NCBI RefSeq assembly: GCF_003932495.1 | Contig: NZ_QZMT01000006.1 | Span: 1 to 64,000 of the forward strand | Direction of reading: 5' to 3' | Source: Guyparkeria sp. SCN-R1 | GTDB taxonomy: Bacteria; Pseudomonadota; Gammaproteobacteria; Halothiobacillales; Halothiobacillaceae | Length of the DNA: 64,000 nt | Shown: positions 1-64,000 of the stretch, piece by piece | Layout: every line of letters begins with the position of its first letter | How positions within the stretch are numbered: position 1 is the stretch's first letter | Position numbers and translations under genes: made by a program | Notes under the pieces: generated by a model | Told to the model about the DNA's origin: nothing | The model's input: only the letters and a program-made list of their open reading frames with translations | Database searches by the model: none

Positions 1-1371
1 CCGGTCTGTCTCACTCTCATGCAAAGGTAAGATCAACCATTTAATCCGCTTACCCTTCACTTCAAGCCCGCCCAGCGTCTCGGAACGGGAAAAGGCGAGC
101 GAGCCGCCGTAAAGCTCGACGATCTCGCGGACGATCGCCAGCCCCAGTCCATGGCCATCACGGGATTCGTCGAGGCGTGTGCCGCGGCGGGACAGTTCGT
201 GGAGTGAATCGACCGCCACGCCGGGGCCGTCGTCTTCCACCCGGATCAGCCAGCCATCGGGGGTTTGGTTGACCGTCACGCGCACTTCGCTGTTGGCCCA
301 CTTGGCGGCATTGTCGAGCAGGTTGCCGAAGAGCTCGTACATGTCTTCGTGATCGGCGGGGAGCTGGGTTCTATCGCGGACCTCCAGCTGGGAGGTGAAG
401 GTCATGTCGCCGTGTATGTGGCGAAACATATTGAGCAGCCGCGGGATTTCGCGGCCAACGTCGAAGCGGTGGGCACCACGTTGTTCCCCGGCCATGCGGG
501 CCTGACGCAGCTCGCGGTCGGTGATCCGGCGCATGCGGGCGAGCCCTTCGGCCACTGTTTCGACATCCTCGGGGGAGAGTCGTTCACGGGATCGTTGCAG
601 CACCTGGTCGATCAGGGTGATCGGGGTCTTCAGGGCATGGGCAAGGTTGCCGAGCGCCTTGCGCGAGCGGGACAGGCGGCGTTGCATCGTGTCCTGCAGG
701 TGGTTGATCTCCTCGACCATGGGCCGGAGTTCCGGCGGGACGGCCTCGTCCAGCCGGTCGATTTCGCCCTCCTGCAGGCGGCGGCAGTCCTGCCGCACTC
801 GATCGAGCGGACATAGGCTTGCCCGGACGATCAGCCGTTGTCCGACGAGCATCATGCCGAGCATGATCAGCGTGAGGACGGCGAAACGCCAGCGGAAGGT
901 CTCGATCCGCTCTTCCAGTGCTGAGAGATCCGCGGCCACGTGTACCTCGATCCAGGTGTCGTCTTTCTGAATCCGGTCGGCATAGACGAGCAAGTGCTGT
1001 TCCGCCGGGCCGGTGGCGTGGTAGGTGCCGGGGAACGATTCGAGTTTCCGGGACTGTAACTCGAAATCCCATAGCGATCGAGAGCGCAGCTCGGTGCCGG
1101 CCACATCGAGCTGGTAATAATACCCCGAGTAAGGGCGCTCGTAGAGGGGGGTGGCGTAGGCCGGGTCGAGTCGCGGCGCGTCGCCGGTCTGCTCCACGCC
1201 AAGGACGAGCACTTCGGCGTCATGCGCGAGGAGGTCGGCGATGTAATTTTTGGTGAGCACCACGGGCGCGCGAGCGGCGACCAGCCAGAACAGGGCCACC
1301 AGCACCAGGACGCTGGTCAGCAGCCAGAATGTCAGGCGGGTCTGGATATGGCGGGGCTTGAACCTACTCAC
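1..1371 (-). CDS. Sensor histidine kinase, PhoQ/CzcS-like (3' end beyond window)
   Basis: Membrane sensor kinase partnered with the response regulator immediately upstream. It is read from a GTG at 1371 that overlaps the regulator stop by 4 nt, and the frame stays open to the window edge, so only a few C-terminal residues are probably missing. Visible parts are TM1 near residues 12-32, a periplasmic sensor region, TM2 near 150-170, an H-box LAHALKTP with phospho-acceptor His245, an N-box NLLDNAAKW, and G-boxes DDGPGV and GHGLGLAIV. It is the last gene of a seven-gene leftward operon with an RND metal pump, so metal sensing is a reasonable inference. The sensor domain itself does not reveal the ligand; a PhoQ-like role in Mg or envelope sensing remains possible. 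Confidence 0.88.
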   Translation of the reverse strand, partial: MSRFKPRHIQTRLTFWLLTSVLVLVALFWLVAARAPVVLTKNYIADLLAHDAEVLVLGVEQTGDAPRLDPAYATPLYERPYSGYYYQLDVAGTELRSRSLWDFELQSRKLESFPGTYHATGPAEQHLLVYADRIQKDDTWIEVHVAADLSALEERIETFRWRFAVLTLIMLGMMLVGQRLIVRASLCPLDRVRQDCRRLQEGEIDRLDEAVPPELRPMVEEINHLQDTMQRRLSRSRKALGNLAHALKTPITLIDQVLQRSRERLSPEDVETVAEGLARMRRITDRELRQARMAGEQRGAHRFDVGREIPRLLNMFRHIHGDMTFTSQLEVRDRTQLPADHEDMYELFGNLLDNAAKWANSEVRVTVNQTPDGWLIRVEDDGPGVAVDSLHELSRRGTRLDESRDGHGLGLAIVREIVELYGGSLAFSRSETLGGLEVKGKRIKWLILPLHESETDR

Positions 1372-2048
1372 GAGCGTTCTCGCGGATCACGATGGAAGAC
1401 ATATCCCTGACCGCGACGCGTCTCGATCCGTTCGCGACCCAGCTTGCGGCGCAGACGCGTGACGTAGGCCTCGATCACGTTGGGATCCCGGTCGTCGTCG
1501 AATTCGTAGAGATGATCGGCCAGCCGGCTTTTCGACAGTACGTGCCCCGTGTGATGGACGAAGTAGCGCAGCATGCGGAACTCGGTGCCGGTCAGTTCCA
1601 CCGGTCTGCCTTCGACCAACGCCTGCTGACGGTCCTCGTTGAGCACGAGGCCGTGGTCCGACTGCATTATCAGGTCGGCAGGGTGTTTGTTGACGCGCCG
1701 TGAGAGGGCCCGCAGGCGAGCGACCAGTTCCTCGAGATGGAACGGCTTGGCGAGGTAGTCGTCGGCCCCGGCCTCGAACCCCTCGACCTTCTCGAACCAG
1801 GTATCGCGGGCCGTGAGCAGCAGTACCGGTAAGTCCAGACCCTTCTCACGCCATTCGTGCAGTACCGCTAGACCGTCCTTTCCGGGGAGACCGATGTCGA
1901 GCACGACCAGATCGTGCACGTGTTCCCTTCCCAGCCAGGCGGCTTCGTCGCCGTGGCGCACCCAGTCGACCGCGTAGCCTCGCTCGCGCAGGCGCGCCTG
2001 CAGATCGGCGCCCAGGGTGTCGTCGTCTTCGGCCAAGAGCAGTCTCAT
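1368..2048 (-). CDS. OmpR/PhoP-family response regulator
   Basis: Two-domain transcription regulator of 226 residues. The receiver domain (about 1-115) has acidic residues EDDD at 7-10, phospho-acceptor Asp51 in VVLDIGLPG, and the LTARD and KPF switch motifs. A C-terminal winged-helix domain (about 130-220) ends with the typical RRGQGYVF motif. It sits 3 nt after the PepSY gene and overlaps the kinase start by 4 nt, so pump, PepSY protein, regulator and kinase are co-expressed. It probably controls the czcCBA-like operon; a direct repeat of CTGAA spaced 11 bp, upstream of the first gene at 8227-8242, suits this regulator family. PhoP, QseB and CzcR are all close in type, so no symbol is given. 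Confidence 0.92.
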   Translation of the reverse strand: MRLLLAEDDDTLGADLQARLRERGYAVDWVRHGDEAAWLGREHVHDLVVLDIGLPGKDGLAVLHEWREKGLDLPVLLLTARDTWFEKVEGFEAGADDYLAKPFHLEELVARLRALSRRVNKHPADLIMQSDHGLVLNEDRQQALVEGRPVELTGTEFRMLRYFVHHTGHVLSKSRLADHLYEFDDDRDPNVIEAYVTRLRRKLGRERIETRRGQGYVFHRDPRERS

Positions 2049-2051
2049 CAG

Positions 2052-2432
2052 TCAGTCGTCATCGTGGTGGCCGCTCCCAAAGAATTCCCCGGTTTCCTTG
2101 TGTTCGGAGAGAAGTCGGCCATCACGCGCATCGAAGCGCATTTCGTGGTACTGGTCGTCCTTGCCGTAGACGGTAATCTCGTATATCAGCGCCTCCTCGT
2201 CGAGCTTGGCCTCCACCATCTGTCCTGGGTGGAAGGCCTGGGGTCGACCAAGGAGTTCGGCCAGGGAGAGGAGCTCGCCGCGTTGATGCGGCTTGAAGAC
2301 CTGGTTGTGATCCGCCTGGGCCGACGACACGATCGCCAGAACGGCCAGCATTGCCACCGCGACCAAGCCGGTCCGAAGCCACGAGACGACCTTGCGGATC
2401 GGTTCGCCGCCCCGGTTATCAGTATGGTTCAT
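2052..2432 (-). CDS. Secreted PepSY-domain protein
   Basis: Small 126-residue protein with an N-terminal signal or anchor (hydrophobic about 16-36, ending SSAQA) followed by one PepSY-type domain (about 45-120: EAKLDEEALIYEITVYGKD and the MRFDARDGRLL turn). The tail EFFGSGHHDDD is rich in His and Asp. PepSY proteins of this kind are often encoded beside two-component systems and metal pumps and are thought to act in the periplasm as inhibitors or modulators. Its start overlaps the stop of the DUF3240 gene and it precedes the regulator by 3 nt. Metal binding by the acidic/His tail is only inference. Confidence 0.85.
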   Translation of the reverse strand: MNHTDNRGGEPIRKVVSWLRTGLVAVAMLAVLAIVSSAQADHNQVFKPHQRGELLSLAELLGRPQAFHPGQMVEAKLDEEALIYEITVYGKDDQYHEMRFDARDGRLLSEHKETGEFFGSGHHDDD

Positions 2433-2731
2433 GGGATCTCTCCGCTGTCGTGCACGGGCACAAGCCAGTATCGCAGACCCAGGCCGGCGAGTTCATCCCG
2501 CATGGCCTGGATCAACGACTGGGCCTGATCCGACTCGATTTCCAGGTGAAACACCGCGCGGCGCTGGCGTCCCGTGACCTGTTCGACTAGGTTGAACCGG
2601 CCGTGCTCCCGGCTGTGGCCCCAGGCAGCCTCGCCGGTGAAGCCGGACAGCTCCTCCCGGCCCAGCAGCCAGTCGACCACGAGTTCCTCGACGTCCGGGC
2701 GGGCAATCAATGTCAGCAGTACGTCAGTCAT
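2429..2731 (-). CDS. DUF3240 family protein
   Basis: Cytoplasmic 100-residue protein without signal peptide, matching the DUF3240 type: N-terminal MTDVLLTLIARPDVEELVVDWLL, a central GHSREHG loop and a C-terminal ferredoxin-like half with YWLVPVHDSGEIP. The fold resembles PII-like regulators. Members are almost always found next to CzcA-type RND pumps, as here, where the ATG overlaps the czcA-like stop by 4 nt and the TGA overlaps the PepSY start by 4 nt. Function is unknown; a cytosolic regulator or metal sensor for the pump is a common suggestion from PII-like folds but is not shown. Confidence 0.85.
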   Translation of the reverse strand: MTDVLLTLIARPDVEELVVDWLLGREELSGFTGEAAWGHSREHGRFNLVEQVTGRQRRAVFHLEIESDQAQSLIQAMRDELAGLGLRYWLVPVHDSGEIP

Positions 2732-5700
2732 GAGTCGGCTCCCCGGCGGTCGGCTTGGGGTGCCGCTTCACCGAAGCGGCGGTAGAGGATGGGCAGCAGC
2801 ACCAGGGTGAGCAGGGTGGAGGTCACCAGCCCGCCGATGACCACCGCCGCGAGCGGCCGCTGGATCTCCGAGCCCGGCCCGGTCGCGAACAGCAGCGGGA
2901 TCAGGCCGAAGGCGGCGGTGGCGGCCGTCATCAACACCGGACGCAAGCGCCGCTTGGCCCCCTCGATCACGGTGTCATGCAACGACAGCCCCAGCCCTCG
3001 CAACTGGTTGAAATAGCTCACCAGCACCACGCCGTTGAGCACCGCGATGCCCAGCAGGGCGATGAAGCCCACCGAGGCCGGTACCGACATGTATTCGCCG
3101 GATATCCACAGGCCGAACACGCCACCGATCAAGGCAAAGGGGATGTTAAGTAGCACCAGAATGGCCTGGCGGATCGAGCCGAAGGTGGTGAACAGCAGGA
3201 GGAAGATCAGGCCGATCGAGACCGGCACCACCATCCCCAGTCGCTTGGCCGCACGTTGCTGGTTCTCGAACTCGCCGCCCCACGCGAGGCGATAACCCGT
3301 ATCGAGCGATACCTGGTCGCCCACCGCCTTGCGGGCATCCTCGACAAAACCGACCAGATCGCGGCCGGCGACGCTCGCGGCCACCACGACGAAACGCTCG
3401 CCCAGCTCGCGCTCGACCTGAACCGGGCCCTCGACGCGCTCGATCGATGCCAGAGCCGACAGGGGCAATCGTTGACCACCGGGCAGGCTGACCAACAGTT
3501 CGCGCATCGCTTCCGGTGAACTGGCGATCTCGCGGCTGCCGCGGATCATCAGCGGTGTGCGCCGTATGCCCTCGTAGACCGTGCCGACGCGTTTGCCCTC
3601 GAGTTGCGCGCGCAAGACGGTCTGTAGCTCTTCAATGGCCAGCCCATAGCGCCCGGCGGCCTGCCGGTCGGCGGTGATTTTCAGGTACTGCACGCCCTCG
3701 TTGCTGGTATAGAAGACATCCGAGGCACCATCGATACCGCGCACGGTCTCGGCGATCGCCTGGGCCTTCTCGTTGAGCACGTCAAGGTCGGGGCCGTACA
3801 ACTTGATCGCCAGATCCCCGCGCACCCCAGTCAGCATCTCGGAGACGCGCATCTCGATAGGTTGGGTGAAGGCATGGGCCACGCCCGGGAAGTCGGCCAG
3901 GACCTCGCGGATGGCATCGATCAGTTCCTCCTTGGTCTCGAAGCGCCATTCCTCGCGCGGTTTCAGCACCAGGAAGTTGTCGGTATCGTTGAGACCCATC
4001 GGGTCCATGCCCAATTCGTCGGACCCCGTGCGGGCGATCACGCCGGTGACTTCGGGGACGCGCTCGATCAACGCCTGCTGGAAGCGCTTGTCGATGCGGA
4101 CCGACTGCCCGAGCGAGATCGACGGCAGCTTCTCCAACTGGACGATCACGTCGCCCTCGTTCATCGTCGGCATGAATATCTTGCCGATCTGGGTGTAGGC
4201 CCCGGCCGTTGCCCCCAGGGCCAGCAGGGCGGCTGCGCCGATGGATTTCGGGTGGGTCAGCGACCAGGCCAGGGCCGGGGTGTAGGCCTTGTGCAATTGG
4301 CGCACCAGCCACGGCTCGTCGTGCGGCACATTGCGCAGCAGGAACGTGCTGATCACCGGGATCGCCGTCAGCGAGAGCAGCAGTGAACTACCCAGGGCGA
4401 AGACGATGGTCAGCGCCACCGGCTTGAATAGCTTGCCTTCCAGCCCCTGCAGTGTGAGCAGCGGCAAGAAGACGATCACGATGATCAGGGTGCCGGCGGT
4501 CACCGGCGCGGCCACTTCGCGCACGGCCCGATAGATCACGTGCAACCGGGGCAGGCGCTTGGCCTCCTTTTCCCGCCCCAGGTGGGCGACGATGTTCTCG
4601 ACCACCACGACGGCGGCGTCGACCAGCATGCCGATCGCGATGGCCAGCCCGCCCAGGCTCATCAGGTTGGCGGACATTCCCACCTGATCCATGAGAATGA
4701 AGGTCAGTAGGGCAGACAGCGGCAGGATCAGGGCCACGGTCACCGCCGCCCTCAGGTTGCCCAGGAAGATCACTAGGAGGATCAGCACCAGGACGATAGC
4801 CTCCTCGAGGGCCTTGGTCACGGTGTGCACGGCCTGGTCGACCAGCGTCCCGCGGTTGTAGAAGACGTCGATGCTCACGCCTTCCGGCAAGGTGGGGGCG
4901 AGCTCGTCGAGCTTGTCCTGCACGCCGGCGACGACCTCGCGGGCATTCGCTCCCCGTAGGCCCAGCACCAGGCCCTGGACGGCCTCGCGGTCGCCGTTCT
5001 TGGTCACCGCGCCGTAGCGGGTGAGGCTGCCGATCTGGACATCGGCGACGTCGGCGACGTGGATCGGCGCGCCGCCCGGCGTCATCGCCACCACGGTTTC
5101 ACGCAGATCGTCCAGTTGCGTGACGGCGCCCTGGACGCGCACCAAAAGCGCCTCCTCGCCGTCCTCGACCCGGCCCGCGCCGTCGTTCTTGTTGTTGCGT
5201 GACAGGGCATCACGCAGTTGCCCGAGCGTGACACCGCGGGCGCTCATCCTTGCCGTGTCGGGTTCGACCTCGAAGGTACGGACGTGTCCGCCCAGGGCAT
5301 TGACGTCGGCCACCCCCGGCACCGTCCTCAGGGCCGGACGGATCACCCAGTCGAGCAGCGACCGGCGTTCGGCCAGCGACAGGTTGCCCCCATCGATGGT
5401 GAACATGAACATCTCGCCCAGCGGGGTGGTGATCGGTCCCATGCCGCCGGTCGCGTCAGGCGGCAGATCCTCCCAGACGGCGGCGAGACGTTCGGACACC
5501 TGCTGGCGGGCCCAGTAGATGTCGGTGCCTTCGGCAAAGTCGATGGTGATTGCCGTCAGGCCGTACTTGGCCACGGAACGGAGCATGCTCTGGTCGGGAA
5601 TGCCGAGCATCTCGACTTCCACCGGTGCGGTGATGCGCTGCTCGATCTCCTCGGGCGTCATGCCCGGTGCCTTGATGATGATCTTGACCTGGGTGTTCGA

Positions 5701-5829
5701 TACGTCCGGGAAGGCATCGATCGGCAGATTGAGGAAGGCGCGGGTGCCCAGCCCCGCCGTCAGGGCGACCAGCAACAGGATGAACAGGCGCTGGGTGAGC
5801 GAGAAACGGATCAGGGAGGCAAGCATCAC
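2728..5829 (-). CDS. czcA: Heavy-metal efflux RND transporter, CzcA/CusA type
   Basis: Inner-membrane proton/cation antiporter subunit of 1033 residues, the usual length for HME-RND proteins. TM1 (about 10-30) is followed by the porter domain starting NLPIDAFPDVSNTQV. The TM4 motif near residues 393-412 reads AIGMLVDAAVVVVENI, with the single Asp-Ala-Ala core closer to the Cu/Ag (HME4) signature than to the DFG-x3-DGA of Zn/Cd/Co CzcA, so the substrate may be Cu(I)/Ag(I) rather than Zn. A second 12-TM half ends LPILYRRFGE. It overlaps the adaptor gene before it and the DUF3240 gene after it by 4 nt each. The symbol is used in the family sense only. Confidence 0.93.
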   Translation of the reverse strand: MMLASLIRFSLTQRLFILLLVALTAGLGTRAFLNLPIDAFPDVSNTQVKIIIKAPGMTPEEIEQRITAPVEVEMLGIPDQSMLRSVAKYGLTAITIDFAEGTDIYWARQQVSERLAAVWEDLPPDATGGMGPITTPLGEMFMFTIDGGNLSLAERRSLLDWVIRPALRTVPGVADVNALGGHVRTFEVEPDTARMSARGVTLGQLRDALSRNNKNDGAGRVEDGEEALLVRVQGAVTQLDDLRETVVAMTPGGAPIHVADVADVQIGSLTRYGAVTKNGDREAVQGLVLGLRGANAREVVAGVQDKLDELAPTLPEGVSIDVFYNRGTLVDQAVHTVTKALEEAIVLVLILLVIFLGNLRAAVTVALILPLSALLTFILMDQVGMSANLMSLGGLAIAIGMLVDAAVVVVENIVAHLGREKEAKRLPRLHVIYRAVREVAAPVTAGTLIIVIVFLPLLTLQGLEGKLFKPVALTIVFALGSSLLLSLTAIPVISTFLLRNVPHDEPWLVRQLHKAYTPALAWSLTHPKSIGAAALLALGATAGAYTQIGKIFMPTMNEGDVIVQLEKLPSISLGQSVRIDKRFQQALIERVPEVTGVIARTGSDELGMDPMGLNDTDNFLVLKPREEWRFETKEELIDAIREVLADFPGVAHAFTQPIEMRVSEMLTGVRGDLAIKLYGPDLDVLNEKAQAIAETVRGIDGASDVFYTSNEGVQYLKITADRQAAGRYGLAIEELQTVLRAQLEGKRVGTVYEGIRRTPLMIRGSREIASSPEAMRELLVSLPGGQRLPLSALASIERVEGPVQVERELGERFVVVAASVAGRDLVGFVEDARKAVGDQVSLDTGYRLAWGGEFENQQRAAKRLGMVVPVSIGLIFLLLFTTFGSIRQAILVLLNIPFALIGGVFGLWISGEYMSVPASVGFIALLGIAVLNGVVLVSYFNQLRGLGLSLHDTVIEGAKRRLRPVLMTAATAAFGLIPLLFATGPGSEIQRPLAAVVIGGLVTSTLLTLVLLPILYRRFGEAAPQADRRGADS

Positions 5830-6953
5830 TCGTCGCCTCCCATGCCTTGCCAGGCCCCCTTGATGGCGGCCACGCCATCCACGGCCACCTGGTCACCGGC
5901 CGACAACTGGCTCTGGTCACCCGTGTCGCTCACCCGGATGGTCAACAGGCCATCGGCCTCGCCCAGCCGCTCGACCGGGAAGGCATCGAAGCCGCCCTCG
6001 GTCGCGACGAAGATGAAGAATGCCTTTCCCTGTCGGATGACGGCGTTGCCCGGCACTCGCAGCAGGTCTGCCTGATCCGCACCCTCGAGGCGCACGCGCA
6101 GGAATTGGCCTGGACGCAGCCGGCCATCGACCGCGTCGACCCGAGCCCGGACCATGACGGTCTGGTCATCCGGATCGATGCGGCTGCCGACGAGGATGAC
6201 CTCCGCCTGTATCGCTTCGTCCACGACGGTTACCCGGTCGCCGGGTTGCACGTCGGCGAGGCGTTCGGTCGGCAGACGGACCTCCAGCCAGAGCGTGTCC
6301 AGTGCGCTGATGCGAACCAGGGCGGAGGCGGCGTCGACCCGTTCGCCCGCGGTGACCATCCGTTCCATCACGGTGCCGTCGCGTGGGGCGACGAGGTCAA
6401 GCACGGCATCGATACGACGGGTCTGATCGAGCCGATCGATGGCCTCATCGCTCATCCCGGCAAGCGACAGGCTCTGGCGCAGAGCGGAAAGACGGGCATC
6501 GGACTGGTTGTAGGCGCCGCGGCTCTCATCGAGGCGGCGCTTGGCGATGATGCCCTCCTCCGCCAGTGCCCGGTCGCGTTCCAGGGCCTGTGCCGCCACG
6601 CGGTGGGACGCGAGTTCCTCGAGGTAGTCGCGTTGCAAGCCGACCAGTCCCGGGCTCAGCAGGCTGGCGATCGGCTGGTTTTGGGTGACGGTCTCGCCTT
6701 CGGCGACCCGGACCTGCTGGATCAAGCCGTCGACCGGGGCGGCGAGCACGGTCTCGTTGGCCGGCGGCACCCGGATCTCGGCGGGGTAGGCGTGTCCAGC
6801 GACGTTGCTGGCCGCCTGAACCGCCGCAGTTTCAATACCCAGCGCGCGAGCCTGGGAGTCGCTCATGGTGATATCCGCTGCCTGCAGGGTCGGGCTGGAC
6901 AGCAGCGCGGCCCCCATGGCGGCGAGAAGCATTTTCTTGATGTGACGATTCAC
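5826..6953 (-). CDS. czcB: RND efflux membrane-fusion protein, CzcB type
   Basis: Periplasmic adaptor subunit of 375 residues joining the RND pump to the outer-membrane channel. A signal peptide (about 1-25, MKKMLLAAMGAALLSSPTLQAAD) is followed by a biotinyl-lipoyl-like domain (VDGLIQQVRVAEGETVTQNQPIASLLSP), an alpha-hairpin (about 115-180), the second lipoyl half (LVAPRDGTVMERMVTAGERV) and beta-barrel and membrane-proximal domains. There is no His-rich metal-binding N-terminus, unlike some CzcB proteins. It is second in the operon, overlapping czcC and czcA by 4 nt on either side. The alternative MNRH start six residues upstream of MKKM is the one used here. Confidence 0.92.
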   Translation of the reverse strand: MNRHIKKMLLAAMGAALLSSPTLQAADITMSDSQARALGIETAAVQAASNVAGHAYPAEIRVPPANETVLAAPVDGLIQQVRVAEGETVTQNQPIASLLSPGLVGLQRDYLEELASHRVAAQALERDRALAEEGIIAKRRLDESRGAYNQSDARLSALRQSLSLAGMSDEAIDRLDQTRRIDAVLDLVAPRDGTVMERMVTAGERVDAASALVRISALDTLWLEVRLPTERLADVQPGDRVTVVDEAIQAEVILVGSRIDPDDQTVMVRARVDAVDGRLRPGQFLRVRLEGADQADLLRVPGNAVIRQGKAFFIFVATEGGFDAFPVERLGEADGLLTIRVSDTGDQSQLSAGDQVAVDGVAAIKGAWQGMGGDE

Positions 6954-8212
6954 GGCATGACCCCCTGGGCCTGGTTGTATTCGGCAATGCTGCGCTGCAG
7001 CCGGACGTGGCTCATTGCGGCGCGACGTTGTGCGGCAAGCTGGCGTTCCTGAACGCGAAGCAGGTCGGCAAGCCCGATCTCGCCCAATGAGTAGGCGCGG
7101 CGGGCGAGTGAGAGGCTTTCGTCGGCCAGATCCCGGTGAACCTGCGCCTGCTCCAGTTCCTCGCGGGCGGCAGAGAGGGACTCGTCGGCCTGCACGACCG
7201 CCAGGCGCAGACGGCGCTCGGTCAGGGAGGCCTGCGAGTGGGCATCGGCCACGCTCACGTTGGCACTTGCTTCTTGCGGGGCCCGCAGGCGTTGGAATTG
7301 GAGTGGCAGGGAAATAGAAATACCCACGCTGTCGATCGAGTCACGGCCGTTTTCTTCCCGGCGGATGTTCATCCCCACGGTCGGTTGCGATCGGCCGCGT
7401 TCGCGGACCACCGCCCGGTCGGCTTCGGCGACCTGCACATCGGTTCGAGCGGCGAGGAGGGTAGGGTGCTGTTCAAACGTGGCGTCTGATGCGGGGGACT
7501 CGGCCCAGTCGGCGGGGCGAGCGTTCAGGCCGGTGACCTGGCGGTATTCCTCGGCAACCTGGACCAGGGCCAGTTCCGCCTGTCGCAACTCGGCCTGTCG
7601 TTGCAGGGTTTCCTCCTGGGCGAGGATCAGGTGAGTGCGCGGCACGTCACCGTGATCCAGTCGCTTTTGCACCTGTGCTTGCAGTTGCTCGGCGGTATCG
7701 AGGGCCTGCCGGGCCAACGTCACGCCTTCGTCGGCTTCGGCCAGTCGGGCAAGCAGCCCTCGGACCCGGCCCGCGATCTCCAGACGCCAGGCGGCGGACT
7801 GCTGTTCGACGGCCACAAGGTAATCCTCGGCCTGGCGTTCGGCTGCCGACTGCAGGCCGGGCCGGCGGAGGGGGAGCTCGACCGACGTTTCCCATTCGCG
7901 CATGCCGGTGTCGCCGCCGAGTGCGTCGGTCTGGTGGGAAAACCCTAGTGAGGGCGGCCCGTCGAGCGGAATGCCGGCGCGTTTGTCCAGGGCATCGGCG
8001 TGCACGCGCTGCGCATCGAACCGTTCGTTGTCGGGGCTGTGAGCCAGCGTGGCTGCCGTCACCTCGGCGACGCTCAGCTCGGCGTCAACGGTCAAGGCTT
8101 GTGTGGCGTGTGCGGGAGGGAGCATCCCCGCCAAGGCGAGCAATGCCAAGGCGGATCGCAAGGCAGTGTGTATGCGGCGCATGACCATCTCCGGATAAGG
8201 TATGCGGCGCAT
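6950..8212 (-). CDS. czcC: Outer-membrane efflux channel, CzcC/TolC family
   Basis: TolC-fold outer-membrane component of 410-420 residues, first gene of the operon. After a signal peptide ending PPAHA it shows the two internal repeats of long coiled-coil helices expected of this family (about 60-230 and 250-415). The start is uncertain: ATG at 8212 gives MRRIPYPEMVMRRI, and a second ATG at 8182 gives MRRIHTALRSALALLALAG, which looks like a normal signal peptide and is probably the real start. The two candidate starts lie inside a 12-bp direct repeat (8171-8182 and 8201-8212). It overlaps czcB by 4 nt. Confidence 0.88.
   Translation of the reverse strand: MRRIPYPEMVMRRIHTALRSALALLALAGMLPPAHATQALTVDAELSVAEVTAATLAHSPDNERFDAQRVHADALDKRAGIPLDGPPSLGFSHQTDALGGDTGMREWETSVELPLRRPGLQSAAERQAEDYLVAVEQQSAAWRLEIAGRVRGLLARLAEADEGVTLARQALDTAEQLQAQVQKRLDHGDVPRTHLILAQEETLQRQAELRQAELALVQVAEEYRQVTGLNARPADWAESPASDATFEQHPTLLAARTDVQVAEADRAVVRERGRSQPTVGMNIRREENGRDSIDSVGISISLPLQFQRLRAPQEASANVSVADAHSQASLTERRLRLAVVQADESLSAAREELEQAQVHRDLADESLSLARRAYSLGEIGLADLLRVQERQLAAQRRAAMSHVRLQRSIAEYNQAQGVMP
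8171..8212. repeat. Tandem 12-bp repeats at the czcC start
   Basis: The 12-mer TATGCGGCGCAT occurs at 8171-8182 and again at 8201-8212, a 30-bp period. The core ATGCGGCGCAT is itself a dyad with a one-base centre. Each copy contains a start codon for the channel gene on the minus strand. It could be a small duplication that created an alternative start, or a pair of operator dyads over the translation start. Confidence 0.6.
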
Positions 8213-8226
8213 TGAATCAACCGTGC

Positions 8227-8242
8227 CTGAATCCAGGCTGAA
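8227..8242. promoter_or_regulatory. Candidate OmpR-type direct repeat upstream of czc operon
   Basis: CTGAA occurs at 8227-8231 and 8238-8242, eleven bases apart, just upstream of the first gene of the czc-like operon. OmpR-family regulators bind direct repeats spaced by about one helical turn, and the operon encodes one. The repeat is short, so chance is a real alternative. Confidence 0.3.
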
Positions 8243-8353
8243 CGAGTCGGTCGTGCGTCCTTATCCGACGCAGCGCGGGAACAGGGGCACCCGGGGGAGG
8301 AGGGGGGTGAAATCAGGTGGCTACGCCAGATGGGTTTGGCGGGCCGACAAACG

Positions 8354-8388
8354 AACGCCCGGCGACCTCAGGTCTGCCGGGCGTTTTT
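8354..8388 (-). terminator. Intrinsic terminator after copB (usable in both directions)
   Basis: Ten-base-pair perfect stem AACGCCCGGC (8354-8363) and GCCGGGCGTT (8376-8385) about 20-50 nt past the copB stop. A run of T follows on the plus strand and a CGTTTGT tract on the minus strand. It separates the copper operon from the czc operon promoter. Confidence 0.75.
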
Positions 8389-8408
8389 CCTTCAGGCGAA
8401 AGTGTGGG

Positions 8409-9197
8409 CTAGAACCACATTCTCACGCCGGCAACGAACCGCAGGTCGTCGGTGTCGTGGCCTTCCGCGCGGGCCAGGTCGGCGGTGTCGCCCAGCTGCT
8501 TCTTCCAGCGCACGCCGATGTAGGGGGCGAACTCGCGCTTGATCTCGTAGCGCAGTCGCAGGCCGGCCTTGACGTGGTTGACGCCCTGACCGACGCCGAA
8601 CTCCTCGACCTCCTGGAAGGCGAACGAGGTGCCGAAACGCGGCTGGAGGACCAGTCTCTGGGTGAGCAGGAAGTCGTACTCGGCCTCGAAGTCGACCGAG
8701 GCGTCGCCGTCTTCGCTGACTCGCAGGCTGGTGTCGATTTCGAACCAGTAGGGCGCCAGGCCCTCCAGGCCTACCACCGCAAATCCGCGGTCATGATTCG
8801 GGCCGGGGCCGTATTCGAGCTGGTAACCGACGCCGGCCTGCACGGACCAGTAGGGGGCGATCAGGCGGCCGTAGAGGAGATCGAGTGCTTCGATCTCACC
8901 ACCGTCGCCGCCGGAGACGACGTGTTCGCCTTCGCCCTTGACCACCAGTCGGTTGGTGTCGCCGCCGTACCAGCCCTTGAACTCCCAGTCGACGCTGTCC
9001 TCGTCGTCACCGGCGGCGTATTCCAGCCGGTCGAACAGCAGCACGCCGGTCTTCATGTCCGGGACGGGTGAATCCCAACCCTGTTCGCGGGCGTAGTCGC
9101 CCCGGCCATCGGCCCATGCCAATCCGGGGGCGAGGGCCAGTGCGCAGGCGGTAACCAACCATCGCGTCGGGTGTTTGATCGTCTTCTGCATAGTCAT
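8409..9197 (-). CDS. copB: Copper resistance outer-membrane protein CopB/PcoB
   Basis: Outer-membrane beta-barrel of 262 residues. The start chosen is the ATG at 9197, preceded by a good GGGAG ribosome site and beginning MTMQKTIKHPTRWL with a signal peptide cut after LAWAD; the open frame extends further upstream only because it overlaps copA. The mature part has the CopB features SPVPDMKTGVLLFDRLEY, the GWYGGDTNRLVVKGEGE strand and the C-terminal GVRMWF ending in Phe, typical for barrel assembly. The Met/His-rich N-terminal segment present in many CopB proteins is missing, so this is a short form. It lies 20 nt after copA in the same operon. Confidence 0.93.
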   Translation of the reverse strand: MTMQKTIKHPTRWLVTACALALAPGLAWADGRGDYAREQGWDSPVPDMKTGVLLFDRLEYAAGDDEDSVDWEFKGWYGGDTNRLVVKGEGEHVVSGGDGGEIEALDLLYGRLIAPYWSVQAGVGYQLEYGPGPNHDRGFAVVGLEGLAPYWFEIDTSLRVSEDGDASVDFEAEYDFLLTQRLVLQPRFGTSFAFQEVEEFGVGQGVNHVKAGLRLRYEIKREFAPYIGVRWKKQLGDTADLARAEGHDTDDLRFVAGVRMWF

Positions 9198-9217
9198 TGG
9201 TCTTTTTCTCCCGAGAT

Positions 9218-11143
9218 TCACGCCACGGACACGACACGGAACATGCCGGCGTCCATGTGATAGAGCAGATGGCAGTGGAAGGCCCAGTCGCCCTTGTGTT
9301 CCGGGGTGATCTGCGCGGAGACCATCTCGCCGGGCTTGAGCGACAGGGTGTGCTTGCGCGGCCGGTACTTGCCGTGACGGTTTTCCAGTTCCATCCACAT
9401 GCCGTGGAGGTGGATCGGGTGGTCCATCATGGTGTCGTTGACCAGGATCAGGCGCAGCCGCTCGTTGTGGTGGAAACGGATCGGGCCGTCGACCTCGGAG
9501 AACTTCTTGCCGTCGAACGACCACATGTAGCGCTCCATGTTGCCGGTCAGGTGCAGCTCGATCTCGCGCTCCGGTTCGCGCTCATCCGGCCACGGGGCCA
9601 GTGCCCGCAGGTCGTCATAGACCAGGACCTTGTGATCCTCGGTGCTTTCCAGGCCGATGCCGGGGTCGCTCATGCGATTCTGCGGGTTGCTGGCGACCAT
9701 GGCTGCGCCCGGGCCGTGATCATCGTGGCCGTGACTGATCTTGCGGCCGGCGAGGGGCCACTCGTAAGGCTCGTCATCGGCCATGTCCATGCCACCGGAA
9801 TCATCTTTCATGCCGGCCGAGTCGGCGCCATTCATGGCCTGGCCACCGCCGCTCATGTCGTGGCCGGCATGCGGGTCGCTAGCGTCGGAGGCCATTTCCT
9901 TGCCGCCGTTCATGTCGCCCGACATGTCGTTCTGGCCCATGTCCATGGCGCCGTGGTCCATGTCCATATCCATGTCTCCATGGTCCATGCCCATCGACTC
10001 CATGCCGCGTTCGGGCATGGGGCGGCGCTCGGGGATCTCGCCGCGCTCACCTTCCCGGGTGGCCAGGGTGGCGGCGGCATACCCGCTGCGATCCATGGCC
10101 TCGGCGAAGATGGTGTAGGCGCGATCCTCGGTCGGTTCGACGATCACGTCGTAGGTCTCGGCCACGCCGATCCGGAATTCGTCGACCGGCACGGGCTCGA
10201 TGTTCTGCCCATCGGCCTGCACCACGGTCATCTTCAGTCCGGGAACGCGCACGTCGAAGAAACTCATCGCCGAGCCGTTGATGACCCGCAGGCGCACCTT
10301 TTCACCGGGCTGGAACAGGCCGGTCCAGTTGTCGGCCGGTGAGCGGCCGTTGAGCAGGTAGGTGTAGGTGCTGCCGGTCACGTCGAGCAGATCACGAGAG
10401 CTCATGCGCATTTCGCCCCACATGGCCCGCTCGCGCATGGTCTGCTCCCAGCCCTTGCGCTTGATGTCCTCGAGCAGGTCCTGGACCGTGCGCTTCTGGT
10501 AGTTGTAATAGCCCTCGGCGACCTTGAGCTTGCGGAAGACGTCGTGCGGGTCCTCGAAGGTCCAGTCGGACAGCATCACCACGTATTCACGGTCATAGGC
10601 GAACGGCTCGGGGTCGGCCGGGTCGACGATCAGCGGGCCGTAATGGCCTTCCTGCTCCTGGAGCCCCGAGTGGCTGTGATACCAGTAGGTGCCGCTCTGG
10701 CGGACGGGGTAGTGGTATTCGAAGGTCTCGCCGGGCTTGATGCCGGGGAAGGTCACGCCCGGCACCCCGTCCATCTCGAACGGCAAAAGGATGCCGTGCC
10801 AGTGGATCGAGGTGTCCTCGTCGAGGTTGTTCGTCACGCGGATGCGCACGTCCCGGCCTTCCTTGAGGCGGATCAGCGGGCCGGGCACGGTGCCGTTGAC
10901 CGTGATCGGGCGCGCGTCCTTGCCGTCGATGGGCATCGGCGTGCGGTCGATGGTCAAGTTGACGATGTCGGTATCCCCATCGGCCTCTTTTTCGGCCTCG
11001 AGGTTGCCACTGCGGGGCCAGGCGAAGGCCGGCTGAAGGCCCCCCACACCGTAGAGGGCGGCGAGGACGCTCATGGAAGTCGCGTTGCGCAAGAACCGGC
11101 GGCGGGACAGCCCGTCGGCGGTTAGGGTGTTGTTAGACTTCAT
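9218..11143 (-). CDS. copA: Copper resistance multicopper oxidase CopA/PcoA
   Basis: Periplasmic multicopper oxidase of 641 residues, exported by Tat (RRRFLRN at 14-20). All copper motifs are visible: HWHGILLPFEMDGVPG and YHSHSGLQEQ in domain 1, HPIHLHGMW and the terminal HCHLLYHMDAGM with the type-1 Cys, His and Met ligands. Between domains 2 and 3 (about residues 375-455) there is a long Met/Asp/His-rich stretch (repeats of MDHGDMDMDM type) that probably binds Cu(I). It follows the cupredoxin gene by about 48 nt and precedes copB. Expression is probably CopR-controlled through the module at 11736-11773. Confidence 0.96.
   Translation of the reverse strand: MKSNNTLTADGLSRRRFLRNATSMSVLAALYGVGGLQPAFAWPRSGNLEAEKEADGDTDIVNLTIDRTPMPIDGKDARPITVNGTVPGPLIRLKEGRDVRIRVTNNLDEDTSIHWHGILLPFEMDGVPGVTFPGIKPGETFEYHYPVRQSGTYWYHSHSGLQEQEGHYGPLIVDPADPEPFAYDREYVVMLSDWTFEDPHDVFRKLKVAEGYYNYQKRTVQDLLEDIKRKGWEQTMRERAMWGEMRMSSRDLLDVTGSTYTYLLNGRSPADNWTGLFQPGEKVRLRVINGSAMSFFDVRVPGLKMTVVQADGQNIEPVPVDEFRIGVAETYDVIVEPTEDRAYTIFAEAMDRSGYAAATLATREGERGEIPERRPMPERGMESMGMDHGDMDMDMDHGAMDMGQNDMSGDMNGGKEMASDASDPHAGHDMSGGGQAMNGADSAGMKDDSGGMDMADDEPYEWPLAGRKISHGHDDHGPGAAMVASNPQNRMSDPGIGLESTEDHKVLVYDDLRALAPWPDEREPEREIELHLTGNMERYMWSFDGKKFSEVDGPIRFHHNERLRLILVNDTMMDHPIHLHGMWMELENRHGKYRPRKHTLSLKPGEMVSAQITPEHKGDWAFHCHLLYHMDAGMFRVVSVA
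9777..10020 (-). repeat. Met/His/Asp-rich low-complexity segment within copA
   Basis: The DNA codes for short imperfect repeats of the MDHG/MDMD/MSGD type in the copA product, giving repetitive CAT and CCATGTC triplets on the plus strand. Such stretches are known Cu(I)-binding extensions in PcoA/CopA/CueO proteins. Confidence 0.75.
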
Positions 11144-11191
11144 TGGATCTCCTCCGATTACGTCGAGAAGGACAGTTGAGGGGAATGCGTT

Positions 11192-11659
11192 TCATTGGGC
11201 CACGTCGATCCGGCCTTTCATGCCGGCTTCGAGGTGTCCGGGCAGCAGGCAGGCGAAGTCGATCCGTCCGGCCTGCGTGAATCGCCAGACCAGGTCGCCT
11301 GACTCGCCGGCGTCGAGCTGGATCATGTTTGGTTCGTCGTGGGCCATGCCGGGGTGCTGTCGCATTTCTTCGGCGTGGGCCTTCAGGTCCTCGATCGAGC
11401 CGATGACCATCTCGTGGGGTTGGTCGCCGGTGTTGATTACGCGGAAACGCACCGTTTCGCCCGCTTGCACGTCGATCGACGACGGCTCGAATCGCATTTG
11501 GTCGTCCATCCGCACTTCGATGTGGCGATCGACTTCGGCCATCTGTCCCGGCTCGCCTGTGGCCGTCCCGGCATCCCCATGACCGCCGGCGTGTTGACCT
11601 GCGGCGAGGGCCGCGAAGGGAAGCAAGAGCGAGGTGATCAGCGCGTGTCTCATTGCCAT
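11192..11659 (-). CDS. Periplasmic cupredoxin (plastocyanin/azurin-like)
   Basis: Secreted 155-residue blue-copper-type protein. A signal peptide (about 1-19, MAMRHALITSLLLPFAALA) and a His/Gly-rich linker precede one cupredoxin domain (about 48-155). The type-1 copper ligands can be read: His in DQPHEMVI, then Cys, His and Met in CLLPGHLEAGM. A His/Met-rich loop (HAEEMRQHPGMAHDEPNM) adds possible copper sites. It is the first gene of the operon cupredoxin-copA-copB, 77 nt downstream of the copper-response module. Likely a periplasmic copper chaperone or electron carrier for CopA. Confidence 0.88.
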   Translation of the reverse strand: MAMRHALITSLLLPFAALAAGQHAGGHGDAGTATGEPGQMAEVDRHIEVRMDDQMRFEPSSIDVQAGETVRFRVINTGDQPHEMVIGSIEDLKAHAEEMRQHPGMAHDEPNMIQLDAGESGDLVWRFTQAGRIDFACLLPGHLEAGMKGRIDVAQ

Positions 11660-11735
11660 CGGTCAGTTCCTCGTGGTTTCGACATTGCGTGCCGTGACGT
11701 TCTTGTTTCGATACGCATGACCTTACGCAGCCGGG

Positions 11736-11773
11736 CTGTCATGGACCTGACGGCGGGATTACGGTTTTGTCAT
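11736..11773 (-). promoter_or_regulatory. CopR/CusR-type operator module, copy A (cupredoxin-copAB)
   Basis: Four half-sites on the plus strand: CTGTCA 11736, CCTGAC 11746, GATTAC 11757 and TGTCAT 11768, with start-to-start spacing 10, 11 and 11 bp. The same four blocks with the same spacing recur at 13781-13818. The inner edge lies 77 nt from the cupredoxin ATG. The regular helical phasing suits an OmpR-family regulator, and the CopR/CusR-like protein encoded at 13879 is the natural candidate. Confidence 0.7.
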
Positions 11774-11937
11774 CTTTAGGGGTTGTCCGAGGCTTTCAGT
11801 TCAGCGGTTGGTTGTCGGCCTATACGACTACGACGTGGTTAGAGGAGAGGGGAGAGTGGGGCAGCAGGTGATGTCGGGATTGGTGCCGCCGTCCCGCAAG
11901 GCAATGGCCCCGATCAGGGTGGTCGAGGCCGGTGGGC

Positions 11938-12150
11938 TCAATCGAGTTCGTCCTTCATGCGTTGGTAGGTCTCCTTGTCGATCTCGCCTCGCGCGTAGCG
12001 GCGATCGAGAATCTCCCGGGGAGACGGCTCTCCTGAGGAACGGTCTTGCCTGGACATGGCGACCACCAGCCAGACGATCGCCGCGATGACTAGTATCCAG
12101 ATGACCCACATGAAGCCTCCGCCAAATCCCATGTAATGATCCCATCCCAT
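11938..12150 (-). CDS. Small SHOCT-domain membrane protein
   Basis: Protein of 70 residues from the ATG at 12150 (MGWDHYMGFGGGFMW), chosen because AGGAGAG lies just before it; a longer frame to 12189 has no support. One transmembrane helix (about 12-32, FMWVIWILVIAAIVWLVVAM) is followed by a short oligomerisation domain: EILDRRYARGEIDKETYQRMKDELD, given here only by its hallmark RYARGEI and YQRMK. SHOCT proteins with this layout are frequent in copper operons of Proteobacteria. It lies 56 nt downstream of the multicopper oxidase and is probably cotranscribed with it. Function unknown. Confidence 0.85.
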   Translation of the reverse strand: MGWDHYMGFGGGFMWVIWILVIAAIVWLVVAMSRQDRSSGEPSPREILDRRYARGEIDKETYQRMKDELD

Positions 12151-12205
12151 TTTCTTCTCTCCTGATAACGCTGAGCCGAGGCCCGCCACCCGCCGGCGAG
12201 TCGGT

Positions 12206-13708
12206 TCAGGAAACGGTGAAATGTCCCATCATTCCGGCATCCTCGTGTTCCAGGATGTGGCAGTGGTACATGAACGGCGTGTCCTGGCTGGCCGGCTGGG
12301 TAAAACGAACCGCGATCTCGGCACGGCCATCGACCAGCAGGGTGTCCTTCGCGCCTCGATTTTCCAGCCGGGGCGACTGCCCCGTCTCGTCGGCGAGCAC
12401 CTGGAAATGCACCCCATGGATGTGGAACGGGTGCATCAGCATGTCGCTCTCGATGGTCCAGTGCTCGATGGTGTCGAGCGCGATGTCCTCGTTGATGCGA
12501 TGCGGATCGAACGGCCGGCCATTGATGCCCATGGAGGGCCCGGAGCCGTCACCCATCATGCCCCGCATCATCGGCATGCCGCCGAGCATCATGTCGAGGC
12601 GGAAGTGGCGTCGACGATCGAAGGTTGCCGGCCGCGATGGCGCGGAGTCGCCCGTTGCGTCGGGGACCCGATCGACCCGGCCCTTGCGGCCATCGGGGTG
12701 GAACGACAGCACTCGTTGGTCGCCTTCGACCAGACCGGAGGCAAACGAGCGGATGTTGCTCATCATCCCCATCATGCCGGGGCCGCCCCGGTTTTGATCC
12801 GGGCCGGTGATCAGCGCCACCTCGCGCCCGTCGCGGAAATCCACCAGTACCTCGAAGCGTTCGCCCGGTGACAGGCGCAGTTCGTCGGTGGCCACCGGCT
12901 TTGGCCAGAACCCGGCGTCGCCCGCGATCACATGCATCGGGCGCCCGTCCTCGAAGCGCAGGTGGAAGATGCGGGCATTCGAGCCGTTGAGCAGGCGTAA
13001 CCGGACGATGGATTTAGGCACCGGGCTGCGGGGTTGTTCCGCGCCGTTGACGAACAGGCGGTCTCCCTGGAAACCGTGCATGCGATCGAACATGCTCAGC
13101 CGGTAATCCAAGCGGCCGGCGTCATCGAGGCGCCGGTCCTGGATCACCAGCGTCAGGTCATCGACGCCGTGTTCGTGTGGCACGCCCCGGTCGGCATCAC
13201 GCCCATCGTCGACCTGAAACACCCCGGCCAGGCCCGCGTAGACCTGGCGGGCCGTGTGCGGGAAGGTGTGGGCGTGAAACCAGGCCGTCGACGCCGGCTG
13301 ATCGATCGGCAGGACCGGCTCCCACAACTCTCCGGGGTCAATGGCCTGGTGAGGACCTCCATCGACGTCTCCCGGGATGAGCAGGCCGTGCCAGTGGGTG
13401 GCCAATGGCTCGTCGAGGTCGTTTTGTAGCCGAACGGCGACCTCCTGACCCTGACGCGCCCGGACGAACGGGCCGAGGTAGCCCTGGTTGTATCCGAGCG
13501 TCGGCGAGGGCGACCCGCCGGCAAAGGCCGTTTTGCCGGTCTGGGCATTGAGTGTCAGGCGTCCGCTCTCGGTGACGTCGAGGAGCTCGGGCATCGGCAA
13601 GACGGGACGGTTGCGGTTGGCTGCCTGGACGGGGTGGGCGGTGATCGAGCCCAGGCTTGCCGTGGCGGCCACCGCGACACTGTGCTTCAAGAAACGACGT
13701 CGATCCAT
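12206..13708 (-). CDS. CueO-like multicopper oxidase
   Basis: Second multicopper oxidase of the window, 500 residues, with a Tat signal (RRRFLK at 3-8). Copper motifs are [36 protein letters not shown] and [15 protein letters not shown]. Two Met-rich patches (GMMGMMSN and [14 protein letters not shown], about 320-400) resemble the Cu(I)-oxidising insert of CueO. It is smaller and differently organised from CopA, so the two are not recent duplicates. It is the first gene of a leftward pair with the SHOCT gene, 73 nt from the duplicated CopR-type module. Probable role: periplasmic cuprous oxidase. Confidence 0.93.
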
Positions 13709-13780
13709 TTGAGTGCTCCCTTGGGTTGCCTTGTCCGAATGACTTTTCTGGCTACTTGCTCACGAAGGTAGCCCGGGGAG

Positions 13781-13818
13781 CTGTCAGGCGCCTGACCTGC
13801 GGATTACATCCTTGTAAT
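13781..13818. promoter_or_regulatory. CopR/CusR-type operator module, copy B (oxidase / copRS)
   Basis: CTGTCA 13781, CCTGAC 13791, GATTAC 13802 and TGTAAT 13813 repeat the blocks and the exact 10-11-11 spacing of copy A. The right half also forms a perfect dyad ATTACA-N4-TGTAAT (13803-13818). It lies 73 nt from the oxidase ATG on the left and about 60 nt from the regulator ATG on the right, so it could control both divergent units, including autoregulation. Confidence 0.72.
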
Positions 13819-13878
13819 GTTCGTGGGCCAGATCTCGCCAGGTGGCAGAATGACCGCAGTTTGTTCGGGAGCTGTCGA

Positions 13879-14559
13879 ATGAAAGTGTTGATCGTCGAGG
13901 ACGAGAGCAAGACGGGTCAGTACCTGCAGCAGGGACTGACCGAGGCGGGGTATACCGTCGATCTGTCGAGGGACGGAGTGGAGGGTCTGCATCTGGCGCT
14001 CACCGAGCCCTATGACCTGATGCTGCTCGACGTCATGCTGCCGGGCATGGATGGCTGGCAGATATTAGAGACCTTGCGCCGCGGCGGTCGAGACATGCCG
14101 ATCCTGCTGCTGACCGCGAAGGACCGGGTCGAGGATCGTGTGCGAGGTCTCGATCTGGGGGCCGACGACTACCTGATCAAGCCATTCGCCTTCTCGGAGT
14201 TGCTGGCGCGCGTGCGCACCCTCCTGCGTCGTGGCCGTGGCGAGCCGGAGCCCACGACGCTACAAGTGGCCGACCTGGAGCTCGACTTGCTCGGTCATCG
14301 GGCGACCCGCGCGGGCCAGCGCATTGACCTCACGGCCAAGGAATTCGCCCTGCTCGAGTTGTTCATGCGGCGTAAGGGCGAGGTGTTGCCCCGATCCCTG
14401 ATTGCCTCCCAGGTCTGGGACATGAACTTCGACAGCGATACCAATGTGGTCGAAGTCGCGGTACGCCGGTTGCGACGAAAGGTGGACGAGCCGTTCGATA
14501 CTCGTCTCATTCGCACCATCCGTGGCATGGGCTATGTCATGGAGGCCGAGCCGGCATGA
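13879..14559 (+). CDS. copR: Heavy-metal response regulator, CopR/CusR type
   Basis: OmpR-family regulator of 226 residues, beginning [16 protein letters not shown], a signature of CusR/CopR/PcoR/CzcR regulators. Receiver domain with EDE at 7-9, phospho-acceptor Asp51 ([14 protein letters not shown]) and LTAKD, then a winged-helix domain ending [12 protein letters not shown]. The ATG at 13879 gives the standard N-terminus; upstream extension of the frame is not real. It overlaps the kinase gene by 4 nt. Position between two copper operons and a duplicated operator supports copper control; Ag or Zn sensing cannot be excluded from sequence. Confidence 0.92.
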
Positions 14560-15962
14560 AGCACCCGGCCTCCCTCACGACACGCCTGACACTGCTTTTT
14601 GTCCTGGTGTCATCGGCGGTACTGATTGGGCTTGCCTGGGTCCTGCACGCCGCGGTTGAACGCCATTTCGTGGAAATGGATCGCGGCATCCTCCAAAGCA
14701 AGGTGGAGGTGCTTGAACGTCTCCTGTCGCGTCCGCCGGCACAAGAGGAGCTCCCGGCCCTGCAGCAATCCGTCGATGAAATGTTTCGCAGCGATCCCGG
14801 GCTTCAGTTGTTTGTCGAGACGGCGGGCGGAAACGTGCTGCTGTCATCCACGGAAACCGCCTTTCCCGCCGACAGGATTCGGGCGCTGGCCGAGGGGAAA
14901 ACGCCCAGCGTGATTTCCTGGCAGGCGGATGAGTCTAGGTACCGGGGGCTGGTCAAGCGGATCGAGCCGGAGCTGGCCGACATTGATTCACTGATCGTGA
15001 CTGCCGCGATCAATATCGATCACCACGATCGCTTTATGGATCGCTACAGCCGCACCCTTTTTGTCTTTATCCCGATTGCCACCGTGTTCAGCGGGCTGCT
15101 GGGCTGGTGGGCTGCCCGGCGCGGGTTGTCGCCCTTGCGACTGATTCAGGAGCGCGCCGCGGCGGTCACGGCCAGCCAGCTGAGCCAGCGGTTGCCGGAG
15201 GATTCGGTGCCCCGTGAGCTGACCGGTCTGACCCATGAACTCAATTGCATGCTCGACCGGCTAGAAGAGGCCTTTCGGCGGCTATCCAATTTCTCCTCGG
15301 ATCTCGCCCATGAAATGCGCACGCCGGTCAGCAACCTGCTCACCCAGACCCAGGTTGTCCTCAGCCGTTCGCGCAGTGCTGCCGAGTACCAGGAAGTGTT
15401 GGCCTCGAGCGCCGAGGAGCTGGATCGATTGTCGCGGGTGATCAGTGACATGCTGTTTCTTGCCAAGGCGGAAAACGGCATGTCGACCCCCTCCACGCAG
15501 GAGCTTCGGTTGGACGAGGAAATCGCCGACCTGTTCGAATTTTACGATGCCCTTGCCGAGGAGGAGGGGGTGTCGCTTACCTCATCCGGACGTGCCGTCG
15601 TCCGCGGTAATCGACTGATGCTGCGCCGGGCGCTGAGTAACCTGCTGTCCAATGCGCTGCGCCACTCTCGGCCGGGCGGTCATGTCGGGGTGTTCATCCG
15701 TGACCGGGATGGGACAGTCGAGCTCACGGTCGAGAACGAGGGCGCGGCCATCCCTGCCGAAGAACTGCCGCGGCTGTTCGATCGGTTTTACCGGGGTGAT
15801 CCCGCTCGCAGCCGGGACGATACCGCCGGCGTGGGGTTGGGTCTCGCTATCACCCAGGCCTTGATTCGTGCCCATTCCGGCACGATTCGGGCGGAATCCG
15901 GCAAGGGGGTGACGCGTTTTGTCGTGGAACTGCCCCGGTCGGCGCCAATGCCTGCCGCCTGA
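14556..15962 (+). CDS. copS: Heavy-metal sensor histidine kinase, CopS/CusS type
   Basis: Membrane kinase of 468 residues cognate to the upstream regulator. TM1 about 12-32, periplasmic domain about 35-165, TM2 about 170-192 ([18 protein letters not shown]), HAMP about 193-245 (RRGLSPL), H-box [15 protein letters not shown] with His252, N-box [11 protein letters not shown], and ATP-lid motifs DRFYRGD and [12 protein letters not shown]. This is the heavy-metal sensor kinase arrangement. It ends 14 nt before a convergent gene. The periplasmic domain is the likely copper sensor; I see one His-His pair (NIDHHDRF) close to TM2 that could contribute. Confidence 0.92.
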
Positions 15963-15976
15963 CCGGGCGCGGTCGG

Positions 15977-16465
15977 TCAGTCCTTTGCGATACACCACTC
16001 GCCGCGATCGAAACTCTCCAGCGTGTGGCGCATTCGGCGCACGTGGCTGCCCCGCCAGAGGACTTTCTCGCACGTGGGGCAGTACCAGCCCTCCCGGGCG
16101 ATGGCCAGCGCCGTTTCCGGCACGCGATCGAGTTGGGCGGGCGTCGCCGGGAGCAGGGGTGTGTTGCAGTCCAGGCAGCGGCTGAACGGATGGTGCAGCC
16201 AATCGATCTCGAATCGAGCGGTCAGTTCGGCGGCAAGCTCGGTGGTCTCGTTGGCGTTGAGCAGCACGACGCGTCCGTCGCCGTTTCGAAAGCGGGCCAG
16301 GTGCCGATCCCGGGTGATCAGCCAGCGTTTCTCGACATCGGCCTGGGCGACCAGTGCACGGTCCTCGCTGCCCGGGGCGGCGATGGCGGTATCAAAGCCG
16401 GCGGCGCGCAGCCAGCGCCCCAGTCGCTGCAGCATTTCATCGCAGAGAAAGCGTGGCTCCGCCAT
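15977..16465 (-). CDS. Mut7-C RNase-domain protein
   Basis: Soluble protein of 162 residues made of one Mut7-C domain. The N-terminus (RFLCDEMLQRLGRWLRAAGFDT) carries the PIN-like acidic residue and helix; the middle has LITRDRHLARF; the C-terminus holds two CxxC-type zinc-ribbon pairs (RCLDCNTPL and WYCPTCEKVLWRGSH). Proteins of this family are presumed RNases but are little studied. Its start overlaps the 3' end of the asmA-like gene by 29 nt on the same strand, so the two are translationally linked. Confidence 0.88.
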   Translation of the reverse strand: MAEPRFLCDEMLQRLGRWLRAAGFDTAIAAPGSEDRALVAQADVEKRWLITRDRHLARFRNGDGRVVLLNANETTELAAELTARFEIDWLHHPFSRCLDCNTPLLPATPAQLDRVPETALAIAREGWYCPTCEKVLWRGSHVRRMRHTLESFDRGEWCIAKD

Positions 16466-17975
16466 GGTCGGTCACGGGTCGGTACGGTGTCTGTTGCCTG
16501 CCGGTAGTGTCCCAATCCGATGGGGCGGTCACGGAGCCTGCATAGAAGACCTCGCAGCTTTCATCGCCGCGTGAAATCGCGGCCAGTCCCCGTTGTAGCA
16601 GGCCGATCGGCGCGCCGAGAAGGGCTTCTATCAGGTTGGGTTCCTCGACCTGGGGCGCATCGAAGCTGCCGTGGACCTCCTGCGTCACGACCGGGCAGCC
16701 CTGCCGATCCACGACCGCCACGGTGGCCTGGTTGATCCGTCGCGACGGCAGATCGAGCGAGGCCTGGGCCGCGACACGATTGCGTGTGGTCGAGAGGGCG
16801 ACATCGCGGGTCCGGGCAGTACCCTCCTTGATGGTCCAGTCGGAGACCAGTTGGACCACCTGGGTCTGCTTGTCCTGGGCCCCGTCCAACATGCGCACGA
16901 AGTCGGACCCCTTGGTTGCCAGCAATGCGGCCGGGCCGAGGAAGATGACCGCGCCCGCATCCACGAGACTGAACCGCTGGGTACGCCGGTAATCGGCCAG
17001 TTCCGCGTCCAGGTCGACGCCGCGCAGTCGCAAGTCCCGTCCGCTCAGCTTCACCTCGCCCTGCAGGTGGCGCAGCACCGAGCCGGGTTCCACTTTGCTT
17101 GTCAGCGAGGCGGTCAGTTCCGCGCTGCCGGAGACACTACCGGCGGGCGCCCATTGTTCCGGCAGGTTGGCGAGTTGCAGGGAGTCGAAGGCAATCTCGA
17201 GCGTGGCATTCGCCGGCGAGTTGCGGAAATCCAGCGTGGCGTTCCCTTTTCCGCGGCTGTCGAGGAATGTCATTTGCCAGTCGTCCGTGGCAAACATACC
17301 GTCCTCCGCTGACCCCGACAGGGTCACGTCTGACAGGTGCAGGGTATTGAGGCGCACGGCATCGGCGGAGGCCGTCAGGTTCAACGACGTCTGCGCCAGC
17401 GCGTGCTCTCCCTCAGCCGGCCTCTGCCAATGCAGGTTGTCGAGGTCCAGGTCGAGACCGTTTATCGACATCTCCCGATCGCCTGCCGACGTCCGCCAAT
17501 GGATCTCGCCATCGCGGACGCGCAGGTCCAACGGCTCGTTCGGATCGCCACGCCCGGTATCGGTCGGCGTGCCACGCGCGGCCAAGGCCTCGAGGGTGCT
17601 TGGTGTCAGACGCGCAACCGGGGCATCCAGCCGCAAGGTTTCCGGTACCAGGTCACCGCTGATCAGGGGCCACCAGCGCATGGACAGGCTGATTGCTTCG
17701 AGCTCGCCGACCGGATCATCACCCGACCCGGGCGCCGGCCCTACCCTCACCTCGGTCGCGTGGAGGGTAGGGAGGGGCCAAAACCGTAACGAGACGTCGC
17801 CATCGACGTGCACCGGCAGACCCAGTTGATCGCTTGCCAGTTGCGTGACGCGCTCTCGCAATTCGTCGGCGGACCATAACCGTGCCGCGACGATGGCAAG
17901 CAGGATTAGACCCACCACGATTCCCGCTAGCACGATGACTAGCGAACGGACCGGGTGGCGAGTGATGGCGTTCAT
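16437..17975 (-). CDS. AsmA family envelope protein
   Basis: About 512 residues from the ATG at 17975 (MNAITRHPVRSLVIVLAGIVVGLIL), which gives the usual start with an N-terminal membrane anchor; the longer frame to 18068 is not favoured. An AsmA-type N-terminal domain (VTQLASDQLGLPVHVDGDVSLRFWPLPTLHATEVRVGPAPG) and a long beta-rich periplasmic body follow, ending with the conserved AsmA C-terminal block (KGSDFVRMLDGAQDKQTQVVQLVSDWTIKEG). AsmA-like proteins are bridge-like lipid-transfer proteins affecting outer-membrane lipid. Nothing in the neighbourhood narrows the role further. Confidence 0.88.
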   Translation of the reverse strand: MNAITRHPVRSLVIVLAGIVVGLILLAIVAARLWSADELRERVTQLASDQLGLPVHVDGDVSLRFWPLPTLHATEVRVGPAPGSGDDPVGELEAISLSMRWWPLISGDLVPETLRLDAPVARLTPSTLEALAARGTPTDTGRGDPNEPLDLRVRDGEIHWRTSAGDREMSINGLDLDLDNLHWQRPAEGEHALAQTSLNLTASADAVRLNTLHLSDVTLSGSAEDGMFATDDWQMTFLDSRGKGNATLDFRNSPANATLEIAFDSLQLANLPEQWAPAGSVSGSAELTASLTSKVEPGSVLRHLQGEVKLSGRDLRLRGVDLDAELADYRRTQRFSLVDAGAVIFLGPAALLATKGSDFVRMLDGAQDKQTQVVQLVSDWTIKEGTARTRDVALSTTRNRVAAQASLDLPSRRINQATVAVVDRQGCPVVTQEVHGSFDAPQVEEPNLIEALLGAPIGLLQRGLAAISRGDESCEVFYAGSVTAPSDWDTTGRQQTPYRPVTDHGGATLSLR

Positions 17976-18124
17976 GGCACGGCAACTTCCTCGCATGTTT
18001 GCCCAAGTGTAGGCAGGCGAGCGTGTTTCGACTGCATTTTTGACTGATCCGGTATCGATGGAGGTCACGTCTCGGGCTGGATGTGGGGGAGGCCGTGAAG
18101 ATTTTGCCTAATAGGTAACAGTAA

Positions 18125-18139
18125 TGCGAATGGTTTGCA
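18125..18139. promoter_or_regulatory. Candidate Fur box upstream of the fhu-like operon
   Basis: The 15-mer beginning TGCGAATGG and ending TTTGCA matches 10 of 15 positions of the 7-1-7 Fur consensus and is dyad-symmetric (arms ATGCGAA and TTTGCAT, one mismatch). It lies 85-100 nt upstream of the fhuF-like start. Iron control of this operon would be expected. Confidence 0.45.
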
Positions 18140-18223
18140 TGTAGATAGGCGATCCGATACGATCCGGAAATCGAGTCACGGGGGCGTCGAGCCGCCGCGC
18201 GGGCGTAACGGTGGGAGAACGAC

Positions 18224-19018
18224 ATGCAGGCAATTTCGGTGCAACCGCCGGTTCGCGTGGGGCGGCCCGGTCATTCCATCATCCTGCGCCCGGATGACCT
18301 GATGTTCTCCGGCTCGCTGGCGGAGATTCCTCAGCCGGTGAATCTGGCGGGGCCCCGCAGCGTGTCCGGCGCCTCCCTGCGGAATGGCTCGGCTGTCGAC
18401 GAACCCCTGGATCGTTTTGCCACCGCCTTCCCGAGTGGCGATCGGCGCGCGATCGCCTCGCAATGGTCCAAGTGGCTGTTTCATGCCTGGCTGTCACCAA
18501 CCATCGCCGTCATGGTTCTGGATGGGTATTCGTTGCCTCGCCAGTCGGCCGACTGGGGGATTCGCTTTACGCCGGATGGATGCCCCGAGCGGCTTTGGCT
18601 CAGCTCGACGACTGTCCCGGTGCGACGTCAGCCCGTCGATCAACTGTTGGCGCAATTGGTTTGCGAGGAGCTCGACGACGTGGTGGCTACTCTGGCTCGC
18701 CATTCCGGAGCTTCGGTCAACGTGTTCTGGAGCAATGCAGGCAATCTTGTCGAGCATGTGCTCACGCGGCTGGCCGAGCATCCCGTCATCTGTGCGGATC
18801 GGCTGGCCCAGGCTCGGGCGTTTCTTGAAACACCGCGACTGGCCGGCAGGCGCAATCGACTGTACCGGCCGGTGGTCTACCGCGTTGACGAGGGCTCAAT
18901 CGAGCCCCAGCGACTGCGCCGGGTCTGCTGCATCCGCTATCGACTGGATGAACTCGACTACTGCGAGAATTGCCCCCTGGCCTGCCGGTCGGGCAAGCCG
19001 GCCGGGGAGGGGCGCTGA
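18224..19018 (+). CDS. fhuF: FhuF-like ferric-siderophore reductase
   Basis: Cytoplasmic 2Fe-2S reductase of 264 residues that would release iron from imported ferric siderophores. The diagnostic C-terminal cluster motif is present as CC-x10-C-x2-C (RRVCCIRYR then DYCENCPLAC). The FhuF fold is also suggested by FHAWLSPTIAVMVL and a central NVFWSNAGN block. It is the first gene of a rightward operon with the ABC importer; its stop overlaps the ATPase start (TGATG). A Fur-like box lies upstream. Confidence 0.9.
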   Translation: MQAISVQPPVRVGRPGHSIILRPDDLMFSGSLAEIPQPVNLAGPRSVSGASLRNGSAVDEPLDRFATAFPSGDRRAIASQWSKWLFHAWLSPTIAVMVLDGYSLPRQSADWGIRFTPDGCPERLWLSSTTVPVRRQPVDQLLAQLVCEELDDVVATLARHSGASVNVFWSNAGNLVEHVLTRLAEHPVICADRLAQARAFLETPRLAGRRNRLYRPVVYRVDEGSIEPQRLRRVCCIRYRLDELDYCENCPLACRSGKPAGEGR

Positions 19019-19785
19019 TGTTCGAGGTGAGCGCGGCCACGTTCGTCGCCGGCGGCACCCGGGTGCTCGGGCCGGTGGATGCCGCCTTCGCACCGGGCGA
19101 GGTGGTCGGGCTGATCGGTCACAACGGTTCGGGCAAGTCCACGCTACTCAAGCTGCTGGCCGGCCAGCAGGTGCCCTCGTCGGGAACGGTACGTTTCGAG
19201 GGGGTGCCGGTCGCCGATTGGGGGGCGCGAGCCTTCGCGCGGCGCGTTGCCTACCTGCCGCAGCACCCGCCGGTGACCGGGCACCTCACCGCCCGCGAGC
19301 TGGTGGGGTTCGGTCGGTATCCCTGGCACGGCCTGCTGGGGCGGTTCACCGCCGACGACCGTCGTCGCGTCGACACCGCCTTGCACATGACCGATACCGA
19401 GGCCTTTGCCGACCGCGCCGTGGACACGCTTTCCGGGGGCGAGCGCCAGCGGGTGTGGCTTGCCATGCTGCTGGCGCAGGAAAGCGATTTCCTGCTGCTC
19501 GATGAGCCGCTCTCGGCGCTCGACATCGCCCACCAGGTCGAGGTGCTCGAGCTGATTCGTCGCCTGTCGCACGAGTTGGGGCTGAGCGTGGTGATCGTCC
19601 TGCACGACATCAACATGGCCGCGCGCTTTTGCGACCAGCTGGTGGCGATGCACGGCGGCAAACTGCTGGTGCGCGGCACGCCGGGCCAGCTGATGGACTC
19701 GGCCACCCTGCGCAGCATCTACGGCGTGTCCATGCAGGTGCTCACCCCACCGGGACAGTCCCGTCCCGTCGCCATCGTCGATTGA
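19018..19785 (+). CDS. fhuC: Iron-siderophore ABC transporter ATPase
   Basis: FecE/FhuC-type ATPase of 255 residues. Walker A GHNGSGKST, Q-loop YLPQHPP, signature TLSGGERQRVWL, Walker B FLLLDEPLSALD and the H-loop HDINMA are intact. The start at 19018 overlaps the fhuF stop; a longer frame reading from 18970 lies inside fhuF and is not used. It energises the double permease encoded two genes downstream and is cytoplasmic. Confidence 0.93.
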   Translation: MFEVSAATFVAGGTRVLGPVDAAFAPGEVVGLIGHNGSGKSTLLKLLAGQQVPSSGTVRFEGVPVADWGARAFARRVAYLPQHPPVTGHLTARELVGFGRYPWHGLLGRFTADDRRRVDTALHMTDTEAFADRAVDTLSGGERQRVWLAMLLAQESDFLLLDEPLSALDIAHQVEVLELIRRLSHELGLSVVIVLHDINMAARFCDQLVAMHGGKLLVRGTPGQLMDSATLRSIYGVSMQVLTPPGQSRPVAIVD

Positions 19786-19791
19786 ACCGTG

Positions 19792-20676
19792 ATGCGGTCC
19801 TCACCAAACGGCCGCCGACGGTGGCGCTGGCCGCTGGCCGTGTGGTTGCTGCCACTACTGATGGCGGCGTTGTCCGTACGGGCGGCCGACACGGCCCCGC
19901 GCATCGCCACCCTCGATTGGACGGTTGCCGAGACCTTGATCGCCATCGATGCCCGCCTGGTGGGCCTCGCACAACTCGACGGCTACGCGTCCTGGGTCGC
20001 CCGGCCGGCCGTGCCGAGCACCGTGCGTGACCTGGGCCTGCGGGCTCAACCGAATTTCGAGCAGCTGGCCGCGATCGCCCCCGATCGGATCGCCCTCTCG
20101 CCCCTATTCGCCAACCTCGAAGGCCGTCTGTCGACCGTCGCGCCGGTCGAGGTGTTCGAGCTCTATGGGCCCGGGGTCGACACCTGGCCGGCCTTGCGGC
20201 GAGTCACCCGCGAGCTGGGGGAATACGCCCATCGCCAAGGGCAGGCCGAGGCCCTCATCCGGCGCACGGAGGACCGCCTCGACGAGATCGCCGATCGCCT
20301 GCCCGACCATCCGCCAGCGGTGATCGTGGTCCAGTTCATGGACGAACGTCACGTGCGGGTCTTTGGCCAAAACGGCCTGTATCACGCGGTGCTGGGGCGG
20401 CTCGGCATCGACAATGGCTGGACCGGCGCCACAAATCGCTGGGGCTTTTCCCTGGTGGGACTCGAGGCACTGGTCGGACTCGACGGGCGCATCGTGGTGG
20501 TCAAGCCCTATCCCGTCGGTGTCGAGCGTGCCTTGTCGAAAAGCGCGTTTTGGCAGCGGCTGACTCACGGTGCAGATCGCGATCCACTGGAGCTCGAGCC
20601 GGTCTGGAGCTTCGGTGGCCTGCCGTCGGCCGGCCGGTTTGCCGAGCAACTGCTGGGGGCGTTCAATGCGGACTGA
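19792..20676 (+). CDS. fhuD: Periplasmic iron-siderophore binding protein, FhuD type
   Basis: Binding protein of 294 residues with an Arg-rich signal peptide (about 1-35, ending SVRAAD) that could use Sec or Tat. The FhuD/BtuF fold is recognised by RIATLDWTVAETLIAIDARLVGLAQLDGY, the FEQLAAIAPDRIALSP helix-strand and the long backbone-helix region before VVQFMDERHVRVFG. ATG 19792 is used; a GTG three bases earlier is possible. It follows the ATPase by 6 nt and overlaps the permease by 11 nt. Ligand is probably a hydroxamate, judged from the FhuE-like receptor nearby. Confidence 0.88.
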   Translation: MRSSPNGRRRWRWPLAVWLLPLLMAALSVRAADTAPRIATLDWTVAETLIAIDARLVGLAQLDGYASWVARPAVPSTVRDLGLRAQPNFEQLAAIAPDRIALSPLFANLEGRLSTVAPVEVFELYGPGVDTWPALRRVTRELGEYAHRQGQAEALIRRTEDRLDEIADRLPDHPPAVIVVQFMDERHVRVFGQNGLYHAVLGRLGIDNGWTGATNRWGFSLVGLEALVGLDGRIVVVKPYPVGVERALSKSAFWQRLTHGADRDPLELEPVWSFGGLPSAGRFAEQLLGAFNAD

Positions 20677-22660
20677 GGTCCCGGCCCGGTCGGTTGCCGC
20701 GCCCCTCGGCGTGACCGCAGGGCTGTTCGCCGTCCTGGTGGGGTTGGCCGTCTGGCAACTGCAGCAGCAGACCGGCGGTTTTGCGTGGTCGAGCTGGTGG
20801 CCGGATCTTGGCGGCGCGTCGGTGTCCGCCGCCGACTGGGCGTTGGCGCTCGGTTGGTGGCCGCGTCTGATCACCGCCCTGATCGCCGGTGCCGGGCTCG
20901 CGCTGGCGGGCGTGCTGATGCAGCAGGTGTTGCGCAACCCGCTTGCCTCGCCGACGACCCTGGGCGTCGCCGGCGGGGCGAATCTCGCCCTGATGGCGGC
21001 GACGCTGTTCGCCCCGGCGCTGATGGGGTGGGGTGCCGAGTGGGTGGCCTTGGCCGGCGGCGGGCTGGCCATGGGGCTGGTGTTCCTGCTCTCCTGGCGC
21101 CGCGGGCTGGCGCCGCTGGTGGTCGTGCTCGCCGGGCTGGTGGTCAACCTCTATCTCGGCGCATTGGCCATGGCGCTCCTGCTGTTCAACCAGGAGACCC
21201 TCCAGGGCCTGCTGATCTGGGGGGCGGGGTCGCTGGCGCAGGACGGTTGGCACGACGCCGCGTTCCTGCTGCCACGCTTGGCGATCGCGCTGGTGATTGC
21301 CTGGTTGCTGCTCCGTCCGCTGCGACTGCTCGAACTGGACGATGCCAGCGGGCGTGCGCTGGGGGTGAACCTGGCCTTTCTGCGGCTGGCCGCGCTCGGG
21401 GTGGCGGTATTCCTCACGGCGGTGACCGTCAGCGTCGTGGGCCTGATCGGGTTCATCGGCCTGGCCGCGCCGAACATCGCCCGGCTGCTGGGCGCGCACC
21501 GACTGGCATCCCGAGTGGTCTGGTCGATGCTGATCGGGGCGTTGCTGCTCGCGGTAACCGATCTTTCCCTCCAACACTTGGCTGCCTGGTTGCCCGCCAT
21601 GATCCCGACCGGGGCGATGACCGCCGCCCTGGGGGCCCCGTTGCTGCTCTGGCTGATCCCTCGGTTGCGCCTGGCCAGCCGGACCCCGCCGGAAACGATG
21701 GGCTCGGGCTGGCCGCGGGCGGAGCGGCCGGCTCGCCGCTTGCTCGTCATGGCGCTGCTGATGCCCTTGGTGGTGGCAGTCTCGCTACTCAGTGGCCATC
21801 TCGCCGACGGCTGGTCGTGGGTCAGCGGTGCCTGGACGGTTTGGGAATGGCGCCTGCCGCGCCTGCTGGCGGCCGCCGGTGCGGGTCTGCTGCTTGCCGT
21901 GGCCGGCACCCTGCTGCAGCGCCTGAGCGGCAACCCGATGGCCAGCCCCGAGGTGCTTGGCATCAGTGGCGGGGTGTCGATCTTCCTGTTGCTCGGCATT
22001 GTCTGGATGCCCGCGGCCAGCACGTCGATGCTTGCCGCGCTGGGTGTGGGTGGAGCCTTGGCGGCCCTGGCCCTGTTGATCGTGCTCAACCGGCGCAGCG
22101 GATTCCTGCCCGAGCGGTTGCTGTTGACCGGGGTGGCCATCATGGCGCTGGCCGAGGCGGTTCGGGCGCTGGTGCTGGCCGGTAGTGACCCGCGCGGCCA
22201 GCAGATCGTGGCGTGGCTGTCGGGCTCGACCTACTACGTCGGCCTCGAGCAGGCGCTGCTGATCGTCGCGCTGGCCGGTATGGCATTGGTGGTCGCGCTG
22301 CTGCTGTCGCGCTGGCTGGAGGTCTTCCCGCTGGGCGCCGCCGTCAGTCGGGCGGTCGGGGTGCGGGTGACCGGCGGGCGACTGGCGGTGCTGGTGCTTG
22401 CCGCCGTGATGACCGCCGCGGCGACGTTGGTGATCGGCCCGCTCTCGTTCATCGGGCTGCTCGCCCCCCACATGGCCCGTCTGTTGGGCCTGTCCCGCGC
22501 TCGCGACCACCTGCTGGGTGCGGCCCTGATCGGCATGGGGCTGATGGTCCTCGCCGACTGGATCGGCCGGCAGATCCTGTTCCCCCACGAGATCCCCGCC
22601 GGTCTGGTCGCCTCGCTGATCGGCGGGACCTATTTCCTCTGGGCGTTGCGCCGCTTCTAG
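20666..22660 (+). CDS. fhuB: Iron-siderophore ABC permease, double-length FhuB
   Basis: Inner-membrane permease of 664 residues, a fusion of two BtuC/FecCD-like halves as in FhuB. Each half shows the family blocks: LAGVLMQQVLRNPLASPTTLGVAGGANL then LIGFIGLAAPNIARLLGAH in the first, and LLQRLSGNPMASPEVLGISGGVS then LSFIGLLAPHMARLLG in the second. The ATG at 20666 is inside the end of the binding-protein gene. The product alone can form the channel that normally needs two subunits. Last gene of the operon, convergent with the receptor gene. Confidence 0.93.
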   Translation: MRTEVPARSVAAPLGVTAGLFAVLVGLAVWQLQQQTGGFAWSSWWPDLGGASVSAADWALALGWWPRLITALIAGAGLALAGVLMQQVLRNPLASPTTLGVAGGANLALMAATLFAPALMGWGAEWVALAGGGLAMGLVFLLSWRRGLAPLVVVLAGLVVNLYLGALAMALLLFNQETLQGLLIWGAGSLAQDGWHDAAFLLPRLAIALVIAWLLLRPLRLLELDDASGRALGVNLAFLRLAALGVAVFLTAVTVSVVGLIGFIGLAAPNIARLLGAHRLASRVVWSMLIGALLLAVTDLSLQHLAAWLPAMIPTGAMTAALGAPLLLWLIPRLRLASRTPPETMGSGWPRAERPARRLLVMALLMPLVVAVSLLSGHLADGWSWVSGAWTVWEWRLPRLLAAAGAGLLLAVAGTLLQRLSGNPMASPEVLGISGGVSIFLLLGIVWMPAASTSMLAALGVGGALAALALLIVLNRRSGFLPERLLLTGVAIMALAEAVRALVLAGSDPRGQQIVAWLSGSTYYVGLEQALLIVALAGMALVVALLLSRWLEVFPLGAAVSRAVGVRVTGGRLAVLVLAAVMTAAATLVIGPLSFIGLLAPHMARLLGLSRARDHLLGAALIGMGLMVLADWIGRQILFPHEIPAGLVASLIGGTYFLWALRRF

Positions 22661-22860
22661 GTGCCATCGGCTGTCGGCCACGGGTTGGTCGCCGTCGAGC
22701 ATCGCCGCGCGACTCAACGCCCCACTTTCCCAAGCATGACCCTTCCGCCTCCGTCACGGCCCCCGTCGCCGTAATCCGTCGCCGCAATTCGCCGCGGCAA
22801 TCGGCGTGTCGCCGTCACGGTTGGCCATGCAGATCGGTTCGGGAACCCGCACGCAGCGCA

Positions 22861-22890
22861 AAAAAAAGGCCCCGCACGGGGCGGGGCCTT
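22861..22890 (-). terminator. Intrinsic terminator of the receptor gene
   Basis: On the minus strand a 10-bp stem AAGGCCCCGC / GCGGGGCCTT with a CCCGT loop is followed by seven T. It lies about 30 nt beyond the receptor stop, between two convergent units. Confidence 0.85.
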
Positions 22891-22916
22891 GGGGGTCATG
22901 AGGAGGTGTTGCCGAC

Positions 22917-25103
22917 TCAGTACTTCCAGTCGAGCGTCAGCATGACGTTGCGCGGCTCGCCGTAGAACGCCTGGTCGTACTCGACACTGTTGAGATACTT
23001 CTCGTTGCCGACGTTGTTGACGTTGAGCGAGGCGCTCAGGTTGTCCGAGAACTCGTAGCGCGCCATCAGGTCGGTGACCAGGTAGTCGTCCTGACGGGTC
23101 TGCCCGGTGTTGTACTGCTGGTCGCGGAAGGTTTCGCTCTGCCAGCGGATCTGGCCGCCGACGGTCATCTGCGGCCAGAACGGCAGCTGGTAGGTGGTCT
23201 GCGCGCGCAGCATCTGCTCCGGGATGAAGGTGCGGGCACGTTCGCCGTCGCTATCCTCGATCTCGAGGTAGGTGTAGCCACCGCTGGCGCGCCAGCCCGG
23301 CAGGATCTCGCCGGCCAGCGTGAGTTCGATGCCTTCGCTGGTCAGGTCGCCGCTCGCCTCGTAGTAGTTGAAGTACCCGGGGCGCGGGTTGCTGAATGTG
23401 CCGGCGAGAGTGGCCGTGTTGTTCTGCTCGGTGCGGAACACGGCGGCAGTGGCATCCACGCGCTCGTCGAACAGGGCGGCCTTGAGTCCGACCTCGTAGC
23501 TGCGTCCCTCGATCGGCGGCAGCGGCTGGTAGTTCTGCGTCACCTCGTTCTGCGGCTCGAAGATCTCGGTGTAGCTCGCGTAGGCCGAGAGCGTGTCCGT
23601 CAGGTCGTAGACCAGGCCAGCGTAGGGGACGATCTCGGCGTCGTACTCGCTTTCGCGGGCCACGGTGTAGCTCACGCCGCTGTTCTCCAGCCAGGTGGCG
23701 CGCGCGCCGAGGATGGCGGTTGTCCGGTCGGTCAGGCTCAGGCGGGTCGCGCCGTAGATGGAGCTTTCCTCCTGGGTGAAGTCACTGCCGCCGTCGGAGG
23801 GGCCGAAGGTCGGGCGCGGGTAGTTGCCGTCCCACTGGTCGAGCGGCACGTCGATATCGCTGGTCTCGTAGAGGCGGGCGGAGTAATCGGTGATCTCCGA
23901 CTGGCTCCAGTTCACGCCGACCATGGCCTCGTGCTCGCGGCCGAACAGATCGAAGGGGCCCTTGGCCTGGGCATCGGCGACCCATTGCTCGTTCTCGTAA
24001 CGGTAGTTGTCCATGATGATCGACAGGTCTTCCGTGGTGCCCGGACGCAGCTGCTGGGCCGGGTCGTAGAGGTAGAAGATCTCGCTGTCGGAATCGGAGG
24101 TGAGGTAGGTGCCCGTCAGGGTCGCCTCCCAGCCGCCGGGCAGGAACTGCTGCAATTCGACGAAGCTGCGGTGGTCCTCGTTGTCCCAGTAGCTCCACTC
24201 GGGCGAGGAACTGGCCGAACGATCGTAGTTGGTGGGCGAGCCATCGCCGTAGTACATCGGCAACGCGCCCCAGAGCGGGCTGTCGCTGTCGTTGTTCTGC
24301 CAGGTATGACCGGCGGTCAGCAGGGTGGAGTCGGTGAGATCGGCCTCGATCACGCCGTAGGCGACCTGGCGCTCGCGTCCGTGGCGGTCGAGGTAGGAAT
24401 CGCCATCTTCGGCGGCCACCACCAGGCGACCGCGCACCCGGTCACTGTCGAACAGGGAACCCGAGACGTCGCCTTCGATGCGGCGACGATCCCACGACCC
24501 GGCCGAGACGCTGGCCGAGGCCTGCGTGTCGGCGGTGGGGCGCTTGCGGATGAAGTTGACGGTCGCCGACGGCGTGCCGCTGCCGGACATCAGGCCGTTG
24601 GCACCGCGCACCACCTCGATGCGGTCGTAGACGGCGGTGTCGATATCGCCCTGGACGTTGTCGTAGGGCAGGGGGGCGCCGACGCCGTCGATCTGGAAGC
24701 GCTGGATGGTGAAGCCGCGCGAGGTGTAATAGGTGCGATCGGTTTCCGGCTGCTCGACGGTGACCCCGGGCGTGGACTCCAGCGCGCTGTTGACGTCATC
24801 GAGCTGGAAGTCCTCCAGCTGCTGGCTGGTAATCACGGACAGCGATTGCGGGGTCTCGCGCGGCGTGAGGGTCAGCCCGGTCGCCGACGAGGAAGCCGGG
24901 GCGCGGTACTGCCCGGTCTGCTCGGTGGGTTGGAAGAACCCACCTCCCTCGACGACCACCTGATCGAGCACGACGGCGTCGTTTGACTGCTCGGCGGCGT
25001 GAATGACTCCGGTTCCGAGCGCGAGGCAGGGCAGGGAAAGGGTCAGGCAGTGCCGAACCGCTCGATTGATGGGTGTGCGCCGGGCACGTTTGGTTTGGGT
25101 CAT
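22917..25103 (-). CDS. TonB-dependent siderophore receptor, FhuE-like
   Basis: Outer-membrane receptor of 728 residues from ATG 25103 (a GTG at 25118 would add MRPLA). Signal peptide about 1-35, plug domain about 60-180 with TPQSLSVITSQQLEDFQLDDVNSAL, the TYYTSRGFTIQRFQIDGV strand typical of FhuE (coprogen/rhodotorulic acid) receptors and RIEVVRGANGLMSGSGTPSATVNFIRKRP. The 22-strand barrel ends in LTLDWKY with a terminal aromatic residue. It is the probable partner of the fhu-type importer to its left. A Fur-like box lies about 80 nt upstream. FpvA/FoxA-type ligands remain possible. Confidence 0.92.
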   Translation of the reverse strand: MTQTKRARRTPINRAVRHCLTLSLPCLALGTGVIHAAEQSNDAVVLDQVVVEGGGFFQPTEQTGQYRAPASSSATGLTLTPRETPQSLSVITSQQLEDFQLDDVNSALESTPGVTVEQPETDRTYYTSRGFTIQRFQIDGVGAPLPYDNVQGDIDTAVYDRIEVVRGANGLMSGSGTPSATVNFIRKRPTADTQASASVSAGSWDRRRIEGDVSGSLFDSDRVRGRLVVAAEDGDSYLDRHGRERQVAYGVIEADLTDSTLLTAGHTWQNNDSDSPLWGALPMYYGDGSPTNYDRSASSSPEWSYWDNEDHRSFVELQQFLPGGWEATLTGTYLTSDSDSEIFYLYDPAQQLRPGTTEDLSIIMDNYRYENEQWVADAQAKGPFDLFGREHEAMVGVNWSQSEITDYSARLYETSDIDVPLDQWDGNYPRPTFGPSDGGSDFTQEESSIYGATRLSLTDRTTAILGARATWLENSGVSYTVARESEYDAEIVPYAGLVYDLTDTLSAYASYTEIFEPQNEVTQNYQPLPPIEGRSYEVGLKAALFDERVDATAAVFRTEQNNTATLAGTFSNPRPGYFNYYEASGDLTSEGIELTLAGEILPGWRASGGYTYLEIEDSDGERARTFIPEQMLRAQTTYQLPFWPQMTVGGQIRWQSETFRDQQYNTGQTRQDDYLVTDLMARYEFSDNLSASLNVNNVGNEKYLNSVEYDQAFYGEPRNVMLTLDWKY

Positions 25104-25183
25104 GGCAAGCGGTCTCACGGATTGGATGACGAAAAATGGATCGATTCTTTGATCGCGACGGGTGTCGCTGTGGCGAATCTACA

Positions 25184-25198
25184 TGAGAACGATTGCCA
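25184..25198. promoter_or_regulatory. Candidate Fur box upstream of the receptor
   Basis: TGAGAACGATTGCCA matches 11 of 15 positions of the 7-1-7 Fur consensus, 81-95 nt before the receptor start. Together with the weaker site before fhuF it supports iron repression of the whole siderophore system. Confidence 0.55.
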
Positions 25199-25316
25199 TG
25201 CGCAATACCGATTGTTTGCTTGGGCGGCTTCCGTCCATGGGGAAACGAGTGAGGAGTAGGCTGGTCCTAACATTCGAGATGTCGGCGTGCGTCGACCACA
25301 AACGAGGAGATTGCCA

Positions 25317-25583
25317 ATGGCTGGCGGCTGGGCGAAAGACGGCGCCGAGCAGGCGCAGATCGACGATACGGTCGAGGATGCCCTGCAACGGGTGCGCAGC
25401 GAAATTCCGGCAGGCGAAAGCCTGGCCGAGTGCGAGGAGTGCGGTGAGCCGATTCCCGAGGCGCGTCGTCGCGCCGTGCCGGGGGTGCGACTGTGCGTGG
25501 TCTGCCAGGCCGAACGCGACGAGGCGCAGGAGACGGCCTCGCCCTACAACCGCCGGGGATCGAAGGACAGCCAGCTTCGGTAG
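25317..25583 (+). CDS. ybiI: DksA/TraR-family zinc-finger protein YbiI
   Basis: Protein of 88 residues, the same length as E. coli YbiI, and with the same end NRRGSKDSQLR. A four-Cys zinc finger is formed by Cys39, Cys42, Cys60 and Cys63 (CEECGEPIP and RLCVVCQ). It lacks the long coiled coil with the Asp tip of DksA, so direct RNA polymerase control is doubtful. The start at 25317 has a GAGGAGA ribosome site. It stands alone between the divergent receptor gene and the flavin oxidoreductase gene. Function of the family is not established. Confidence 0.92.
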   Translation: MAGGWAKDGAEQAQIDDTVEDALQRVRSEIPAGESLAECEECGEPIPEARRRAVPGVRLCVVCQAERDEAQETASPYNRRGSKDSQLR

Positions 25584-25664
25584 GGATTAACGAGATGTGC
25601 CGGCGCCGTGGTGATGAATCGCCGACCCGCTGTCGCCAGGTGTCGGTCCGCTACACTCCCCACC

Positions 25665-26672
25665 ATGATTCCATTTTCCATTCTTGATCTTGCACCTATC
25701 ACCGAAGGCTCGGATGCCTCCACGGCGTTGGCCAATACAGTGGACCTTGCCCGCCAGGCCGAAGCACTCGGCTATCGACGTTACTGGCTCGCCGAACACC
25801 ACAACATGCCCGGTATCGCCAGTGCCGCTACGGCGGTGGTGATCGGTCAAGTGGCCGCGGCGACCCACCGCATCCGCGTCGGTGCCGGCGGCATCATGCT
25901 GCCGAACCACTCACCGCTGGTGGTGGCCGAACAGTTCGGCACGCTCGAGACGCTGTTTCCCGGGCGGATCGACCTCGGGCTGGGACGTGCGCCGGGCACG
26001 GACCAGACCACCGCGCGCGCCTTGCGTCGCGAGGGCAGCGATCCCAATCGCTTTCCCGACGACGTGGCCGAGGTGCTTGCCCTGCTGGACGATCCCGAGC
26101 CCGGACAGGCGGTGCGGGCGATCCCTGGCGCTGGGACGCGGGTGCCGGTGTGGATCCTCGGGTCGAGCCTGTTCGGCGCGCAGCTCGCCGCGGCCCTGGG
26201 GCTGCCGTACGCCTTCGCCTCGCACTTCGCCCCGGGCGACCTGATGCCGGCGTTGGCGCATTACCGTGAACATTTCCGTCCGTCGCGTTTCCTCGACCGG
26301 CCCTACGCGATGGTGGGCTTCAATGCCTACGTGGCGGACACGGACGAACAGGCACGTTTCCATGCCAGTTCCATGGAGCAGTCCTTCGTCGCCCTGCGAC
26401 AGGGCCACCCCGGTCCGATCCCGCCGCCGGTCACCGGCTATCGCGAGCGGGTCGATCGGTTCGAACGGATGGTGATCGAGCGGACCATGGCCTGCTCGGC
26501 GATCGGCTCGCCCGAGACGGTCGAATCGGAGATCGATCAATTCCTCAAGGCGACCGAGGCCGACGAGCTGATCGTCACCAACTCGAGCTTCGATCACGGC
26601 GCGCGCTGCCGCTCCTACGATTTGCTGGCCGAGGTGCGCAATCGACTCGGCGCGAGGAGCGAGCCGGCTTGA
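25665..26672 (+). CDS. yhbW: LLM-class flavin oxidoreductase, YhbW-like
   Basis: Luciferase-like monooxygenase-fold protein of 335 residues, the length of E. coli YhbW, with close blocks: FSILDLAPI at the start, [43 protein letters not shown], and [17 protein letters not shown]. The TIM-barrel should bind FMN(H2) supplied by a separate reductase; the physiological substrate is unknown. ATG 25665 gives the matching N-terminus. The stop overlaps the TTG start of thpR, so the two are an operon. Confidence 0.92.
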
Positions 26673-27220
26673 GTCGGAGTATTGAGGCGGGCAAGCCGGG
26701 CGCGAATGCGAAGAAGCGGGTCTTTTTTGCGCTGTGGCCGGACGAGCCTACGCGCACGGCACTGCATCACCTAGCGCGCGGGGTGGATGTCGGCGGCCGG
26801 GGGGTGCCGCGGGCGCACCTGCACCTGACGCTTGCCTTCCCGGGCACCATCGATGCCGCCCGGGCTGACTGCCTGGCCGAGCGATTGCCCAGCCTGCATT
26901 TCGACCCGATCCCGATCCTGCTCGACCGCCTGGGGCATTTTGCCGGGGCACGGGTCGCCTGGGCGGGGCCGAGTCATTGTCCCGGGGAACTGCGGCGGCT
27001 GGCCGAGCAGGCCCGCGGGCTGTGTCTTGCCTGCGGGGTGGAGACCGACGACCGACCGTTCGAGCCGCATGTCAGCCTGCGCCGTTTCGCTCGCCCGCCG
27101 GCCGTCGACGCGCCCGAGTCGCCGATCCACTGGTTCGCTGATTCCCTGGTGCTGGTCGAATCGGGCTGCGGTGGGCACCCCGGTGCGTACCGGGTGCTGG
27201 CATGCCGGACCCGGGGCTGA
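26669..27220 (+). CDS. thpR: RNA 2',3'-cyclic phosphodiesterase ThpR (LigT)
   Basis: 2H-phosphoesterase of 183 residues. The two catalytic motifs are H52-L-T54-L (HLHLTLAF) and H134-V-S136-L ([10 protein letters not shown]), the second with Ser in the Thr place, which many family members have. VFFALWPDE near the start is the first beta strand. It starts at a TTG overlapping the yhbW stop; an N-terminal extension of about 15 residues relative to E. coli ThpR is present. The protein cyclically opens or closes 2',3'-cyclic phosphates on RNA; its physiological role is unclear. Confidence 0.9.
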
Positions 27221-27224
27221 ATGG

Positions 27225-29714
27225 TCAGGTGGCTCGTCCGATACAAGCCTTCGGCGGACGCCGGCGCCACTGGTTGACCGCGGCGAGCGAGGCGGCCGCC
27301 AACGCCCCGCTCGTCGCGATCAGCCAGTCGTCCCAGTGAAGCGGCTGGAGGTGAAGCAGGTCGGCCACTGGCGGGACCTGCACCAGTACGATGGCCGAGA
27401 TAGCCGTCGCCGCAACGAGCCCGCGCGAGAGGCGGTCGCGCAGGCCGCTCAGGACGGCGGCGATCAGGGCGCTGGCGAAGGTGAGCATGACCAGCGCGAT
27501 GCTTCGTGCGTGCTCGATGCCCTGACCCGAGTGCAGACCATTGGCCACGCCGGCGATCACCACCGCGGTTAGCAACAGCCCGCTGCCGAGGATGGCGAGC
27601 CATTCGCGCCGGTCGAAGAAGCGATTGTCCGGCGGTCGGTAGCCGGCCATCAGCGGGCGAGCCGACTGTCGCGCCTGGAAGGCGAGCAGGGCGGTGGGAT
27701 GGATGATCAGCTCCAGCCAGACGATGTGTAGAGGCAGGTAGAGCAGGGGGTGGCCGGCCAGGGGAATCGCCGCCGCGGTCACCACCAGCGGGATGTGGAT
27801 CATCAGCAGGTACTGGAAGCTGCGCTGCAGGTTGGCGAACAGCTGCCGCCCCTCGCCGATCGCCTGCACGAGGCTGCGGAAGTTGTCATCGAGCAGGACG
27901 ATCGAGGCGACTTCCCGCGCGCTGCGCGTGCCGCGCTGGCCCATCGCGATGCCGATGTCCGCCGCCTGCAGGGCCGGCACGTCGTTGACCCCGTCGCCGG
28001 TGACCGCGACGACCTCTCCCAGGGCCCGCAACCGCTGCACGAGGGCAAGCTTCTGCATGGGCGTGGCGCGGGCGATCACGTCGGCGGCCGGGTCGTGGTC
28101 AGCCGACCGGTCGAGAGCCTCGTCCAGTTCCTCGCCCGACAGTACCCGGGGCGAGTCGCCGCCGATCCCCAGCTGCCGGGCGATCGCCATGGCCGTCTCT
28201 CGGTGGTCGCCCGTCACCATGATCACCCGCAGGCCCGCCTCGCGGCATTGGGCGATCGCCTCGGTAACCCCGCCCCGCAGCGGGTCGCCGAAAGCCAGCA
28301 GTCCGAGGAAAGTGAAGCCGCTTGTCGGTTCCTGCCCCGCGGGTGCCTCGGTCGCTCCCCGTCGCTCGGCGACCGCCACCACCTTCTGGCCTGAGCCGGC
28401 AAGTCGATCGGTTTCCCGGTGCCAGTGTTCGAGCTCTGGCGGTGTGAGCTCGCAGCGGGCGAACACCGTTTCCGGGGCTCCTTTCATGGCCGCGACAAGG
28501 TGACCCTCCGGGGCTCGCCAGGAACTGATCTCACAGCGTCGCTCCTCGGTAAAGGGAAAGGTCGTCAGGCGCAAGAATGCGGGGTCCATGGGCGGTTGGA
28601 TCGCGAGCAAGGCAACGTCCATTGGGTCGCCGCCCTCGGCACGTGAGGCAAGGGCGGCGGCCCGCAGCAGGGCCGCCTCCCTGTGCGCCGAAACCGGAAG
28701 ACGATGCGTGAGCTCCAGTCGCCCCTCGGTCAGCGTGCCGGTCTTGTCGGTGCAGATCGTGGACACCCGGCCGATGTTCTCCACCACCACCGCCCGCCGG
28801 ACGAGCGCCTTGCGTCGGGCCAGACGGTAGATGCCCACGCCGAGAAAAAACGTGAGGACCACCGGAAATTCCTCCGGCAGCGCGGCGATGGCCAGGGTGA
28901 CCGCGCTGAGCAGGGCATCGACCAGACCGTGCCCCTGTTCGAGGCGAACCCAGGCAAGCACCAGGCAGAAGGCCAGGGCGGCGACGATCAGCGTACGTAC
29001 CAGTGCCGCGACAGCTTGCTGCAGAGGTGTACGTTCCTGTCGGCCCCGGGCGGCGGAACGCACGATCTCCCCGTAGCTGGTCTCCGCTCCGGTATGCACC
29101 ACCAGCATCTCGCCGCTACCCGCGAGCACGCGGGTGCCGCCCTGGACCCAGTTGGCCTCGTCCGGCAATCCTCCCGGCAGCGTGTTGGGGGGCAGGGTGG
29201 CCTTGCGCAGCGGGTAGGACTCGCCGGTCAGCAGCGACTCGTCCACCTGCAGGCCTTCCACCCGGACCAGAAGCCCATCGGCCGGCACGGGTTCGCCCGC
29301 CGAGAGCAGAACACGATCACCGGGGACCAGCTCGGCGGCTGGACGCGTGACCGTGCTGCCGTCGCGGCGCACCCGGGCCGTGGCAGCAAGCTTGCTCTTC
29401 AGCCCGGCGGTAGATGCCTGGGTGCGCCGATGCAGCCAGGCATCCATTGCCAGCAGGGGCAGAAGAGCGACCAGCAGGATCATCGCTTCGCCTAGGTCGC
29501 CGAGCCAGGCGAACAGGAGACTTGAGGCCAGCAGGAACCACAACATCGGGTCGGTGACCGAGCTCTTCAGCACATCGACCCAGCTGCCCGCGGTGGCCTC
29601 GATGATCCGGTTGGGGCCGAATAGTGACAGGCGTCGTCCGGCTTCCATGCTGGTCAGGCCTGCCTCGGGGGTGGCGAGCAGTTCAAGTCGATTTGGGGGG
29701 AGGGGGCGTGGCAT
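27225..29714 (-). CDS. Cation-transporting P-type ATPase (P2-like)
   Basis: P-type ATPase of 829 residues. Order: N-terminal cation-ATPase domain (about 5-50), TM1-2, actuator domain with LLTGESYPLRK, TM4 with IAALPEEFPVVL, phosphorylation motif ICTDKTGTLTEG with Asp323, nucleotide domain with FTEERRCEISS and MKGAPETV, hinge VTGDGVNDVPALQAADIGIAMG, then C-terminal TMs. There is no N-terminal CxxC metal domain and no CPC in TM4, so it is not a P1B copper or zinc pump; PEEFP resembles Ca/Mn P2 pumps (PEGLP). Substrate is undetermined. It converges on thpR with only 4 nt between. Confidence 0.9.
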   Translation of the reverse strand: MPRPLPPNRLELLATPEAGLTSMEAGRRLSLFGPNRIIEATAGSWVDVLKSSVTDPMLWFLLASSLLFAWLGDLGEAMILLVALLPLLAMDAWLHRRTQASTAGLKSKLAATARVRRDGSTVTRPAAELVPGDRVLLSAGEPVPADGLLVRVEGLQVDESLLTGESYPLRKATLPPNTLPGGLPDEANWVQGGTRVLAGSGEMLVVHTGAETSYGEIVRSAARGRQERTPLQQAVAALVRTLIVAALAFCLVLAWVRLEQGHGLVDALLSAVTLAIAALPEEFPVVLTFFLGVGIYRLARRKALVRRAVVVENIGRVSTICTDKTGTLTEGRLELTHRLPVSAHREAALLRAAALASRAEGGDPMDVALLAIQPPMDPAFLRLTTFPFTEERRCEISSWRAPEGHLVAAMKGAPETVFARCELTPPELEHWHRETDRLAGSGQKVVAVAERRGATEAPAGQEPTSGFTFLGLLAFGDPLRGGVTEAIAQCREAGLRVIMVTGDHRETAMAIARQLGIGGDSPRVLSGEELDEALDRSADHDPAADVIARATPMQKLALVQRLRALGEVVAVTGDGVNDVPALQAADIGIAMGQRGTRSAREVASIVLLDDNFRSLVQAIGEGRQLFANLQRSFQYLLMIHIPLVVTAAAIPLAGHPLLYLPLHIVWLELIIHPTALLAFQARQSARPLMAGYRPPDNRFFDRREWLAILGSGLLLTAVVIAGVANGLHSGQGIEHARSIALVMLTFASALIAAVLSGLRDRLSRGLVAATAISAIVLVQVPPVADLLHLQPLHWDDWLIATSGALAAASLAAVNQWRRRPPKACIGRAT

Positions 29715-29783
29715 ACGGTCGACTCCATCCGACGCGGCGGCGAATGGAAGAGAGCTTAGCCCTTAGGTTGGCGGCCGGGAACG

Positions 29784-29811
29784 AAAAAGCCGTCGCGACT
29801 CGGGCGACGGC
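29784..29811 (-). terminator. Intrinsic terminator of the iron operon
   Basis: Minus-strand stem GCCGTCGC / GCGACGGC (8 bp, 29789-29811) followed by five T, about 30 nt past the stop of the beta-barrel-like gene and upstream of the ATPase gene. Confidence 0.8.
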
Positions 29812-29839
29812 GTGTGTCGGATCGAGCAAGGTGCTGTGA

Positions 29840-30526
29840 TCAGAACTCGTATTCGAGCTGCCAGCGCAGGATGTTGTCCTCGGTCTCGTCATTGAGACCG
29901 AACAGCAGGCCGGCTTCCCATTTCACGTGCTCCATGCCGAAGGGGTTGGCGCCGATCAGGACCGGACCGACGGCGTGGGTCTCCTCGTCGCCGTAGTACT
30001 CGATGCCCGGCTCGAGGTTCGGGCTGAGACGGTATTTGAGCTGGACGGAGCCCAGTGTCTCCCACTCGCTTTCGGCGACGTCGTCGCCGAACTTCTTCTC
30101 GAACAGCAGGTTGCCGGTCGCGACCATCTTGCCGAACTGCTTCTGTACCAGCGGGCCGACCTTCGTTTCCCAGGCATCCTCGTCGAAGGCCTTTTCCAGT
30201 TCGACCAGCAGGCCGAAATCGGCCCAGTACTGACCCTGCTCGGTAAGTTGGAACTTGTTCTCGATCTCGGCTTCCTCGACCTCGAAATCGCCATCTTCCT
30301 TTTCGCCGATCAGGTAGCCCTCGACGAACCAGCGCGAGGTCACGCCATAGCCGATGCCGACCTTGGTCTTGTACTCGCCCGAATCGAGGCCATGCACGCC
30401 CCGGACTTCGAGTTCGACCTCGCCTTGCTCGACGTAGGGGTCATAGACCTTGTCGACACCGGCAAAGGCGGGGGCGGAAGCGAGGGCGGTCAGGGCGGCG
30501 AGGCCGCTCAGCGACTTTTTCCACAT
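29840..30526 (-). CDS. Predicted outer-membrane beta-barrel protein of the FTR1 operon
   Basis: Secreted 228-residue protein of unrecognised family. A signal peptide (1-22, ending PAFA) is followed by alternating beta strands (VELEVRGVHGLDSG, KVGIGYGVTSRWFVEGYL, FQLTEQGQYWADFGLLVELE, LQLEYEF region) with an acidic composition. The C-terminus LRWQLEYEF ends in Phe, a barrel-assembly signal. It follows the FTR1 permease by 36 nt and precedes a terminator, so it is the third member of the iron operon. A role as an outer-membrane pore or binding protein for iron is inference from context. Confidence 0.8.
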   Translation of the reverse strand: MWKKSLSGLAALTALASAPAFAGVDKVYDPYVEQGEVELEVRGVHGLDSGEYKTKVGIGYGVTSRWFVEGYLIGEKEDGDFEVEEAEIENKFQLTEQGQYWADFGLLVELEKAFDEDAWETKVGPLVQKQFGKMVATGNLLFEKKFGDDVAESEWETLGSVQLKYRLSPNLEPGIEYYGDEETHAVGPVLIGANPFGMEHVKWEAGLLFGLNDETEDNILRWQLEYEF

Positions 30527-30562
30527 ACGATAGATTCCTGGGTTTTCAGTGGGTTGATGAAA

Positions 30563-31378
30563 CTAGCGATGGAAGGCCGGTGCCCGTTGGCGCGACAGAG
30601 CCATGCCGACGGCGATCAGCACTAGCGTGGTGAGATAGAAGGCGAGCTGGATGGCGGTGGGGCGATCCTGGTAGCCCACCAGCACGTGCAGGATCTCGCC
30701 GGGCACCGAGTGCTGCGAGAGCAGGTCGGAGCTGTTCCAGAGCGGGTTCTGCACCGGCAGCCAGCCGGCCTGGGCGAGAAAGCCCGCCGCACTTGCGGCC
30801 ATACCGGCGGCGAGCAGCAGGATCAGCCAGCCGGTGACGGTGAACAGGTGACGAGTGGGGATGCGCACCAGACCGAAGTAGATCAGCGCGCCGAGGACCA
30901 GGCCGGCACCCAGCCCGATAACCCCGCCCCAAAGCAGCGACAGGTTGTCACTGCCGCCGGCGGCCATCCCCTGGGTGAACAGCACTACCTCCGAGCCTTC
31001 GCGCAGTACCGCCAGGCCCACGGCCGTTGCGAGAAAGTAGATCGGCAGTTGGCCGCTGGAGACATTGCTCCCCACCTGCCTGAGATGGGCGACCAACTGG
31101 CTAGCATGCCGCGACATCCAGATGTTGTGCCAGGCGAGCATGGCCACGGCCGTCAGCAGGATGGCCGCGTTAAACAGCTCCTGGCCGACGCCCTCGAACG
31201 CCATCGAGATCTCCTGGGTGAGGCCCGCCACCACGAACGAGCCGAGCAGGCCACCGGCGATGCCACCGATGATCCAGCGGCTACGCCCGGCCAACCCCTG
31301 CGTGGCGGCGAGGACGACGGCGACTACCAGGGCCGCCTCGAGGACTTCGCGGAACACGATGATTGCCGTACTGAACAT
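30563..31378 (-). CDS. FTR1-family iron permease
   Basis: Integral membrane protein of 271 residues with about seven TM helices. Both iron-transport motifs are present: REVLE at 10-14 in TM1 and REGSE near 125 in TM4. It resembles EfeU and the permease of Ftr1-P19 systems. It lies downstream of a cupredoxin-like protein gene (44 nt) and upstream of a beta-barrel gene. Unlike EfeUOB there is no EfeO or DyP peroxidase here. Likely transports Fe(II)/Fe(III) across the inner membrane. Confidence 0.92.
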   Translation of the reverse strand: MFSTAIIVFREVLEAALVVAVVLAATQGLAGRSRWIIGGIAGGLLGSFVVAGLTQEISMAFEGVGQELFNAAILLTAVAMLAWHNIWMSRHASQLVAHLRQVGSNVSSGQLPIYFLATAVGLAVLREGSEVVLFTQGMAAGGSDNLSLLWGGVIGLGAGLVLGALIYFGLVRIPTRHLFTVTGWLILLLAAGMAASAAGFLAQAGWLPVQNPLWNSSDLLSQHSVPGEILHVLVGYQDRPTAIQLAFYLTTLVLIAVGMALSRQRAPAFHR

Positions 31379-31422
31379 GCGTCACCTGTGCATTTCCTGG
31401 AACGAGGTATCCGTGAGCGGGG

Positions 31423-31752
31423 TTACTCGGCGATTACGCGGCCCTGTGCGGTGGCCTGATTGAATTCGCCAAAGAAGGGGTATTCGCCGGGCTCCAGAGG
31501 GCCGACGAAGATCACGGCCTTACTGTTGCCGGGGATGATCTTCTCGCGGTTGAGCTCGTAGCTTTCGAACTCCTCCGGCGTGGCGTCCTGGTTGTGCACC
31601 ATCAGCTTGACCTTCTCGCGGGCGGGGATGGTGACGGCCTCGGGTTGGAAGCGATGGTCCTTGATGGTCAAATCGAATGTCTGGGGTCCGGCCTGTGCGG
31701 TACCGGCGGCGAGCAGGGCGGCAGTAACGAACGAGAATGTAATGCGTGTCAT
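31423..31752 (-). CDS. Periplasmic cupredoxin-like protein of the FTR1 operon
   Basis: Secreted 109-residue protein: signal peptide 1-21 (MTRITFSFVTAALLAAGTAQA) and a single cupredoxin-fold domain (TFDLTIKDHRFQPEAVTIPAREKVKLMVHNQD). It has no Cys and lacks the His-Cys-His-Met ligands of blue-copper proteins, carrying Glu residues instead (ATPEEFESYELNRE), like the EfeO cupredoxin domain, so iron rather than type-1 copper is likely. The start at 31752 is supported by GAGGT. First gene of the operon with the FTR1 permease. Confidence 0.85.
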   Translation of the reverse strand: MTRITFSFVTAALLAAGTAQAGPQTFDLTIKDHRFQPEAVTIPAREKVKLMVHNQDATPEEFESYELNREKIIPGNSKAVIFVGPLEPGEYPFFGEFNQATAQGRVIAE

Positions 31753-31802
31753 GAAGCAAACCTCAATTGGAACGAGAACAGTTCGCATTCTGCACAAAAA
31801 AG

Positions 31803-31815
31803 ATTGCAATGCAAT
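31803..31815. promoter_or_regulatory. Perfect dyad upstream of the FTR1 operon
   Basis: ATTGCA-A-TGCAAT is a perfect 6-1-6 dyad, 51-63 nt upstream of the cupredoxin-like ATG. Nearby, CGAGAACAGTTCG (about 31769-31781) has a looser Fur-like appearance. Either could be the operator of this iron operon; the regulator is not known. Confidence 0.4.
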
Positions 31816-32021
31816 GGAATGATCTTGAGGAGGTTCCCCCGGTCGGTTTGTCGATGGGCAGGTGGCGACCGAGCGTGATCTCGGTGGTGGTCGGATCTGC
31901 TCTTACGAGGAGGTTGTGTTCACCGGGGTGTGGAGAGTGGGCGCAGCTGGTCGGGTGCTACCGGGGCTGGGGGCATCGGTTCACCCCTTGGCGCGATGGG
32001 CGCGGCTCCCGGTGTGTCCAG

Positions 32022-33584
32022 TTACAACATCCACTCGATCGGCATCAGCGAGAAGAACCACGTCACCGCGCGCTTGATTGGTCCGGCGCCTGGCTCCCTC
32101 GTGTGCCGGGTGATTTCGTTTTCTATCCGCTCGATCCACCGAATCTCGCCGTCTTCCAGTTCCAGCTGATATGTGGTCTTGGGTACGTGCATGCCGAAGG
32201 TGTGGCTGATCGCGCGGGCGAGATCCGGGCTGTCGATGACAAAACCCAGTTCGGTGTTGAGCAACACCGAACGGGGATCGACGTTGTAGGACCCGATGAA
32301 TACCTGCGCGTCGTCGATCACGATGGCCTTGGCGTGCAGGGTGGTCGCCGGACTGCCGAAGGGGCCGGCGTCTGCGGGTTTCGGTTCCTGGTCGGCAACG
32401 CGACGCATTTCATATAGCTCCACCCCGGCTTCGAGCAACGCGACGCGGTAGCGGGCATACCCGGTATGCGCCGGTGCCATGTCGGTGGCATCGAGCGAGT
32501 TGGTTAACACGCGCACGCGCACGCCCTGACGCGCCAGGGCAACCAGGTCGTCGGTAAGTGTCGGCGTGGGAACGAAGAACGAGGAGATGATATCGAGCGA
32601 CTGCTGTGGGGTGCGCAATTGCTCACGCAGCGACAAGGTCAGCAGGTCATTCGGTTCATGTTCCCCCAGCCCCTTGGCAGGCGGGTCGATGACCAGTCGG
32701 GTGGGTGCCCAGGCCAGGCCCAGTTCTCCGTTGAGCAGCTGGCTGACGACGTAGTTCTCGCGCACCGCCACCATCAGGTCGCCAGCCTGGGGATCGAGGG
32801 CGATGGCGTCCGCTTCGAAGTCGAGCGTTTCCAGGGTTTCGGCCACCGCGTCGTTTTTCGGGGTGGGCAGGATACGGTCGGCCGGATAGGACGAGCGGCT
32901 CTGCCAGTACTGATCAAAGCCGCGCGAGACCTCGTCGACCACTGGCCCCACCGCGAGTATGTCGAGATCCGAGAACAAGAACCCCTCGGTCGAACCGAAA
33001 TAGCTGTCGCCGATATTGCGTCCGCCGCTGATCAGGACCTGGTTGTCGGCGATGAATACCTTGTTGTGCATGCGACGGTTGGCCCGATCGAAGTCGGTCA
33101 GAAAACCGAGCCAACGCGCATCGCGAGTCATGAACGGATTGAACAGGCGCACGGCGATGTTGGGATGGGCGTGCAGGGCGGCGAGTTGGTCATCCAGCTG
33201 GCGTGTGCCCTGATCGTCGAGTAGCAACCGCACGCGCACCCCTCGGTTGGCGGCATCCAGCAGTTCGCGCAGCAACAGGGTGCCGGAGCGGTCGGCGTAC
33301 CAGATGTAGTACTGCACATCGAGACTGCGCTGCGCGGTGCGCGCCAGATGAGTCCAGGCGGCGAAGGTCATCACCGGATCCGACAGGAGGTACACCCCGG
33401 TCTGCCCGGGATGCGCGGCCTTCTGCGGGGCGAGGGCATCGCCCAGCGGGGTGGCGCGTGCGTCGGCCGGCGCGATGGTGGTGCTGACGTGACGGCCTTC
33501 CAGTGGGGGCAGGGCGCACCCGGTCAGCAGCAGGGCGAGCAGGGCGACGAGCCCCGTCTGTCGTATCGGCATTCCCTTGATCAA
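32022..33584 (-). CDS. Phospholipase D family lipoprotein, ClsC-like
   Basis: PLD-superfamily enzyme of 520 residues with two HKD motifs: HNKVFIADN with GGRNIGDSYFG, and LHAKAIVIDD with GSYNVDPRS. The N-terminus has a lipoprotein signal with lipobox LLTGC, so it is envelope-anchored. It is closest in layout to ClsC/YmdC cardiolipin synthases, which transfer phosphatidyl groups between phospholipids. The usual partner YmdB (a macrodomain protein) is not adjacent, although an unrelated macrodomain gene lies 7 kb away. Monocistronic. Confidence 0.88.
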   Translation of the reverse strand: MIKGMPIRQTGLVALLALLLTGCALPPLEGRHVSTTIAPADARATPLGDALAPQKAAHPGQTGVYLLSDPVMTFAAWTHLARTAQRSLDVQYYIWYADRSGTLLLRELLDAANRGVRVRLLLDDQGTRQLDDQLAALHAHPNIAVRLFNPFMTRDARWLGFLTDFDRANRRMHNKVFIADNQVLISGGRNIGDSYFGSTEGFLFSDLDILAVGPVVDEVSRGFDQYWQSRSSYPADRILPTPKNDAVAETLETLDFEADAIALDPQAGDLMVAVRENYVVSQLLNGELGLAWAPTRLVIDPPAKGLGEHEPNDLLTLSLREQLRTPQQSLDIISSFFVPTPTLTDDLVALARQGVRVRVLTNSLDATDMAPAHTGYARYRVALLEAGVELYEMRRVADQEPKPADAGPFGSPATTLHAKAIVIDDAQVFIGSYNVDPRSVLLNTELGFVIDSPDLARAISHTFGMHVPKTTYQLELEDGEIRWIERIENEITRHTREPGAGPIKRAVTWFFSLMPIEWML

Positions 33585-33930
33585 TCGCGAATCCTCCCTG
33601 GTTGTCCGCGGATCGAGCCTCTCGATGATTCCACGAATACCGGCTTGCCGTCATGGGGTTGTCGCACGGATGCCCTGACTGGTTGGAGGCGGGGGAGCAG
33701 GCGGGGTTCCGGCTGAGCGGAAAACCGGTGCATCGGGCCAGCCTGGGTGGCACAATCGCGCCCCTTTGAGCAGATCGTTTGCTTGCTTATCGATAGTGAA
33801 CCTTGTTCGGTTGGGGTAAATCCTCGTAGAACACTAAAGTTTTCCTTCGCAGGCTCGAAAACGTCGATACCTGTGCGAATGGACCCATCTCGTCCGGCTT
33901 CCGTCCCATCCCCATCTTAGTCTCTGCTTC
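33585..33930. other. Intergenic region between PLD gene and chemoreceptor gene
   Basis: No coding sequence seen. It holds the divergent promoters. The right part contains the sigma-28 promoter listed separately; the left part shows an imperfect AACC-TTGTTC-GGTT dyad near 33799-33812 and nothing else I recognise. Confidence 0.6.
33835..33861 (+). promoter_or_regulatory. Flagellar sigma-28 (FliA) promoter of the chemoreceptor gene
   Basis: The -35 element TAAAGTTT (33835-33842) is identical to the FliA consensus, followed by an 11-nt spacer and CTCGAAAA (33854-33861), 5 of 8 matching GCCGATAA. It lies about 70 nt before a methyl-accepting chemotaxis protein gene, the expected target class. Confidence 0.68.
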
Positions 33931-35487
33931 ATGCGAAATAACCTACCCGTCACCGATACCGAACGAACCTTCGCCCCCGGGGAGCGGTTGGTCTCGACCA
34001 CCGATCTCAAGGGGCGGATCACGCATTGCAACGAGGCGTTCGTCTCGATCAGCGGGTATTCGCGTGACGAGCTGATCGGTAAGCCGCACAACATCGTGCG
34101 GCACCCGGACGTGCCGCCGTTGGCGTTCGAGGTGATGTGGAACCATCTCAAGGCCGGCCAGCCGTGGATGGGCTTGGTCAAGAACCGCTCGAAGAACGGC
34201 GACTACTACTGGGTCGACGCGTACGTCACGCCGATCACCGAACACGGCGAGGTGATCGGCTACGAGTCGGTACGTTCCTGCCCGTCACGCCGGGATATCC
34301 AGCGCGCCGAGCGGCTGTACCGGCGCATCAACCAGCGGGGATACCGGGCGCGTCGTTTCCGCCTGCACCGCCAGGATGTGACCGGGTTGGCGGGTCTGAT
34401 CGGCTCGGCCGGACTGTGGGCCGGTGGGTACGGTCTGCCGGCCTTGTGGGCATTGGCCGCCACGGGGCTGGTGTTCGGGGCGATGGGGCGGCTGCGTGAA
34501 CGGCAAATGATTTCCGCTCTGACCGAGCAGTTGCCCAATGCCTTCAGCCACCCGCTGGCAGTCGAGTCCTACACCGGCGACGTGGGGCTGTTGGGGCGAC
34601 TGAAGGTCTCGATCAAGAGCGAGCAGGCGCGGATGATCACCGTGCTCACCCGGATCGAGGATGCCTCGGACCAGGTCAGCCGCCAGTCGTCGGTGAGCCT
34701 CGATCTCTCGACCCAGGCCAAGGAGGAAATCGCGCGCCAGCAGGCAGAGACCGAGCAGGTCGCGGCGGCCATGCACGAGATGTCGACCACCATCAACGAC
34801 GTCTCCGAGCACGTCCAGCGCACCGCCGACGAGGCCAATCGTTCGCAGGAACTGGTCGAGGAAGGGCGGGGGCTGTCCACCCGCACGCGCGAGTCGATCG
34901 TCGACCTGCAGGAGACGGTCAACGCCATCGGCGAGTCGGTGGAAGGGGTCTCGAACCAAACCGGCGCGATCGCCAGTGCCGCCGGCATCATCGACCAGAT
35001 CGCCCAGCAGACCAACCTGCTGGCCTTGAACGCGGCCATCGAGGCGGCGCGCGCCGGCGAACACGGCCGCGGCTTTTCCGTGGTGGCCGAGGAGGTACGG
35101 GATCTGGCCCGCCGCACGCAGGAGTCAACGCGCGATATCCACGAGATCATCGCCACCCTGACGCAACAGGCCGAGGAATCCGTGGCCGTCGCCCGCCGCG
35201 GTCGCGAGGCGGCCACCGCCGGGGTTGATCGCGTGCGTGAATCCGAGGAAATGCTCAATGGCGTGGCCGAGGCGGTGGCGCAGATACGCGACATGGCCAC
35301 CTCGATGGCCGCGGCCGTCGAGGAGCAGGCAACCGTGTCCGGCGAGATCGACCGGCAGGTGCACACTATCTCCGATCTGGCCAGCTCCAGCCTCGGCCAG
35401 TCGGCCTCCGCCGAGGAGAAGATCCACGATCTCGAGCGCATCGCCGCCGAGCTTCACGAGCTGGTCACCCGCTTCAAGCGACATTGA
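33931..35487 (+). CDS. PAS-domain methyl-accepting chemotaxis protein, Aer-like
   Basis: Energy/redox taxis receptor of 518 residues. The N-terminal PAS domain (about 15-120, [27 protein letters not shown] and the [11 protein letters not shown] strand) probably binds FAD as in Aer. Two membrane helices (about 148-190) follow without a large periplasmic domain. The C-terminal signalling hairpin contains the invariant tip [20 protein letters not shown] and [14 protein letters not shown]. It has no CheB/CheR pentapeptide at the end. A strong FliA-type promoter precedes it. Its presence means the organism is flagellated. Confidence 0.93.
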
Positions 35488-35649
35488 TGCCGAGCATCCC
35501 TGCCGGTGTGGGGGCTGCGGTCATCGATCGGGCCCCACCTCTGGCATGCCGGTTGCCGGTCCGTGAACTAAGGTCCCCTCTACAAATCCCATGAACAGAA
35601 GTGCATTTCTGGTTGAAATGTGCCGGTTCACCCGAGAAGGAGGTGGTTC

Positions 35650-36180
35650 ATGACCCAGGCAGAGATCATCAGCGAACAGTTTCCCCATAAGGTCAGCGCC
35701 GTATTCAACGATGCCGGTCGTGCCCGCGATGCGGTCAATGCACTGGCCGCCAAGGCCGGTTTCGCTTCGGACCAGATCGAACTGGTCGAACCGCATGACC
35801 AAAACCTGTCAAGCAAGGTCGAGAGAGATTCGGGCGCAATCTTCTCGACGATCCTGCGTTCACACGCCATATTGGGAGTTATCGGCGCCGTCGCCGGTTT
35901 GATCCTGGCCGGGATTCTGGTCGGTGCCGGCTTGGATTGGGCCACGACAAGTCCGGGCTGGGTCTTTGGCGTTTTCGCTGTGGTCGGCGGGGCAATCGGC
36001 ATGCTCGGCGGGGGGTTGGTCTCGATCCGCCCGGACCACGAGCGGGTGATCACCGATGCCGAGGATGCCAGCGAGCACGGCCGATGGACGGTGGTGGTCC
36101 ACGCACGCGACGAGGACGAGAAGCACCGCGCCGACGAACTCCTCGAGCGCCACTCCAAGAATGTGGCCGAATCCCTCTGA
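35650..36180 (+). CDS. Two-TM protein of unknown function with flanking ferredoxin-like halves
   Basis: Protein of 176 residues starting at ATG 35650 after a perfect GAAGGAGG ribosome site. An N-terminal alpha/beta unit (VSAVFNDAGRARDAVNALAAKAGF, about 15-45) is followed by two membrane helices (about 76-98 and 107-130, Gly/Ala-rich) and a C-terminal beta strand plus amphipathic helix (GRWTVVVHARDEDEKHRADELLE). The halves resemble general-stress 17M-like folds split by membrane segments. Similar proteins are sometimes mislabelled RibA. No function can be assigned. Confidence 0.8.
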   Translation: MTQAEIISEQFPHKVSAVFNDAGRARDAVNALAAKAGFASDQIELVEPHDQNLSSKVERDSGAIFSTILRSHAILGVIGAVAGLILAGILVGAGLDWATTSPGWVFGVFAVVGGAIGMLGGGLVSIRPDHERVITDAEDASEHGRWTVVVHARDEDEKHRADELLERHSKNVAESL

Positions 36181-36296
36181 TGCGGCGGCCAGTCGACCCC
36201 GATACATCGATCGTGGGCTGTGCATGATCCGGGAGTGGGTTTCGGGAAATTGCCAAGGCCGACGTGGTGGTCGACGCGTCGGCAGGGAGCCCGCGG

Positions 36297-36785
36297 ATGC
36301 CATTTGATATCGATTGGGTCTCGGTTTACTCGAACCTGACCTACATGGCAGCAGCCTACGTGCTGGCCTTGCCGGTGGCTCTGGAGCGAGAGACGCACTC
36401 GCGCTCGGCCGGTTTGCGTACGTTTCCGCTTGTGGCGGTCGCCAGCTGCGCGTACATGCTGCTCGGCATCAACGTGCTCGAATCCAGTGGCGCCGAGGCG
36501 CGCGTTTTCGAAGGCATCATCACCGGCATGGGTTTCATCGGTGGCGGCGCGATTCTCAAGAGCCAGAATCGCACCACGGGCACGGCTACGGCAGCCAGTC
36601 TCTGGACCACCGGGGCGATCGGCGTGGCCGTGGCTTGGAACCATTTCGAGATTGCCTTGCTGCTTTCGATCGTCACCTTCGCCAGCCTGAAGCTGCTTTC
36701 ACCGGCGAAACAGGTGCTCAATGGCCATCGGGACGAAGCGCGCGAACCCGCCGCGGCGCGGGACAAAAGGGACGAGGACGGCTAG
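36297..36785 (+). CDS. MgtC/SapB family membrane protein
   Basis: Inner-membrane protein of 162 residues with four to five TM helices. The MgtC/SapB core is clear: ERETHSRSAGLRTFPLVAVASCAYML, then EGIITGMGFIGGGAIL and TATAASLWTTGAIGVAVAW. It lacks the C-terminal ACT-like domain of MgtC, ending in a charged tail, so it is of the SapB/YhiD size class. Start ATG 36297 follows GGGAG; a GTG at 36264 is less likely. Function in Mg stress or membrane potential is family knowledge only. Confidence 0.88.
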   Translation: MPFDIDWVSVYSNLTYMAAAYVLALPVALERETHSRSAGLRTFPLVAVASCAYMLLGINVLESSGAEARVFEGIITGMGFIGGGAILKSQNRTTGTATAASLWTTGAIGVAVAWNHFEIALLLSIVTFASLKLLSPAKQVLNGHRDEAREPAAARDKRDEDG

Positions 36786-36867
36786 TTTGGACCGTAGTCG
36801 CAACGTCCCGCCGTCGGCGGGCCGGAAGCAGCGTTAGGCGCGATCGCGCGCGTCAGCCAGAAACGAA

Positions 36868-36898
36868 AGAAGGCCACCGATCACTCGGTGGCCTTCTT
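36868..36898. terminator. Bidirectional terminator
   Basis: Stem AAGGCCACCGA / TCGGTGGCCTT with an ATCAC-type loop between convergent mgtC-like and glycine-zipper genes, with A-rich and T-rich flanks on the two sides. Confidence 0.82.
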
Positions 36899-36914
36899 GT
36901 CGTCAGGGGAGGAA

Positions 36915-37253
36915 TTAGCAGCGGCCTTTCTTCGCCTGGCCCGGCGGACAGAAATTACCGTGGCCGTGCCCATGGCCGTGGGTCTCGTGATAGCGATAGC
37001 GCTCATGGTGGCCATCGTCGCGATAGTAACGATCATCACGGCTGTTGCGCGTGGTGACGCCGGTGCCGACGGCCGCGCCGATGCCCGAACCGACGATCGC
37101 GCCTCCGCGGCCGCCGACTTCAGCGCCGACGACACCGCCCAGTGCACCGCCGAGCGCACCGCCAATAGCGGCGTCGCGGTGAAGATCGCCGCCGAACGCG
37201 GCCGTGGCCGGCAGGATCAGGGCAGCGAGCAGCGTAGGAATGCGTTTGGTCAT
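36915..37253 (-). CDS. Glycine-zipper 2TM protein with His-rich tail
   Basis: Secreted or membrane protein of 112 residues: signal peptide 1-21 (ending TAAFG), a glycine-zipper hairpin (about 28-62, GGALGGALGGVVGAEVGGRGGAIVG given here by its GxxxG repeats), then an Arg/Tyr/His-rich segment HGHGHGHGN and the terminal FCPPGQAKKGRC. The CPPGxAKKG ending is shared with CigR/RcnB-like envelope proteins. The HGH run may bind metal. Monocistronic, followed by a strong bidirectional terminator. Function unknown. Confidence 0.82.
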   Translation of the reverse strand: MTKRIPTLLAALILPATAAFGGDLHRDAAIGGALGGALGGVVGAEVGGRGGAIVGSGIGAAVGTGVTTRNSRDDRYYRDDGHHERYRYHETHGHGHGHGNFCPPGQAKKGRC

Positions 37254-37369
37254 GGTCTTGCTCCTGTGAGTGATGTCACGGGCGTGCCAAGCGCTGCCTG
37301 GCCGTATCGTGAGCCCGTGATGTTCAACCGATGACCGGTTTGATAGTCAGGCTTATCGCAAGTTCCCAA
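37254..37369. other. Promoter-side spacer of the glycine-zipper gene
   Basis: No gene or repeat recognised here; AGGAG before the ATG at 37253 is the ribosome site of the leftward gene. The remainder of the 390-bp gap is the palindromic element listed next. Confidence 0.5.
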
Positions 37370-37637
37370 GGGAAGGTCTGGACGAATAGCCAATGCCTCT
37401 GGCTTACCGGCTTGTTCGCCATCAAGGCGCCGATGCGAAGGCGGGCTCGTTGCCCGGCGAGGATCGGCAACACCGAAGGCGGGCAAGCCGGCAAGCCCCG
37501 CCGGGCCGGGCCGCCAGGCGCCCATCTGCGGTGTTGCCGCGCTTGCCTATGACTACGGCCATTGGGCTGCGCACGGCGCCTTGCATCTGGACGCCTGACG
37601 ACCCGCAGAGACGTTGGCTATTCGTCCAGACCTTCCC
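37370..37637. repeat. 268-bp near-palindromic element with 24-bp perfect terminal inverted repeats
   Basis: The 24-mer beginning GGGAAGGTCTGG and ending AATAGCCAA at 37370-37393 is repeated without mismatch in reverse complement at 37614-37637. Symmetry continues inward: CTCTG next to each arm, CAAGGCGCC (37423-37431) with GGCGCCTTG (37575-37583), and CGGCAACACCG (37465-37475) with CGGTGTTGCCG (37529-37539), at nearly equal distances (29/30 and 33/35 nt). The right end is 6 nt past the stop of the M16 gene. No ORF inside looks real. It could be a MITE-like mobile element, two diverged inverted copies of a repeat, or a structured RNA. Flanking target duplications are not evident beyond AA. Confidence 0.8.
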
Positions 37638-37643
37638 AAGGCG

Positions 37644-39005
37644 TTATTCGGCCCCGTCGTCCACCTCGGTTTCCTCGGCCGTGGGGCCGACGATCACCAC
37701 CACCCGTTTCTGCGGCTCGACATGCCGTTCGAAGGCCTGACGGATCTCGTCGGCCGTCACGGCCTCGACCCGGTCGGTGTAGTCGTCGAAGTAATCCAGC
37801 GGCAGGTCGAGGAAGGCCAGCGCACCGATTTGCTCGATGATCTTGTCGTTGCTGTTCAGCCGCATCGGAAAGCCGCCGACGATATTGGCCTGACTGTCGG
37901 CCAGTTCCTCGTCGGTCGGCCCCTCGTCGATGAAACGTGATAGTTCCTCATCCATCAACGACAGGGCCGTCCCGACCTGATCATTGCGCGTCTGGATGCC
38001 CATCACCAGCCGTCCACCGACACGCAGCGGCATCAGGTAGCTGTAGGTGCTGTAGGCCAGGCCGCGTTTCTCACGCAGCTCGGACATCAGCCGCGAGGCA
38101 AAGCCGCTGCCACCCAGCATGTGGTTGCCCACGTAGAGCGGCAGGTAGTCCTGGTGCTTGCGTGGAATGCCGTCGAGTGCGACCAGCACCGTCGACTGCT
38201 CCGAGGGGAAGTCGATGCGCACTGTTTCGGACTCTTGGAGCGGCTCCACCTCGGGCAGGGCAGGCGCGGCCTCGCCCGTTGGCAGGTTTTCGGTGAGCGT
38301 GCCCGCCAGGCGGCGCGCCTGCTCGCTGTCCAGGTCGCCGACGATCACCACGGTGGCGTTGGCGGCCACGAACCGCTGCTGGTGGAAGGCACGGACATCC
38401 GAGGGGGCAATCGACTCTACCGACTCGCGGGTGCCGTCGGTGGGGTGGGCGTAGGGGTGATTCCCAAACGCGGTCTTGCGCAACGCGTCGCTGGCAACCG
38501 CCTGCGGGGATTGCTGGCGCGACTGGATGCCGCGCAACTGCTGTTCGCGCTCACGCAGGATGTCCTTGTCCTCGAAGGCCGGCTTGGCGATGACCTCGGC
38601 CATCAGCTCGACCGCCGGCCAGAGCCAATCCTCTTCGGTCAGGCTGCGCAGGCGCACGGCGGTGGATTCGAGGTTGGCGCTGGCGGAGAATTCGGCACCC
38701 ACGCGGGCGAAGCCATCGGCGATCGCCTTGGCATCCCGCTTGCTGGTGCCTTCCTCGAGCAATGAGGCGGTGAGGCTGGCCGTGCCGCCCTTGCCCGCGG
38801 GGTCGCGTGCGCTGCCGGCATCGAAGATCACCCGCGCGTCGACCATCGGCAGGCTGCCGGTGGGGTAGAACAGCACATCGGCGCCGTTGTCGGTCTGCCA
38901 GGTCTCGACCGGCAGGACCGGCTCGGCACGCGCGGTGGTCGACAGAAGCAGGGCCCCGGCAGCGAGGATTGCCAGCCAAATGGTGTTGCGGGCATCAGTG
39001 GACAC
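37644..39005 (-). CDS. M16 family peptidase-like protein, inactive subunit
   Basis: Periplasmic 453-residue protein (signal peptide about 1-27, ending TTARA) with the two M16 halves, but without the HxxEH zinc motif: the equivalent region reads GGTASLTASLLEEGTSK. The C-terminal half keeps the Arg/Tyr patch (GLAYSTYSY). It overlaps the preceding active M16 gene by 11 nt. Such pairs form heterodimers like mitochondrial processing peptidase or YmxG-type pairs, the inactive partner shaping the chamber. Substrates are unknown. Confidence 0.88.
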   Translation of the reverse strand: MSTDARNTIWLAILAAGALLLSTTARAEPVLPVETWQTDNGADVLFYPTGSLPMVDARVIFDAGSARDPAGKGGTASLTASLLEEGTSKRDAKAIADGFARVGAEFSASANLESTAVRLRSLTEEDWLWPAVELMAEVIAKPAFEDKDILREREQQLRGIQSRQQSPQAVASDALRKTAFGNHPYAHPTDGTRESVESIAPSDVRAFHQQRFVAANATVVIVGDLDSEQARRLAGTLTENLPTGEAAPALPEVEPLQESETVRIDFPSEQSTVLVALDGIPRKHQDYLPLYVGNHMLGGSGFASRLMSELREKRGLAYSTYSYLMPLRVGGRLVMGIQTRNDQVGTALSLMDEELSRFIDEGPTDEELADSQANIVGGFPMRLNSNDKIIEQIGALAFLDLPLDYFDDYTDRVEAVTADEIRQAFERHVEPQKRVVVIVGPTAEETEVDDGAE

Positions 39006-40395
39006 GTTCGATACCTCCGGTCGGGCTGGGCAGGGTGGTCGGCTTGTCGCTCACCGGGTCGAGGGTGGCGATGGTCAGACCATCGTCTTGGAAATACTCG
39101 CGCGCAACGGCCTGTACGTCCTCGACGGTGACCGCTCGCACGCCTTCCACAAAGCGGTCGGCCAGTCGGTAGTCGAGTCCCACCGTCTCGTACATGCCCA
39201 GCTTCATGCCCTGGTAGAACAACGAGTCACGCTGGTAGACGTCCGAGGCGACCACCTGGGCCTTGATGCGCTCGAGTTCCTCTTTCTCGACCGGTTCGTT
39301 CTTCAGCCGTTCGATCTGTTCACGCAACAACCGCTCGACCTCGTCGAGTGGCTGGCCGTCGCGCGGAGTGGCATCGACGGTGAACAGGGTCATTTCGCGG
39401 GCATTCAGGTTGTAGCGCGTGGAGGCTGAGGAGAGCTTGCCCGCGCGCACCAGGTCGTTGTTCAGGCGCGCCCCGGAATCGCCGGCGAGGATGCCGGAGA
39501 CGACGGCGAGCGCGTAGGCGGCACCCGAATCCTCGGCGGTGACCAGCGAGGGCACCTTGTAGCCCATCGTCAGGTGCGGCAGCTTGGCGGGGATGTTGAG
39601 GCTCGCCCGCTTGAGGCCGTGTTGGGCCATCTCCTCGCGAGGCTTGGCCGGGGCCAGGTCGCGCTGCTCGACCTGGCCGTAGTGACGCTCGGCCAAGTCG
39701 ACCACTGCGTCGGGCCCGACGTCGCCGACCACGATCAGGGTGGCGTTGTTGGGCGCGTAATGCTCGCGGTACCAGCGTTGCAGGTCCCCGACGGTGTAGG
39801 CATCGATATCGGTCTTCCAGCCGATGACCGGGTGGTGATAGCCGCTGCTGGTAAACGCCGTGGCGTAGAGCAGCTGGTTCAGGCGGGCATTGGGGTTGTC
39901 GCGCACACGCGAGCGCCATTCCTCCTTGACCACCTCCTTCTCGCGGGCGAACTCCTCGGGATCGATCTCGAGGTTGGCCATGCGATCGGCCTCCCAGCGC
40001 ATCACCGTCTCCAGTTCATCGGCCGACAGGGTCTGGTAGTACCCGGTGAAATCGCGGCCGGTAAACGCGTTCTCCTCGCCACCGAGGCGCGCGACGATGT
40101 CCGAGAACTCGCCGGGGCCGAGGTTTTCCGTGCCCTTGAACATCATGTGCTCGAACATGTGGGCAATTCCGGTGACCCCGCCGGGTTCGTCGACCGAGCC
40201 GACCTTGTACCAGATCTGGTGCGTGACCACCGGGGCCCGCTCGTCCGGCAGGACGAGGACCTTGAGGCCATTGTCGAGCGTGGTTTCGTGGACCGCGGCG
40301 CTCGTCTTGCCCGCGGCCGCCATCGGGGCGGCAATCAGCGCAAGCGAGGAGAGCACGACGGGTAGGAGGGCGGCGAGATAACGTCGGGGTTGCAT
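38995..40395 (-). CDS. M16 family zinc metallopeptidase, active subunit
   Basis: Periplasmic zinc protease of 466 residues with a signal peptide (about 1-29, ending AAAGK). The inverted zinc motif is H79-M-F-E82-H83 within GIAHMFEHMMFKGTEN, and the distal Glu lies in the following helix (TVMRWEADRMANLE). The C-terminal half has the substrate-binding block. It is the first gene of a two-gene operon with the inactive partner. Closest in type to PqqL/ PA0372-like proteases. Confidence 0.9.
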   Translation of the reverse strand: MQPRRYLAALLPVVLSSLALIAAPMAAAGKTSAAVHETTLDNGLKVLVLPDERAPVVTHQIWYKVGSVDEPGGVTGIAHMFEHMMFKGTENLGPGEFSDIVARLGGEENAFTGRDFTGYYQTLSADELETVMRWEADRMANLEIDPEEFAREKEVVKEEWRSRVRDNPNARLNQLLYATAFTSSGYHHPVIGWKTDIDAYTVGDLQRWYREHYAPNNATLIVVGDVGPDAVVDLAERHYGQVEQRDLAPAKPREEMAQHGLKRASLNIPAKLPHLTMGYKVPSLVTAEDSGAAYALAVVSGILAGDSGARLNNDLVRAGKLSSASTRYNLNAREMTLFTVDATPRDGQPLDEVERLLREQIERLKNEPVEKEELERIKAQVVASDVYQRDSLFYQGMKLGMYETVGLDYRLADRFVEGVRAVTVEDVQAVAREYFQDDGLTIATLDPVSDKPTTLPSPTGGIERVH

Positions 40396-40548
40396 GCGTT
40401 TGGGCTACCAAGGGTTGAACGAACGGTCAGCCACGCGGGCATGGCATGGGACAAGTGTGACCTGCGCCAACGGCGGCGGTTTCAATCTCCCGCACCCGGG
40501 TCCAGACTCGAGGCCGGGTTCCGAGAGACGGCCGCGGGAGGTGCTTGC

Positions 40549-41058
40549 ATGGATTTCTCGATCATACAGGGCAATATCGCGACGCAATCGGCCGATTGCC
40601 TGGTCAATGCCGCCGGCACGTCACTCGCAATGGGCAGCGGCGTGGCCGGTGCCCTGCGTGATGCGGCCAGCGGGCCGATCAACGAGGCGGCGATGGCCCA
40701 GGGGTCGGTCCCGCTGGGCGGTGTGGCCGTGACGCAAGGCTTCGATCTGCCCGCTCGCTGGGTGATCCACGCGGCGGCCATGCCGCATTACGGCGATGGG
40801 CGCGCCACGGAGCATAGTATCCGTGCGGCGGTTCGCAACACCTTGGCCAAGGCCGACGAACTGGGGTGTTGCTCAATGGTGATCCCGCCGCTGGGCTGCG
40901 GGGTGGCCGGTTTTGATTTTGCCACCGGGGTGCGCCTGATCCTCGAGGAGATCGACCGCTACGAGCCCGTCACGTTGACCGACCTGCGGTTGATCGTCTA
41001 TCGCGAGGCGGATCTTCAGGTGGTCGAGGACGTTGCCCGCGCGGTTCGTGGGGGCTGA
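40549..41058 (+). CDS. Macrodomain protein (ADP-ribose binding)
   Basis: Single macrodomain of 169 residues, from ATG 40549 with GGGAGG before it. Ligand-loop motifs: IIQGNIATQSADCLVNAAGTSLAMGSGVAGAL and the second loop PPLGCGVAGF, given here by GNI, VNAA and GCGVAG. Members bind ADP-ribose and some remove ADP-ribose or deacetylate O-acetyl-ADP-ribose; the Asn of NAAG is kept but the catalytic Asp/Gly region differs from YmdB. Convergent with the nrt operon; stands alone. Confidence 0.88.
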   Translation: MDFSIIQGNIATQSADCLVNAAGTSLAMGSGVAGALRDAASGPINEAAMAQGSVPLGGVAVTQGFDLPARWVIHAAAMPHYGDGRATEHSIRAAVRNTLAKADELGCCSMVIPPLGCGVAGFDFATGVRLILEEIDRYEPVTLTDLRLIVYREADLQVVEDVARAVRGG

Positions 41059-41076
41059 AAAACCAAGGTGACCACG

Positions 41077-41113
41077 AAAAAATCCGGGCCCGGTTGTGCT
41101 CCCGGGGCCGGAT
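41077..41113 (-). terminator. Intrinsic terminator of the nrtABD operon
   Basis: Minus-strand stem ATCCGGCCCCGG / CCGGGCCCGGAT with one mismatch and a short loop, followed by six T, 30-60 nt past the ATPase stop. Confidence 0.78.
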
Positions 41114-41141
41114 GGTGGATGGAGCGAATGCTCCTCGTGGA

Positions 41142-42017
41142 TCAGGCGTTCACTACCCGTCGGGGCCCACTGCGCGGCGCCTCCTCCATCGCCGGCGGCG
41201 TGCCGTCGGATGCCTTGTCCGCGTAGGGCGTGCTCGGCCCGTTGACCAGGAAGTCCATCAGGTGGTTGCGGAACGGGTAGTAGTGCTCGTCGTGGTGCAT
41301 TTCCTGGCGTGAGCGCGGCTTTTTCAGCGGGTTGTAGGCGCATTCGGCCACCTCGGCGAACGGCCCGTTGGTCATCAGCAGGATCTTGTCGGCCAGCAGG
41401 ATCGCCTCGTCGACGTCGTGGGTGATCATGAAGACGGTCTGGTTGGTGGCCTGGCAGATCGCCAGCAGCTCGTCCTGGATCACGCCGCGGGTCAGCGCAT
41501 CCAGTGCACCGAAGGGCTCGTCCATCAGGAGCATCTTCGGTTCGATGGCGAACGCCCGGGCGATGCCGACGCGCTGGCGCATCCCGCCGGAGAGCTGGTG
41601 CGGCTTCTTGTCGATCGCCGGGGTCAGGCCGACCATGTCGACGTACTTTTCCACCTGCGCGTTCACTTCATCCTTGGAGTGGCGCTTGAAGCGGGATTTC
41701 ACCGCGAAGGCGACGTTCTCGCGCACCGTCAGCCAGGGCATCAGGGCGTGGCCCTGGAATACCACGCCGCGGTCGAGACCCGGTCCGGTGACTTCCTTGT
41801 TCTCCATGAAGACGTAGCCGTCGGTCGCGGCATCCAGCCCGGCGAGGATGTTGAGGATGGTCGACTTGCCGCAGCCCGAGTGGCCGATCAGGCAGACGAA
41901 CTCGCCCTTTTCGATCTCGAAGTCGAGGTTCTGGAACACGGTGACCGGTTCCTGGCCCATCGGCGCGGGGAAGGTCTTCTCCAGGCCGTCGACCTGGATG
42001 AATGCGGGGGTAGTCAT
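41142..42017 (-). CDS. nrtD: Nitrate/cyanate-type ABC transporter ATPase
   Basis: Cytoplasmic ATPase of 291 residues. Walker A LIGHSGCGKSTIL, Q-loop FQGHALMPW, signature QLSGGMRQRVGIARA, Walker B MLLMDEPFGALDALT and His-loop ITHDVDEA are present. The C-terminal extension (about 215-291, containing NPLKKPRSRQEMHHDEHYYPFRN region) is typical of NrtD/CynD rather than TauB or SsuB. There is no NrtC-type fused regulatory ATPase. It follows the permease by 2 nt. Substrate could be nitrate, nitrite or cyanate. Confidence 0.9.
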   Translation of the reverse strand: MTTPAFIQVDGLEKTFPAPMGQEPVTVFQNLDFEIEKGEFVCLIGHSGCGKSTILNILAGLDAATDGYVFMENKEVTGPGLDRGVVFQGHALMPWLTVRENVAFAVKSRFKRHSKDEVNAQVEKYVDMVGLTPAIDKKPHQLSGGMRQRVGIARAFAIEPKMLLMDEPFGALDALTRGVIQDELLAICQATNQTVFMITHDVDEAILLADKILLMTNGPFAEVAECAYNPLKKPRSRQEMHHDEHYYPFRNHLMDFLVNGPSTPYADKASDGTPPAMEEAPRSGPRRVVNA

Positions 42018-42019
42018 GT

Positions 42020-42862
42020 TCAGACCTCCTTATAGCTGACGGCCTTGCCAAGCAGGCCGAAGATCATGTCGAGGATCATGCCGACCACGCCGATCAGGAG
42101 GATGGCGAAGATCACGTTGGCGAGATCGAGGTTGTTCCACTCGTTCCAGATGAAGTAGCCGATGCCGGTACCGCCGACGAGCATTTCCGCGGCGACGATG
42201 ACCAGCCAGGCGATGCCCATCGAGATGCGCATGCCGGTGAGAATCGTCGGGGCCGCCGCCGGCAGGATCACCTTGAACGCCTTCTTGATCGGGCTGACCT
42301 CGAGGGTCTTGGCCACGGCGAGCCAGTCGTCGCGGACCGAGGCGACCCCGTAGGCGGTGTTCACCATCATTGGCCAGATCGAGCAGATGAAGATCACGAA
42401 GATCGAGGAGATCGAGGCGTCCTGGATGATGTAGAGGGCCAGCGGCATCCAGGCGAGCGGCGATATGGGCTTGAGGATCTGGATGTACGGGTCGAGTGCC
42501 TTGTGCATCAACGGCGACATGCCGATCAGAAAGCCCAGCGGCACGGCGACCAGCGCGGCGAGCGCGAAGCCGGCGAGCACCCGCCAGAGCGAATGGGCCA
42601 GCTGGATGCCGATGCCCATGTCGTTGGAGCCCGAGACGTAGAACGGGTCGGACAGGTGCGTCCAGATCGCCGAGCCGATGTCCCCCGGGGTGGGGATGTC
42701 GGATTCCTGGACGGTATCCAGCCCCATCATCGCGGCGTAATCGGGATCCATGTCGCCGAGGTCGACCTGGGTGGGCAGGGTCGCCCCCCACCACGCGCCG
42801 ATGAAGGCGAGCAGCAGGAGAATCGAGACGATGCCACCCCGTAAGCGCAGTGACTGACTCAT
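42020..42862 (-). CDS. nrtB: Nitrate/cyanate-type ABC transporter permease
   Basis: Inner-membrane permease of 280 residues, about six TM helices. The EAA loop reads SPIKKAFKVILPAAAPTILTGMRISMGIAWLVIVAAEML, identified by LPAAAPTILTG and GIAW. An insertion of about 60 residues after TM1 (acidic, GDMDPDYAAMMGLDTVQES) is usual for proteobacterial NrtB. It lies between the binding-protein gene (3 nt) and the ATPase gene (2 nt). Confidence 0.9.
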   Translation of the reverse strand: MSQSLRLRGGIVSILLLLAFIGAWWGATLPTQVDLGDMDPDYAAMMGLDTVQESDIPTPGDIGSAIWTHLSDPFYVSGSNDMGIGIQLAHSLWRVLAGFALAALVAVPLGFLIGMSPLMHKALDPYIQILKPISPLAWMPLALYIIQDASISSIFVIFICSIWPMMVNTAYGVASVRDDWLAVAKTLEVSPIKKAFKVILPAAAPTILTGMRISMGIAWLVIVAAEMLVGGTGIGYFIWNEWNNLDLANVIFAILLIGVVGMILDMIFGLLGKAVSYKEV

Positions 42863-42865
42863 GAC

Positions 42866-44242
42866 TTAGGCCCTCCCGATCTCGAACGATTCGAGGTATT
42901 CCTGCGGGCGCGCCGGGTCGAATTCCTTGCCCATGATCATGTGCGTCCGACTGTTGATCTCGGGTGCCGGCAGGCCCATCTCGGCCAGACGCTGGCGCGC
43001 GTCGGTCGCGCGGAAGATCTCCTCGGCGATGTCGGCGTAGTCGATTTCCTCTTCGATGTAGCCCCAGCGCTTCATCTGCGTGAGGATCCACACGCCCATC
43101 GATTCCCACGGGAACGGGTCGAAGTCGGCACGCTCCGGCTCCTCGATGATGTTGCCCAGGCCATCTGCATAGCGGCCGGTCATCACCTGGTCGAGCACGA
43201 TCTTCGGCTGGTTGAGGTAGTTGGCCGGGGCGATCGCCTCGATGATCTCCGGGCGGTTCTCCTTCTTGTGCGCGTAGACCGTGGCGCTGGCGATGGCGCG
43301 GAACAGCGCGGAGAAGGTGTTGGGGTTCTCCTCGACGAAGCTCTTGGTCGCACCGAAGGCACAGCAGGGGTGGCCGTCCCAGAGGTCTTTCGACAGCACG
43401 TGGATGAAGCCGGCGCCCTCGTAGACCGCGCGCTGATTGAACGGCTCGGGGCCGAGGAAACCGTCGATATTGCCGGCCTTGAGGTTGGCGACCATCTCCG
43501 GCGGGGCGATGACCTTGAGCTGGACGTCCTTGTCCGGGTCGACGCCGTGCTCGGCGAGGTAATAGCGCAGCAGCAGGTTGTGCATCGAGTGGTCGTAGGG
43601 GATGCCGAAGGTCATGCCCTTCCAGTTGCTCGGATCACGATTCTCCTTGTGCTTGTTGTGCATCGTGATCGCCTGACCATTGATGTTCTGGATGGTGGCG
43701 ACGTAGGTGTCCTGCTGGCGCGCACCGACCCCGAGCGAGGCGGAGATCGGCATGGGCGAGAGCATGTGCGAGGCGTCGAGCTGGCCATTGGCAACGTTGT
43801 CTCGGATCAGTGCCCAGCCGGCGGTCTTGACCACCTCGACGTCGAGGCCCTCGCGCTCGTAGAAGCCCATCGGGTGGGCCATGATGATCGGCGTGGCGCA
43901 GGTGATCGGGATAAAGCCGACCTTGAGCTTCTTCTTCTCCAGCGGTCCGACCGGGTCGGCGGCGACGGCCTTGGCGGCGGCCATCGGGAAGAAGGTGGAA
44001 ACCGCGGCCATCGCCGTGCTCACGCCGACGGCCTTGAGGAAGTTGCGACGGGTGCGGTCTTCCGGGAACAGCGAGCGCATCACGGACGATTCGACGGCGC
44101 GATTGAGGGCCGCCTCTTCATCCGTCGGGTTGGGGCTGGCGGCGATGGCGGCATTGTGGTCCGCCTGGCTGGCGTGCTTGCCGCAGGTGCAGCCGCGGTG
44201 CAGTGACTTGTCGGGATCGAACGGGTTATCGAATGTGGACAT
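42866..44242 (-). CDS. nrtA: NrtA-like substrate-binding protein
   Basis: Binding protein of 458 residues from ATG 44242. An N-terminal cytoplasm-facing tail of about 60 residues contains H15, C18, C20, H23 and H29 (HRGCTCGKHASQADH), then a Tat signal RRNFLK at 65-70 and hydrophobic helix. The NMT1/NrtA fold follows (LKVGFIPITCATPIIMAHPMGFYEREGLDVEVVKTAGWALIRDNV, recognised by its first strand and FYEREGL). NrtA, CynA and CmpA (nitrate, cyanate, bicarbonate) are too similar to separate by eye. The operon has a sigma-54 promoter 28 nt upstream of this gene. Confidence 0.9.
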   Translation of the reverse strand: MSTFDNPFDPDKSLHRGCTCGKHASQADHNAAIAASPNPTDEEAALNRAVESSVMRSLFPEDRTRRNFLKAVGVSTAMAAVSTFFPMAAAKAVAADPVGPLEKKKLKVGFIPITCATPIIMAHPMGFYEREGLDVEVVKTAGWALIRDNVANGQLDASHMLSPMPISASLGVGARQQDTYVATIQNINGQAITMHNKHKENRDPSNWKGMTFGIPYDHSMHNLLLRYYLAEHGVDPDKDVQLKVIAPPEMVANLKAGNIDGFLGPEPFNQRAVYEGAGFIHVLSKDLWDGHPCCAFGATKSFVEENPNTFSALFRAIASATVYAHKKENRPEIIEAIAPANYLNQPKIVLDQVMTGRYADGLGNIIEEPERADFDPFPWESMGVWILTQMKRWGYIEEEIDYADIAEEIFRATDARQRLAEMGLPAPEINSRTHMIMGKEFDPARPQEYLESFEIGRA

Positions 44243-44280
44243 GGTTTCGTTCTCGGGTCGGTGAGTGACGACCTCGAGAT

Positions 44281-44296
44281 TGCAGATGCCGTGCCA
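44281..44296 (-). promoter_or_regulatory. Sigma-54 promoter of nrtABD
   Basis: Reading leftward: TGGCAC, five bases, CTGCA. The -24 GG and -12 GC are exactly 11 bases apart as required. Predicted start of transcription is near 44270, 28 nt before the nrtA ATG. Confidence 0.78.
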
Positions 44297-44331
44297 CACC
44301 GACCGTTTGCGTCAGATCAGCGCTGAATGGC

Positions 44332-44350
44332 CGAAAATGACGTATTTTCG
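44332..44350. promoter_or_regulatory. Candidate enhancer site (UAS) for the nrt promoter
   Basis: Perfect inverted repeat CGAAAAT-N5-ATTTTCG centred about 71 nt upstream of the predicted nrtA start, in the region where enhancer-binding proteins bind. A smaller perfect palindrome TCAGCGCTGA lies at 44317-44326, between it and the promoter. Confidence 0.55.
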
Positions 44351-44501
44351 CACTACGAAAGAGCGGTGGCGCGCGAGCAATCCCGTTCTTGGTGCGTCCG
44401 CGAGGGCCGTATCGGCGCGCAATGCCCGCCAATGGCGGACAAAGTCATGGGCCTGCTTCTTGCAGCTCCGGGAATGTCACCTATTCGTCCGGAGTTGCCC
44501 C

Positions 44502-46160
44502 ATGACCCACGCGCAAGTCATTCAATCGTCGGCCCGTGCCGACAGTGCCGATGCTGAACTGCTGGTCGTGCACGAGGCCACGCAATGGCTTTCGCACTTG
44601 AACGACCCCGACACCGTGATCGGCCGGATGCTGCGGTTGCTCTCGCAGATCACCGGCCTTAATCGCGGCCGCGTGGTGCTGCCCGATGCCAGCGGCGAGT
44701 TCATGGAGATCCGCTACGCCTACGGGCTCTCATCCGACGAGCGCGACCGCGGCCGCTACCGGGTGGGCGAGGGCGTGACCGGGCGGGTGATGCGCACCGG
44801 GCAGGTCGCGGTGGTCCAGGACATCGACGAGGAGCCGGTCTACCTGACCCGCGCGGTCGAGCGCGACACCCTGCCGCACGAGACGGTGGCCTTTTTGGCC
44901 GTGCCGATACTCAACGAGGACCAGCCGATGGGCGTACTCGGCGCGCACCGCATCCGCGAGCGCCACCGGCCGTTGCACCGGGACATCACGCTGCTGCGCA
45001 TCATGGCCGCGCTGATCGCCCGGGTGCTCAAGGTCGACGACCTGATTCGCGAGCAGACCGCCGCGCTGGCCGAGGAGAACGAATCCCTGCGCGAGGCGCT
45101 GTCGAGCAACCAGGAGGCGCGTCACGGCATTCTCGGCGAGAGCCCGGCGTTGCGTCAGGCCTTTCGCCAGACCCTGCACGTCTCGCCGACGCAGGCCACC
45201 GTGTTGCTCAACGGCGAGTCCGGCACCGGCAAGGAGCGATTTGCGCGCATGGTGCACTTGACCAGCCCGCGTTGCGACGGGCCGTTCATCGCCATCAACT
45301 GTGCGGCCATTCCCGATGCGTTGCTGGAGTCCGAGTTGTTCGGTCACGAGAAGGGGGCGTTCACGGGCGCGGTCTCGGCGAAGAAGGGCAGCGTCGAACT
45401 CGCCTCCGGCGGCACGCTGTTCCTCGATGAAATCGGAGACTTGGCCTTCGATTTGCAGTCCAAGTTGTTGCACGTGCTGGAAAAACAGACCATCCACCGC
45501 GTGGGTGGCACCAGGGACGTGCCGGTCGACGTGCGCATCATTGCCGCCACGCACAAGAACCTGCAGGAGGCGGTCAACCAGGGGCGCTTTCGCATCGACC
45601 TGTTCTACCGGCTGAACGTCTTTCCCATCCACCTGCCGGCCCTGCGCGAGCGCGACGGCGACGTGAAACTGCTCGCGCGGCACTTCCTGCAGGTCGCCAG
45701 TCAGGAGTTCGACCGCAACGCCACGTTCGAGGTGGGCGTGCTCGACCGGTTGGCGGCCTACAACTGGCCGGGCAACATTCGCCAATTGGAGAACGTGATC
45801 AAGCGGGCGGTGCTGGTGGCGCAGAACGGCTGGATCACCGTGGCCGATATCGAACTGATCCTGACCCACGAATCGCACGTCACCGACCACCTCGAGGCGG
45901 GTGGCACCCCAAACACACCCGAACCGCCCTCTGACTGGGGCGCGGCTGAAAGCGGCCGCCCGCGACAGGGTGGTCATGCATTCCCCCAACCCGCGGCGGT
46001 AACCGAGCGCAGTTATCGGTGGGTGCGCGAGGACGAAGCCGAGTCGCTGCTCCAGGCATTGCAGGAAACGGGCGGGAACAAGACGCAGGCCGCCAGGCGA
46101 TTGGGCATGACGACCCGGCAGTTCCGCTATCGTCTCGATAAACTGCACTTGAGCGGGTAA
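44502..46160 (+). CDS. NifA-like sigma-54 enhancer-binding activator (GAF-AAA-Fis)
   Basis: Transcription activator of 552 residues from ATG 44502 (GGAG 8 nt before). N-terminal GAF sensor about 15-185; AAA+ domain about 205-435 with Walker A NGESGTGKE, the sigma-54 contacting GAFTGA loop, Walker B LFLDEIGD and the arginine finger region; Fis-type helix-turn-helix at the C-terminus (GGNKTQAARRLGMTTRQFRYRL). This is NifA domain order, but no nif genes are present. It is divergent from nrtABD, whose promoter is sigma-54 type, so it is the likely activator. The GAF ligand is unknown. Confidence 0.92.
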   Translation: MTHAQVIQSSARADSADAELLVVHEATQWLSHLNDPDTVIGRMLRLLSQITGLNRGRVVLPDASGEFMEIRYAYGLSSDERDRGRYRVGEGVTGRVMRTGQVAVVQDIDEEPVYLTRAVERDTLPHETVAFLAVPILNEDQPMGVLGAHRIRERHRPLHRDITLLRIMAALIARVLKVDDLIREQTAALAEENESLREALSSNQEARHGILGESPALRQAFRQTLHVSPTQATVLLNGESGTGKERFARMVHLTSPRCDGPFIAINCAAIPDALLESELFGHEKGAFTGAVSAKKGSVELASGGTLFLDEIGDLAFDLQSKLLHVLEKQTIHRVGGTRDVPVDVRIIAATHKNLQEAVNQGRFRIDLFYRLNVFPIHLPALRERDGDVKLLARHFLQVASQEFDRNATFEVGVLDRLAAYNWPGNIRQLENVIKRAVLVAQNGWITVADIELILTHESHVTDHLEAGGTPNTPEPPSDWGAAESGRPRQGGHAFPQPAAVTERSYRWVREDEAESLLQALQETGGNKTQAARRLGMTTRQFRYRLDKLHLSG

Positions 46161-46273
46161 GGACGCCCGGTTGGCCAGGTCGTGGTCGCGAGTGGAACTT
46201 CACGAAAGCGGTCTAGACTAAGTGGCACGTCGTGGTTGCGGCGTTAAGTCGATTTCAACCAGAGGGAAATGTG

Positions 46274-46672
46274 ATGAAACGAGTCGCCCGAATCGTCAGC
46301 CCATTCGTGATCGCCTCATTCACCGTCGGCAGCATGCCGGCGATGGCTACCCCGTCGGCCGTGGCCGATGGGCTGGTCACGACCCAGGAAGCGGTGAGCG
46401 CCGATCAGGCCAGCGCCGATCGTGAGCGGATTGTCGAGCTGCTGTCCCGCGATGAGGTGCGTGACCAGCTGATTGCCCAAGGTGCCGATCCGGCACAGGT
46501 CGAGGAGCGTGTCGCCGCCTTGTCCGATCAAGAGGTGCGCGAGATGAATGAACGTCTTGATCAGATGCCTGCCGGCGCCAGTAGCGTCGTTGGTGTGCTG
46601 TTTGCGGTGTTCGTGATCTTGCTGGTCACCGATTTGCTGGGCTTGACCAACGTGTTCCCGTTCACCCGCTGA
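46274..46672 (+). CDS. PA2779-type small secreted protein
   Basis: Protein of 132 residues: signal peptide 1-28 (cut after AMA), an amphipathic helical region (about 40-100: RERIVELLSRDEVRDQLIAQGADPAQVEERVAALSDQEV, seen by its heptads) and a C-terminal membrane helix (about 105-126, VVGVLFAVFVILLVTDLL). It matches the PA2779 family, which is nearly always followed by a PA2778-type peptidase gene as here. Start 46274 is preceded by GAGGG. Function unknown. Confidence 0.85.
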   Translation: MKRVARIVSPFVIASFTVGSMPAMATPSAVADGLVTTQEAVSADQASADRERIVELLSRDEVRDQLIAQGADPAQVEERVAALSDQEVREMNERLDQMPAGASSVVGVLFAVFVILLVTDLLGLTNVFPFTR

Positions 46673-46690
46673 TAGCGAGTCGTCGCGAGC

Positions 46691-47626
46691 ATGCGATATC
46701 GATCGATGAAAAGCGCCCGCTGGTCGGGCGCTTTGTTGTTTTTGGCGGCCGCCTTGTTGAGTGGCTGCGCCACGACGCCGCCGTTGTCCGAGGACACGCA
46801 TTCTGCCGTACCGGAGCGACATCTGATCGAGGAGGTGCCGTTTCACGGGCAGCGTGATTACCAGTGTGGTCCCGCGACATTGGCCATGGTGCTCGACCAG
46901 GGTGGCCGGACGGCCAGCGTCGACGAGCTGATCCCGCAGGTGTTCCTGCCCGGCCGCGAGGGCAGCGTCCAGCCGGAAATGCTGGCCACCGTTCGTCGTC
47001 ACGGGCTGATTCCGTTCGTCATTCCGGGGCGGCTGGATGCCGTCTTGCAGGAGGTGGCGGCGGATCGGCCGGTGGCCGTGCTGCAGAACCTGTCCCTGCC
47101 GTGGTGGCCGATGTGGCACTACGCGGTGGTGATTGGTTACGACCTCGACGACGAACGCCTGGTGCTTCACAGCGGCGAGACACCACGCATGGACGTTTCC
47201 ATGGGGCGCTTTGATGCCACTTGGGCGCGTTCGGATCGCTGGGCCTTCGTCGCCTTACCGCCGGGCGAATTGCCGGCCTCGGGCGTGGATCGCGAGTCCG
47301 CCAAGGCCATCTCGGCATTCGAGTCGGTGCAGGGGGCCGATACCGCGCTGCCAGCCTGGCAGGCGCTGGCCGACCGTGAACCCTCGTTGGCCCTGGCGCA
47401 GTTCGGACTGGGGAATGCCCTGGCCGCCACCCGTGACCTACGCGAGGCGGCCCGAGCCTTCGGCCGCGCGGTAGACGTGGACCCGGAGTTCGCGGCCGCC
47501 TGGCTGAACCTGGGGCTGGTGCTGCGCTCGCTCGACCGGACCGAGGAGGCCGAGGATGCGCTGCGTCGAGCCGCCGAAATCCCCGGCCCGTTGCAGGAAC
47601 GGGCACGAGAGCAGCGGGCCCGGTAA
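46691..47626 (+). CDS. PA2778-type C39-like cysteine peptidase lipoprotein with TPR
   Basis: Lipoprotein of 306-311 residues; the start is either ATG 46691 or ATG 46706 (MKSARWSGALLFL), both giving the lipobox LLSGC. The peptidase_C39-like domain (about 45-190) has the catalytic Cys in DYQCGPATLAMVL, the His in PMWHYAVVIGYD and an Asp-containing strand after it. A TPR segment follows (about 205-300). The first codons coincide with an intrinsic-terminator-like hairpin (46710-46744). It lies 18 nt after the PA2779-type gene. Confidence 0.87.
   Translation: MRYRSMKSARWSGALLFLAAALLSGCATTPPLSEDTHSAVPERHLIEEVPFHGQRDYQCGPATLAMVLDQGGRTASVDELIPQVFLPGREGSVQPEMLATVRRHGLIPFVIPGRLDAVLQEVAADRPVAVLQNLSLPWWPMWHYAVVIGYDLDDERLVLHSGETPRMDVSMGRFDATWARSDRWAFVALPPGELPASGVDRESAKAISAFESVQGADTALPAWQALADREPSLALAQFGLGNALAATRDLREAARAFGRAVDVDPEFAAAWLNLGLVLRSLDRTEEAEDALRRAAEIPGPLQERAREQRAR
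46710..46745 (+). terminator. Terminator-like hairpin inside the start of the PA2778-type gene
   Basis: Perfect 10-bp stem AAAGCGCCCG (46710-46719) / CGGGCGCTTT (46725-46734), five-base loop, then GTTGTTTTT. It has the form of a Rho-independent terminator for the upstream gene, yet it encodes the signal peptide of the next gene. Possible attenuator. Confidence 0.65.
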
Positions 47627-47732
47627 CTGGCACAGTAAACAGACGTCACAGACCGTTTTCGACGGGCAAGCCGTGGCGATTCGGATCAATCCGGGGCCGG
47701 TCCTCAGGCATGGCTTTTTGCCGGCGCGCGGG

Positions 47733-49136
47733 TCAGTTCGTGGGTTGACCGAGCTGCCGGTAAAGGGCTTCGTGTTCACTGACCGCCTTGCCGGCCAGGG
47801 CGTAGCCGGCGAGTTGGCCGCGGCTCACGAAGTCGTTGCGTTGGCCCTCGGGCACGGTGTGCGGGGTCCAGCGGCCCAGGTCGGCAAGCCGACGGTCGGG
47901 CGGGCAGAGCATGATCGGCAGGCTGGGGGTCTTGACGCGAATCGCGGCCGGGCGGTGCTCGAACGGCACGCAGTCACCGCTCAGGGCCGCGGCGGCGGTC
48001 GTGGCCATGCGGCGGATCGGCTCGATGAAGAAGTAGCTGCGCCCCTTGATCTCGGCGCAGTCGCCGATGGCGTAGACGTGCGGGTCGCTGGTCTGCATGG
48101 TCTGCGCCGAGGCGAGAATGCCGCGGTTGATGACCAGCCCGGCGCGCTGGGCGAAATCGGTGTTGGGCACCAGGCCCATCGCGGAAATCACCTCGTCGGT
48201 ATGGATCTCCCCGCCGTTAGTCAGCGTCACCTTCAGGCGCCCGCCGCTTTGATCGACGCGGGCGAGGCTGGTGCCGGGGCGAAAATCCACGCCCTTGGCC
48301 GAGAGATGCCGGCCCAACTCGTTGCCCAGCGGGGCGGGGGCGAGCCGGTCGAGCATGCGTTCGCCGAGATCGAGCACGGTGACGCGATGGCCGCCGGCGG
48401 TCAGATCCTCGGCCAGTTCCACGCCGATCAGGCCGGCGCCGATGATGGTGACGTGGCGCGGTTCGCCGTCGAGACGGGCGCGCAGGCGCTGGTAGGCGGC
48501 GAGATGATTGAGCCGCGTGATGCGAGGGGCGGCATCGCCGTCGAAGGCGCGAAAGCGCTGGCGGGCACCGAGGGCGAGCACCAGCTCCCCGTAGTGGACC
48601 GGGCCGCGGGTGGTCAGCAGGCGCTTGCCGTCGGTGTTCAGCGCCAGCACCGAGGTGTTCGGTTGCAGGGTGATGCCCAGTTCGGCGGCCTTGGCCGGCC
48701 CGCTCTGCTCGACGAGATCCTCGGGGGCGCGGCCCTGGCTGATCGCCATCGACAGGCCCGGCTTGGTGTAGGCGGCCGCCTCGTCGTTGCTGATCAGGGT
48801 GATGGGGCGATCGGGGTCGCGGGCCCGAAGCTCTTCGGCGACCGTCCAGCCGGCGATGCCGGCGCCGACGATGACCACCGAATCCGGACCGCCCACGCCG
48901 CCCTGTGCCGCGCGGGGCCGCGGGGCATCGTTCTGCGCGGCGCGCTGGGCGGCGTACTCGTGCAGCGGCATGAAGTCGGCCTTGGTCACCCCGCACAGCG
49001 GGCAGTACCAGTCGTCGGGGATGTCCTCGAAGCGGGTCCCTGGCGCGATGCCGCTGTCCGGGTCGCCCTCGTCCTCGTCGTAGATCCAGCCGCAGACGGT
49101 GCAGATCCAGCGGATGTCTTCTTCAGGCGTGTTCAT
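47733..49136 (-). CDS. Rubredoxin-fused FAD-dependent NAD(P)H:rubredoxin reductase
   Basis: Fusion of 467 residues. The N-terminal rubredoxin (about 5-60) has iron ligands Cys12, Cys15, Cys45 and Cys48 ([10 protein letters not shown] and [12 protein letters not shown]). After a linker the reductase part (about 90-460) has an FAD site ([17 protein letters not shown]) and a NAD(P)H site ([15 protein letters not shown]), plus the YAIGDCAEI block. It would deliver electrons from NAD(P)H to rubredoxin and on to an acceptor such as an oxygenase or an oxidative-stress reductase. Last gene of the osmC operon, overlapped by a small ORF. Confidence 0.92.
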
Positions 49137-49290
49137 GGCGGGTCACCTTGGTCTCGTTTACTTCATTGGGCGCCGACGGGCGCGGTTCTGCCTTGGGGCG
49201 GGTCACGTCGATGGCGGCGATGCACAGCCAGGCGAGCAGGCTGCCGGCCAGGAGCAGGATCGGCGTGCGTGCCGCGCGGGGCGCGGTCAT
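49123..49290 (-). CDS. Small single-TM protein in the osmC-rubredoxin operon
   Basis: ORF of 55 residues from ATG 49290: an Arg-rich start (MTAPRAART), one hydrophobic helix ([18 protein letters not shown]) and a polar tail ending TRHEHA. Its stop overlaps the rubredoxin-reductase start by 14 nt, and it fills most of the 196-nt gap after the dehydrogenase-like gene. The ribosome site is weak (AGGCG). Positive-inside topology and coupling to the next gene argue that it is real, but codon bias alone cannot settle it. Confidence 0.5.
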
Positions 49291-49332
49291 GACAGCGCCT
49301 GCTGGTTGTCGGATCGTGGGCGGGGCATGGGA

Positions 49333-50484
49333 TTAATCGATCAGTGCCTCGATTTCCTTGCGCAGATGCTTGATCGCCGGGGTGACGATCGCGACGAAGT
49401 AGGCCTCGCGCAGCTTGCGTTGGGCCGGGGCGTCGACGAGGTAGCCGTTCGCGCCGATGTGCAGCATGGCGCTGTTGGCCGCGCGCAGGGCGAGCTCGGA
49501 GCCGGCCAGTCGCAATTCCAGTACCTGGCGGAAATAGGCCGGGTCGGGGTTGTGCACGTCGGTGGCCAGTTCGCGGACCAGGGCGCGCGTATCTTCCAGG
49601 GCCTCGCGCAGCTCGTCGGGGCGATCGTCGAGGTAGCAGTTGACGTGGCCGAGGCGCGGTTCGACGTCCTCGCACAGGCGGATACAACCCTCGATCACGC
49701 CCGTGGCCATGCCCGCCTGCAAGAGGACGAAGCCGGCCTTGATGCGGTTGAGGAACGGGCCGACCGGATCGGCGATGATCTGGTTGTGCGGGATGAAGAC
49801 ATCCTTGAAGAACAGGGCGTAGGTGCCGGTGCCTTCCATGCCGCAGAACTCGACCAGTTGGCGAAACTCGAAGCCCGGGGTGTCGGTGTGGACCAGGGCC
49901 ATCACGTCGCGCGGGTTGTCGCCCTCGACGCGGAAGATCGAGCCGAACACGTGCGATTCGCCCAGGTTCGAGATCCACGGCAGCTGGCCATTGACGATGA
50001 AGCCGTCGGCGGTCTCCTCGGCGTGCAGCAGGATGTCCTCGATGCCGGCGAAGTACTTCATCGGGTTGGACAGGGCAGTGCCACCGAGCAGTTCGCCGCT
50101 GGAGAGCTTCGGCAGGACGGTGTCCTTGAGGTGCTGGTTGTCGGAATTCTCGACGTACCAGGCCACGGCGTCCTGGCACCAGGTCATGAAGCCGGTGGAC
50201 ATGCATTCGGCCGAGATGCGGTCCATGTCGTCGATGGCCGCGGCGATGTCCATGCCGGCCGGATTCTGTGAGGCGAGGTGGTGGCGATAGGCGCCGGCCG
50301 CACCGATTTCGTGCAACACGTCGGCGGGGTATTCGCCGTGGTCGATCGCGATCACCTTGGGCTTCAAGGCGCGGCGAATCACCGTGTCGAGGTCGGGCGT
50401 CGCGTCGGTTTTCAGGAACGCCGGTACGTCGGGCGGGGCCGCGGTGGGCCGGGCCGCCACGGGGTCGTGGGTGGCAAGATTCAT
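49333..50484 (-). CDS. Acyl-CoA dehydrogenase family flavoprotein
   Basis: Protein of 383 residues with the three-domain acyl-CoA dehydrogenase layout: helical N-domain, beta-domain (GGTALSNPMKYFAGIEDI, the VNGQLPWISNLGESHVFGSIF strands, FCGMEGTGTYALFF) and C-terminal four-helix domain. It is shorter in the N-terminal part than fatty-acid enzymes and has no obvious CoA-processing neighbours. Family members of this size include flavin-dependent monooxygenases and sulfur-acquisition proteins (SfnB, DszC-like), so a CoA substrate should not be assumed. Start 50484 has a perfect GGAGGTGAT site. Second gene in the operon after osmC. Confidence 0.8.
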   Translation of the reverse strand: MNLATHDPVAARPTAAPPDVPAFLKTDATPDLDTVIRRALKPKVIAIDHGEYPADVLHEIGAAGAYRHHLASQNPAGMDIAAAIDDMDRISAECMSTGFMTWCQDAVAWYVENSDNQHLKDTVLPKLSSGELLGGTALSNPMKYFAGIEDILLHAEETADGFIVNGQLPWISNLGESHVFGSIFRVEGDNPRDVMALVHTDTPGFEFRQLVEFCGMEGTGTYALFFKDVFIPHNQIIADPVGPFLNRIKAGFVLLQAGMATGVIEGCIRLCEDVEPRLGHVNCYLDDRPDELREALEDTRALVRELATDVHNPDPAYFRQVLELRLAGSELALRAANSAMLHIGANGYLVDAPAQRKLREAYFVAIVTPAIKHLRKEIEALID

Positions 50485-50503
50485 GGGATCACCTCCGGTA
50501 GAA

Positions 50504-50521
50504 GGCCCGGCGGACCGGGCC
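50504..50521 (-). other. Intercistronic hairpin between osmC and the ACAD-like gene
   Basis: Stem GGCCCGG / CCGGGCC with a four-base loop in the 58-nt gap, without a T run. It could act as an mRNA stability element or partial terminator that sets different levels of the two products. Confidence 0.4.
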
Positions 50522-50542
50522 GATTGGACGACGTCTCGGCGA

Positions 50543-51106
50543 TCAGGCGAGATGGCAGGAGAGGTCGACCGGACGGGTCATGGTGTTGGCCACCGGTGAC
50601 CACTTCTCGGCGGTGTCCAGCAGGTCCTGCAGATCTTCCTGGCTGATCGGGTCGACCGTCTCGACGTCGAAGTAGACGCGGATGGCGGTGAAGCCCAGCG
50701 GCTTGGATTCGTCGAGGTCACCCGTGCCCCAGACGGCGGTGACGTTGATGTCCGCTTCCATGTTCAGCTCGAGCTTGCTGATCTTGATCTGGCGCGCGGT
50801 GGCGTTGGCGTGGACGCCCACGGCCAGGCAGGCACCCAGCGCGGCCAGGGTGGCCTCGGACGGATTCGGGGCGGTGTCGTCGCCCAGCAGGTGCGGCGGC
50901 TCGTCGACCACCACCGGATCGAGGTCGCGGATGTAGGTCAGGTTGCGAAACCGGCCTTCGCAGACGGTCTTCGCCTTGAGCGTGACCACCGCATCCGGGT
51001 TGGCCTTGCCCTTTTCACTCAGTGCCTTGAGGCCGTCGGCATCGATTTCCTTGATCGCCTGGCGGATGCAGGACGGGGCGACGGGTTGGGCGGTTGCTGT
51101 GCTCAT
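50543..51106 (-). CDS. OsmC family protein, single-Cys variant
   Basis: OsmC/Ohr-fold protein of 187 residues. The first peroxidatic Cys is kept (Cys93 in LAALGACLAVGVHANA), but where the second active-site Cys is expected the sequence reads EKWSPVANT, with Ser170. A peroxidase cycle through the usual disulfide is therefore unlikely unless another Cys (C184 near the end) substitutes. First gene of the leftward operon with the ACAD-like protein and rubredoxin reductase, under a sigma-54-type promoter. Confidence 0.88.
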   Translation of the reverse strand: MSTATAQPVAPSCIRQAIKEIDADGLKALSEKGKANPDAVVTLKAKTVCEGRFRNLTYIRDLDPVVVDEPPHLLGDDTAPNPSEATLAALGACLAVGVHANATARQIKISKLELNMEADINVTAVWGTGDLDESKPLGFTAIRVYFDVETVDPISQEDLQDLLDTAEKWSPVANTMTRPVDLSCHLA

Positions 51107-51185
51107 GGGTATTCACTCCGGTTCTGGATTGGCTTGGACGTGGATCGGGATGTCTCTCGACGAATCCCGTCGTCGCCTACTGCAT

Positions 51186-51201
51186 TGCAGAGGCTGTGCC
51201 A
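51186..51201 (-). promoter_or_regulatory. Sigma-54 promoter of the osmC operon
   Basis: Reading leftward: TGGCAC, five bases, CTGCA, the same boxes and spacing as the nrtA promoter. Predicted start near 51175, about 70 nt before the osmC ATG. Confidence 0.72.
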
Positions 51202-51277
51202 AGAACCGTAAATTGCGTTGTGGCGCCGTTTGGAAGGGATTGTGCATGGCGCTGCCCCAGGGTGGGGCGGGCATTGT

Positions 51278-51290
51278 CGGACAATGTCCG
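51278..51290. promoter_or_regulatory. Enhancer-like dyad 1 (osmC-cynS)
   Basis: CGGACA-A-TGTCCG, perfect dyad; it overlaps a second perfect dyad ATTGTC-G-GACAAT at 51273-51285. Centre is about -109 from the predicted osmC start and -130 from the possible cynS start. Confidence 0.65.
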
Positions 51291-51309
51291 GTCTTTCGCC
51301 GGCGTGGGG

Positions 51310-51322
51310 CGGACAATGTCCG
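51310..51322. promoter_or_regulatory. Enhancer-like dyad 2 (osmC-cynS)
   Basis: Second identical copy of CGGACA-A-TGTCCG, 32 bp from the first (three helical turns), each preceded by GTGGGGCGG. Such paired, phased dyads about 100-140 bp upstream are typical of enhancer-binding protein sites. Confidence 0.65.
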
Positions 51323-51387
51323 GTTGGCGGCGTGTTGTTGCGCTGATCGAATGCGTAAGTGTTGGAAAGAAAAGGATAAGTGCTGCT

Positions 51388-51403
51388 TGGCAGGCTTCTT
51401 GTA
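51388..51403 (+). promoter_or_regulatory. Weak sigma-54-like element before cynS
   Basis: TGGCAG, five bases, TTGTA. The -24 box is good but the conserved C of the -12 GC is T, so this is only a possible promoter. Predicted start would be 51414, 57 nt before cynS. Confidence 0.3.
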
Positions 51404-51470
51404 ACGACAGGGGACAGTGGCCTTGACGGTCACGACGACAAACCCGATATCCCTTGACGGAGATGCCCGC

Positions 51471-51914
51471 ATGATGACCAAGCAAGCACTGACCGACCTG
51501 ATCCTGGAAAAGAAGACCGCGCTCGGCCTGTCCTGGGCCGATATCGCCAGTGGCGTAGACCTGTCCCCGACGTTCGTCACCTCGGCCTGTCTGGGCATGA
51601 ACAGCCTCAAGCCCGAGTTCGCCGACAAGCTGATCGCGATCCTCGAACTGCCCGCCGAGGCCAAGGCCGCGATCGAGGCTTGCCCCATGAAGACCTGGGA
51701 ACAGACCGTGCCGACCGACCCGCTCATCTATCGCCTCTACGAGGTCGTGGGCGTCTATGGTTCGACCATGAAGGAGCTGATCCACGAGGAATTCGGCGAC
51801 GGCATCATGAGTGCCATCGACTTCTCGCTCGACGTCGACCGCGAGGTCAACCCCGCCGGCGATCGCGTCGTGATCACCATGAACGGCAAGTTCCTGCCCT
51901 ACAAATCCTGGTAG
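51471..51914 (+). CDS. cynS: Cyanate hydratase (cyanase)
   Basis: Cyanase of 147 residues; decomposes cyanate with bicarbonate to carbamate, giving CO2 and ammonia. Catalytic residues align as Arg88, Glu91 and Ser114 (IYRLYEVVGVYG and GIMSAIDFSLDV), matching Arg96/Glu99/Ser122 of E. coli with a shift of eight. The N-terminal helical domain is the usual POU-like fold. ATG 51471 follows CGGAG by 8 nt; an in-frame extension to 51417 is not needed. Neighbouring carbonic anhydrase and Dab genes would link its CO2 product to carbon fixation. Confidence 0.96.
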   Translation: MMTKQALTDLILEKKTALGLSWADIASGVDLSPTFVTSACLGMNSLKPEFADKLIAILELPAEAKAAIEACPMKTWEQTVPTDPLIYRLYEVVGVYGSTMKELIHEEFGDGIMSAIDFSLDVDREVNPAGDRVVITMNGKFLPYKSW

Positions 51915-51946
51915 GCCGCTCGCGACGGAACCGCGAGCCGAACGTG

Positions 51947-51976
51947 AAAAGGGCGCGTCCGAGACGCGCCCTTTTT
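51947..51976. terminator. Bidirectional terminator between cynS and carbonic anhydrase gene
   Basis: Stem AAAAGGGCGCGT / ACGCGCCCTTTT with loop CCGAG and T/A tracts on both sides, between convergent genes. Confidence 0.88.
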
Positions 51977-52028
51977 ACATGACCGGCGGATGGCGATCCG
52001 TCCACCGGGATCGGCTTTGCCGACGCGA

Positions 52029-52775
52029 TCAGTCGATCAGGACCCGGGCGTTGATCGGTTGAACCGGCCGGTTGTTCTCCGTGCCGATCGCTTTCTCGAA
52101 CGACGTGATCTGCTCGGTGGAGAGGGTGGGGTGCTGTTGTATGACCACCCAGCGGACACCCTCGCTGCAGGGCGGCGTGGTCAGCGAACCGTTGTAACGA
52201 TAATGTTCGGTTCCGGCAGGTAGCAGTTCGGCCGCGTTGAACGCGGCATCCAGCTCAACCTCTTCGCCTGCCGAGCCGGGGAGCTTCTTCACGAGCGGCT
52301 CGAGCGCGTCGTTGGCTTCTCCTTCCTCGAACAGCGCGGCCACGACGGCTAGGTTGCCGTCCGGGTCGGCATGGACGAAATGCACTTCCAGCGGGAAATG
52401 TTTCCCATCAATGGTGTGCTCGCTCGGGGCATGGAAATGGAACTGTTTGAGCTGGAAGTCCCGGCCGTCGAGCGTAAGGGTGCTGCCTTTCTGGTAGTCG
52501 ACCTGAATGGCGTGGCCATTATTGACGAGGTGGGTGCCGCCGTCGCTGTAGTCGAATGTCGGGGCTGACTGATCCGCCGACAAGGATGCGGTTACATCGA
52601 TGGGCGACTGGTTCACGCCGTCACCACAGCTCGAGTACGCCGGGTCGAGCGAGGCCCACTGGTCCGGGCCGGCATCGCCCTTGTAGCTCCAGTGAGTGGC
52701 GTCAGCTGCCATGGCGTGATGGGGCAGGCCGAACGTGGCGACCACTACGGCAATGGTTCCGGGAGTAATTCGCAT
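52029..52775 (-). CDS. Periplasmic alpha-carbonic anhydrase
   Basis: Alpha-class enzyme of 248 residues with signal peptide 1-23 (ending HAMA). Zinc ligands are His113, His115 and His132 (QFHFHAPSEH and EVHFVHAD); the SPID, GSLTTPPCSEGV and NNGH blocks are conserved, and Cys50 can pair with the Cys of TPPCSE. It interconverts CO2 and bicarbonate in the periplasm. Placed between cyanase and the dab cluster it may supply CO2 to DabA/DabB, whose substrate is thought to be CO2. Monocistronic, AAGGAG site before the ATG. Confidence 0.95.
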   Translation of the reverse strand: MRITPGTIAVVVATFGLPHHAMAADATHWSYKGDAGPDQWASLDPAYSSCGDGVNQSPIDVTASLSADQSAPTFDYSDGGTHLVNNGHAIQVDYQKGSTLTLDGRDFQLKQFHFHAPSEHTIDGKHFPLEVHFVHADPDGNLAVVAALFEEGEANDALEPLVKKLPGSAGEEVELDAAFNAAELLPAGTEHYRYNGSLTTPPCSEGVRWVVIQQHPTLSTEQITSFEKAIGTENNRPVQPINARVLID

Positions 52776-52944
52776 GTGGGACTCCTTGTTTGTTGTGGTT
52801 GGCGGATGATCGCTCAGATGCGACTAGGTAGCCAGGCTATTAGTTCCCGGAACGGTGAACGCTTTTGGTCCAAGTGCATAGACTGCTAATAAAAAGCCCG
52901 CTACCCTCGTGCCGTGCCTCGAACCCATGACAAGGAGAGTGACG

Positions 52945-53346
52945 ATGCTGATGCTGGACGTGAAGGATCTCGGGTGGTGGTACTGGCTGGTGACGGCCGT
53001 GCTGCTGAGTGTCGGGCTGTTGATCGATCCGGTGGGTCTGTGGCTGGCCGTCGGGCTGACCGTGATCAACCTGGCGCATTTTGCCCTGCGCGCCGATCGC
53101 CTGACCGCCTTTCCGGTGCAGGTGAGGTTCTTCTACCTGCTGTTGCTGCTGGTCGCGTTGCCCGAGGCGATGCGCTGGCTGTTCTGGATCCCCATGATCG
53201 GCACCTGGGCGCAGGTGCTGGTGGGCTATTGCACCATGGCACGCCTGGTCTCGCTGCTGCCGTGGAATCGCCGCGAGCCGCTGACCTGGCGGCTGGTCTG
53301 GCGACGGTTTGCCTCGGCGCCGGTACGGGGCAGCGTGGCAGACTGA
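52945..53346 (+). CDS. Small membrane protein beside dabA, unknown family
   Basis: Protein of 133 residues from ATG 52945 (AAGGAGAG in front; ATG 52951 is an alternative). Three to four TM helices: about 8-28 (WWYWLVTAVLLSVGLLI), 30-50, 66-86 (FFYLLLLLVALPEAM) and 88-108. A charged C-terminal tail (NRREPLTWRLVWRRF) is likely cytoplasmic. It is convergent with dabA, with a terminator between, and divergent from the carbonic anhydrase gene. No function known to me; location suggests association with inorganic carbon handling. Confidence 0.75.
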   Translation: MLMLDVKDLGWWYWLVTAVLLSVGLLIDPVGLWLAVGLTVINLAHFALRADRLTAFPVQVRFFYLLLLLVALPEAMRWLFWIPMIGTWAQVLVGYCTMARLVSLLPWNRREPLTWRLVWRRFASAPVRGSVAD

Positions 53347-53370
53347 GTCATTGAGGCTAGGGACGTGAAC

Positions 53371-53403
53371 AAAAAAAACGGCGCGGATGATTCCGCGCCG
53401 TTT
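53371..53403. terminator. Terminator of dabBA (bidirectional)
   Basis: Stem AACGGCGCGGA / TCCGCGCCGTT with four-base loop; on the minus strand it is followed by eight T, about 35 nt past the dabA stop. Confidence 0.88.
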
Positions 53404-53434
53404 GCCGTTCTGGGTGCAGAGTTTCGCTAGGGGC

Positions 53435-55927
53435 TTACACCGCTTCGCTGACCCAGTCCCCCGGGCCGCGGCGGCGCTGCACGTCGCCCTCGTCGGTCAG
53501 ACGCAGCAGGGTGAGCCAGCGATTGCCCACCAAGTGCTGCAGGGTCTCGTTGCCGGCGATGATGTCGTCGATCGCCTCGGCCGGCGCCTCGACGAAGGCC
53601 GACAGGCGCAGCGGCTCGTGGCGCCAGTTCTCGCCGTCGTGCAGCGACTGCATCGACAGGCCGACCCGCAGGTCGCCGCCGTTGCCCTCGAGCACGCCGA
53701 CCAGGCCGCCGACGACGTTGTGCAGCACCTTGTTGCCCGAGCCCTGGCGCTCGTTGTCGACCGTCGAGCCGTAGTACTGCAGGTTGATCCAGCTCGCCAC
53801 CACCAGCGGGGCGGTGAGGATCAGCTCGAGCACGCCGAAGCCCTCGTCCTGGCGCCAGTCGTAGTCGTGCAGGAACGACCGGCCGCCCAGATCCAGGTCG
53901 CGGGTGCGCTCACGCGGCGCGGCGATGAAGGCGGCGTTGCCGGCCAGGCCCCACTCCGGGCGCACCTCGGACCAGTCGCGCCCGCGGTGGGCCACGGCCT
54001 TGCGCGCGGCCTCGCGGTCCGCTGGGCTGTCGGACAGGTTCTCGCGCAATGTCACCAGCCGCTCCAGGCGGGTGAGGTCACCGGCCTGCACCAGTGCCTG
54101 GCGTAGTTCGTCGAGCCTTGCCCGATCAACCGCCCCCTCGTCGAGATCGAGCAGGTCGACCTCGTCGGTGGTGGTGTCGTGCAGCGCGGCGACGAAGCGC
54201 GTGTCGGCGGGGATCTCGATGCCACGCCCGACCAGGCCGTCCCGGATCGCCGGGTCGTTCAGCAGGTCGGCGGCCACCCGGGCGCTGACCTCGCCGGTCT
54301 GTCCGGCGCAGGCACCACAATCCAGGCCCGCGCGGTGCGGGTTGTTGGTCGTGGTGCTGCCGTGGCCGGCCAGCAGCACGATCGGCGCGATCGACTCGGT
54401 CAGGCCCAGGCCGCGCAGGATGCCCTCGGCCATGCCCACGCGGGCCTCGAGGTCGGCCTCGGAGGCCAGCGACGGGTGGACGCGGGCGCGCTCCTCGTCG
54501 CTCAGCCCGGCCTGGTCCGGCGGCGGGGCCGGGGTGTGCCAACCGAGCGTGTCGCCGATCAGCTTCGGGATGTAGGTCAGGCCGGCCGACTCGACAAAGG
54601 TGAAGCAGGAGGCCGCCGAGAGCTTGAACTGCTTCCACGACAGGGTATTCCCGATGCGCTGTTCACGACGCGCGGCCAGTTCCTGACCCGCCTGGTCGCC
54701 GCCCTCGGCGCGATCCGCGACGGTCACGCCCGGGTTCAAGAGCACCGGGGTGTGGGTGCGGCACTGCGACTCGCCCAGGCGCTGGTAGGCCAGCGGCACG
54801 CCGAAGAAACCGGCAAAGCCGATGGTCCGCGCGCCCGGGAAGCTGGTTTCCAGGTGACGGCGGAAGACCTCCGAGCGCACGTCGATGCAGAAGGCGGCCT
54901 GTACCGGCGGGCGTGCCGCGTCGGTCTGCGCGGCGGGGCTCGCCTGACGGAAATGCCGGATGACCGGGTCGCGGAAGGCGATCTCGGTGGCCGTGAGCAT
55001 GACCTCGTCGATCACCGCCTCGTTCTCGGCGGCGGCGATCGCCTCGTGATGGCGTTCGATCTCGCGCTGCCAGTCGCGACGAATCGCGGCGCTGTCGGTG
55101 GCCTTGAGCGCGAGCGCCTCCCAGACCAGCCGCACGGCGAGCAGGTCGGTGAGGTCCTTGTTGCTGCCACCGGTCAGCTCGGCGCCCCACAGGCGGTAGC
55201 GGCAGTAGGCCGCCCAGCCGTTGATCGACTTGAGCGCGGCGAACAGGTAGTCGGCGTGGACCGATTCCGGCAGTTGCAGGGTCTCGATCGCCCAGGCGAT
55301 CGCCTCGATCGGGTCGGCCGGCACGTCCTGCAGGTATCGGCGGGCCTTCCCCAGACCAGCGGCGCGCGCGCTGCGATCGATCAGCGTGTACTCACGCCAC
55401 GCGGTGTAGAGCGACGCGTTCTCGTCGGGGGCACTCCAGATCGCCTGGCCGCGGTCGAAGTGGGCGGCGAGGAAGTGGCTGATCTGGTCGACCACGAAGA
55501 TCGAGATCGGCGCCGCACCCGGGCGGTCGAGCATCTCGACCAGCATCGGGATCGGCGTGCTGCTTCGGTGCGGCGCCTCGAGCGCCTTGATCACGGTCTC
55601 GATGCCCACCGGGTGGCCCAGGTGCTCGACGGCACGCTCGATATGCGCGCGGGTCAGTCGCCCGTCGCGCCAGCGCTGGGCGTACCACTCGTGGTCCATG
55701 ACCGTGCGCTCGACGGCGATCGCGCCGAGGTAGCCGGCCGCCTCGCTGAACGGCTGGTCGATCAGGCCGAGGTAGGGGTTGACCGCGACGAACGAGTCCA
55801 GCGGCCAGAGCGGGGCGATCTTGCGCCCGGCCGCGTCGGCCAGTTCGCGGACGTGGTCGAGGTCGAGCCGCCCGGTCGCGCGGGTCGTCTCGGCGTTGTG
55901 CTGTTGGGTCTGCGTTGCCAGTGTCAT
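53435..55927 (-). CDS. dabA: DabA, inorganic carbon transporter subunit (DUF2309)
   Basis: Soluble, membrane-associated zinc protein of 830 residues, distantly related to beta-carbonic anhydrases, that with DabB accumulates bicarbonate energetically. The four predicted active-site residues are present: Cys347 and Asp349 (FCIDVRSE), His522 (AGHGSTTTNNP) and Cys540 (DCGACAGQ), corresponding to C351/D353/H524/C539 of Halothiobacillus neapolitanus DabA. Start 55927 has GGAGGACACGGCC before it; the longer frame to 56005 overlaps dabB and is not used. Second gene of the operon, 31 nt after dabB. Confidence 0.95.
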   Translation of the reverse strand: MTLATQTQQHNAETTRATGRLDLDHVRELADAAGRKIAPLWPLDSFVAVNPYLGLIDQPFSEAAGYLGAIAVERTVMDHEWYAQRWRDGRLTRAHIERAVEHLGHPVGIETVIKALEAPHRSSTPIPMLVEMLDRPGAAPISIFVVDQISHFLAAHFDRGQAIWSAPDENASLYTAWREYTLIDRSARAAGLGKARRYLQDVPADPIEAIAWAIETLQLPESVHADYLFAALKSINGWAAYCRYRLWGAELTGGSNKDLTDLLAVRLVWEALALKATDSAAIRRDWQREIERHHEAIAAAENEAVIDEVMLTATEIAFRDPVIRHFRQASPAAQTDAARPPVQAAFCIDVRSEVFRRHLETSFPGARTIGFAGFFGVPLAYQRLGESQCRTHTPVLLNPGVTVADRAEGGDQAGQELAARREQRIGNTLSWKQFKLSAASCFTFVESAGLTYIPKLIGDTLGWHTPAPPPDQAGLSDEERARVHPSLASEADLEARVGMAEGILRGLGLTESIAPIVLLAGHGSTTTNNPHRAGLDCGACAGQTGEVSARVAADLLNDPAIRDGLVGRGIEIPADTRFVAALHDTTTDEVDLLDLDEGAVDRARLDELRQALVQAGDLTRLERLVTLRENLSDSPADREAARKAVAHRGRDWSEVRPEWGLAGNAAFIAAPRERTRDLDLGGRSFLHDYDWRQDEGFGVLELILTAPLVVASWINLQYYGSTVDNERQGSGNKVLHNVVGGLVGVLEGNGGDLRVGLSMQSLHDGENWRHEPLRLSAFVEAPAEAIDDIIAGNETLQHLVGNRWLTLLRLTDEGDVQRRRGPGDWVSEAV

Positions 55928-55958
55928 GGCCGTGTCCTCCCGGTAGATACCCGGCGAA

Positions 55959-57623
55959 TCAGTATTGGGTGGTAGTAACGGGCGTTTGCGCCTTGAGCGC
56001 GTCATGGCGCGAGCGGTGCTGACCGACCTTGTGCGGCCAGAGGCGATGCGCGGCTCGCTCGACCAGCAAGTCGACGTACAGCCCGTTGTAGAGGTGGACG
56101 AACAGCCCCTTGCGGCCCGAGCCGTTGAAGTGATCGCGGCCGGGGCCCTGCAACCACGCGAGGAACAGGAAGCTGATCGTGGTCAGCCCCAGCATCAGGC
56201 CGTAGGCCGGCGTCAGGGTGTCGGGGATCCCGGCGACCGTCGGCCCGAACAGGGTCACGAAGGCTTCGTGCAGCGCGAAGTAGACCGCGGCCATGATCGC
56301 GGCAAGCCCCGCGGCCCGCGCGATGCCTACAGCGCCCGGCGCGACGATGATCGCCTTGAGCACCAGCTGGGCCACGGCCAGGGCGACGATCGCGATTAGG
56401 GCGATCAGTGCCGGTTCGTGGCTCACCGACAGGCCGAGCACGGCGGCCAGTGCCGAGGTCAACGCGAGGCTCGCGGCGATTGTGATCGCCCAGGTGCCGA
56501 AGCCGACGCGGCGGCGCGCTGCCGGTTTCGGCTGGCGCAGCTGGTCGGGGATGCTGCCGGCGGCGAGGAAGGCATGCGCCTTGTAGAGCGAGTGGCCGAC
56601 CAGGTGCAGCAGGGCCAGGGCGAACAGGCCCAGGCCCAGCTCGAGCAGCATGAAGCCGAGTTGCCCGGTGGTCGACCAGGCCAGCGAAGACTTCACGGCC
56701 GTCTGCGTGAGCATGACTAGGGAGGCGATCACCAGCGTTGCCAGCCCGACGATCGCGAGCAGGAACAGCGCGCTGCCCTGGGCGGCGAGGAATTCGCTGG
56801 TGCGCAGCACGATGATCGCGCCGCTGTAGACGACACCCGCGTGCATCAGGGCCGAGACCGGCGTGGGCGCCTCCATGACCTGCAACAGCCAACCGTGGAA
56901 CGGGAACTGCGCGCTCTTGAGGATCGCGGCGAGCACGATCAGGAAGGCCGCCACGTGCATCCCCATCGGCATGCCGTCCTGGGCATGGGCCCACTCGGCG
57001 ATCGCGTCGAACTGCAGGCTGCCGACCTGGTGGCCGATCAGCAGGGTGGCGCCCACCAGGCAGGCGTCCGCGCTGCGGCTGAACAAGGATTTCTTGTGCG
57101 TTGCCATCACCGCGCGGGGGCGGTCGGGGTAGAACAGCAGCAGCTTGTGCAGCGAGAAGCCGGTCAGGATGATCGCCAGCGTGAACAGCGCAAGGTTGGC
57201 CGAGATGACGACCAGCAGGAAGAAGCCGGCGGTCAGGGCCAGCAGGCGGAAGAAGCGCGCCTGCTGCGGGTCGCCGTCGAGGTACTTCTCGCTGTAGCGG
57301 GCGATCAGGGTGACGACCAGCGCGACCAGTACGGCCAGCGCCATCGTGAGCTGGTCGACCTGGATCGAAAGTGCCAGTGCGCCGGTTTCGCCGGGCAGCG
57401 GCAGGGCGGCGAGCGTCAAGGAGGCACGGTCATCGGCCAGGAAGACGAGGGTCGCGGCGATGGCCAGCGCCAGCGCGCCGATCGAGGCCCAACGAACCCG
57501 CGTGCGGTAGCGACGGGCCGTCTCGACGCCCCCGGTGGTCCCTGGAAACGCGGCGACCAGCAGTAGCAGCGGCATCAGGGCGAGTAGGGCGCCGGCAAGC
57601 GGCCAGTTGGTCAATGCGTTCAT
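55959..57623 (-). CDS. dabB: DabB, NuoL-like proton/sodium channel subunit
   Basis: Integral membrane protein of 554 residues with about 14 TM helices, of the complex I antiporter-like family (PF00361). Conserved Lys and Glu positions are seen in AILKSAQFPFHGWLLQVMEAPTPVSALMHAGVVYSGA, identified by KSAQFPFHGW and HAGVVYSG. It provides the cation gradient coupling for DabA. Divergent from the LysR gene and cotranscribed with dabA. Other DabB-like proteins (MrpD, NuoL) are excluded by the pairing with dabA. Confidence 0.94.
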   Translation of the reverse strand: MNALTNWPLAGALLALMPLLLLVAAFPGTTGGVETARRYRTRVRWASIGALALAIAATLVFLADDRASLTLAALPLPGETGALALSIQVDQLTMALAVLVALVVTLIARYSEKYLDGDPQQARFFRLLALTAGFFLLVVISANLALFTLAIILTGFSLHKLLLFYPDRPRAVMATHKKSLFSRSADACLVGATLLIGHQVGSLQFDAIAEWAHAQDGMPMGMHVAAFLIVLAAILKSAQFPFHGWLLQVMEAPTPVSALMHAGVVYSGAIIVLRTSEFLAAQGSALFLLAIVGLATLVIASLVMLTQTAVKSSLAWSTTGQLGFMLLELGLGLFALALLHLVGHSLYKAHAFLAAGSIPDQLRQPKPAARRRVGFGTWAITIAASLALTSALAAVLGLSVSHEPALIALIAIVALAVAQLVLKAIIVAPGAVGIARAAGLAAIMAAVYFALHEAFVTLFGPTVAGIPDTLTPAYGLMLGLTTISFLFLAWLQGPGRDHFNGSGRKGLFVHLYNGLYVDLLVERAAHRLWPHKVGQHRSRHDALKAQTPVTTTQY

Positions 57624-57745
57624 GGTCTCCCTCCGGTCAGGCTGGTGGTTCGGGTCCGCTCGCGGAATCGGGGCGGTCCCGCCGGCAGGACGAAAGGTAG
57701 TGACGAGCCAAATCGATCACCAATACGAATTTCCGAAGCAACCTA

Positions 57746-57765
57746 TTGGCTATAGTCTATGCCAA
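57746..57765. promoter_or_regulatory. Candidate LysR operator 1 (dabB side)
   Basis: TTGGC-N10-GCCAA inverted repeat enclosing ATAG-T-CTAT-like symmetry (TATAGTCTATG). It is 123-142 nt upstream of the dabB ATG and contains TCTATGC, shared with site 3. Confidence 0.5.
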
Positions 57766-57887
57766 GATTTTCGCTGGGCCTTCGGGGCAATGAATGCTCG
57801 TTTTGAGGGTGAAAATTCGTTCCAATGACCGCCATGGCGGCGTTTCGTCATGGTATTTGTTCTAGTCAATGGGTTGCCGTCGATGCA

Positions 57888-57899
57888 TCTATGGATAGA
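57888..57899. promoter_or_regulatory. Candidate LysR operator 2 (middle)
   Basis: TCTAT-GG-ATAGA, perfect 5-bp arms, about 130 bp from each of the other two sites. Confidence 0.35.
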
Positions 57900-58029
57900 C
57901 TTAGGTGAATGGAGTTGATCGAAAATTCCAATACAAGCGATCGATCTACCCGCGTCGGCAGCCGGGTGGGGCAACGGAAATCAACGAAGGGCACCGAAGG
58001 ACGACCGGATCGACCTTGGGGCCCGGGTT

Positions 58030-58049
58030 GCATAGAATTCGATCTATGC
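58030..58049. promoter_or_regulatory. Candidate LysR operator 3 (lysR side)
   Basis: GCATAGA-N6-TCTATGC, perfect 7-bp arms, 31 nt before the regulator ATG. Position over the own promoter suits negative autoregulation, common in LysR proteins. Confidence 0.55.
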
Positions 58050-58079
58050 GAGAGGTGAGAAACAGGAAGAGGAGTGATG

Positions 58080-59030
58080 ATGGCTGACGAGAACCGGCAA
58101 TCGGAGGCGCGTTATCTCCTGCGGCGGGCCACCCTGAGACAGATCGAGATCGTCGAGGCGGTCGCCCGGCTGGGGAGCTTTACCCGGGCGGCCGAGGAGC
58201 TGTTTCTGACCCAGCCCACGGTGTCGGCCCAGGTCAAGAGCCTCTCGGAAACGGTCGGCATGCCGCTGTTCGAGCAGATCGGTCGCAAGATCTATCTCAC
58301 GGATGCCGGCAATCGGGTCGCCCGTGGCTGTCGCGACGTGATCGACACCTTGTCGAATCTCGAAATGTCGCTCAACGATCTCAAGGGCCTGAAGAAAGGT
58401 CGGCTGCGCCTGTCGGTCATCACCACGGCCAAGTACTTCGCGCCGTTGGCGATGGGGGATTTTGCCAAGCAGTTCCCGGACATCGAGATGGAACTCAAGG
58501 TGTCCAACCGCGACACGCTCCTCAAGCGCATCGAGGACAACCTTTCCGACCTCTACATCATCGGTCACGTGCCCGACAGCGGGCTGGATCTCGAACTGAT
58601 TCCGTTCGCCCCCAACCCGCTGGTGGTGATCGCACACCGTGACCACCCGCTGGCACGCGAGCGCCGGATTCCGCTGGAGCGGATCGCCGAGGAACCGTTC
58701 ATCATGCGCGAGCCGGGGTCGGGCATCCGCAACAAGATCGAGGAACACTTCGCCCAGCATGGCCTGAAGCTCAGGCAGCGACTGGTGTTGGAAGGGCCCG
58801 AGTCGATCAAGCACGCCGTCGTCGGGCAACTGGGTATCTCGGTCGTCTCCGAGCACGCACTCAATCTTGAAAGCGAGGCCGGTCCGCTGGTCAAGCTGGA
58901 TGTGGAGGGCTTTCCGCTGCAACGCCAGTGGAACATCGTCTACCCGCGTGGCAAGGCCCTGTCGGTGATCGCCCGCGAGTTTCTGGCGTTTCTCAAGGAA
59001 CACGGCGGTGACTATCTCAAGATTGGCTGA
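58080..59030 (+). CDS. LysR-type regulator, CbbR/CmpR-like
   Basis: LysR regulator of 316 residues. N-terminal winged HTH (LRQIEIVEAVARLGSFTRAAEELFLTQPTVSAQVKSLSE, recognised by SFTRAAEEL and QPTVSAQ) and a C-terminal effector domain (LRLSVITTAKYFAPLAMGDFAKQFPDIEM). The threonine/tyrosine pattern TTAKYF is characteristic of the CbbR/CmpR/CcmR carbon-response subfamily. ATG 58080 gives best spacing to AGGAAGAGGAG; ATG 58077 and GTG 58074 are alternatives. Divergent from dabBA, which it probably controls in response to carbon or redox metabolites. Confidence 0.93.
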   Translation: MADENRQSEARYLLRRATLRQIEIVEAVARLGSFTRAAEELFLTQPTVSAQVKSLSETVGMPLFEQIGRKIYLTDAGNRVARGCRDVIDTLSNLEMSLNDLKGLKKGRLRLSVITTAKYFAPLAMGDFAKQFPDIEMELKVSNRDTLLKRIEDNLSDLYIIGHVPDSGLDLELIPFAPNPLVVIAHRDHPLARERRIPLERIAEEPFIMREPGSGIRNKIEEHFAQHGLKLRQRLVLEGPESIKHAVVGQLGISVVSEHALNLESEAGPLVKLDVEGFPLQRQWNIVYPRGKALSVIAREFLAFLKEHGGDYLKIG

Positions 59031-59123
59031 TCGGCGCCGAAAAGGGAGTAGGCGGAGAGTGGCCGGCCGCCGGTCGGCCTGGCCGTCGTGGTACAGTCTT
59101 GCCGCCCCAGATAACCACTCGGC

Positions 59124-60599
59124 ATGCACCGGGATCTCGCCCCAGACGTGAAACAAAGCTTCCGCCCCACCCTGATCAAACGGATTGCGCAGAATCCGGA
59201 CTTCCCGGCGTTCGCGCGTACGGTGCAGGAAGCCTATCGCCTGACGGACGACGAGCTGGCTTCGGCCAACGATCTCTCCGCGTTGATCCTGCGTGACCCG
59301 GCGCTGACCCACCGCATCCTGCGTCTGGCCAATGCCGCGCATTACCGGCACCTGGGCGGGCAGATCAACACGGTCACCCGCGCGGTGACGGTGCTGGGCT
59401 TCGAGGAAGTGCGTCTTGCCGCGCTGGCCTTGTCGCTATTCGAGCAGATCGAGAGCAAGCGCCACAGTCGGTTGCTGCAGAGCCGTTTCATGCAGGCGAT
59501 CTACCAGGCCTTCCTCGCGCAGGGGCTGGCGCGCGAGCTGGGCGGACTGTCCGCCGAGGAAATGTTCCTCTGCGCGCTGTTCCAGGATTTCGGCGCACTG
59601 CTGGTCTATCGACACGCCCCCGAGCACCTGGCCGAGATCGAGCGTGCCCGCCGCGAGGACGGGCTCGACGAGGACACCGCCATCCAGAAGGTGGTCGGCG
59701 TGTTGCCGGTGGCACTCGCGCGCGACGTCTGCCGCCAGTGGGGCCTGCCGGAATCGGCGCGGCGGTTTCTCACCACCGCACGGGCCTCGGGCAAGATCAC
59801 TCGGCTGACACCGGAGGCGCGCGCGCTGCGACTGGCGCAACTGGCGCGCTCCTCGGCCGAGGTGATCGCGCGCGGCGAGTCGGTCGAGGCGATCCGCCGC
59901 GACACGCTGGACCTTGCCCACCGCTGCGAGGTGGAGACGTCGGTCTTCGAGGAGGCCAGTGCCGCGGCCCGCGACCACATGCTCGAGTACGAGGAGCTCC
60001 TGTCCTCGGCCGAACGCCCGGCGTTCCTGCAGCGCATGGAGGCCGACCACGACACCCCGATGCCGGTCGAGGAGAGCGTCTCGAGCACCCCGCAAGCCGA
60101 GGAGCGCTCGGAGCGCCTGATTGCCTGCATCGAGCAGACCACCCAGGCGTTGACCGAAGAAGAACCCCTCGGCCAGATTTTCGCGCGCATGCTCGAGGCC
60201 ATGCACGAGGGCCTGGGCCTGGACCTGGCCGTGCTCTACATGCTGGAGCGAAAGGCCTGGAAGCTGGTGCCCCGCCTGGGCCAGGGCACCTCGTTCGTCG
60301 AGTTCAAGCCGCGCATGACCGTTCCGCTCGCGGAGACCAGCCGGCTGGCGCAGGTGTTCCAGTCGGGCGAGGATCGCAGCATCCACCGGCCGAAGATGCC
60401 CAGCGACGACATCTTCGACTGGCAGTTCCGTGGGTCGGGCGATCTCGCGATGGTCTACCCGTTGCACGTCAACCGCGCCCCGTTCGGCCTGTTCTACCTC
60501 GAAGGCCCGACTGCGGCGTTCACGGAAGGCAATCTCAATAGCCTGCGCACCCTGCGCAACCAGGCCGCCCTGGCCTTGAAGTCGCGCTCCAAGCGCTGA
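59124..60599 (+). CDS. HDOD-GAF signalling protein
   Basis: Soluble protein of 491 residues. HDOD domain about 15-210 (FPAFARTVQEAYRLTDDELASANDLSALILRDPALTHRILRLANAAHY, recognised by LRDPALTHRILRLANAA and the ILGFEEVR-like turn VLGFEEVRLAAL), a linker helix region, and a C-terminal GAF-like domain about 330-490 (LGLDLAVLYMLERKAWKLVPRLGQG). HDOD proteins lack the HD metal residues and act as signalling scaffolds. It stands alone after the LysR gene. Ligand and targets unknown. Confidence 0.88.
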   Translation: MHRDLAPDVKQSFRPTLIKRIAQNPDFPAFARTVQEAYRLTDDELASANDLSALILRDPALTHRILRLANAAHYRHLGGQINTVTRAVTVLGFEEVRLAALALSLFEQIESKRHSRLLQSRFMQAIYQAFLAQGLARELGGLSAEEMFLCALFQDFGALLVYRHAPEHLAEIERARREDGLDEDTAIQKVVGVLPVALARDVCRQWGLPESARRFLTTARASGKITRLTPEARALRLAQLARSSAEVIARGESVEAIRRDTLDLAHRCEVETSVFEEASAAARDHMLEYEELLSSAERPAFLQRMEADHDTPMPVEESVSSTPQAEERSERLIACIEQTTQALTEEEPLGQIFARMLEAMHEGLGLDLAVLYMLERKAWKLVPRLGQGTSFVEFKPRMTVPLAETSRLAQVFQSGEDRSIHRPKMPSDDIFDWQFRGSGDLAMVYPLHVNRAPFGLFYLEGPTAAFTEGNLNSLRTLRNQAALALKSRSKR

Positions 60600-60620
60600 T
60601 CGCCGTACCGGGCGATCAGC
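60595..60620 (+). other. Hairpin at the end of the HDOD gene
   Basis: Perfect 10-bp stem GCTGATCGCC / GGCGATCAGC spanning the stop codon, without T tract, between convergent genes. It may be a Rho-type or weak terminator or stabilise the 3' end. Confidence 0.45.
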
Positions 60621-60630
60621 CGTCCCGTCG

Positions 60631-63600
60631 TCACCCCGTCTGCCGACTGGCAACCAGCCGGTACAGGGCGGGCAGTACCACCATGTTGAGCAGGGTCGAG
60701 GTGGCCAGCCCGCCGAGGATCACCACCGCCATCGGCGCCTGGATCTCGGTGCCGGCCTCGCCCAGCCCCATGGCCAGCGGGATCAGCGCCAGACCGGCGG
60801 TCAGGGCGGTCATCAGGATCGGCGCGAGTCGTTCCATCGAACCGGTCACCACGGCCTCATCCACGTCCATGCCATCCCGCGCCAGGGCTTGGAAGCGGCT
60901 GATCAGCAGGATGCCGTTGCGAATGGCGATGCCGAACAGGGTGATAAAGCCCACCAGGGCCGCCACCGTGATCACGCCGCCCATCGCCCAGACCGCAGCC
61001 ACGCCACCGACCAGCGCCAGCGGGATATTGACCATCACCAGCAGCGCTAGGCGCAGCGAGCGGAAGGCCATCTGCAACAACAGCAGGATGCCGGCCAGCA
61101 CGGCGAGCGAGACCCAACCGATCGTGCGGGTGGCATTGGCTTCCGCCTCGAACTGGCCGCCGTACTCGACCCGGTAGCCCTCCGGCAGCTCCATGTCGGC
61201 AGCGACGCGCGCCTGAATGGCCTCGACTGCGCCGCGTAGGTCGCGACCGGCGACATTGGCACTGACCACCAGCCGGCGCTCGGCATTCTCGCGCAGGATG
61301 GTGCCCGGTCCCTGCTCGAACGAGGGGTTGGCCAGTGCCCGCAACGGCACCATGTCGCCCGTGGGCGTCTCGATCAGGGTGTCGCCGACGGCGTGCCGAT
61401 CCGCGCGTGCCGCGTCATTGAAGCGCACCACCAGATCGAAGCGCCGATTGCCCTCGAATACCTCGGAGACAACGCTGCCACGGTAGGCGGTTTCCACCAG
61501 CTGGGCGACCTCCTCGACCGTCATCCCGTACCGGGCGATGGCTTCGCGATCGGCGCGCAAGCGCAGTTGCGGTACTGACTGGAGTGGCTCCATGGCCACG
61601 TCCACCAGGCCGTCGACCTCCTTCATGGTGCCCTCGAGTTCGCCCCCGAGTCGGCGAAGCTCCGCGAGGGATGGGCCGTAGAGCTTCACCGCGATCGCCG
61701 CCCGGGTGCCTGAGAGCATGTGGTCGATGCGGTGGGAGAGCGGCTGGCCGATGTTGATATTGACCCCGCGCACGCCGTTCAACGCGTCGCGCAGCTCGGC
61801 CATGAATCCCTCCTTGCCTTGCGGGAGCTTGCCCAGCGTGACCTCGAATTCGGAGGCATTTGGCCCCTGGGTGTGTGCGTCCAGCGCGGCGCGACCGGTC
61901 TTGCGGGCGACTGTTTCGACCTCGTCGAACCCGAGCAGGACATCCTCGATCTGTCGCCCGATGTCGGACGAGGTTTCCAGCGAGGTACCCGGCGGGGCGG
62001 TCACCGCGATGGTGAGACTGCCCTCGTTGAATTCGGGCAGGAACGAGCGCCCGAACTGACTGATCACCAGCAGGGTGGCGACCACCGCGATGACCGAGAG
62101 CCCCAGCACGGCTGGAGCTAAGCGCAGGCTCGCGTTCAGGATGGGACGGTAAAGCCACTTGGCAAAACGAATTACCGGCGGGTCCTTCTCCTCGCCCAGT
62201 GCCTTGTCCTTCGCGAGTAGCCACAGGCTCATGACCGGCGTGAGGGTCAGGGCTACCAGCAAGGAGGCGGCGATAGCGAACAGGTAGGCCAGGCCCAGTG
62301 GCTCGAGCAGGCGGCCCTCGACCCCCTGAAGGAAGAACAGCGGCGCGAACACCAGCATGATAATGGCCGTTGAGAAGACCACCGACTGGCGTACCTCCGA
62401 GCAGGCGCGATACACCACGCGCGCGGCCGGGGCGGCGTGCTCGGCGTGACGGTTCTCTCGCAGGCGGCGGTAGATGTTCTCGACGAAGATGATCGCGTCG
62501 TCCACCAGCGCGCCGATGGCGATGGTCATGCCGCCGAGCGTCATGGTGTTGATGCCGATACCCATCCACTTGAGCCCGATCAGGGCCACCACCAGCGACA
62601 GCGGGATCGCGAGCACCGAGATCAGCGTGGTGCGGAAGCTGAACAGGAAGGCGAACAGCACCACCACGACGAAGATCGCCCCGTCGCGCAGGGCCACGGC
62701 CACGTTGTCGATCGCACGGGAGATGAAGTCCGCCTGGCGGAACAGGCCCGGTTCGATATGGATGCCGTCGGGCAGGTCGGCTTCAGCCTCCTGCAATACC
62801 GTCTCGATACGCCGGGTCAGTTCGAGGGTGTCGGCATTGGGTTGCTTGGATACCGCGACCACGACCCCCGGATCGCCGTTGATGCCGGCGTCCCCGATCG
62901 GGATACCCGGTCCTTCCCGGACCTCGGCGACGTGACGGATGCGGATCGGGGCATCGTCACGCACGGTGATCACCGCCTCGGCCAGATCCGAGGCGCGCTG
63001 GGTACGGCCGATGAAACGCAGCACGTAGTCCTGGCCACCCTCGCTGATCCAGCCGCCGCCGGCATTGCGGTTCGCCCGGGAGGCCGCCTCGTGCACCTGA
63101 TCCAGCCCGACGTTCATTTCTTGCAGGCGATCGGGGGAAACCAGCACCTGGTACTCGCGGATATCGCCGCCCAGGGCGGTGATGTTGGCCACGCCGGGGA
63201 TGGCGAGCAACTTGGGTTCGAGCTGCCAGTCGGCGACTTCGCGGGCCAGCATGAGGCTCGCCCCCTTTTCGGCGCGCACGCCGAAGAACTCGATCTCGCC
63301 CATGATCGAGGTGATCGGGCCGAGCTGCGGTACGCCCACGCTTTGGGGCAGGTCGTCGCGCGCCTGGTTGAGGCGCTCGGTGACGATCTGTCTCGATTCG
63401 AGGATGTCCGTGCCCCACTCGAATTCCACCCAGACGATGGAAAAGCCCGGCACGGACTGGGAGCGCAGGCGGCGGACGTCGGTCGCGCCGTTCATCGCCG
63501 TCTCGATGGGAAAGGTGACCTGTTGCTCCACCTCCTCAGTGGCAAGGCCCGGGGCCTCGGTCATCACGGTGACGGTTGGGGCGGTCAGGTCGGGGAACAC

Positions 63601-63711
63601 GTCCACCGGGACCTCGCGCGCGGTGACGACACCGAGCACGAGCAACAGGGCGGAGGCGGCCACCACCAGCAGACGGTTCTGCAGTGACCAGTCAATCAGT
63701 CGGTCCAGCAT
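60631..63711 (-). CDS. Heavy-metal efflux RND transporter, second copy
   Basis: HME-RND protein of 1026 residues with TM1 about 13-32, porter domain (VPVDVFPDLTAPTVTV), and a TM4 motif AIGALVDDAIIFVENIYRRL near 396-415 carrying Asp-Asp-Ala, different from the Asp-Ala-Ala of the first pump at 2.7 kb. It is therefore a different subgroup (HME3-like by motif) with different or broader substrate. The C-terminal half ends VVLPALYRLV. It follows the adaptor gene by 11 nt and converges on the HDOD gene. Substrate undetermined (Co/Ni/Zn/Cu possible). Confidence 0.92.
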   Translation of the reverse strand: MLDRLIDWSLQNRLLVVAASALLLVLGVVTAREVPVDVFPDLTAPTVTVMTEAPGLATEEVEQQVTFPIETAMNGATDVRRLRSQSVPGFSIVWVEFEWGTDILESRQIVTERLNQARDDLPQSVGVPQLGPITSIMGEIEFFGVRAEKGASLMLAREVADWQLEPKLLAIPGVANITALGGDIREYQVLVSPDRLQEMNVGLDQVHEAASRANRNAGGGWISEGGQDYVLRFIGRTQRASDLAEAVITVRDDAPIRIRHVAEVREGPGIPIGDAGINGDPGVVVAVSKQPNADTLELTRRIETVLQEAEADLPDGIHIEPGLFRQADFISRAIDNVAVALRDGAIFVVVVLFAFLFSFRTTLISVLAIPLSLVVALIGLKWMGIGINTMTLGGMTIAIGALVDDAIIFVENIYRRLRENRHAEHAAPAARVVYRACSEVRQSVVFSTAIIMLVFAPLFFLQGVEGRLLEPLGLAYLFAIAASLLVALTLTPVMSLWLLAKDKALGEEKDPPVIRFAKWLYRPILNASLRLAPAVLGLSVIAVVATLLVISQFGRSFLPEFNEGSLTIAVTAPPGTSLETSSDIGRQIEDVLLGFDEVETVARKTGRAALDAHTQGPNASEFEVTLGKLPQGKEGFMAELRDALNGVRGVNINIGQPLSHRIDHMLSGTRAAIAVKLYGPSLAELRRLGGELEGTMKEVDGLVDVAMEPLQSVPQLRLRADREAIARYGMTVEEVAQLVETAYRGSVVSEVFEGNRRFDLVVRFNDAARADRHAVGDTLIETPTGDMVPLRALANPSFEQGPGTILRENAERRLVVSANVAGRDLRGAVEAIQARVAADMELPEGYRVEYGGQFEAEANATRTIGWVSLAVLAGILLLLQMAFRSLRLALLVMVNIPLALVGGVAAVWAMGGVITVAALVGFITLFGIAIRNGILLISRFQALARDGMDVDEAVVTGSMERLAPILMTALTAGLALIPLAMGLGEAGTEIQAPMAVVILGGLATSTLLNMVVLPALYRLVASRQTG

Positions 63712-63722
63712 GTTTGTTCTCC

Positions 63723-64000
63723 TTAGTGGGCGTGGCCGTGGCCGATGTCCTGTTCGCCACGCGAGGCAAGCAGAACGGTGTAAGCGCCTTCGGTGACCAC
63801 GCGCTCGCCCGGTTGCAGTCCGGCCGTGATCGCCACGCGCTCGCCACTGCGGATGCCGGTCTTGACCTGGCGACGCTCGAAGCGCTCGCCGCCGTGCTGG
63901 ACGATGACCACCTCGATGCCGTCGTCATCGAGAATGGCGGATTTCGGTACCACCACGGCCATCTGCCCGGCGCCGATCGAAAAGGCGGCCGACCAGGCCG
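63723..64000 (-). CDS. RND membrane-fusion protein, C-terminal part (5' end beyond window)
   Basis: Only the last 91 or so residues are in the window; the frame is open to the edge. The visible part is the membrane-proximal domain of a periplasmic adaptor (AVVVPKSAILDDDGIEVVIVQHGGERFERRQVKTGIRSGERVAI, seen by VVPKSAIL and FERRQVKTG, then GLQPGERVVTEGAY), ending in GHGHAH, a possible metal-binding tail. It is the adaptor of the RND pump downstream. An internal ATG at 63962 is not the start. Confidence 0.88.
   Translation of the reverse strand, partial: AWSAAFSIGAGQMAVVVPKSAILDDDGIEVVIVQHGGERFERRQVKTGIRSGERVAITAGLQPGERVVTEGAYTVLLASRGEQDIGHGHAH

Follow-up and report, generated by a model that had tools for sequence, protein, structure and literature searches.

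The window that we analysed, a stretch of 64,000 nucleotides from Guyparkeria sp. SCN-R1, carries osmC on the minus strand and cynS on the plus strand, which flank an intergenic stretch read at positions 51107-51470. On the minus strand, osmC (50543-51106) is the first gene of an operon and encodes an OsmC-like protein (Pfam OsmC); the genes for an ACAD-like flavoprotein (49333-50484) and for a rubredoxin fused to an NADH:rubredoxin-reductase-like protein (47733-49136, by domain and profile matches) complete it. On the plus strand, cynS (51471-51914, its start set at the first ATG of ATGATG) encodes a cyanase that scores above the TIGR00673 cut-off. Two further loci concern us here: cynF (44502-46160, plus strand, start set at ATG 44502), which encodes a sigma-54 activator with a GAF-AAA+-Fis HTH layout, and a cynA-cynB-cynD-type ABC transporter of the nitrate/cyanate type (41142-44242, minus strand, by domain and profile matches), which cynF adjoins and from which it diverges. 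A carbonic anhydrase gene of the eukaryotic-type Pfam family (52029-52775) adjoins cynS, and passages of PMC9032823 place carbonic anhydrase close to cyn in Guyparkeria.

A preliminary description of this DNA had read the osmC/cynS region as a divergent sigma-54 control region, with a near-perfect -24/-12 promoter directed at osmC, a weaker one at cynS and, between them, two identical dyads 32 bp apart. Direct reading recovers each of these elements: TTGGCACAGCCTCTGCAA on the minus strand at 51202-51185, TTGGCAGGCTTCTTGTAA on the plus strand at 51387-51404, and exact copies of CGGACAATGTCCG at 51278-51290 and 51310-51322. A partial third dyad, CGGGCATTGTCGG at 51268-51280, stands 10 bp from the first and in register with it. 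The osmC and cynA promoters both show the GG and GC, ten bases apart, of a -24/-12 promoter in a TGGCAC-N5-TTGCA-like context; in the cynS-side element of the window the -24 part is intact and the -12 part reads TTGTA, without GC. By convention, +1 is taken 12 nt beyond the -12 base. Counted from the predicted starts, the dyad centres then fall at -109 and -141 for osmC and at -98 and -130 for cynS, in agreement with the range first proposed, about -98 to -141 from either start.

How much of this could be due to chance? Exact matches to CGGACANTGTCCG in the 2.42 Mb genome are these two dyads only, and the genome scan for further copies that the preliminary description had called for thus yielded no exact one. 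Allowing up to one mismatch gives 13 places, versus 4 for a reversed-pattern control. We inspected 8 of the 11 one-mismatch places (C5:32158, C7:34409 and C9:54804 were left out) and rejected them as further sites, as 7 of the 8 lie inside reading frames of at least 138 aa; the eighth (L182) lies 15 bp past the end of a 425-aa frame. TGGC-N9-TGC occurs within about 250 bp of one of the eight (L178), itself inside a 589-aa frame. The exact osmC-type promoter, TGGCAC-N5-YTGCA, occurs at two places in the window, before osmC and before cynA. Relaxed forms show no excess over window shuffles: three promoters with one mismatch were found for 2.7 expected, and four dyads with up to two mismatches for 5.6 expected. 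The case for function therefore rests on conservation. In a sample of 369 genomes of the class, the exact dyad-pair pattern occurs in two, both Guyparkeria, and since this sample holds three members of the genus and one other of the family, the figure says little on the family.

We therefore compared the region within the genus and family. Ten genus members have cynS; the alignment covers eight of them, the window included (G006 and G010, which have long inserts, were left out), and fixed 415-bp upstream stretches replaced the intergenic regions of G005, G009, G013 and G015 in the motif, alignment and spacing tests. Among the eight genus members, the mean fraction of bases identical to the window is 0.95 in both promoters (for osmC over 51184-51201) and 0.97 in both dyads; it is 0.85 in the partial dyad (51268-51277), 0.81 in the osmC leader and 0.60-0.70 in the DNA between promoters and dyads. 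In the alignment, conservation peaks in islands over the putative promoters and dyads. The 32-bp dyad spacing is kept in 10/10 genus members with cynS, and an exact GACANTGTC core is found in the osmC/cynS region of all 17 family genomes that carry CynF. In the other seven of these genomes, five have cores spaced 9, 19-21 or 44-45 bp apart and two (G011 and G013) have a single core.

The distribution of CynF follows that of the operon. cynS is present in 20 of the 57 genomes searched, 18 of these being among the 27 family genomes. A CynF ortholog (at least 68% identity) occurs in 17/27 family genomes, the ACAD-like gene occurs in the same 17, and all but one of the 18 family genomes with cynS also carry CynF; CynF-like matches of 52% and 45% identity in G052 and G048 stand outside the family counts. 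Presence and absence of CynF are mixed within two family genera, as are those of the ACAD-like gene, which implies several gains or losses, although some of the genomes are incomplete. The one family member with cynS that lacks CynF, G021, also lacks the ACAD-like gene. Upstream of its cynS the exact core was not found, and a one-mismatch core lies about 300 bp up; a sigma-54-like element is retained before cynS although CynF is absent, so another activator could serve cynS in this genome.

The domain content of CynF suits the proposed role. It matches PF00158 (sigma-54 interaction, 232.7 bits), HTH_8 and GAF, and its best-scoring model is the NifA equivalog TIGR01817, with a score of 465.2 bits, which is below the cut-off of 528.85. 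The HTH is alike in most CynF homologs compared. The genome holds nine other strong sigma-54 activator-domain genes, one of which (L010) is truncated at the end of its contig; among the 8 others with a visible C-terminus none has the same HTH as CynF, and one (L007) comes near.

Between cynF and cynA we find three weak dyads of the same motif, in 10-bp steps, at 44416-44448 (3-4 mismatches each), a -24/-12 promoter towards cynA on the minus strand (TGGCACGGCATCTGCA, 44281-44296) and a -24/-12-like element towards cynF on the plus strand (TGGGCCTGCTTCTTGCAG, 44448-44465), which points to possible autoregulation. The weak dyads stand some 152-172 bp upstream of the cynA start as predicted, and near the element of cynF; from this position we infer that they may let CynF activate cynA and also regulate its own gene. 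The sigma-54-like element of cynF occurs in relatives too.

To score these sites, a motif matrix was built from 28 sites of 16/17 genomes, using the osmC/cynS regions alone, and then applied to the cynF/cynA regions. Over 8 cynF/cynA representatives, the summed best-site score and the summed tandem score were each equalled by a single one of 5000 symmetric permuted matrices, a set that may contain near-identical column orders. In each of the 8 representatives, the 10-bp tandem score exceeds those of all 248 control stretches, which are mostly coding. Single sites are weaker: the single best cynF/cynA site was matched by 24 of the 248 controls for G011, 37 for G017 and 3 for G015, and single-site shuffle p-values range from 0.003 to 0.133, falling below 0.05 in 11/17 genomes. 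It is the summed and tandem tests that carry the claim. In the cynF/cynA region of G052, no dyad with four or fewer mismatches was found. An NtrC-like pattern (GCACCA...GC, which we take to be the consensus) lies between cynF and cynA in 3/17 regions (G012, G013 and G023; L052, L053 and L056) and would suit nitrogen control there.

Beyond the family, a profile search of genome contigs with the ACAD alignment returned 287 relatives, and we analysed the 80 best loci. Among these 80, which come from proteobacteria and cyanobacteria, osmC stands next to the ACAD gene in 75, and cynS lies within the analysed stretch in 49; where the stretch reaches at least 20 kb, it is present in 37/49, both figures being raw counts. 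Hosts of the 80 loci include Guyparkeria, Halothiobacillus, Thiomicrorhabdus, Hydrogenovibrio, Acidithiobacillus, Halomonas, Rhizobiales, Rhodobacterales and Leptolyngbya-like cyanobacteria. Divergent cynS/osmC pairs less than 800 bp apart number 23 of the 80: 12 from the window's family, 10 from a Thiomicrospira-like group defined from record titles, and L110. Outward sigma-54-like elements occur on both sides in 23/23 pairs, as against 0-5 of 200 shuffles with elements near the genes on both sides. Towards osmC the strict pattern is present in all 23; on the cynS side the relaxed pattern TTG[CTA] was picked after viewing the sequences, so that this half of the 23/23 is not blind. In 21/23 pairs the elements lie no more than 170 bp from either gene, and in the other two (L096 and L099) an insert places the cynS element about 350 bp away. 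This insert, of about 265 bp and between the cynS element and cynS, is MITE-like, with terminal inverted repeats seen by eye. In the 10 Thiomicrospira-like close pairs, the dyad core is exact in one (L120), carries one mismatch in two (L121 and L122) and was not found in seven; most dyads of this group have drifted.

Taken together, these observations lead us to a model in which the 218-bp stretch between osmC and cynS would act as a shared enhancer of two divergent sigma-54 promoters. CynF, a GAF-domain sigma-54 activator, would sense cyanate or a related signal and bind the CGGACAATGTCCG dyads as an oligomer; from there it could contact sigma-54 polymerase at the cynS promoter and, on the opposite side, at the osmC promoter. 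A further place of action would be the control region between cynF and cynA, and one regulon would then take in uptake (CynABD), cyanase and the OsmC/ACAD/rubredoxin-reductase operon. We consider this model probable as a whole, on the basis of the conservation islands, the core in 17/17 genomes, the joint inheritance of CynF with the ACAD-like gene, the motif at cynF/cynA, the 23/23 paired elements and the need of cyanase for CynF in P. pseudoalcaligenes (PMC6627978). One activator for both sides, as originally proposed, is thus the best reading, its support coming from comparative genomics throughout. The NifA-like protein that had been named as a candidate is the likely activator, by its shared distribution with the operon and the motif beside its gene, and by domain layout and neighbourhood it appears to be the counterpart of CynF of Pseudomonas pseudoalcaligenes.

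Could the dyads instead be the target of a distinct regulator, either a repressor or an activator outside the sigma-54 class, with sigma-54 working through some other protein? A perfect 13-bp palindrome between two promoters would fit a repressor too, and co-occurrence was examined for one regulator, CynF, within a single family where co-inheritance is not fully independent. CynF nevertheless shares the distribution of the operon, and the dyad motif recurs beside its gene, which makes this alternative rather unlikely. A second possibility is that sigma-54 dependence is confined to the strong osmC promoter, cynS being transcribed from a different one. In its favour, the -12 of the cynS element lacks its C in all 12 family pairs examined, and since the weakness is common to them it is a lineage trait. 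Against a separate cynS promoter, the element is as conserved as the osmC promoter, its strict -12 GC is present in 9/10 Thiomicrospira-like pairs, and no sigma-70-like promoter was found in 51050-51500, to which we give little weight as shuffles yield 0.1. We judge this alternative unlikely.

Direct action on the region by another sigma-54 activator such as NtrC seems more improbable still. The presumed NtrC-like pattern is found in none of the 17 osmC/cynS regions, its few occurrences being those between cynF and cynA. The nine further activator genes, among them L007 with its similar HTH, do provide candidates, and passages of PMC6627978 report that ammonium represses the cyn genes in P. 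pseudoalcaligenes. Finally, a chance arrangement devoid of function is scarcely credible given the conservation of the elements and their spacing, even though neither motif is, in relaxed form, more frequent than in shuffles of the window.

What, then, would CynF switch on together with cyanase? The OsmC-like protein has Cys93 in 76/76 sequences and Ser170, also in 76/76, at what we take to be the position of the expected second Cys, so that we rejected a 2-Cys OsmC/Ohr peroxidase. The ACAD-like protein has an ACAD fold in its predicted structure (mean pLDDT 90.5; Z 39.7 and rmsd 2.3 over 342 residues to 4kto), a general match that leaves the reaction undefined, and neither nitroalkane oxidase nor DszC-type monooxygenases are among the 50 fold matches listed. 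Thr368, invariant in 28 ACAD-like sequences, occupies the presumed place of the catalytic Glu near the C-terminus, in a register extended gap-free by eye past the end of the alignment. Some ACADs carry this Glu elsewhere. The flavoprotein is apparently one without the usual catalytic Glu.

A sulfur connection comes from the neighbourhood. A rhodanese match occurs in 44 of the best 80 loci, 32 of them also with cynS; 43 of the 44 reach at least 60% identity to a query, the match in L099 being split into pieces, and the remaining one (L165) reaches only 28%. In 11 of the 12 family loci L096-L107 (the exception, where none was found, is L104) the rhodanese gene comes after that of the reductase; in L130, L144 and L149 it stands straight after the ACAD gene. 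In the window genome no rhodanese was found at 46160-47733, and matches elsewhere reach only 24-30% identity. In two Acidithiobacillus loci (L124 and L125), a cluster brings together CynF, OsmC, ACAD, rubredoxin reductase, a formate/nitrite-channel-like protein, a 439-aa protein, cyanase and a sulfurtransferase. The combination of sulfur transfer, a transporter of the linear-anion type and cyanase hints at thiocyanate or a similar cyano-sulfur compound as the substrate, from which the operon could yield cyanate. We tentatively envision a cytoplasmic, as yet undescribed route in which OsmC, ACAD, rubredoxin reductase and rhodanese would convert thiocyanate (or a like cyano-sulfur compound) to cyanate, passing the sulfur to the one-cysteine OsmC and to rhodanese, with CynF co-inducing the route along with cyanase and uptake, and with a spread over alpha- and gammaproteobacteria and cyanobacteria. 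This is a possibility that we hold with low confidence.

The regulon proposed here yields a specific candidate motif for binding by regulators of the CynF type, and a control region with two promoters that a single reporter experiment could address. It also connects cyanate with a widely distributed operon of unknown function, and gives a lead on how nitrogen might be obtained from cyano-sulfur compounds in bacteria without thiocyanate hydrolase or thiocyanate dehydrogenase.

NifA binds upstream activator sequences of the form TGT-N10-ACA. CynF resembles NifA in its GAF-AAA+-Fis HTH layout, in having TIGR01817 as top model and in dyads about 100-140 bp upstream; it differs in its score (465 versus 529 bits) and in its site, ACA-N-TGT within CGGACANTGTCCG instead of the NifA sequence. 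Thiocyanate dehydrogenase (TcDH) loci, as presented in passages of PMC5744179 and PMC6504805, share with the present one a sigma-54 activator, cyano-sulfur chemistry, sulfur-oxidising hosts and cyanate as product. TcDH is periplasmic, however, with copper-transport neighbours, whereas the three-gene operon described here is without such genes and would be cytoplasmic.

In the literature, Guyparkeria cyanase is noted in passages of PMC6504805 and PMC9032823. The former name neither OsmC nor acyl-CoA, their sigma-54 passage being about the TcDH locus; the latter name neither OsmC, rubredoxin nor sigma. Passages of PMC5596200 and PMC9062700 mention both cyanase and OsmC, without a link between them. 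Among the matches listed, in a search that covers few subscription journals, none connects OsmC or ACAD with cyanase or gives a CynF binding motif. The closest known system is cynFABDS of P. pseudoalcaligenes CECT5344, where, in passages of PMC6627978, CynF is essential for cyanase, and, as here, a CynF-type activator diverges from cynA and a putative sigma-54 promoter precedes cynA. In the same passages, cynS is the last gene of a cynABDS transcript, whereas here a divergent promoter region of its own precedes it, which the OsmC/ACAD/reductase operon shares; before cynF stands a putative sigma-70 promoter there and a sigma-54-like element here; and a binding motif is proposed here. The preliminary description knew of no described regulon that joins these genes. 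For OsmC and ACAD, we likewise did not find a joining to cyanase in the literature searched; for cyanase itself, control by sigma-54 and CynF is described in Pseudomonas (passages of PMC6627978). Half of the regulon thus has a precedent. As far as our searches reach, cyanase control by sigma-54 and CynF is known in kind, while the dyad motif and the second operon are new, the partner operon being the more surprising part.
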